Shown here piece by piece: positions 1 through 21,088 of a stretch of 21,088 bases of DNA (position 1 is its first letter; each line of letters starts with the position of its first letter). Under the pieces are notes generated by a model. That model made no database searches and was not told the origin of the DNA. It saw only the letters and a list, made by a program, of their open reading frames with translations. This stretch comes from a virus: the IMG/VR virus record IMGVR_UViG_3300047163_000029, positions 1 to 21,088 of that record. One strand, written 5' to 3'. The position numbers and the translations under genes were made by a program.

Positions 1-194
1 GCCTCGGCCAAAGCCGCCGCCCCGGAGACCCCAACGCCACCGGTTGCGGCTACGACATCGGACGCCTCAACGATCGTCGCGACGCCACCATCATCACCAA
101 TGTAGGTGATCCACGGAAGGTCGCTGCCGACACTGTTTTCCGTGAACCAATTCAGGTCGCCAGTGTTGCCACTCTGAGCGCGTACAATCGCCAC
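1..194 (-). CDS. Hypothetical phage late protein, truncated by window edge
   Basis: This open frame begins at a GTG (194-192), two bases after the TGA of the upstream 371-aa gene, and continues without a stop to the window edge. It yields 64 visible residues starting MAIVRAQSGNTGDLNW, with further segments such as DLPWITYIGDDGG and an Ala/Gly-rich end. The tight spacing and shared strand make it the next gene of the late operon. No family is recognised. Its place downstream of the capsid genes suggests a structural or neck/tail component, which is inference only. The ATG at 196-194 is in another frame that closes after 14 codons, so GTG is the better start. Confidence 0.5.
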   Translation of the reverse strand, partial: MAIVRAQSGNTGDLNWFTENSVGSDLPWITYIGDDGGVATIVEASDVVAATGGVGVSGAAALAE

Positions 195-195
195 A

Positions 196-1311
196 TCACT
201 CGCTCACGGTCATCACGGTTCCGCTGTACGTAGCCGCCGAGGCCGCAGCCTTCGGCAGTTCCAGGAATGCGAGGCAAGCGTTGTCGTACACCTGCTGTAA
301 GTTGAACGCGCTTGCCACGCCGTCAATGTTCATGGCCATGTTGGCAACGAGGCACGGAAACACAGCGATGGGGTGGCCCACGCAAACGTCGATGGTGCCC
401 GAAGCTAGTGTAGCCGATAGCTGCCACTGAGTCAGGGCCTTGACACCTGTATCACCGGCCGCCAACGGCATGAACCAGTTGCCAAGCAGTAGGTCGATCT
501 GGTGCAGTGCGCATGCCGAGATCCCGGCAATGGACGGCATTGACTGCCCCGCTAAACCTGCCTGGTTTGTGTACTGGCACACGGTGTGGTTGTGCCCGGT
601 CGCTGCAAGCAACGTCGTCGGGATCGAAGGGAACGCGAAGTTGCCAGCGATTGAGTCAAGCGCCCCGGCCGTGGTGTTCTGGTACCGGCTGAACGTGCCG
701 GAAATTGCCTGCGTGGTCGACACCGCAATTGAAATGGCCGCCGAGAATAGACGGTCGTACAGCAGGAGCGAATTGTTGACGCTCGCCAGCACAACGGCAT
801 TGACGAAGTGCCCGGTATTGGCGTTCGCCACGGCGTTGATGTAGCCGAGGTTGCCGGTCGTGCTGTTGGTAGGGGACGTGCCGGTAGGCACCGCCGCCCC
901 AGCGGCTCCAGCGGCAGGCAGTCCGGCGCAAGTCCACAAGTCCATCGCGCCACCGATTGCGGTAGGCGCAGTCCCGGTCTTGTTGAAAAGCATCGTGACA
1001 GACTTGCCGCCGGTCTTGGCAGCGATCAACGCGGAAAGCCCGGAGAACGCACCAATCTGGCGGTAGTACCGACGCAAGAAGCGTTGCCGCGACACGTCGC
1101 GAACGATCTCCCGTGCCCGCTCCATCGGTGTGACGTGCGCGGGTCCACGGTACTCGCCGCAGAAGTCCCCTCCACCCGTTACGAACACGGCACCGGGCAC
1201 GCCCGCCACAGCAACGGGCGGCCCTTGCCAACGGCCGAAGTTATGGGAGAGTTCGGCTACCTTGTCGGCGCCGAGCCAACGCTCAAGTCGCTGGCTGTGT
1301 GGGCTACTCAC
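196..1311 (-). CDS. Probable phage structural protein, 371 aa, family not identified
   Basis: Long minus-strand frame in line with the capsid operon. It follows the 158-aa gene without a gap (stop at 1312, start at 1311). The N-terminal ~110 residues are charged and basic (RAREIVRDVSRQRFLRRYY near residue 65). The remainder is rich in Ala, Gly, Thr, Ser and Asn with scattered Cys, the composition of beta-rich virion proteins. There are no membrane helices or enzymatic motifs. Segments such as GHNHTVCQYTNQAG and WFMPLAAGDTGVKAL look like those of unassigned virion proteins I recall from other tailed phages, but I cannot name the family. A minor capsid, decoration or neck/fibre role is inferred from position. 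A plus-strand frame (808-1908) covering part of it is an antisense shadow. Confidence 0.8.
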   Translation of the reverse strand: MSSPHSQRLERWLGADKVAELSHNFGRWQGPPVAVAGVPGAVFVTGGGDFCGEYRGPAHVTPMERAREIVRDVSRQRFLRRYYRQIGAFSGLSALIAAKTGGKSVTMLFNKTGTAPTAIGGAMDLWTCAGLPAAGAAGAAVPTGTSPTNSTTGNLGYINAVANANTGHFVNAVVLASVNNSLLLYDRLFSAAISIAVSTTQAISGTFSRYQNTTAGALDSIAGNFAFPSIPTTLLAATGHNHTVCQYTNQAGLAGQSMPSIAGISACALHQIDLLLGNWFMPLAAGDTGVKALTQWQLSATLASGTIDVCVGHPIAVFPCLVANMAMNIDGVASAFNLQQVYDNACLAFLELPKAAASAATYSGTVMTVSE

Positions 1312-1788
1312 TTACGCGCCGTTCGCGGTGATCGTGAAGCTGCTGAGCGAAATGTTCTCGCCAAGGGTCCAAGAGGTACCACCGGCGAAGTTGAGATCCC
1401 CGCCCGAGACCGCCACGGTGCCCTGCGCCACCACGGTCGTACCGCCCGAGGTAGTGGCGATGCGCCAATAGCCCGCCGTGCCGGCCGCTACCGTGGCGGT
1501 GGTTGTGATGGCGTTCATGGTCAACACGCCGGCCGACACGGTGCCGATAGTGCTCGACATCGGCATCGACACGAGCAGAGTACCGCTCGCGGCAGTGGCA
1601 CAGTGCGCAGGCACCGAGCCGGAATAGATCAGCAGGTATGCCGTGGCGCCAGCATTCGTGACGATGCCCGTCATGTTGCTGTTCTGCTGCGTGACGCTGT
1701 ACTGAATCGTTGCGAACGACTCGCTGATCGGCAGCACGGACAGCAGCACTGCTGCGAGCAGCGCGCGGAAGAACTTTCGACTGAACAT
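1312..1788 (-). CDS. Phage structural-type protein with N-terminal signal peptide, 158 aa
   Basis: The ATG at 1788 is preceded by an AGAGGG ribosome-binding site. Residues 1-26 read as a Sec signal peptide: a basic n-region (MFSRKFFRA), a hydrophobic core (LLAAVLLSVLPI), then SESFA as a plausible cleavage site before TIQYSV. The mature part is Gly/Thr/Ser-rich and beta-like, with YLLIYSGSVPAHC, GTAGYWRI, SGGDLNF and SFTITANG. From memory this matches a conserved phage protein family that normally begins directly at a (M)T-x-QYS-type sequence and has no leader. No alternative start lies at the mature N-terminus, so the leader is part of this gene. It sits between capsid-proximal genes and the 371-aa gene. 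A virion component is likely, but the export signal is unexpected. Confidence 0.75.
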   Translation of the reverse strand: MFSRKFFRALLAAVLLSVLPISESFATIQYSVTQQNSNMTGIVTNAGATAYLLIYSGSVPAHCATAASGTLLVSMPMSSTIGTVSAGVLTMNAITTTATVAAGTAGYWRIATTSGGTTVVAQGTVAVSGGDLNFAGGTSWTLGENISLSSFTITANGA

Positions 1789-1811
1789 GGTGAAACCCTC
1801 TCTCGATCAAA

Positions 1812-2012
1812 TCAACGTCGAAGCAAAGGCATTGCAAGTGGTGATGCGGTGGTACCACCGGCCGTGGACACTGGACACACCCGTGCCGGCGTCGCCCCTG
1901 GTCGATAGGCGATGCCGTCCTGTATGAGCGTGAAGCGCGGCGGTGTCGACGCCGGCATGCTGGCTCGTAGAAGCGCGTCGGACCTGACCCGTGAGACGCC
2001 CCTACGTGCCAT
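1812..2012 (-). CDS. Small hypothetical protein, 66 aa
   Basis: The ATG (2012-2010) shares one base with the TGA of the upstream 78-aa gene (TGATG), the coupling style used repeatedly in this operon. The frame encodes 66 residues and ends 23 bases before the signal-peptide gene. The protein is basic and rich in Arg, Pro, Ala and Ser, with no recognisable motif or membrane segment. That composition could also arise from an unused frame in GC-rich DNA. If it is not coding, the 1789-2011 interval would be the only sizeable gap in the late operon, which favours a gene. Function unknown. Confidence 0.4.
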   Translation of the reverse strand: MARRGVSRVRSDALLRASMPASTPPRFTLIQDGIAYRPGATPARVCPVSTAGGTTASPLAMPLLRR

Positions 2013-2248
2013 CAATGCGCCCCGTTAAGGCGGAGCACGTCTCGGGCGGAAGTGTCGATGCCGCCCGCCTGCCGTCGCGCCCAAATCTCAATCAGCTCCG
2101 CCATGACCGGAAGATACCCGGCATGAACGGAGCTGATCCTCACCTCGCCAACACACTCGCGTGTGCCGGCGACCTCAAAGATCAACTGCTTGCTGCCATC
2201 CACGACGCTGACGACGCGGCAGTTGATCTTCTTGACTTCCTCGGACAT
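2012..2248 (-). CDS. Conserved-type hypothetical phage protein, 78 aa
   Basis: The ATG start is three bases past the TAG of the 147-aa gene. The product begins MSEEVKKINCRVVSVV and has alternating hydrophobic/polar stretches (KQLIFEVAG, CVGEVRISSV) that suggest a small beta-rich domain, followed by a helix (VMAELIEIWARRQ). There is no signal or membrane segment. It lies two genes after the major capsid gene, where tailed phages carry head-completion and neck proteins. That role is possible here but not shown by any motif. Confidence 0.65.
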   Translation of the reverse strand: MSEEVKKINCRVVSVVDGSKQLIFEVAGTRECVGEVRISSVHAGYLPVMAELIEIWARRQAGGIDTSARDVLRLNGAH

Positions 2249-2251
2249 GGG

Positions 2252-2695
2252 CTACTTCGAGGACTTGCCGGCGACCACCTGAAGCGTTTCCTCCGGCTTC
2301 AGGCCACTTTTCTCAGCAGCCTTCTTGGCCGCTACCGCGATGTCGTCGTTGTTCAACGGCGCCGAGCCACCCTTGCGTGTGCCATCGGCGCCAGTCTCGC
2401 CGTCGTCCTTTTCCATCTTCTGCGCAGCCTTCTCCGGGTCAACCGGCTTGTCGACGATCCGCACGAACCCGCGCTTCTGATGGTCCTGGAACAACTTGTG
2501 GTTCGCCAGGAACGCGGCGTCCTCGTCCGACACCTCGGTGGTCACCCCAGCCACCGCCCGCGACGCTCCAAGCGCCACCACGCCCGCGCCGCCCTTCACG
2601 ACGACGGCACGATTGATGGTGCTGACACCCGGCTGCGTGATGAAGTCCGCATACCGGTTGTCAGCGCTGAGGGTCGAGATCACATGCTTGGTCAT
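2252..2695 (-). CDS. Phage head-region hypothetical protein with charged C-terminal half, 147 aa
   Basis: The frame extends two codons further to a TTG at 2701, but the ATG at 2695 has AGGGGA eight bases upstream and is chosen. Residues 1-80 form a compact part (TKHVISTLSADNRYADF, then AVVVKGGAGVVALG). From about residue 85 the chain turns Lys/Glu/Asp-rich (DKPVDPEKAAQKMEKDDGE), low-complexity and probably disordered. Proteins of this form follow DUF2184 capsid genes in related phages as I recall, but no function is established. It is the first gene after the major capsid gene (37-bp gap), which suggests a virion or head-completion role. Confidence 0.7.
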   Translation of the reverse strand: MTKHVISTLSADNRYADFITQPGVSTINRAVVVKGGAGVVALGASRAVAGVTTEVSDEDAAFLANHKLFQDHQKRGFVRIVDKPVDPEKAAQKMEKDDGETGADGTRKGGSAPLNNDDIAVAAKKAAEKSGLKPEETLQVVAGKSSK

Positions 2696-2732
2696 ACGCA
2701 AATCCCCTTGTTGGTTTAGGTACGATCCGGGC

Positions 2733-3893
2733 TCAGATCCCGGACCAGCGAGTCACCGCATACGGACGCTTCAGGAACACGCCGGCCGTGGCATTGGTGA
2801 AGTCCTCCAGGTACGCCTTCGCCCGCTGCTCGACACCGAGTGCCATGAACTTTGTCGGCACGATCTGCGCAAAGGTACGCTTGTCGTCCGTGCCACCGTC
2901 CTCTACCGAGTCCGCGAACAGGTAGAACACGTTGGCGCCGCCGTTGGCCGCACCGAACTGCGGCGAGCTGACGATGCGGCACTTCGGATAGGTCTGGTTG
3001 ATCCAGCCCTTCACCGACAGCGTGCCCAGCTCGTTGAGCTTGGAGAGCTGCTGTGCCACCTGCATCGGAATGCCCAGCGTGGTCGGCACCGAGAACGGGT
3101 CGATCACGTCTTGCGACTGCGTCTGGAGCTGGTTCATTGCAGTGATGATATCCTGCGTGATCTCCAGGAACGTCTTGACGGACCACGTGTATCCAGCCGC
3201 GCCGGCAGCGACGTTCGTGTACGCGAGCAGCGACGTGTCGTTGAGCAGGCCGTAGGTATTGTTGCTCCCCGAATTGAACCCGTAGAAGCCCACGAGATTG
3301 CGGTAAATCTCGAGGTTCAGCACCGCCGCGGCACGCTTCTCGGCATCCGAGTTGACATTCGCAGCCGCCGCGCGGGCAGCTTCCAGTCGGCCGACCAGCA
3401 CCCCAGCCTCGAAGCGCACAACCGTGCGGTTCAGCCAGTTCACGTTCCAGTCGGACAGCGGAATGTTGGCCGCGTCGCGGTAGACATCGACGTAGCCCAT
3501 CGGCTCCACGATACCCTGCACGACCCATTCATCGCGCCAATTGCCAATGGTCTCGATGCCCACCAGCTCATCGATCTTGCGCGCTGCGGTCAGCACCTTG
3601 ATGAAGCCCGGCAGCCAGTTCTGAAGGAACTGAATCGGGGCAACGATGCTCGCCGTGCTGATGCCGACCGGGGCCGCGACGTTCGAGCCGAACGCCTGCG
3701 GCGTCCACGCATCCATCGCAGCGCCATCCATCGCCATGTGCTTCGCGACCGACACGAGGTAGGACGGGTCAAAGCCAATGCCAATCCGCTCCAACTGCCG
3801 CACGGCAGCCAGGTCGGGGAGGTCCTTGGCGGTGAGCGCCAACGGCTTGACCTGATGAGGTGCGAGCCGCGAGTGGGAAACGGACTGTTCCAT
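2733..3893 (-). CDS. Major capsid protein (DUF2184 family)
   Basis: This 386-aa protein forms the icosahedral shell. The frame opens at a TTG (3908), but the ATG at 3893 has GGAGA nine bases upstream and gives MEQSVSHSRLAPHQV. Diagnostic stretches of the DUF2184 / phage Major_capside family include WLPGFIKVLTAARKIDELVG, GNWRDEWVVQGIVEPMG, an N-terminal LERIGIGFDPSYL, and the C-terminal part with FMALGVEQRAKAYLEDF and a final VFLKRPYAVTRWSGI. Such families usually adopt the HK97 fold. Length is normal for the family. It lies immediately after the cement gene and follows the scaffold/protease gene, the usual order. No frame disruption is visible. Confidence 0.92.
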   Translation of the reverse strand: MEQSVSHSRLAPHQVKPLALTAKDLPDLAAVRQLERIGIGFDPSYLVSVAKHMAMDGAAMDAWTPQAFGSNVAAPVGISTASIVAPIQFLQNWLPGFIKVLTAARKIDELVGIETIGNWRDEWVVQGIVEPMGYVDVYRDAANIPLSDWNVNWLNRTVVRFEAGVLVGRLEAARAAAANVNSDAEKRAAAVLNLEIYRNLVGFYGFNSGSNNTYGLLNDTSLLAYTNVAAGAAGYTWSVKTFLEITQDIITAMNQLQTQSQDVIDPFSVPTTLGIPMQVAQQLSKLNELGTLSVKGWINQTYPKCRIVSSPQFGAANGGANVFYLFADSVEDGGTDDKRTFAQIVPTKFMALGVEQRAKAYLEDFTNATAGVFLKRPYAVTRWSGI

Positions 3894-3932
3894 CGTAGTG
3901 ATCTCCAAAAAATGTGTTGTAGGGGCCAGCGG

Positions 3933-4433
3933 CTAGTTAGTCAGCCGTGCGATGCCGAGGGAGCCGGCCGCACCACCGAAGCGCGCCATGATGCCGTTCG
4001 GAAGCTGCACGTTACCGCCGGACGGCGCACCGCTCGGGGAGTACGACGAAACGACGCCGGTCGTGGTGTTGTACTGAAGGTAATCACCCTCATTCCACGC
4101 GTTGGGGTTCAGGATCACGCATGAGCCAAACGTCAACAGCGCGGCCTGTTCATTGGCCGCGAGGCTGAGGTTCGGGTTGAGCGGGTTGGCGGCGGACGAA
4201 CCGAACAGCGGCTCGACCTTCGGGTTGACCGCGATGCCGCCCATGATGACGGAGCCGGCGGTGATCGTGCCACCGAGGCTGGCCAGCCCCGTGCCGTTTG
4301 CTATGGTGAAGAACTGAGAGATGGCGCCGGCCGTGGCCAGCGTCACGGGCGTGATACGGCTCGGTTCGTCGTCGATGACGTCCCCCGGAACACCGAGGTT
4401 CAGGAGAACATTGACAGTCTGCTGAAAAGGCAT
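3933..4433 (-). CDS. Structural cement (decoration) protein, Gp24-like
   Basis: This 166-aa protein starts at an ATG behind a strong GGAGG site. Its opening, MPFQQTVNVLLNLGVPGD, matches the start of phage structural cement proteins (MxFQxTVNxxxxxGVxGD), which bind the capsid surface and stabilise the shell. The remainder is Gly/Ala/Thr-rich with GSVIMGGIAVNPK and YLQYNTTTGVVSSY, typical of this beta-rich family. It lies between the DUF2213 scaffold/protease gene and the major capsid gene, exactly where cement genes of this phage type occur. Assignment is from sequence pattern and synteny. Confidence 0.75.
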   Translation of the reverse strand: MPFQQTVNVLLNLGVPGDVIDDEPSRITPVTLATAGAISQFFTIANGTGLASLGGTITAGSVIMGGIAVNPKVEPLFGSSAANPLNPNLSLAANEQAALLTFGSCVILNPNAWNEGDYLQYNTTTGVVSSYSPSGAPSGGNVQLPNGIMARFGGAAGSLGIARLTN

Positions 4434-4478
4434 GTGTATTTCCTCCGCAGTAAGGCGGCTTGAATGGTGAGATACCGC

Positions 4479-6473
4479 TTAGGCGGCGAGGTACTTGTCG
4501 ATGAACGTGTCGCCGGTCGACACACGAGCGTCGTGCGCGGCACCGCGCGGAGCTGCGAGCGTCGCGGCCACTTGTGCACGCCCGTTGAGCAGGTAGTCCA
4601 GGGCCACGGTCGGGGCGTCGCACGCCGGGGCGTCGAGCTTCTTCAGCCCGTATGCCGCCATTTCCGACAGCGTCATCTCCGCGTGATCGAACGCACCGAC
4701 GACCGGAGACAGACGCGCGTACAGCGCATTTTTCGCCGCTTCCTCGCGGCGTAGCGTCGGCCCGATCTCGGCAACCTTCGCGGCCACCTGCTTGTCAACG
4801 AGGGCCGCGACTTCGGCCGCGTCCATACCCTTCTTCATCGGCTCCTCCTTTTCGGCATCGCGGGCGGCCTTCGCATCGGCGGCGGCCTTCGCATCGGCGG
4901 CGGCCTTCGCATCGCGCGCACCCTTGCGCGCATCGCGGGCACCGGCACGACGATCACGAGCACGGCGGCGATCCTTCGCTTCCTTGCTCTCGTCGTCCTT
5001 CTCCTTCTCCTCCTCGTAGGCGTCGCGCGCGGCTTCGGCCGCATCCTTCGCCATCTCCTCGGACTCAGAACTCATCGAGTCGGCAGTCGGTATGTCCTTG
5101 TCCTTGTTCTTGGACGGGGACTCTTTGCCCTCGGGGTCTTTGATTTCCGGCATGACAGTTACCTCATCAGTTGATTGGTCGTGACCAGACTTGCCCTTTT
5201 CGGCGGCAACTTTTCCGGCCACTTTGGTGGCGTACTCCTTGGAGTAACCCTTGCGTTCGAGTTCTCCAACCAGGGAATTGAACGAATCGGTTACGAACTT
5301 CTGCGTGTCGGCGTCCATGCAATCCGCTTCAGCGGCGTGGACTCGACCACACGTAATGCAGGCAGGCATGGCCTTTTCCTTCAAGTCGAGGGCAAATGTA
5401 AAGCATTCCGCCGCATCAAGTACCCGTACACGGTCACCCATTCGGCCTGCGCGCACGGACGAGAGGTGATTGCCGCGCAGATTCTTTTGCACGTACTGGT
5501 ACGCCTGACCGTTGTACACACCCTCAGACGGCACGAAGTCGCAACGGTAACCGCAAGACAGTTCGCGTTTGCCGCTAGAAATCTTCCGCGCCAGCTCCTG
5601 GGAAAACACCTTGATGTTTCCATAGAGCACGCCGTCCTTGTAGTAAGTCTGCTCACCGATAACGCCGTGCACGCCTTTCTGTTCGGCGGGCACCAGCATC
5701 TGCGTGTCGTCACCCAACAGTGCACTCGGGTGGTCATCGGTCCACGGCATGAGCCGGAAAGACTTCACCGTCTCCGGGTCGGACAGCTCCGATTCGGGGC
5801 GCAACACGTTGACCATCTTGTGACGGTCGCCGCCTTGGCGCACGGAGGCTTCGGAGTACTGGTAGACGCCTACGGTGGACAGCGGGTTGTCGAGAACCTC
5901 GAACCAACCGTTGGTGTCGTACTCGCGCCGGTCAAGGGCATCGGTGTTCATCACCGTGAGCCCGGTGATGTCGCTCGATTCCGTGGCACGACTGAGCACC
6001 TTCTTCAGTGTGGCCGCCATGCCAGGGTGTAACGGTTGAGGCGGATCGTCCAAAGGTGCCCAGCGTGATTCGGTGTGCTCAGCGTTCAACGTCGGGATCA
6101 CTTCCGCACCGACGTTCTGGTGAAAGGTTATGAACCCATTGCCGTCATCGATCTGCGTGAGGTCGCCCTGAAGAAGCCCGGCAAGGCCCGTCTCCTCGGC
6201 AAATTCACGATGTGCGGCCTGCTCCGGTGTCTCACCCTTCTCAATCGAGCCGCCAGCGCAACACCACTCGCCCTGGTGGTCGCGCGCCGTGGGCGAGCGC
6301 TTCAGGAACAGAGCCTTGTTGCCGTGCGTGAGTAGGATGCCGGCGGCATGCGCCTCGTCGTACGCCTTGTGAAGCGCGGCCGCAACGGCCTGCTTCTGCG
6401 GGTGCCCAGCCTTCACCATCTCGTGAATGTTGTGGCTGATTGCCTCTTTTGACGAGCCCGACTCAAGCGGCAT
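4479..6473 (-). CDS. Nudix hydrolase fused to DUF2213 prohead protease/scaffold
   Basis: A 664-aa fusion in one uninterrupted frame. Residues 5-40 (SGSSKEAISHNIHEMVKAG) resemble the short DUF6496-type phage domain. Residues ~41-165 form a Nudix fold with a perfect Nudix box (G75, E81, R89-E90, E93-E94, G96), so pyrophosphohydrolase activity on a nucleotide-type substrate is plausible. Residues ~175-365 match DUF2213 (YDTNGWFEVLDNPLST, FRLMPWTDDHP, ELSCGYRCDFVP), a family found before capsid genes and thought to act in prohead maturation. Residues ~440-545 are a highly charged coiled region with a three-copy Ala/Lys/Asp repeat, scaffold-like. The end resembles a capsid-binding tail. The start ATG overlaps the stop of the 29-aa membrane gene (TGATG). 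An internal ATG at 5951 (M175) could give a scaffold without Nudix, but no good ribosome site precedes it. Confidence 0.85.
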   Translation of the reverse strand: MPLESGSSKEAISHNIHEMVKAGHPQKQAVAAALHKAYDEAHAAGILLTHGNKALFLKRSPTARDHQGEWCCAGGSIEKGETPEQAAHREFAEETGLAGLLQGDLTQIDDGNGFITFHQNVGAEVIPTLNAEHTESRWAPLDDPPQPLHPGMAATLKKVLSRATESSDITGLTVMNTDALDRREYDTNGWFEVLDNPLSTVGVYQYSEASVRQGGDRHKMVNVLRPESELSDPETVKSFRLMPWTDDHPSALLGDDTQMLVPAEQKGVHGVIGEQTYYKDGVLYGNIKVFSQELARKISSGKRELSCGYRCDFVPSEGVYNGQAYQYVQKNLRGNHLSSVRAGRMGDRVRVLDAAECFTFALDLKEKAMPACITCGRVHAAEADCMDADTQKFVTDSFNSLVGELERKGYSKEYATKVAGKVAAEKGKSGHDQSTDEVTVMPEIKDPEGKESPSKNKDKDIPTADSMSSESEEMAKDAAEAARDAYEEEKEKDDESKEAKDRRRARDRRAGARDARKGARDAKAAADAKAAADAKAARDAEKEEPMKKGMDAAEVAALVDKQVAAKVAEIGPTLRREEAAKNALYARLSPVVGAFDHAEMTLSEMAAYGLKKLDAPACDAPTVALDYLLNGRAQVAATLAAPRGAAHDARVSTGDTFIDKYLAA
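4864..4917. repeat. 18-bp tandem repeat, 3 copies, in scaffold gene
   Basis: Three adjacent copies of an 18-bp unit (gcggccttcgcatcggcg on the plus strand), the last diverging near its end. In the coding frame they encode repeated Ala/Lys/Asp hexapeptides in the charged helical region of the scaffold (residues ~519-537). The unit keeps frame, so copy-number change would lengthen or shorten a helix without breaking the gene. Confidence 0.85.
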
Positions 6474-6562
6474 CAGTCATCTCCGAATTGCGAAACCAAA
6501 AGCCAGATGAGTAGGGCCAGCACCAGCACCACATAGACGACACGTAGCCACCACGGAATCAT
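6473..6562 (-). CDS. 29-aa single-pass membrane microprotein (second of two)
   Basis: Ninety bases between two one-base start-stop overlaps: its ATG (6562-6560) shares a base with the ParB-like stop, and its TGA (6475-6473) shares a base with the Nudix-DUF2213 start. This TGATG coupling at both ends is the main evidence for a real gene. The product starts MIPWWLRVVYVVLVLALL and is almost entirely a hydrophobic helix of about 20 residues ending in a short acidic tail (QFGDD). It is predicted to insert in the inner membrane with one pass. Its role is unknown; holin-like, superinfection-exclusion or anchoring functions are guesses. Confidence 0.65.
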   Translation of the reverse strand: MIPWWLRVVYVVLVLALLIWLLVSQFGDD

Positions 6563-7398
6563 CAGCCCCACCGCTCGGACAGCATGCGACGAAACTCCTC
6601 GATGCCAGCACGCAAGTGCTTGACGTGCTCCGGGTCCGGCGTGTTGCGTGCCAACCAGCGAGCCTGCCGCGCGGAACTCCACACGACGTCGCTCGACCAG
6701 TCACGCGGCTGCTTACCCGAACCGATTGCCGCGCGCAACGCCACGCGCTTCATCGTCACGCGCCCGTTCACGTCGCGGGCCGCCTCAAGAATTCTCAGTT
6801 GCCGATCGCGCGGCAAGGTCGCCAGTTTGAACGCCGCTGAGGGCGAAAGGCGCTCACTCCTCGGACGGCTCGGGTCCAGTAGTGCCTGGATCTTCGGATG
6901 CAGGTTCTGCAACGAAAGGTAGTTGTCTACCCAATTGGGCCACTTACCCAGGGCACGCGCGAGGTCTATGCGACGCATGCCGCCTTTGGTGTGCTGCATG
7001 TGCAGCGCGTCGCTGATCTCCATCGGCGTGTGGTCGGACCGGTTGAAGTTCGCGACCAATGACGCGAGGTGCTTCTCGACCTTGGTACCGAACGGCACGG
7101 AGCGCACGGCGGCCCACAAGGTCTTGATGCCGGCGACCTGCGCACTACGTAACCGCGACTCGCCGTTGATCAGTTCGTAGTCGTGCTCCGGGTCGTCCGT
7201 CACCGGCTCCACGGTCACCGGGTCTTGCTGTCCCATGACCTTCATGCTCTCGGCACGCGAGGCGATCTCCTCCGGGTCGAAGTACTTGCGGGGCTGGTCA
7301 GCGAACGCACGGATGCGCTCGATCGGAATCTTCCGCACGGCGTACGTAATGACTAGCGGATCGGCTGGCACGGCTTGCAGCTTCCGCACGTTGTTCAT
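6562..7398 (-). CDS. ParB/Srx-domain DNA-binding-like protein, 278 aa
   Basis: Residues ~20-120 form a ParB N-terminal-type domain: IPIERIRAFADQPRKYF, then EIASRAESMKVMGQQDPVTVEP, then the signature ELINGESRLRSAQVAGI (residues 76-92), which corresponds to the nucleotide-binding GExRxRA box of ParB-like proteins. Residues ~125-165 look like the following helix-turn-helix (EISDALHM, DLARALGKWPNWVDNYL). No ParA partner is visible, so plasmid-style partition is unlikely from this window. ParB-fold proteins can be CTPases, nucleases or regulators, and which applies here is not shown. It starts two bases after the DUF6527-like stop and is translationally coupled to the next membrane microgene. Its location inside the head cassette is unusual. 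Confidence 0.85.
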   Translation of the reverse strand: MNNVRKLQAVPADPLVITYAVRKIPIERIRAFADQPRKYFDPEEIASRAESMKVMGQQDPVTVEPVTDDPEHDYELINGESRLRSAQVAGIKTLWAAVRSVPFGTKVEKHLASLVANFNRSDHTPMEISDALHMQHTKGGMRRIDLARALGKWPNWVDNYLSLQNLHPKIQALLDPSRPRSERLSPSAAFKLATLPRDRQLRILEAARDVNGRVTMKRVALRAAIGSGKQPRDWSSDVVWSSARQARWLARNTPDPEHVKHLRAGIEEFRRMLSERWG

Positions 7399-7400
7399 GC

Positions 7401-7724
7401 CTATGGCGCCTTGTACACATTGGGCGCCGTCGGCGCACCATCACCCGCATTCGTCCAGGCGCCCTGCGTAAGACGGCAGTGCCACCCGCATGGCGTCACC
7501 TGTCGCAAGGACGGCTGCAACGTAGGGCGTTCAGTATCACCGTCCCAAAGCCAACAGTGCCAGCCATGCTTCTGCTTCTCATCCTGAGTGAGAGCCAACG
7601 GGATCGTGCTGCAATGCCCGCTGTGCACGTCGCACCCGCACGGGCACATAAAGTGCAGATATGCACCCGCGACGTCGTGCACGCGCACCTCGAAGTAGCC
7701 GGGCTGCGAACTGGCAAGTCTCAT
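7401..7724 (-). CDS. DUF6527-like zinc-binding protein, 107 aa
   Basis: The open frame extends to 7805, but the ATG at 7724 overlaps the upstream stop (ATGA) and gives a sensible 107-aa protein. It has a Cys/His-rich core: FMCPCGCDVHSGHC (residues 25-38), a Trp-rich WHCWLWDGD, PTLQPSL (residues 67-73) and CGWHC (79-83). This order (CPCGC, Trp, PTLxPS, CGxH) is that of the DUF6527 family, small probable zinc proteins. Some bacterial members occur beside ThiF/E2-type ubiquitin-like genes; none are seen here. Function in phages is unknown. It sits between two very small membrane-protein genes and the ParB-like gene. Confidence 0.6.
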   Translation of the reverse strand: MRLASSQPGYFEVRVHDVAGAYLHFMCPCGCDVHSGHCSTIPLALTQDEKQKHGWHCWLWDGDTERPTLQPSLRQVTPCGWHCRLTQGAWTNAGDGAPTAPNVYKAP

Positions 7725-7810
7725 GCCGCGTACCAAACCGCCGCGAGATAAACCGCCGCGAACGCAATGGCGATGCCCGCCAATATCCACAGGGTGTCGG
7801 TCCACTTCAT
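7721..7810 (-). CDS. 29-aa single-pass membrane microprotein (first of two)
   Basis: A 90-base gene with ATGA overlaps at both ends: its ATG (7810-7808) overlaps the stop of the 61-aa gene, and its TGA (7723-7721) overlaps the start of the DUF6527-like gene. The product begins MKWTDTLWILAGIAIAFAAV and continues as one hydrophobic helix to its C-terminus, so a single inner-membrane pass is predicted with a very short N-terminal cytoplasmic or periplasmic arm. It equals the later membrane microprotein in length but shares no obvious sequence. The coupled overlaps argue strongly for translation. Function unknown. Confidence 0.65.
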   Translation of the reverse strand: MKWTDTLWILAGIAIAFAAVYLAAVWYAA

Positions 7811-7992
7811 TGCTTGGTCATCCCCTCGCCAGCTTGCGCACCGACCTGCCTTGCCAGCTCGGTGAACACCTTGGCGAATTCGAGCGCCGCTTCGGGCGGC
7901 AGGAACCACTGACTCAGTGGTTGACCGAACACCACGACCACCTCATCCTTGTGCACGAAACACTGCACGGCGAGCTTCTGTATGTCAGTCAC
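7807..7992 (-). CDS. Small hypothetical protein, 61 aa
   Basis: The frame opens upstream at 8040, but the GTG at 7992 overlaps the stop of the gpF-like gene (GTGA) and is the likely start. The product begins MTDIQKLAVQCFVHKDEVVV and includes GQPLSQWFLPPEAALEFAKVF, giving a predicted strand-strand-helix layout. It looks like a small soluble protein of the kind encoded between head genes in many phages. No family or function is recognised. Confidence 0.65.
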   Translation of the reverse strand: MTDIQKLAVQCFVHKDEVVVVFGQPLSQWFLPPEAALEFAKVFTELARQVGAQAGEGMTKQ

Positions 7993-8834
7993 GCGGCCAC
8001 CTTGGTGAAGTTCAGCACGGGCCGCGCACGACAGCGGCACCCAATCAAATCCCCCGGCTTGCCGCGCACCTCGGGCTGATTACCTTCGGCACGTTGAATG
8101 ATCGGAGGCTTGTCGTACCGGAACACGCGGCCGTTAAGGTGCCTATGGTGAAGCTCGCGCGGGTAGCGCTCGCCACCCACAGCCACCCAGACATACTCCT
8201 CAACGCCGAGTGCCTGTAGTCGCGTTGCACTGACGCTCTCCGAAACCTTGCGCACCTGATCCAATGCGGTGAGCTGTGCACGCCGCACGTCGCCGTGGTA
8301 GCGCTTGGTCAGGTACGGCACGAGCTTGTTGAGCCCGGAGCCCGTCGTGATGGCGTTCATCACCTGCGCCTGCACCTCACCGAGATACTTCGCCGGGATG
8401 CGCGTGATCATGCCCACGCTCGCCTGTGCCGCAGCCTCGACCACCGCGCGCATGCGAGGGGTCTGCATTGTCGATTCAATCTGCTGTAGCTCAGCCACAT
8501 CTTTCAGCCCGTTGACGAGCTGCGCCGTGGAGGACGCCGTGACGTCGGTCACCAGGCGCTTCGACCACATGCGGGCAAGGTTCTCAAAGCGCAGGCGCCA
8601 CCGGGCCTGCAACGCCTCAAGTCGTGCGTGGGCGTCAGACGGTAGCTCATCCATCGAGCCGCTCAACTCGGGGTCAGCCCCAAGCTCTCGCACCAGCGCC
8701 CGCGTCTCGATGGTCATCGCGCGTAGCTCGCGGGCAATCGCGTTCGCCATCGCATACCCCACCTCCATGGGCGGGAGCAACGGCGCAAGGACGCGCTCAC
8801 CGAGACGCGGGCGCTGCAACGGTCGGCGGTTCAT
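7989..8834 (-). CDS. Phage head morphogenesis protein, Mu gpF-like
   Basis: This 281-aa protein belongs to the Mu gpF / SPP1 gp7-like head morphogenesis family, minor head proteins associated with portal and capsid assembly. The family signature lies at the C-terminus: RELHHRHLNGRVFRYDKPP (residues 226-244) followed by KPGDLIGCRCRARP (259-272). The central LTALDQVRKVSESVSATRL (residues 188-206) matches the helix preceding it in this family. The N-terminal two-thirds is helical. Its ATG overlaps the portal stop (ATGA), the classic portal-gpF arrangement, and its stop overlaps the next gene's GTG. Length is ordinary for the family. Confidence 0.9.
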   Translation of the reverse strand: MNRRPLQRPRLGERVLAPLLPPMEVGYAMANAIARELRAMTIETRALVRELGADPELSGSMDELPSDAHARLEALQARWRLRFENLARMWSKRLVTDVTASSTAQLVNGLKDVAELQQIESTMQTPRMRAVVEAAAQASVGMITRIPAKYLGEVQAQVMNAITTGSGLNKLVPYLTKRYHGDVRRAQLTALDQVRKVSESVSATRLQALGVEEYVWVAVGGERYPRELHHRHLNGRVFRYDKPPIIQRAEGNQPEVRGKPGDLIGCRCRARPVLNFTKVAA

Positions 8835-10489
8835 TTCTCCGCCTTTCCGCCTTTCTTGGTCTCATCCTTCTCCAGCTTCACGGCGGCCTTCACCGCGCGG
8901 CTGCCTTCTCCGGCGGCGCCGGATGCCGCTTCGGTGTCCGTGTCCTCGGGCAGCTCCTCGGTTTCGAGATCGACGCCGATGGCGTGGTAGCCAGACTCCT
9001 TGTCAGACGCAACACGGGCTCGCGCATCCTTCGGAGACAGCGCACCCACGGCAACGAGCGCCGCGTCGGTTTGCGCCTTGGTCAGATTCATCTGAGCCTG
9101 CTCGACGTGGGTCAGCGCGTCAAGGTTGTTCCACGTGACTGTAATCTCCACGTTCTCAAGCTCCGGGAACTTCGGCAGTACAATCGAGCGCAGCACCAGC
9201 TCGTGGTGCCGTTCGAGCAACGGGGTGAAGTCCCGCTCCTGCATTGACTCCAGCATCTCGTGGTAGCTGGCTTCCTCATAGTCGCCCGTCGCCGCAAAGC
9301 CGGTAGGCGACGTGCCCATGAGCTTCGCGATGGGCATGCCAGCCGTCGCGGCCACGAGCCCGTACTGCGTCATGACCAGCCCGTCAAATTCACCGAGGGG
9401 CGTGTCGAACTGCTGGAACTGCTCGGTCTCCTTATCCCCGATCTTGATGCCGAAGTTGTCGCGGTTCGCGATCCAGTTCGCAATTACGTACTCAGCCTTC
9501 TTCGTATCGGCCATGACCTTCGCCATGTCCGTCATCCAAACCGTTGTGCGCTTGGAGAGCACCAGGGCCGGGGCCTCGTTGGCCGTGCGCTCGGCGCAGT
9601 ACACGCGCTCCATGATCATCTGCGGCAGCGGGACACCACCGAACAGATACAGCGGCTTCATCACGTCCGGCGGGTCGAAATACTTGAAGATCACGAGGTG
9701 CGAACGGTGCACGCGACGCGCGCCAATCTGCCACCACGTCGGCTCGTAGAAGTGCCGCGACGACGGCACTGCTGCACTGGTGAGGTCCAGCATCGGCGCA
9801 CACCAGTAAGGGTCGATCTGTGAGATACCCTTGTACGTGCCGGGCTTCACACCGTCTATGTTGAACGGCTTCTCGTAATAGTTCGGATCGTCACTCTCAA
9901 CCTCGAACAGTGCAATACGCACACCGAAGATGCGGCCCTTGATGCCAAAGTCGCGGAGCTGCCCCTTGATACCGAATTTGCGGTCGGCGGTCTTGAACAG
10001 CTTGAGCGCGTCCTCGTCAATGTCCTCGCCGTTTGCCAAGATGATCTCGTACCCGTTGCGCACGGCGTCATCGACAGGGACGGCACATGCCTTGTAGATC
10101 AGCCAGTGCTGCGCGACGAACGCTGCGTTCTGATACCCAATGAAGCCCTGCTGCATGAACCACGGCAGGAGCTGCAAATGCGCACCGGCCTGCACGGTCA
10201 GGGCCTTGAACGCGGGCAGCACCCCGTTGCTATCGTCCATGGCGGACATCGACTTGACCTGGGGCGCCTGGTCCATCGCCCCAACCGCAGCGGGCATCAC
10301 CACCATGATCTTTTCAGACGCGTCCTTCACGGACCGCATGAACGTGTCAACCTGTGCCTGCGTCACCATGCGCTGCGAGTCGAGGAGGCCCTGCAACGGG
10401 TTTGCATACTTGTCCGCGCGGCTCACCACCGGCGCCGGCGCGTCGACGGGCGCGGGCTTGCGAAACAGTTTCTTGAGGCGGGTGAGCAT
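8831..10489 (-). CDS. Portal protein (DUF1073 / HI1409-like family)
   Basis: 552 aa from the ATG at 10489, which lies two bases past the terminase stop; the frame is open further upstream, but that part overlaps terminase. The portal is the dodecameric ring through which DNA enters the head. Supporting stretches of the DUF1073 portal family are LIYKACAVPVDDAVRNGYEI, DRKFGIKGQLRDFGIKGRIFG, SRHFYEPTWW, RRVHRSHLVIFKYFDPP, and GMPIAKLMGTSPTGFAATGDYEE, which resembles the family's hallmark near the tail. The C-terminal ~60 residues are acidic then Lys-rich. Some databases label this family anti-CBASS Acb1, but no HxT/HxS phosphodiesterase pair is visible, so portal is preferred. Its neighbours TerL and gpF fit. 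Confidence 0.9.
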   Translation of the reverse strand: MLTRLKKLFRKPAPVDAPAPVVSRADKYANPLQGLLDSQRMVTQAQVDTFMRSVKDASEKIMVVMPAAVGAMDQAPQVKSMSAMDDSNGVLPAFKALTVQAGAHLQLLPWFMQQGFIGYQNAAFVAQHWLIYKACAVPVDDAVRNGYEIILANGEDIDEDALKLFKTADRKFGIKGQLRDFGIKGRIFGVRIALFEVESDDPNYYEKPFNIDGVKPGTYKGISQIDPYWCAPMLDLTSAAVPSSRHFYEPTWWQIGARRVHRSHLVIFKYFDPPDVMKPLYLFGGVPLPQMIMERVYCAERTANEAPALVLSKRTTVWMTDMAKVMADTKKAEYVIANWIANRDNFGIKIGDKETEQFQQFDTPLGEFDGLVMTQYGLVAATAGMPIAKLMGTSPTGFAATGDYEEASYHEMLESMQERDFTPLLERHHELVLRSIVLPKFPELENVEITVTWNNLDALTHVEQAQMNLTKAQTDAALVAVGALSPKDARARVASDKESGYHAIGVDLETEELPEDTDTEAASGAAGEGSRAVKAAVKLEKDETKKGGKAEK

Positions 10490-10491
10490 GA

Positions 10492-11733
10492 TCAACCGAA
10501 TGAGCTGCGACGGCGCTTGATCAACGGGTCCACCGCGTAGCGCAGCGCGTCGATACAATGGTTGTCCGCGTCGCGCACGTCGGCCAACACGTCGCCGCTG
10601 TTCCTATCCGTCTTGTACGAGTACAACCGCATCTCCCGTTGGGTGTGGGGACAGTTTGGATGGACCACGATCTTGTCGTAGCTGCGCAGGTGCGCGATGC
10701 CATCCTCTACCGAGCCCTTCCACTTATCGACGGCAGTGATGCGAGGAAAACCATGCTGTTTGACGTCGGAGATAGTTTCGGGCCGAGCATTGTCAGCCCG
10801 AATAATGTGAGCCTCAGAACCGTTGATACGCTGGAACAGCGCAGGTAGCTTATCGTTGTCGCAATGAACAGCATACGCTTCGGCCTCCACGTACAGCACG
10901 CGGTCATGCACCCACGCCTTGATGAGCACCGTGGGGTCGACCGAGAAGCCCCAATCGGCGCCGAAGTACGGCCCACCCCACTTCTCCTTGTCCGGCACGA
11001 ACGACGCGCTGACCCACTTACCGCGAAAGATCGTGGCCTCGGTGTGGGACCGGCACTCGCCCTCCCATACATGATCGTACTCGGCACGCGCCGCCGCGCG
11101 GGCAATGTCGTCGGTCGCGATCTCAACCAGCCGTAGCGCGTCGAGTCGGTCGTTGTTCAGGACTTCCGGGAAGAACGGGTTGTCGTACCAGTTGACCTTG
11201 ACGACCAGGGCACGCTCAGGCGGTGGCGGTGTCACGACGAACCGCTGATACGTGTCGTCCTCGATGTCGTCCGGGTTGAAGCTCACCCAGATCTCCGAGT
11301 GCGTCTCGCGGATCGACGGGATCAGGAACTTCCACGACTCTTTACTGGCCGACTGCGCTTCCTCGACCCAGCAGATGTCGATCCCCTTGATCGACTTGAT
11401 CTCGCGAATGTTGAGCCGCAGGCCCCTGAAGATAAATTCGGAGCCGGTGACCGACACAATGGAGTTGGCCGAGACCCGGAAGTACTCCGAGTACCCCATC
11501 TGCTCAATGGCGTCGACCAGCACCCTGAACACCGAGTCGGCGATCGAGTTCTGAAACTCTCGTGTGCACAGCACACGAATGCGCGAGCGTGCGGCGAGGT
11601 AGATCAGGACGCGAGCGAATGACTCCGTCTTACCAGCACCACGACCGCCGTAAAAAACCTTGAAGCGTTTAGGCTGGAACAGCGACCGAAAGGCTTTCGG
11701 AATCGTCAGCTTGCTCGGCGCTGGCGCCGGCAC
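10492..11733 (-). CDS. terL: Terminase large subunit (DNA-packaging ATPase/nuclease)
   Basis: Packages DNA into proheads by ATP hydrolysis and cuts concatemers. From the GTG at 11733 the protein is 413 aa. It has Walker A GGRGAGKT (residues 29-36), Walker B IDICWVEE (118-125), and an RNase H-like nuclease domain with Asp in GADWGFSVD (D260), IRADNARPE (D314) and DADNHCIDALRYA (388-400). This is the PBSX/Terminase_3 type. Start choice: the frame runs upstream to a GTG at 11802 and an ATG at 11787, but terminases of this type begin shortly before the PKAFRSLFQPKRFKVFYGG segment, and a GGAG site precedes 11733. This leaves a 65-bp overlap with the small subunit gene. The KESWKFL codons (11323-11343) recur exactly near 12.87 kb. 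Confidence 0.95.
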   Translation of the reverse strand: MPAPAPSKLTIPKAFRSLFQPKRFKVFYGGRGAGKTESFARVLIYLAARSRIRVLCTREFQNSIADSVFRVLVDAIEQMGYSEYFRVSANSIVSVTGSEFIFRGLRLNIREIKSIKGIDICWVEEAQSASKESWKFLIPSIRETHSEIWVSFNPDDIEDDTYQRFVVTPPPPERALVVKVNWYDNPFFPEVLNNDRLDALRLVEIATDDIARAAARAEYDHVWEGECRSHTEATIFRGKWVSASFVPDKEKWGGPYFGADWGFSVDPTVLIKAWVHDRVLYVEAEAYAVHCDNDKLPALFQRINGSEAHIIRADNARPETISDVKQHGFPRITAVDKWKGSVEDGIAHLRSYDKIVVHPNCPHTQREMRLYSYKTDRNSGDVLADVRDADNHCIDALRYAVDPLIKRRRSSFG

Positions 11734-12295
11734 CCGCTGGTGGCTCCGATTGATCTTCCTGGTGCTCGATGATGCGGCCGCTAACATCAGTCTTGATTCC
11801 ACCAGGCTCTACGAACACGAGCGTCTGGTATACATCACCCAGGGTCGGAGGCGGTAATGGGTTGCCGTTGAAGTCACCCAGGCCGCGGTTGTCGGTCGAT
11901 GCACCCAACGCGAGACGCGCCATGCGCTGCGCCTTCTCAACTATTGTCATCACCATCGTCAGACGCTCTAGATCGAACGGGTCCTGCGAGTCAGTGGGGA
12001 TCTGCTGTAGTTGAGCTACAGCCTTCGCACGAACAACAGTCGCAACCTTGAGATCGGTTGCATTCCAATCCTTGAGCTGCTTGATCGCATCTTCAGTGAC
12101 AGCCTGCGTCGCCTCGGCAGTCAGCTTTTGTTGGTGCTCGATTCGCGCCCGCCCCCACCCACCAGCACAGCCACGCGTGCGCAACGCGCCGTAGCTCAGG
12201 CCGTATTTCTTGGCGAGGTTCTTGTACCCAATGGTGGTAGTGACGTACTCAAGGCGAATGACGTTGAAGTCAACCTTGGCCGGTGCCTTGGTCAT
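11669..12295 (-). CDS. terS: Terminase small subunit-like protein
   Basis: 208 aa from the ATG at 12295. The N-terminal ~55 residues contain a helix-turn-helix of the small-terminase type (TTIGYKNLAKKYGLSYGALR, then CAGGWGRARIEHQ), which recognises packaging sites. The middle is helical (KAVAQLQQIP, RLTMVMTIVEKAQRMARLAL), fitting an oligomerisation region, and the C-terminus is acidic and Pro/Ala/Gly-rich. It lies immediately upstream of and overlaps the large subunit gene, the standard arrangement. A consensus -35 box sits upstream in the 12296-12384 gap. The exact small-terminase family is not certain. Confidence 0.8.
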   Translation of the reverse strand: MTKAPAKVDFNVIRLEYVTTTIGYKNLAKKYGLSYGALRTRGCAGGWGRARIEHQQKLTAEATQAVTEDAIKQLKDWNATDLKVATVVRAKAVAQLQQIPTDSQDPFDLERLTMVMTIVEKAQRMARLALGASTDNRGLGDFNGNPLPPPTLGDVYQTLVFVEPGGIKTDVSGRIIEHQEDQSEPPAGAGASAEQADDSESLSVAVPA

Positions 12296-12329
12296 GGCGG
12301 CACCTGTCCTACTCTAGTGATTGGCCGTG

Positions 12330-12359
12330 AGGGTAGGGCTTTTTGTGAGCCCCTGTCAA
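12330..12359 (-). promoter_or_regulatory. Candidate late promoter upstream of terminase
   Basis: On the minus strand a perfect -35 TTGACA (12359-12354) is followed after 18 bases by TACCCT (12335-12330), which keeps the three most conserved -10 positions. The predicted transcript would begin about 28 bases before the TerS ATG. A 5-bp inverted repeat (GGGCT/AGCCC, 12333-12351) overlaps the spacer. The poor -10 suggests it is weak or needs an activator. Confidence 0.35.
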
Positions 12360-12384
12360 CACGTAACTCACTGAAGGGCCGCGG

Positions 12385-12840
12385 TTAATCGTTCTCTAGG
12401 GGCCGACTCAGCCGGCCGGCAAGGTAGTAGTACGCACAATCCAGGCGTGTCCCGTGCTCCTGCCACGTGATGCCGAGCAGTTTGATTTGCTTGCTAACCG
12501 ACTCATAAGACAGCAGTTTTGCGTACAGCACCTCTTTCGGACCGATGGGCATTTCCTGCATGGCCCGCCAGATCAGCAGCCCGTCGCCGAAGTACACCTC
12601 GGAGAAGTGCTGCTTGAACGTCCCGCCCTGCCCGGCGCCCTCGCCTTCGGCCCTGATCTTGCCCAGGATGGTCGACGCGGGCCACCCGTCAAAGTGCCGC
12701 ATGCCATCGGCAAACTGCTGATAGCCACGCATGGCGCGTAGGTACTGCACCTTCCAAACGGCCAGCATGGGGTTGAGCCAGTCACGTGGATGTCCGTGCA
12801 CCATGTGGCTCATCGACTCACGTTCAGCTACGGCGTTCAT
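12385..12840 (-). CDS. Possible Q-like late antiterminator / sigma-region-4-like protein
   Basis: 151 aa, starting at an ATG seven bases after AAGGT. The C-terminal half reads like a sigma-region-4-type helix-turn-helix: EMPIGPKEVLYAKLLSYES followed by VSKQIKLLGITWQEHGTRL and a last helix AYYYLAGRL. That pattern (conserved residues before a Y..KLLS helix, then a recognition helix) is shared by phage Q-type antiterminators of the DUF1133/RinA-like kind. The N-terminal half (PMLAVWKVQYLRAMRGYQQF) also fits. It has its own promoter and stands just ahead of the terminase genes, where late-gene activators lie. Family assignment is by pattern and position only; it could also be an unrelated phage regulator. 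Confidence 0.45.
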   Translation of the reverse strand: MNAVAERESMSHMVHGHPRDWLNPMLAVWKVQYLRAMRGYQQFADGMRHFDGWPASTILGKIRAEGEGAGQGGTFKQHFSEVYFGDGLLIWRAMQEMPIGPKEVLYAKLLSYESVSKQIKLLGITWQEHGTRLDCAYYYLAGRLSRPLEND

Positions 12841-12858
12841 TCAACTTACCTTATGGTT

Positions 12859-12867
12859 ATTATACCA
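12859..12867 (-). promoter_or_regulatory. Extended -10 promoter for the Q-like gene
   Basis: On the minus strand TGGTATAAT (12867-12859) combines a perfect TATAAT with the TGn extension, which can compensate for the absent -35. Transcription would start near 12852, giving a leader of about 12 bases that holds the AAGGT ribosome site (12852-12848) before the ATG at 12840. The sequence just upstream is the 21-bp segment shared with terL. Confidence 0.6.
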
Positions 12868-12886
12868 GGAACTTCCACGACTCTTT
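12866..12886. repeat. 21-bp exact copy of a terL coding segment
   Basis: Positions 12866-12886 are identical, in the same orientation, to 11323-11343 inside terL. In both places the minus strand can be read in the same codon phase as KESWKFL. At this site the frame runs from a TAA near 12946 to a TAA at 12860-12858 and reads SWRELEASRCLAHAFQAVYY before the shared heptapeptide, with no usable start codon. Confidence 0.8.
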
Positions 12887-13028
12887 GTAGTAGACCGCCT
12901 GGAAGGCATGGGCGAGGCACCGGGACGCCTCTAGCTCGCGCCAACTAGCTTACCAACCAGCCTGTTACCGTGTAACTGATGTAACCGTGTTTCCGTATAA
13001 CGAAAACGGATTCAGGCACCCCCCGGCA

Positions 13029-13060
13029 CCCCCCCCCCTACCCCTATACCCCCTATACCC
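13029..13060 (-). other. Potential G-quadruplex motif
   Basis: The plus strand has C-runs of 10 (13029-13038), 4 (13041-13044), 5 (13049-13053) and 3 (13058-13060), separated by TA or TATA. The minus strand therefore fits the G3+N1-7 four-tract rule with very short loops. It lies between the two GTTAC clusters and next to the AT tract. Confidence 0.65.
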
Positions 13061-13072
13061 TGTATCCATAGG

Positions 13073-13089
13073 ATATATATATATATATA
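13073..13089. repeat. Alternating AT tract (17 nt), possible DNA-unwinding element
   Basis: Seventeen bases of strictly alternating A and T in otherwise GC-rich phage DNA. It directly abuts the GTTAC-N5-GTAAC palindrome (13090-13104). Such a tract melts easily and could serve as the opening site of a replication origin; that is inference from composition and context. Confidence 0.55.
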
Positions 13090-13171
13090 GTTACATATAG
13101 TAACATTAGGTATATCAGGGACTTGCGACGGTTACTCACTTCGATACACGGCGGTTACGCGGTTACAATCA

Positions 13172-13297
13172 ATGCAAGATCGGAATGTGCTGGCCTATCT
13201 GTATAACATCCGGTGCAACAGTCGAGATTGCCGCGTCGCAGCACGTCTTGATGCGTTGCAGAATGAGGCCTATTTCCGTGTTGCAGTGCGATTGTGA
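13172..13297 (+). CDS. Possible small ORF, 41 aa, in the noncoding region
   Basis: An ATG frame on the plus strand encodes 41 residues beginning MQDRNVLAYLYNIRCNSRDC and ending AYFRVAVRL. The composition (paired Cys, many Arg, regular hydrophobics) looks more protein-like than most chance frames, but no ribosome-binding site precedes it and it would be the only plus-strand gene between divergent blocks. It begins six bases after the last GTTAC copy. It may be a regulatory peptide or simply chance. Confidence 0.2.
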   Translation: MQDRNVLAYLYNIRCNSRDCRVAARLDALQNEAYFRVAVRL

Positions 13298-13338
13298 CGC
13301 ATGGCAACATTTTAATATTTTGGACGGAAATGACTGCC

Positions 13339-13371
13339 GGATCCGTCTCGGATCCGTCTCGGATCCGTCGC
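13339..13371. repeat. 11-bp direct repeat, 3 copies
   Basis: Three contiguous copies of ggatccgtctc (13339-13349, 13350-13360, 13361-13371; the last has one mismatch). They lie just downstream of the primase-helicase stop and are followed by two gctggctccg copies (13380-13389 and 13391-13400). Not coding on either strand as far as can be seen. They could be protein-binding sites or slippage products. Confidence 0.75.
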
Positions 13372-13417
13372 GGCTCAGTGCTGGCTCCGCGCTGGCTCCG
13401 TGGTTACACCGTCGCTG

Positions 13418-15799
13418 CTACTCCACATCATCATCGCTCCCCGGTTCGCGCTCGAGTTGTCCGCCGGCTGCCGACTGTGGCGCCGACTGTGGAGGAGGGC
13501 TTGCCGCTGGTGTTGCCGCTGGTGTTACCCGCTCAAACAGCCTGACGGGTTGCCCTCCGCGGGGTCGGTGGATGCGCGGGGCGCCGTAGCCCAGGTGGCG
13601 CAGCACGGCTCCGATGCGGCGAGCGCTGCGCGGATCCTGCTCGGCCGCGCTGATATTGAGCATGCTGTAGATATCGGAGATGGTGACGGCCTCCCGGATC
13701 GCCGTGTAGGCGCGGATCGCTTCCTCCCAGGGATCGGCGATGTAGCGTGCCTCGCGTTGCTCCTTGGCCTGCGCTTTACCGATGACGTACCAGTCCTCTC
13801 CGGCTTTGTAGCGGGTGCGGGCCTCGGCCAGCAGCTGTTCGCGGTTCGCTTGCAGCCAGGCGAAGTCGATCCGGCCTGTACGCACGGGCAGGAAGCGCGT
13901 CGCGCCGGTCTCATCCGACAGCCAGGCGTACTGGTTGGTGGTTCCGGCGAAGATCGAGCGGCGGGCATGATCCCCTGCGCGCCGACCGTAGCTGCGCCGG
14001 TAGCGGTCGACACGGCGGGAGATGATGGCCTTGGCCCCGGTGTTGCTCTTGAGCAGTGCTTCGAGTTCGGGTATCTCCACGATCCATTTACCGTCAAGGG
14101 CTTGCAGGAAGTCCTTCGTGTCCATGCTCTCGGTGAGCTCCGTGTAGTACTCCCCGCCGATGATGGCAAGCGCTGTGGACTTGCCTTCGTCCTGCTCGCC
14201 TTCAAACACGGTCATGGTCCGGCACACGCAGCCCGGGTCGTAAAGCCGTGCCATCATCGAAAGGAAGAAGATGCGCCCCACCGAGCTGTGGTATTCGGTA
14301 TGCGCCGCGCCCCATCCCATGTGCATGGCCTGCTCGATCCGTGGTGACTGGTCCCACGTGAGCGCGTCCACCCACTCGCGCAGCGGATGGCGGGAGCGGG
14401 TGCGGGCATAGATGTTGACGGCATCATCGACCACGCCAGGGCTCATGCGGTGGATTTTGAGCACCCGCTGGCAATACAGGCACAGCGGGCCGGCGTCACT
14501 TTCCTGATCGTAGGGCCGATCGCCGATCATCACGGCGTCCAGGAATTCATCGAACCAGATATCTGACGAGAACCGATCGTGACGGGAGAGCACGTGACAG
14601 GCGTTGTCGATATTGGGAACCGGCCGCCCCTTGATCAACTCCAGCCCCCAATGCTGCCACGTCTCGCTGTGCGTGACCGCGCCCAAGCCCGGATTGTCGG
14701 GATCCTGCTGGCCTGGATCCTCTGGGTCTGGCGTGAGGCTGGCCTCTGGCGCCTGAGAGCCCCGTGGGGCGGCCGGGACCGACACGGCGGGTTTCGGTGG
14801 CACCCGCGTGACCGCTCGCCTGTGCTGCTTCGCAAAGCCTGCCAGGTCCGGCGCCCGCATGCCCTCCTGGATCGCATCCGCCACATCCCAGCCGGCCGGC
14901 TTGTCATCGGGTACCGCGATGACCCATACCTCGCAGCCCTGCTCGAGCAGACGGGCGGCGATGCGGGCCGCGGCCTCGCGTCCGGGCTTGTCCGCATCCG
15001 GCCAGATCGTGACCGAGCGGCCGGCGAGCGGCTCCCAGTCGATCGCATCGACGGCCTGCGCGCCCCCGGGCCAGGTCAGGACCACGTTCGCATCGGGCCG
15101 CAGCACGCGGCGGGCAGAGAGTGCGCAGCGCTCTCCCTCGACCAGCAGCACGCGCGCGGCCGGGTGGGCCTTGAGCAGTTCCAGCCCAAAGAGCGGGCGC
15201 GGAGCGGGCGGGGCCTTCATCACCCAGGCCTCCCCATCCCAGCGCCAGGGGCAGAAGGTCTTGGTGGGACCGTCCGTGGGACCGTCCGTGGGACCGTCCG
15301 TGGGACCGTCCGTGGGACCGTCCGCGCCGGGAATGTCGTAGCGGGCGATGAAGAAGAGGATATCCCCGTCCGGGTCGCGGTACGGGTAGAGCTCGGCGGG
15401 TAGCCCGTGCTTGAAGTGCGCTCCGGTGAAGCCCTCGGCGTGCCCGTTCGGGCGCAGGAGCGCAGCCGCAGCGGCAGCCGGGGGGCGGGGGCGCGTGACA
15501 GACGGGGCGGCGGGCTCGAGCGTGTAGCCGAACCGCTCGGCGAGCTCGCGCGCGGCCTCCCCCTGTCGCAGGTTGTGTGAGGCAGCGTACAGACTGATGA
15601 GGTCGCGCCCGCCAACGTGGGAGTCGGCGAAATCCGTCCACACGCCGGTCGCGGAGTTTATTTTAAGGGAGTCCCCGCGCTCGCCGGCGAGGCTCCCGAT
15701 GCAGAACTCCCGGCCCTCGAAGCGCCCTTCGGGAAACCATGCCGGCAGCAGTTCGCGGGCGCGCGCGAGCAGCGCGGCGGCCAGGCGGGCGAAGTCCAC
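13418..15799 (-). CDS. TOPRIM/VapE-type primase-helicase, 793 aa
   Basis: The frame opens farther upstream, but the GTG at 15799, two bases after the nuclease stop, gives a natural start (MDFARLAAALLARARELLP). Residues ~20-95 resemble a phage primase N-terminal domain without a clear zinc-binding set. A TOPRIM domain follows, with VLLVEGE (~217-223) and IWPDADKPG (~265-273). The C-terminal half is a VapE-family (virulence-associated E) superfamily-3-like helicase: Walker A GEQDEGKST (534-542), Walker B-like WIVEIPELEAL (572-582), SRRVDRYRRSYGR, and FAGTTNQYAWL with TGATRFLPV. It should synthesise primers and unwind phage DNA. A (DGPT)5 linker lies at residues 160-179, and the C-terminal tail is Pro/Ala/Ser/Gln-rich with short duplications. 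It sits beside the origin-like region. Confidence 0.88.
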   Translation of the reverse strand: MDFARLAAALLARARELLPAWFPEGRFEGREFCIGSLAGERGDSLKINSATGVWTDFADSHVGGRDLISLYAASHNLRQGEAARELAERFGYTLEPAAPSVTRPRPPAAAAAALLRPNGHAEGFTGAHFKHGLPAELYPYRDPDGDILFFIARYDIPGADGPTDGPTDGPTDGPTDGPTKTFCPWRWDGEAWVMKAPPAPRPLFGLELLKAHPAARVLLVEGERCALSARRVLRPDANVVLTWPGGAQAVDAIDWEPLAGRSVTIWPDADKPGREAAARIAARLLEQGCEVWVIAVPDDKPAGWDVADAIQEGMRAPDLAGFAKQHRRAVTRVPPKPAVSVPAAPRGSQAPEASLTPDPEDPGQQDPDNPGLGAVTHSETWQHWGLELIKGRPVPNIDNACHVLSRHDRFSSDIWFDEFLDAVMIGDRPYDQESDAGPLCLYCQRVLKIHRMSPGVVDDAVNIYARTRSRHPLREWVDALTWDQSPRIEQAMHMGWGAAHTEYHSSVGRIFFLSMMARLYDPGCVCRTMTVFEGEQDEGKSTALAIIGGEYYTELTESMDTKDFLQALDGKWIVEIPELEALLKSNTGAKAIISRRVDRYRRSYGRRAGDHARRSIFAGTTNQYAWLSDETGATRFLPVRTGRIDFAWLQANREQLLAEARTRYKAGEDWYVIGKAQAKEQREARYIADPWEEAIRAYTAIREAVTISDIYSMLNISAAEQDPRSARRIGAVLRHLGYGAPRIHRPRGGQPVRLFERVTPAATPAASPPPQSAPQSAAGGQLEREPGSDDDVE
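15265..15324. repeat. 12-bp tandem repeat, 5 copies, in primase-helicase
   Basis: Five perfect contiguous 12-bp units (tgggaccgtccg on the plus strand) encode the tetrapeptide DGPT five times in the minus-strand gene. The units are identical at the DNA level, including third codon positions, which points to recent slippage expansion rather than protein-level selection alone. Copy-number change keeps frame. Confidence 0.95.
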
Positions 15800-15801
15800 G
15801 G

Positions 15802-16302
15802 CTACTCCGTGGCTGGCGTGTCGGGACTCTGGGGACTGCGCTCCACGGGACTGCGCTCCACGTGCGCGAGCATCAATACCGCATCGGTGGCCGGGACGGA
15901 ATTCACGCACATACCGATGCCTCCAAACTCGCGAACCATCTTGATGAACGACGCCTGCGCCGGCGTGGGACCGTTGTTGCCGCTCTTGCACTCGATGGCC
16001 GTAAAGAGCCCGACGCGCTGGCCAACCATGTCAGGGGTGACGATCACCGAACAGATGCCGATGAGGTCGGAGGAGCCCGGCGCCAGCCCGAAGCGGATGC
16101 GCAGCGCCTTGTAGATGTGCACGCAGAACTCGCCCACCTGGTACTTGCCGAGCCAGGCGGACCCGACGTTGTTGCGGAACAGGCGGCAGACATACTGGCG
16201 CTGCAGGTGCAGCCGCAGCCGGCGCATGAAGGGCGCCTCGGTGAGCTTCACCGGGATGTCAGCGACCGATGGGGCGGTGGTGTGGTCGAGCAGCTTAGAC
16301 AC
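15802..16302 (-). CDS. VRR-NUC domain nuclease, 166 aa
   Basis: Starts at a GTG (16302) with GGGG six bases upstream. The protein carries the VRR-NUC (PD-(D/E)xK) signature: FRNNVG (residues 42-47), RFGLAPGSSDLIG with D79, FTAIECKSG with E104 and K106, then TPAQASFIKMVREFGG. Members occur as stand-alone phage nucleases and may act as structure-specific or Holliday-junction endonucleases; the exact activity here is inferred. The C-terminus bears a duplicated VERSP-like segment (a 15-bp duplication near 15836-15862). It lies between the helicase and the primase-helicase, and its TAG is two bases from the latter's start. Confidence 0.88.
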   Translation of the reverse strand: MSKLLDHTTAPSVADIPVKLTEAPFMRRLRLHLQRQYVCRLFRNNVGSAWLGKYQVGEFCVHIYKALRIRFGLAPGSSDLIGICSVIVTPDMVGQRVGLFTAIECKSGNNGPTPAQASFIKMVREFGGIGMCVNSVPATDAVLMLAHVERSPVERSPQSPDTPATE

Positions 16303-16349
16303 CGGTGACCCCGCGCATACTGACCCCGCCCATGATGACGCAGCCCATG

Positions 16350-17726
16350 TTAAGTAGCCCTCCCCTTTCTCATCCTGCCGGCCATCACGTGCCGCGCCCA
16401 GTGCGCCGGGTTCTTGTACCCCCGGATGGTGCCCAGTGCAATGAGATCCTCAAGGCTTCTGCGCTGCCCCTGGTCCCTGCGCGCTACCCGGCGGGCATCG
16501 GCCGCCTGCAACTCGGTGAGCTCGCCCTCGGCCTGCGCGAGCTTGCGCGCCTGGCTCTTGAATGCTGCACCGCACTCCGTGCAGGTGGGTCGGGTGCGCG
16601 CATTGGCCGCCCAGCACTCCGGGCACACCTTGATGCCGCCGCCTTCCGCCTGCGCGCCCTTCGGGGCGGCTCCGTGGGTGAGCGACCATTCCTGCTCATC
16701 GGTCGGCAGCCCGTGGCGCAGGGAGTTGCCGGCGTGGTCGAGCAGCAGGGCGTGAGCCTTGCCCGGAGCCACGCGCAGACAGCGCCCGACCTGCTGGAGC
16801 CATAGCCCTAAGCTGGCCGTGGGTCGCAAGGAGATGCCTACCTCGATGTCCGGCACGTCGAAGCCCTCGGATATCAGCTCGCAGCTGGTCAGGATCGGCA
16901 CCCGGCCGGACCGGAACGCGCTCACCCGCTCGCGCCGCACGCTGCGCTCGAGGGAGCCATCGAGGCAGAAGGCCGGAAAGCCCGCTGCGGCGAACTGCTC
17001 TGCGACGTGCCGCGCGTGCTCGACCGAGACGCAAAACACCACCGCCCGGCGCCCGGGGCTCAAGCGCCGGTAGTGGGCCAGCGCATCGCCCGTGACGGTC
17101 GGCCGGTCGAACAGGGCAGCGGCCTCGCCGCGGATGAACTCCCCGAAGCGGCGGTGCAGCGTCGACGTGTCGGCCATCGGGGGCGCGAACACGCGCAGCG
17201 GGGCGAGGAACCCGAGGGCCTGCAGCTCCGGCACCTGCGGGCCGACAATCAGGTGCGTGAAGATGTCCCCGAGCCCGGCGCCGTCCGCACGGACAGGGGT
17301 TGCCGTCACGCCCAGGATGCGGGCGCGCGGCCAGCGCTCCAGCGTGCGCTTCCACGTCGCTGCGGTCGCGTGGTGGGCCTCGTCAATGATGATCAGGCGC
17401 GGATCGAGCGACAGGCGGGCGCGGCGTGCGAGCGTCGCGACCGAGGCGATGAGGCACTGCGCCGGTTCATACGGGTAGTCCGCCGCGATGATGCCGTGCG
17501 GCGTCTCGGCATCGGTCAGGGCTTGGGAAATCTGGTCGATCAGTTCGATGCGGTGCGAGAGAATCAGCACCTGATTGTCCTTGGAGGCCGCGCCGTGCGC
17601 CACGCTGGCGAACAGGACGGTCTTACCGCTCCCGGTCGGCAGCGCCAGCAGGATCGCGCGGTGCTCTTTGAAGCCCGCGCGCATGGCCTCAATGGCCGCG
17701 AGCTGGTAGGGGCGCAGGCAGATCAC
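16350..17726 (-). CDS. DEAH-box superfamily 2 helicase with zinc finger, 458 aa
   Basis: The GTG at 17726 overlaps the HTH gene stop (GTGA) and gives MICLRPYQLAAIEAM, which contains the expected Q-type LRPYQ entry motif; the upstream extension would overlap the HTH gene. Motifs in order: PTGSGKT (30-36), DEAH (115-118), TATP (141-144), SEGFDVPDI (286-294) and QQVGRCLR (311-318). After the helicase core comes a CPEC...CTEC zinc ribbon (368-385) and a basic tail. This is the UvrB/RecG-like phage helicase (COG1061) type used in replication or recombination initiation. It is part of the HTH-helicase-nuclease-primase operon. A 47-bp gap separates it from the nuclease gene. Confidence 0.92.
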   Translation of the reverse strand: MICLRPYQLAAIEAMRAGFKEHRAILLALPTGSGKTVLFASVAHGAASKDNQVLILSHRIELIDQISQALTDAETPHGIIAADYPYEPAQCLIASVATLARRARLSLDPRLIIIDEAHHATAATWKRTLERWPRARILGVTATPVRADGAGLGDIFTHLIVGPQVPELQALGFLAPLRVFAPPMADTSTLHRRFGEFIRGEAAALFDRPTVTGDALAHYRRLSPGRRAVVFCVSVEHARHVAEQFAAAGFPAFCLDGSLERSVRRERVSAFRSGRVPILTSCELISEGFDVPDIEVGISLRPTASLGLWLQQVGRCLRVAPGKAHALLLDHAGNSLRHGLPTDEQEWSLTHGAAPKGAQAEGGGIKVCPECWAANARTRPTCTECGAAFKSQARKLAQAEGELTELQAADARRVARRDQGQRRSLEDLIALGTIRGYKNPAHWARHVMAGRMRKGRAT

Positions 17727-17920
17727 GGCAAGGGGGCGTCCTGCTCGACTGGCACCAATTTCAGCCCCAGCCTGCGCAGCGTTATGTCCGATGCATGATC
17801 CCGGTGGCAATCGGCCAGCAGCCGCAGCACGGTCCTGTTGATACGGAGCGCCCGCGAGGCCGCAGTCACTCCCCCGTGGCGTTCTATGGCCCGCCGAGCC
17901 GCTTGCTGTACTACGTTCAT
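17723..17920 (-). CDS. Cro-like helix-turn-helix protein, 65 aa
   Basis: The frame is open to 18028, but the ATG at 17920 gives the expected small regulator (MNVVQQAARRAIERHGGV). Residues ~5-35 form the HTH: AARRAIERHGGVTAASRALR, then INRTVLRLL as recognition helix, similar to phage Cro/YdaS-type proteins. The C-terminal LRRLGLKLVPVEQD is typical of small phage repressors. No convincing ribosome site lies before the ATG. The predicted promoter (TTGCAA-N17-CATAAA) would start transcription at or next to the ATG, so a leaderless mRNA is possible. It is the first gene of the minus-strand replication operon and probably regulates the divergent promoter region beside it. Confidence 0.7.
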   Translation of the reverse strand: MNVVQQAARRAIERHGGVTAASRALRINRTVLRLLADCHRDHASDITLRRLGLKLVPVEQDAPLP

Positions 17921-17927
17921 GGTCCGC

Positions 17928-17990
17928 TTTATGGCACGTCTCAAAATCCGTTGCAAGGGGGTTGCGCTGTGCAACGGATAGGCGTATAAC
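17928..17990. promoter_or_regulatory. Divergent early promoters with operator inverted repeat
   Basis: Plus strand: TTGCGC (17962-17967), 17-base spacer, TATAAC (17985-17990), leading to the 52-aa gene. Minus strand: TTGCAA (17956-17951), 17-base spacer, CATAAA (17933-17928), leading to the HTH gene. A perfect 8-bp inverted repeat, CCGTTGCA (17948-17955) and TGCAACGG (17970-17977), with another GTTGC between them, covers both -35 boxes, so one bound regulator could control both operons. The HTH protein is the obvious candidate. Boxes are assigned by eye. Confidence 0.55.
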
Positions 17991-18026
17991 GATTCCCAAG
18001 GTCGGAACAGAACACAGGAGAGCGTC

Positions 18027-18185
18027 ATGACCTACTCAGTCCATCACATCGTCCTCTGGAAAGCCGTCCCCGGCGTCGGCAGCGCTGGCGAATCCGTCAT
18101 CGCGCTGCTGCGCGGGGATCAGCCGGTGCAGGCGTTCCGCACGTGGAATGAGGCGCGCGCGGCGTATCGGGCGGTGCGCTCATGA
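18027..18185 (+). CDS. First early-operon protein, 52 aa, hypothetical
   Basis: The ATG has AGGAG about eight bases upstream and lies 37 bases after a good -10 box, so expression is likely. The product begins MTYSVHHIVLWKAVPG and ends RTWNEARAAYRAVRS. A mixed strand-helix layout is predicted, with no membrane segment. No family is recognised. Its stop overlaps the next ATG (ATGA), which starts a chain of coupled genes leading to the methylase. Confidence 0.6.
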   Translation: MTYSVHHIVLWKAVPGVGSAGESVIALLRGDQPVQAFRTWNEARAAYRAVRS

Positions 18186-18271
18186 CCCCCACCCGCGTGT
18201 ATCTCGTGAGCGAGCAGCTTTCAGAGGGGAATTATATACTTGACTCCAATAGCGGAATCAGCGGGTTATGA
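18182..18271 (+). CDS. 29-aa micro-ORF coupling to the methylase gene
   Basis: The ATG overlaps the preceding stop (ATGA), and its TGA overlaps the methylase ATG (ATGA at 18268-18271). The peptide begins MTPTRVYLVSEQLSEGNY and has no recognisable domain. The double overlap supports translation, but the peptide may serve only to deliver ribosomes to the methylase start. An AT-rich stretch (ATTATATACT, 18231-18240) inside it could hold a -10 box without a matching -35. Confidence 0.45.
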   Translation: MTPTRVYLVSEQLSEGNYILDSNSGISGL

Positions 18272-19188
18272 GTAGCGCCGCGACGCTCTTGTCCCCGTTC
18301 CCGTACTTCGGCGGGAAGCGCACGGTTGCGGCGGACGTGTGGCGGCGGCTCGGATCGCCCGCGCAATACATCGAGCCATTCTGTGGATCGGCGGCGGTCC
18401 TGCTGGCAGCGCCGCGCCCGGCTGCGCTTGAAGTCGTGTGCGACGGGTCTGGCTTCATCGCCAATTTCTGGCGCGCGGTCAAGCATCAACCGGCGGCGGT
18501 TGCGGAGTGGGCGGATTACCCGGTCTCGCACATTGACCTCGGCGCGCGTCACGGATGGCTCATGGCGCAGCGCGACCGCATCGGCGCGGAGATGCAAGAC
18601 CCGGACTGGCCCGGTGATGCCAAGGTCGCCGGGTGGTGGCTGTGGGGGCAATGCTGCTGGATCGGCTCTGGGTGGTGCGATTGGTTCGGCCAAATCCCGC
18701 ACGCGGGCAATGCCGGGAAGGGCGTGCAGGCCATAGGCCAAATCCCGCACGCGAGCAATGCCGGGATGGGCGCAGACGCGCTGCTGACCTCCTGCGGGCG
18801 CACAGCATGGGCGTGGCTGCATCGGCTCGCCGACAGGCTTGAGCGGGTGCGCGTGGTGCATGGCGATTGGACGCGCTGCCTGAACAATCATTTCGGCGGT
18901 GATGATACGGCGGTATTCCTGGACCCGCCTTATCGCGCTTACGAGCGGCTGTACGGCACCGCTTCGCCGGTTGCCGATGCAGTGGAGGCATGGGCGCGGG
19001 ATAACGAGCATCTGCGGATCGCCCTGTGCGGGCACCGCAATGATTACAGCCTGACGTTATGGGACGCGGTCGAATGGTCGCGTGGCCGGTTGACCTACTC
19101 AGGCGGCAACACCACGGACAGCGAGTGCGTCTGGTATTCGCCCGCGTGTCTCCCGGCAACACTCACGCAGGAAAGGCTGTTCGCATGA
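18268..19188 (+). CDS. DNA adenine methyltransferase, Dam/D12 class
   Basis: 306 aa. It transfers methyl groups to adenine N6 in DNA. FPYFGGKR (residues 11-18) and YIEPFCGSAAVLL (34-46) form the AdoMet-binding motifs, and LDPPY (218-222) is the catalytic DPPY. This motif order is that of the D12 (Dam-like) class. Residues 141-172 contain two copies of a GQIPHAxNAG-type 16-residue unit inserted between them, in the target-recognition part. No partner endonuclease is seen, so the enzyme is probably an orphan phage methylase protecting DNA from host restriction or marking replication; specificity cannot be read from sequence. It is co-transcribed with the RecT-like gene. Confidence 0.9.
   Translation: MSSAATLLSPFPYFGGKRTVAADVWRRLGSPAQYIEPFCGSAAVLLAAPRPAALEVVCDGSGFIANFWRAVKHQPAAVAEWADYPVSHIDLGARHGWLMAQRDRIGAEMQDPDWPGDAKVAGWWLWGQCCWIGSGWCDWFGQIPHAGNAGKGVQAIGQIPHASNAGMGADALLTSCGRTAWAWLHRLADRLERVRVVHGDWTRCLNNHFGGDDTAVFLDPPYRAYERLYGTASPVADAVEAWARDNEHLRIALCGHRNDYSLTLWDAVEWSRGRLTYSGGNTTDSECVWYSPACLPATLTQERLFA
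18688..18766. repeat. 48-bp-period direct repeat in the methylase gene
   Basis: A 31-bp segment (18688-18718) recurs at 18736-18766 with a single mismatch, a period of 48 bp, encoding GQIPHAGNAG and GQIPHASNAG. The high DNA identity suggests recent duplication, and frame is kept. Confidence 0.85.
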
Positions 19189-19246
19189 GCGCCGTGGGAG
19201 TCGTGTATATAAATCCCATAATTTTCACACCACCGGAGAATCTTCA

Positions 19247-20023
19247 ATGTCCACCGAACCTTCGAGAACCGCTGTGAGCACGGCGGTTGCAGGCGAGGTC
19301 TCGAACGCCGTCACGTTTCAGCAGTTGGAGCGCATGGCCGCGAGCGTCGCGAAGTCCGGGCTCTTTGCCGTCAAGACGCCGGAGGCTGCCCTGACGCTGA
19401 TGCTGGTCGCGCAGTCCGAAGGCACGCATCCGGTCACCGCGATGATGGAATACGACATCATCGAGGGCAAACCGTCGCTGAAGTCCTCGGCCATGCTCAC
19501 GCGCTTTCTGCGCGCTGGCGGCAAGGTCGAGTGGCACGCGCAGAGCAATGATTCCGTGTCCGGCACGTTCACGTCACCGCGCGGGAATGCGATCACGGTC
19601 ACGTGGGACGCCGAGCGCGTCAAGCGCGCGGGGCTGGAAGGCCGGCCGAATCACCAGAAGTTCCCGATGCAGATGAAGCGGGCGCGCTGCATTGCCGAGG
19701 GCATCCGCGCGGTGTGGCCGGTGACGCAGCTCTACACGCCGGAGGAACTGTCAGACGTGCCGGACTCCATCGACATCACGCCGACCGCTACGGCTTCGCG
19801 CGTTGACGACGCCGTGACCGCAACGGCCGGCCCGAATGCGCTCTCAGAGGAAGATCGCGACGCGCACTTCAACTCCATCGGAGGTGCGCCGGACTTGGAG
19901 AAGCTGAAAGGCGCGTTCTCCGCCGCCTGGAAGCACGCCAGCGAGGCGAAGGACCACGCGGCGGGAGCGGCGTTCAAGCAGGTGTATGAGAGCCGCAAGA
20001 CGGAGCTGGGGGCGGTGATATGA
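19247..20023 (+). CDS. RecT/Redbeta-like single-strand annealing protein (probable)
   Basis: 258 aa from an ATG with GGAGA nine bases upstream. The core resembles RecT-type recombinases: ERMAASVAKSGLFAVKTPEA, then AALTLMLVAQSEGTHPVTAM, EYDIIEGKPSLKSSAMLTRF, and NHQKFPMQMKRARCIAEGIR. The sequence ...GxHPxxAxxxxxIxxGKPxLKxxxM is the family hallmark as I know it. Such proteins anneal complementary strands during phage recombination and replication. The C-terminus (GAPDLEKLKGAFSAAWKHA) carries an extra helical segment seen in related phage proteins. Its stop overlaps the Gp157-like start (ATGA). No paired exonuclease is visible in the window. Confidence 0.65.
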   Translation: MSTEPSRTAVSTAVAGEVSNAVTFQQLERMAASVAKSGLFAVKTPEAALTLMLVAQSEGTHPVTAMMEYDIIEGKPSLKSSAMLTRFLRAGGKVEWHAQSNDSVSGTFTSPRGNAITVTWDAERVKRAGLEGRPNHQKFPMQMKRARCIAEGIRAVWPVTQLYTPEELSDVPDSIDITPTATASRVDDAVTATAGPNALSEEDRDAHFNSIGGAPDLEKLKGAFSAAWKHASEAKDHAAGAAFKQVYESRKTELGAVI

Positions 20024-20529
20024 GCGCGCTTCCGAAACTGTTCGAAATCGCCTCCCAGTTCCACGCGCTCGCCGCGCTAGGGGATGACGACGACCTGCCG
20101 CCAGAGGTCATCCGCGACACGCTCGAGGCGCTGGAGGGAGACCTTGCACTCAAATGCGAGCAGGTCGCGAAGTTCGTGCTCGGCCTCGAGGCCGAGGCGG
20201 ACGCGATCTTCGAGGCTGCCGCCAAGATGAAGGCGCGCGCCGAGCGCCGGCAGCGCCGCGCGGAGGCCGTCAGAGCGTACATGCTGCTGCAGCTCCAGAT
20301 CTCAGGCCAGCGCAAGATCGTATGCCCGGAGTTCACGATCGCGGTGCGCGCGAACCCGGAGGCGGTCGAGATCGAGAACCTGGAGGACGTGCCGGAGCAG
20401 TTCCGCGTGATCCCTGAGCCGCAGCCGTGGAAGCCGGATAAGAAGGGGCTGCTCGCGGTGCTCAAGGCCGGCGCTGAGATTCCCGGCATCTGGATCAGGA
20501 AGGGAGAGCATATGGAGATTAGAACGTGA
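20020..20529 (+). CDS. Siphovirus Gp157-like protein, 169 aa
   Basis: The ATG overlaps the RecT-like stop. The N-terminal half is a helical, probably coiled-coil region (VIRDTLEALEGDLALKCEQV, FEAAAKMKARAERRQRRAE). The C-terminal half reads ISGQRKIVCPEFTIAVRANP and ends in PGIWIRKGEHMEIRT. This layout (helical N-terminus with EGDLALKCE, then a K-x-x-xxxFTIxxRxNPxxVEI stretch and a GI-x-I end) is the Sipho_Gp157 family, whose founding member affects phage resistance in Streptococcus thermophilus. It lies with recombination genes here, as it often does. Its biochemical role is not established. Confidence 0.85.
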   Translation: MSALPKLFEIASQFHALAALGDDDDLPPEVIRDTLEALEGDLALKCEQVAKFVLGLEAEADAIFEAAAKMKARAERRQRRAEAVRAYMLLQLQISGQRKIVCPEFTIAVRANPEAVEIENLEDVPEQFRVIPEPQPWKPDKKGLLAVLKAGAEIPGIWIRKGEHMEIRT

Positions 20530-20654
20530 CCCCCCGCGACCGCGTGATAGTTCTGCTCTGCCGCCTCGCGCGCATTCAGTCTGCGCACGACATCGGCAAG
20601 GCGCTCAAGACGATGCACCAGGCGAGGGTGTTGATGAGAGGGAGGAAAATATGA
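20526..20654 (+). CDS. Micro-ORF, 42 aa, hypothetical
   Basis: The GTG (20526) overlaps the Gp157-like stop (GTGA), and the TGA overlaps the next ATG (ATGA). The product begins MTPRDRVIVLLCRLARIQSA and is a basic helix-forming peptide ending RVLMRGRKI. The strong GGGAGG ribosome site for the next gene lies within its last codons. No family recognised; translation is suggested only by the double coupling. Confidence 0.4.
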   Translation: MTPRDRVIVLLCRLARIQSAHDIGKALKTMHQARVLMRGRKI

Positions 20655-21088
20655 TCGTCATTGAATCGAAACTCGCACAGGTGATGGCTTTGCATCTTGG
20701 GGAAAGCAGTCACAAAGATATCGAGCACGGTCTATGCGTCATGGAGGCCGTGAGCTTCGTAGCTGGAGAGCCTTGGTCGGATACGCCGACATGCGCATGT
20801 CCAGTGATCTCTGCCTTTATGCGCTCGTGGAGCGACTTGCTGCCGAATGACGAGGAGAGAGACCGCCTGCTCAAGCCGCTGATCCCATCGCTGGTGGATA
20901 GCAAATCCACAGCGGCGGTCGAGGAGCGCCGCTCCTACATGGCGCTTGACTGGTTGGTGCGTGTCTATACGCCTAAGTTCCTCGATCTGGTTCCAACTCT
21001 CGCGCCTCACGCGAAGGCGCTTCGTGATCTGGAAGAAATCGCGGACTTAGCAGGCGCTGCCGCTGCAGGAACCTTGACGGCTGCGGCC
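20651..21088 (+). CDS. Conserved hypothetical protein, 3' end outside the window
   Basis: The ATG is preceded by a strong GGGAGG site. 146 codons are visible with no stop before the edge. The central part (GLCVMEAVSFVAGEPWSDTP, then CACPVISAFMRSWSDLLP, RLLKPLIPSLVDSK and MALDWLVRVYTPKFLDL) matches a conserved pattern known to me from hypothetical proteins in phages and actinobacteria, with a paired CxC and a DW motif. Function is unknown. It is the last visible gene of the plus-strand early operon, coupled to the 42-aa micro-ORF. Confidence 0.7.
   Translation, partial: MIVIESKLAQVMALHLGESSHKDIEHGLCVMEAVSFVAGEPWSDTPTCACPVISAFMRSWSDLLPNDEERDRLLKPLIPSLVDSKSTAAVEERRSYMALDWLVRVYTPKFLDLVPTLAPHAKALRDLEEIADLAGAAAAGTLTAAA

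Follow-up and report, generated by a model that had tools for sequence, protein, structure and literature searches.

A putatively optional ParB-class gene in a phage head operon and the recurrence of its C-terminal tail in the same slot

Gene content between gpF and the head maturation protease

The window analyzed here is the IMG/VR virus record IMGVR_UViG_3300047163_000029 over its positions 1-21,088 (21,088 bases). On its minus strand, TerL, the portal, gpF, a head maturation protease with NUDIX and DUF2213 domains, and a cement protein were identified by family match, and the genes called TerS and MCP were named from position only. The order on this strand was gpF, x77, TM1, DUF6527, ParB, TM2, and the NUDIX-DUF2213 protease, and the packing was tight (Table 1). 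The DUF6527-ParB junction has a gap of 2 bases, and all other neighbors in the slot overlap by 1 or 4 bases, indicating that the slot genes are very probably real and co-translated. For x77, no family was found in Pfam, PHROG, PADLOC, or NCBIfam. Homologues of x77 were present in L002, L004, and L016, and a weaker one in L006, where it lies upstream of the terminase genes.

Table 1. Genes and features of the minus strand from gpF to the protease.
Feature	Position	Strand	Basis	Place in slot
gpF-like minor head protein	7989..8834	-	Phage_Mu_F 7.2e-14 (Pfam); phrog_324 head morphogenesis 5.2e-52	upstream border of variable slot
x77, 61 aa	7807..7992	-	GTG start overlaps gpF stop	
TM1, 29 aa, single hydrophobic span	7721..7810	-	ATG start overlaps x77 stop	
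DUF6527 Cys/His-rich protein, 107 aa	7401..7724	-	PF20137 2.1e-8, over cut-off; phrog_15183 3.1e-13	
ParB/KorB/Noc-class protein, ParB_N + HTH, 278 aa	6562..7398	-	Pfam, TIGR00180, PDB match, predicted fold	
ParB C-terminal tail, residues 237-278	6565..6690	-	two predicted helices, 242-252 and 256-277; motif HVxxLRAGIxEFRxxL	
TM2, 29 aa, single hydrophobic span	6473..6562	-		between ParB and protease
NUDIX + DUF2213 head maturation protease	4479..6473	-	DUF2213 3.3e-37, NUDIX 2e-17 (Pfam); phrog_3778 3.2e-112	downstream border of slot

The sequence-only reading had noticed a ParB N-terminal-type protein at this place, adjoined by a Cys/His-rich DUF6527-like protein and flanked on both sides by membrane microgenes, and each of these elements was recovered. 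ParB matched Pfam ParB_N (4e-14) and HTH_ParB (4.9e-5), both over their cut-offs. The DUF6527 reading frame was listed as 7401-7805, and this longer ORF scored 34.4 bits with PF20137 against a cut-off of 23.6; the ATG at 7724, the coordinate that had been given earlier, overlaps the TM1 stop and yields the protein of 107 residues. The two microgenes each encode a strongly hydrophobic stretch, with 19-residue Kyte-Doolittle maxima of 2.43 for TM1 and 2.66 for TM2. The pair had also been placed between gpF and scaffold genes; the gpF border held, whereas the "scaffold" is the NUDIX-DUF2213 protease.

The head genes of the window resemble E217/PB1/Pam3-type head modules, in that PB1 and BcepF1 were included in the named phages among the best portal matches and the cement protein matched the E217 gp24/Pam3 gp6 family. 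In contrast to those modules, the protease of the window is fused to NUDIX, and the slot contains other genes. The NUDIX domain is N-terminal in the protease, and this N-terminal part was common to the aligned relatives.

Distribution of ParB and its neighbors

When a single ParB or DUF6527 sequence was used as the query, no relatives were found in viral_contigs. A two-sequence ParB alignment was then employed, which found 14 loci in viral_contigs and 2 distant loci in genome_contigs. Five of the 14 were close, with 53-68% identity (L086, L087, which is the L010 contig, L088, L089, and L090), and the other nine were distant, with 29-38% identity. The gpF and protease genes directly flank ParB in L088 and L089. 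In L090, where ParB likewise comes just after gpF, the record is truncated within ParB. In L010, gpF precedes the portal, and ParB is located between a small protein and the protease. L008, a sister phage, has no ParB stretch; it matches L010 at 96.8% identity across the 5,443 bases on the upstream side and at 95.7% across the 4,386 bases on the downstream side, and farther upstream the two were divergent. In the 27.5-kb record of L086, ParB is one gene downstream of a head-tail connector gene. Fourteen other window proteins (portal, gpF, protease, cement, MCP, TerL, TerS, and x77 included) showed no match in L086 by single-sequence phmmer at E 0.01, a search in which distant homologues could be missed. 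Similarly, TerL of the window type was not found in L010, L088, and L089. The absence from L008 and the presence in L086 argue that ParB is an optional and apparently dispensable gene, occurring in two structural operons that are unrelated by a comparison in which distant L086 head homologues would be missed.

The slot was further surveyed in 26 distinct records (L087 not counted), brought in from the best 80 of 222 portal relatives and from the ParB search; this count is without L002 and L090 (cut inside the slot), L118 (gpF not placed), and L007. In these records, the interval separating the last head gene from the protease ranged from an overlap to 6,530 bases and contained varied genes, small hydrophobic ones included. 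The earlier view that the window genes are accessory to capsid assembly is therefore supported in the case of ParB, by its absence from the closely matching sister phage, and the slot as such is variable among relatives. In a set of loci related to one another (L026, L034, L035, L037, L039, L040, L046, and L060), the gpF-protease slot contained 4.2-6.5 kb of other genes, some of which appeared repetitive or fibre-like by eye.

It had been proposed that the four genes from TM1 to TM2 (membrane, zinc, ParB, membrane) form one accessory module. Their tight packing in the window would suit this, as would the 70-kb record of L091, in which DUF6527 and a distant ParB (ParB_N over cut-off) occur together, although ~26 kb apart. 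However, the neighborhood survey of DUF6527 and ParB pairs gave a different picture. PF20137 was found in 3 of 16 records searched (L004, L014, and L091; records may be fragments) and in none of the five other records with a close ParB relative (L010, L086, L088, L089, and L090; all may be fragments). The records of L004 (54 kb), L014, and L105, which have a DUF6527 or DUF6527-like gene, showed no ParB_N match, and no membrane peptides flanked ParB in L010, L088, and L089. The four-gene module was thus rejected on the gene content of relatives, and we give it next to no chance. The DUF6527 and ParB genes of the window are best read as two separate passengers of one slot; DUF6527 and the two membrane peptides would be separate accessory genes that landed in the same variable slot. 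Their pairing is suggestive in one genome and did not recur in the close relatives surveyed.

The DUF6527-like gene of L105 is located between the portal and gpF; its protein matched phrog_3362 (1.4e-20) and scored 22.0 bits in Pfam, just under the cut-off of 23.6, and 254 phage records matched it by tblastn at E 1e-3. Within the DUF6527 family (PF20137; phrog_15183, phrog_3362), the window protein is over the Pfam cut-off and is otherwise an ordinary member. Nothing on DUF6527 was found in the literature searched, and a possible link to bacterial ubiquitin-like operons received no confirmation there and was set aside. In deposited genomes, several DUF6527-like phage proteins bear the label "ammonia monooxygenase," possibly a propagated misannotation.

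Predicted fold of ParB and comparison with known systems

We analyzed the domains of the window ParB against their Pfam cut-offs. ParB_N (PF02195) scored 52.9 bits against 26.3, the ParB-type HTH that follows it (PF17762) 23.8 bits against 22.6, and TIGR00180 71 bits against 58.45. The PADLOC models of known anti-phage defense proteins gave no family for ParB, DUF6527, or x77 at E 0.1. The best PDB sequence match was 7bnk, M. xanthus ParB (E 4.8e-15). A structural model was built from 13 aligned sequences with a mean pLDDT of 85.6, replacing an earlier 5-sequence model with a pLDDT of 55.1. VIA-align of this model placed KorB first (8qa9_B, Z 18.4, 198 residues, rmsd 3.3), followed by C. crescentus ParB (Z 16.7) and Noc (Z 16.2). 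These alignments span approximately residues 20-230, and the C-terminal domains lie outside the comparison because the best-matching solved structures are C-terminally truncated. By its domains, the window ParB is a two-domain ParB_N + HTH protein, and its predicted fold is closest to KorB, ParB, and Noc.

By PDB alignment, Q35 and E80 of the window ParB correspond to Q52 and E93 of M. xanthus ParB, two positions that carry mutations in the nucleotide-bound structures 7bnr and 7o0n. The CTP-site residues Q35, E80, N117, and R120 were kept in the window ParB, and Q35, G79, R82, N117, R120, and E127 were among the 10 invariant columns of 13 aligned ParBs. In contrast, the position of the Glu in the EN..R motif (by count, residue 126 of M. 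xanthus ParB) is occupied by Ala in the window ParB (Ala116) and in the four aligned close relatives, suggesting that CTP turnover may be altered.

The window ParB is thus similar to KorB of plasmid RK2, Noc, and chromosomal ParB/Spo0J in its ParB_N + HTH arrangement, predicted fold, and most CTP-site residues. It differs from them by a tail of ~40 residues that matched no Pfam family above the cut-off, by having no detected ParA and no operator found, and by its location in a phage head operon. ParA was searched for with PF13614, the only ParA model used, which matched none of six ParB-carrying records, and these records may be fragments. A parS/NBS scan of the window gave nothing beyond one parS match with 3 mismatches, and the site of this ParB subfamily may differ. 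No palindromes were specific to ParB carriers; one with 6-base arms common to L089, L010, and L088 was located inside the protease gene and was also present in L012, which lacks ParB, and was rejected. The ParB fold alone would allow plasmid-type partition of a phage-plasmid, but the ParA and parS results, with these bounds, and the head-operon location make this hardly tenable.

Phage ParBs near late or packaging genes are already known. Iyer et al. 2017 (PMC5512222) describe DdrB-like ParB domains that adjoin virion structural genes, and report processed DdrB in the P1 head. The DdrB-like ParB domains of phage polyvalent proteins described there share with the window ParB that a ParB superfamily protein lies beside virion structural genes, whereas the window protein has the ParB_N + HTH architecture; the two were compared by gene context. 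On this precedent, and given the location of ParB among head genes, ParB could be packaged in the head and injected, and could then act on host or incoming phage DNA, as proposed for P1 DdrB-type ParB domains. Such delivery with the virion appears unlikely to us, since the window ParB is a two-domain protein near KorB/ParB/Noc and not a multidomain polyvalent protein.

According to PMC6536676, ParB-Tls loci lie upstream of the terminase, often with or fused to methyltransferases, and are proposed to direct DNA modification at packaging. They resemble the window locus in having a phage ParB near packaging genes and tie ParB-like genes to the terminase. Furthermore, L002, a phage near-identical to the window, carries another ParB_N gene that precedes its terminase genes. 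However, the ParB-Tls arrangement, with ParB upstream of TerL and modification genes between them, is absent in the window, where terL, portal, and gpF all precede ParB and none of its neighbors is a modification gene. A role as a guide for DNA modification at packaging is thus very improbable. A figure legend of PMC7468147 names a ParB domain nuclease gene in a phage with a variable region between the integrase and the large terminase gene.

The C-terminal tail and the role of ParB

The C-terminal ~40 residues of ParB are predicted to form a helical hairpin. A weak phmmer match of ParB in L016 covered the C-terminal end only. A tail profile was built from 5 ParB tails only and run on 30,862 stop-to-stop ORFs from 128 records, namely the window and 127 loci, several of which are copies of the same contigs. 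The profile found a 56-aa protein in L105 (2.2e-15), a 139-aa protein in L016 (8.6e-13), and a protein in L004 (2.8e-10); the next best match was 0.26 and the best reversed ORF 0.084. Similarly, a degenerate DNA pattern for LRAGIxEFR found five stretches in all viral_contigs, which were four known carriers and L105. A looser pattern gave nine stretches, five known carriers and L124-L127; these four were rejected, L125 having a profile E of 0.26 and the other three being unlisted by the profile. Scans with protease and gpF alignments for more slots brought extra loci and no further tail carrier; the loci of the earlier scan were covered by the profile search, and those of the later one were all known contigs.

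These results reveal that the ParB tail is also present in this slot as part of a small HTH protein in L016, and by itself as proteins of 56 and 63 residues in L105 and L004, respectively. This observation is new in the present analysis, without a claim to priority in print. The L016 protein matched several HTH families, all under their cut-offs, with a best value of 3.2e-7, and the L105 and L004 proteins matched no family in Pfam or PHROG. The L105 tail gene begins at the stop codon of gpF and extends to immediately before the start of the protease; the L004 reading follows x77 with an overlap, and its start codon is our choice. In the head operon, seven of the eight tail carriers come shortly before the protease gene. 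The tail was present in 6 of the 26 slot records (window, L004, L010, L016, L088, and L089), which derive from the best 80 of 222 portal relatives and the ParB-found loci. Since searches with ParB or the tail brought in L088, L089, L086, and L105, any carrier frequency that counts these loci is an overestimate; L105, found by the tail, is outside the 26-record count. Among the 21 records brought by the portal search alone, again from the best 80 of 222 relatives, three carried the tail (L004, L010, and L016), and many of the 18 non-carriers were close to one another. A His-rich protein follows the tail carrier in L016 (3445-3960) and in L004 (after 12958); its L016 copy had no Pfam or PHROG family.

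Next, we analyzed the conservation of the tail. In 18 pairs with a non-ParB carrier, which are not independent, identity at codon positions 1/2/3 was 0.615/0.658/0.380, as expected for selection on protein sequence. A heptad-spaced V-L-I-F-L pattern was kept in seven of the eight tails and was T-L-I-F-L in L105. The best match of the tail profile in the PDB had an E of 0.36, and none of the eight tails, run singly, matched a Pfam family over its cut-off. DUF6779 matched one of the eight (L016; E 0.009 alone, 0.0017 for the whole protein, 19.4 bits against 28.1) and was treated as a probable chance match. With the 56-aa L105 protein, tblastn gave no phage match at E 10 and three plasmid matches at E 4-9.

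ParB of this class needs to dimerize, and canonical ParB has its dimerization domain at the C-terminal place where the tail sits. This position is most simply read as that of a module that would be portable and serve for self-association, a role that would fit the small HTH protein in L016 too, and the tail probably self-associates. Against this, the helical moment of the tail helix was unremarkable relative to shuffles in six of eight sequences. Furthermore, pure dimerization does not readily account for tails that stand alone and lack a DNA-binding domain; they could be remnants, or they would pair with themselves, with the ParB or HTH tail carriers, or with another partner.

Two partners were considered for the tail. 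As a head or packaging adaptor, the tail would attach to a component of the head, portal, or terminase, to which phage DNA would be brought by the N-terminal part. The location of nearly all carriers just upstream of the protease and the sharing of one tail by different N-termini (ParB, small HTH, or none) are consistent with this, but in L086, which has ParB with the tail, no homologue was detected for any head or packaging protein tested, where distant ones would be missed, and the window-type TerL was not detected in three of the close carriers. Self-association or a host partner is thus more economical than head docking, and we consider the adaptor quite unlikely. Alternatively, the tail could bind a bacterial protein, such as a nucleoid or transcription factor. 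This would suit both the proteins that consist of the tail alone and the presence of the tail in phages whose head types otherwise have little in common, such as L086, in which no tested head protein was detected. Nothing in the tail indicates a particular host protein, however, and we regard binding of a host factor as unlikely.

A wider proposal covers these cases together. The ~40-residue helical tail could be an exchangeable recruitment module of phage late operons, carried on a CTP-gated ParB clamp or on a small HTH protein, or made alone as a protein of 56-63 residues. It would recruit various DNA-binding heads to a single shared partner, or, where it has no such head, compete for that partner, in virion assembly or host takeover. 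We offer this tentatively, as a possible and somewhat unlikely reading.

For the ParB gene itself, our preferred reading, with a probability of about 40%, is that it is an optional late-operon cargo gene encoding a CTP-type DNA clamp of the ParB/KorB/Noc class and not a partition protein. Such a ParB would bind CTP, close on phage DNA, and spread, and it would act late in infection, without ParA, as a KorB-like local regulator or organizer of phage DNA; late transcription would be deduced from gene order only. Most knowledge of ParB-type CTP switches comes from work on partition, nucleoid occlusion, and plasmid regulation. A ParB that has no detectable ParA, is an optional late cargo, and has a tail that also occurs alone would offer a small testable system for the role of a ParB clamp in virus assembly.

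Other ParB genes were also observed. L002 matches the window at 98% identity across 4,964 bases (window 7895-12858). Its positions 2-652 and 835-1557 hold a ParB_N gene (PF02195 3.1e-11), different from the window ParB and upstream of the terminase genes, and an adjacent gene that appears to resemble a PAPS reductase. In another phage type, a ParB with an N-terminal extension was present in L094 (6644-7819) and L093 (7773-8948), and ParB_N and HTH_ParB were both matched in L094. Judging by gene order, the genes upstream of this ParB would be terminase and portal, which may be another example of a ParB in a late operon.
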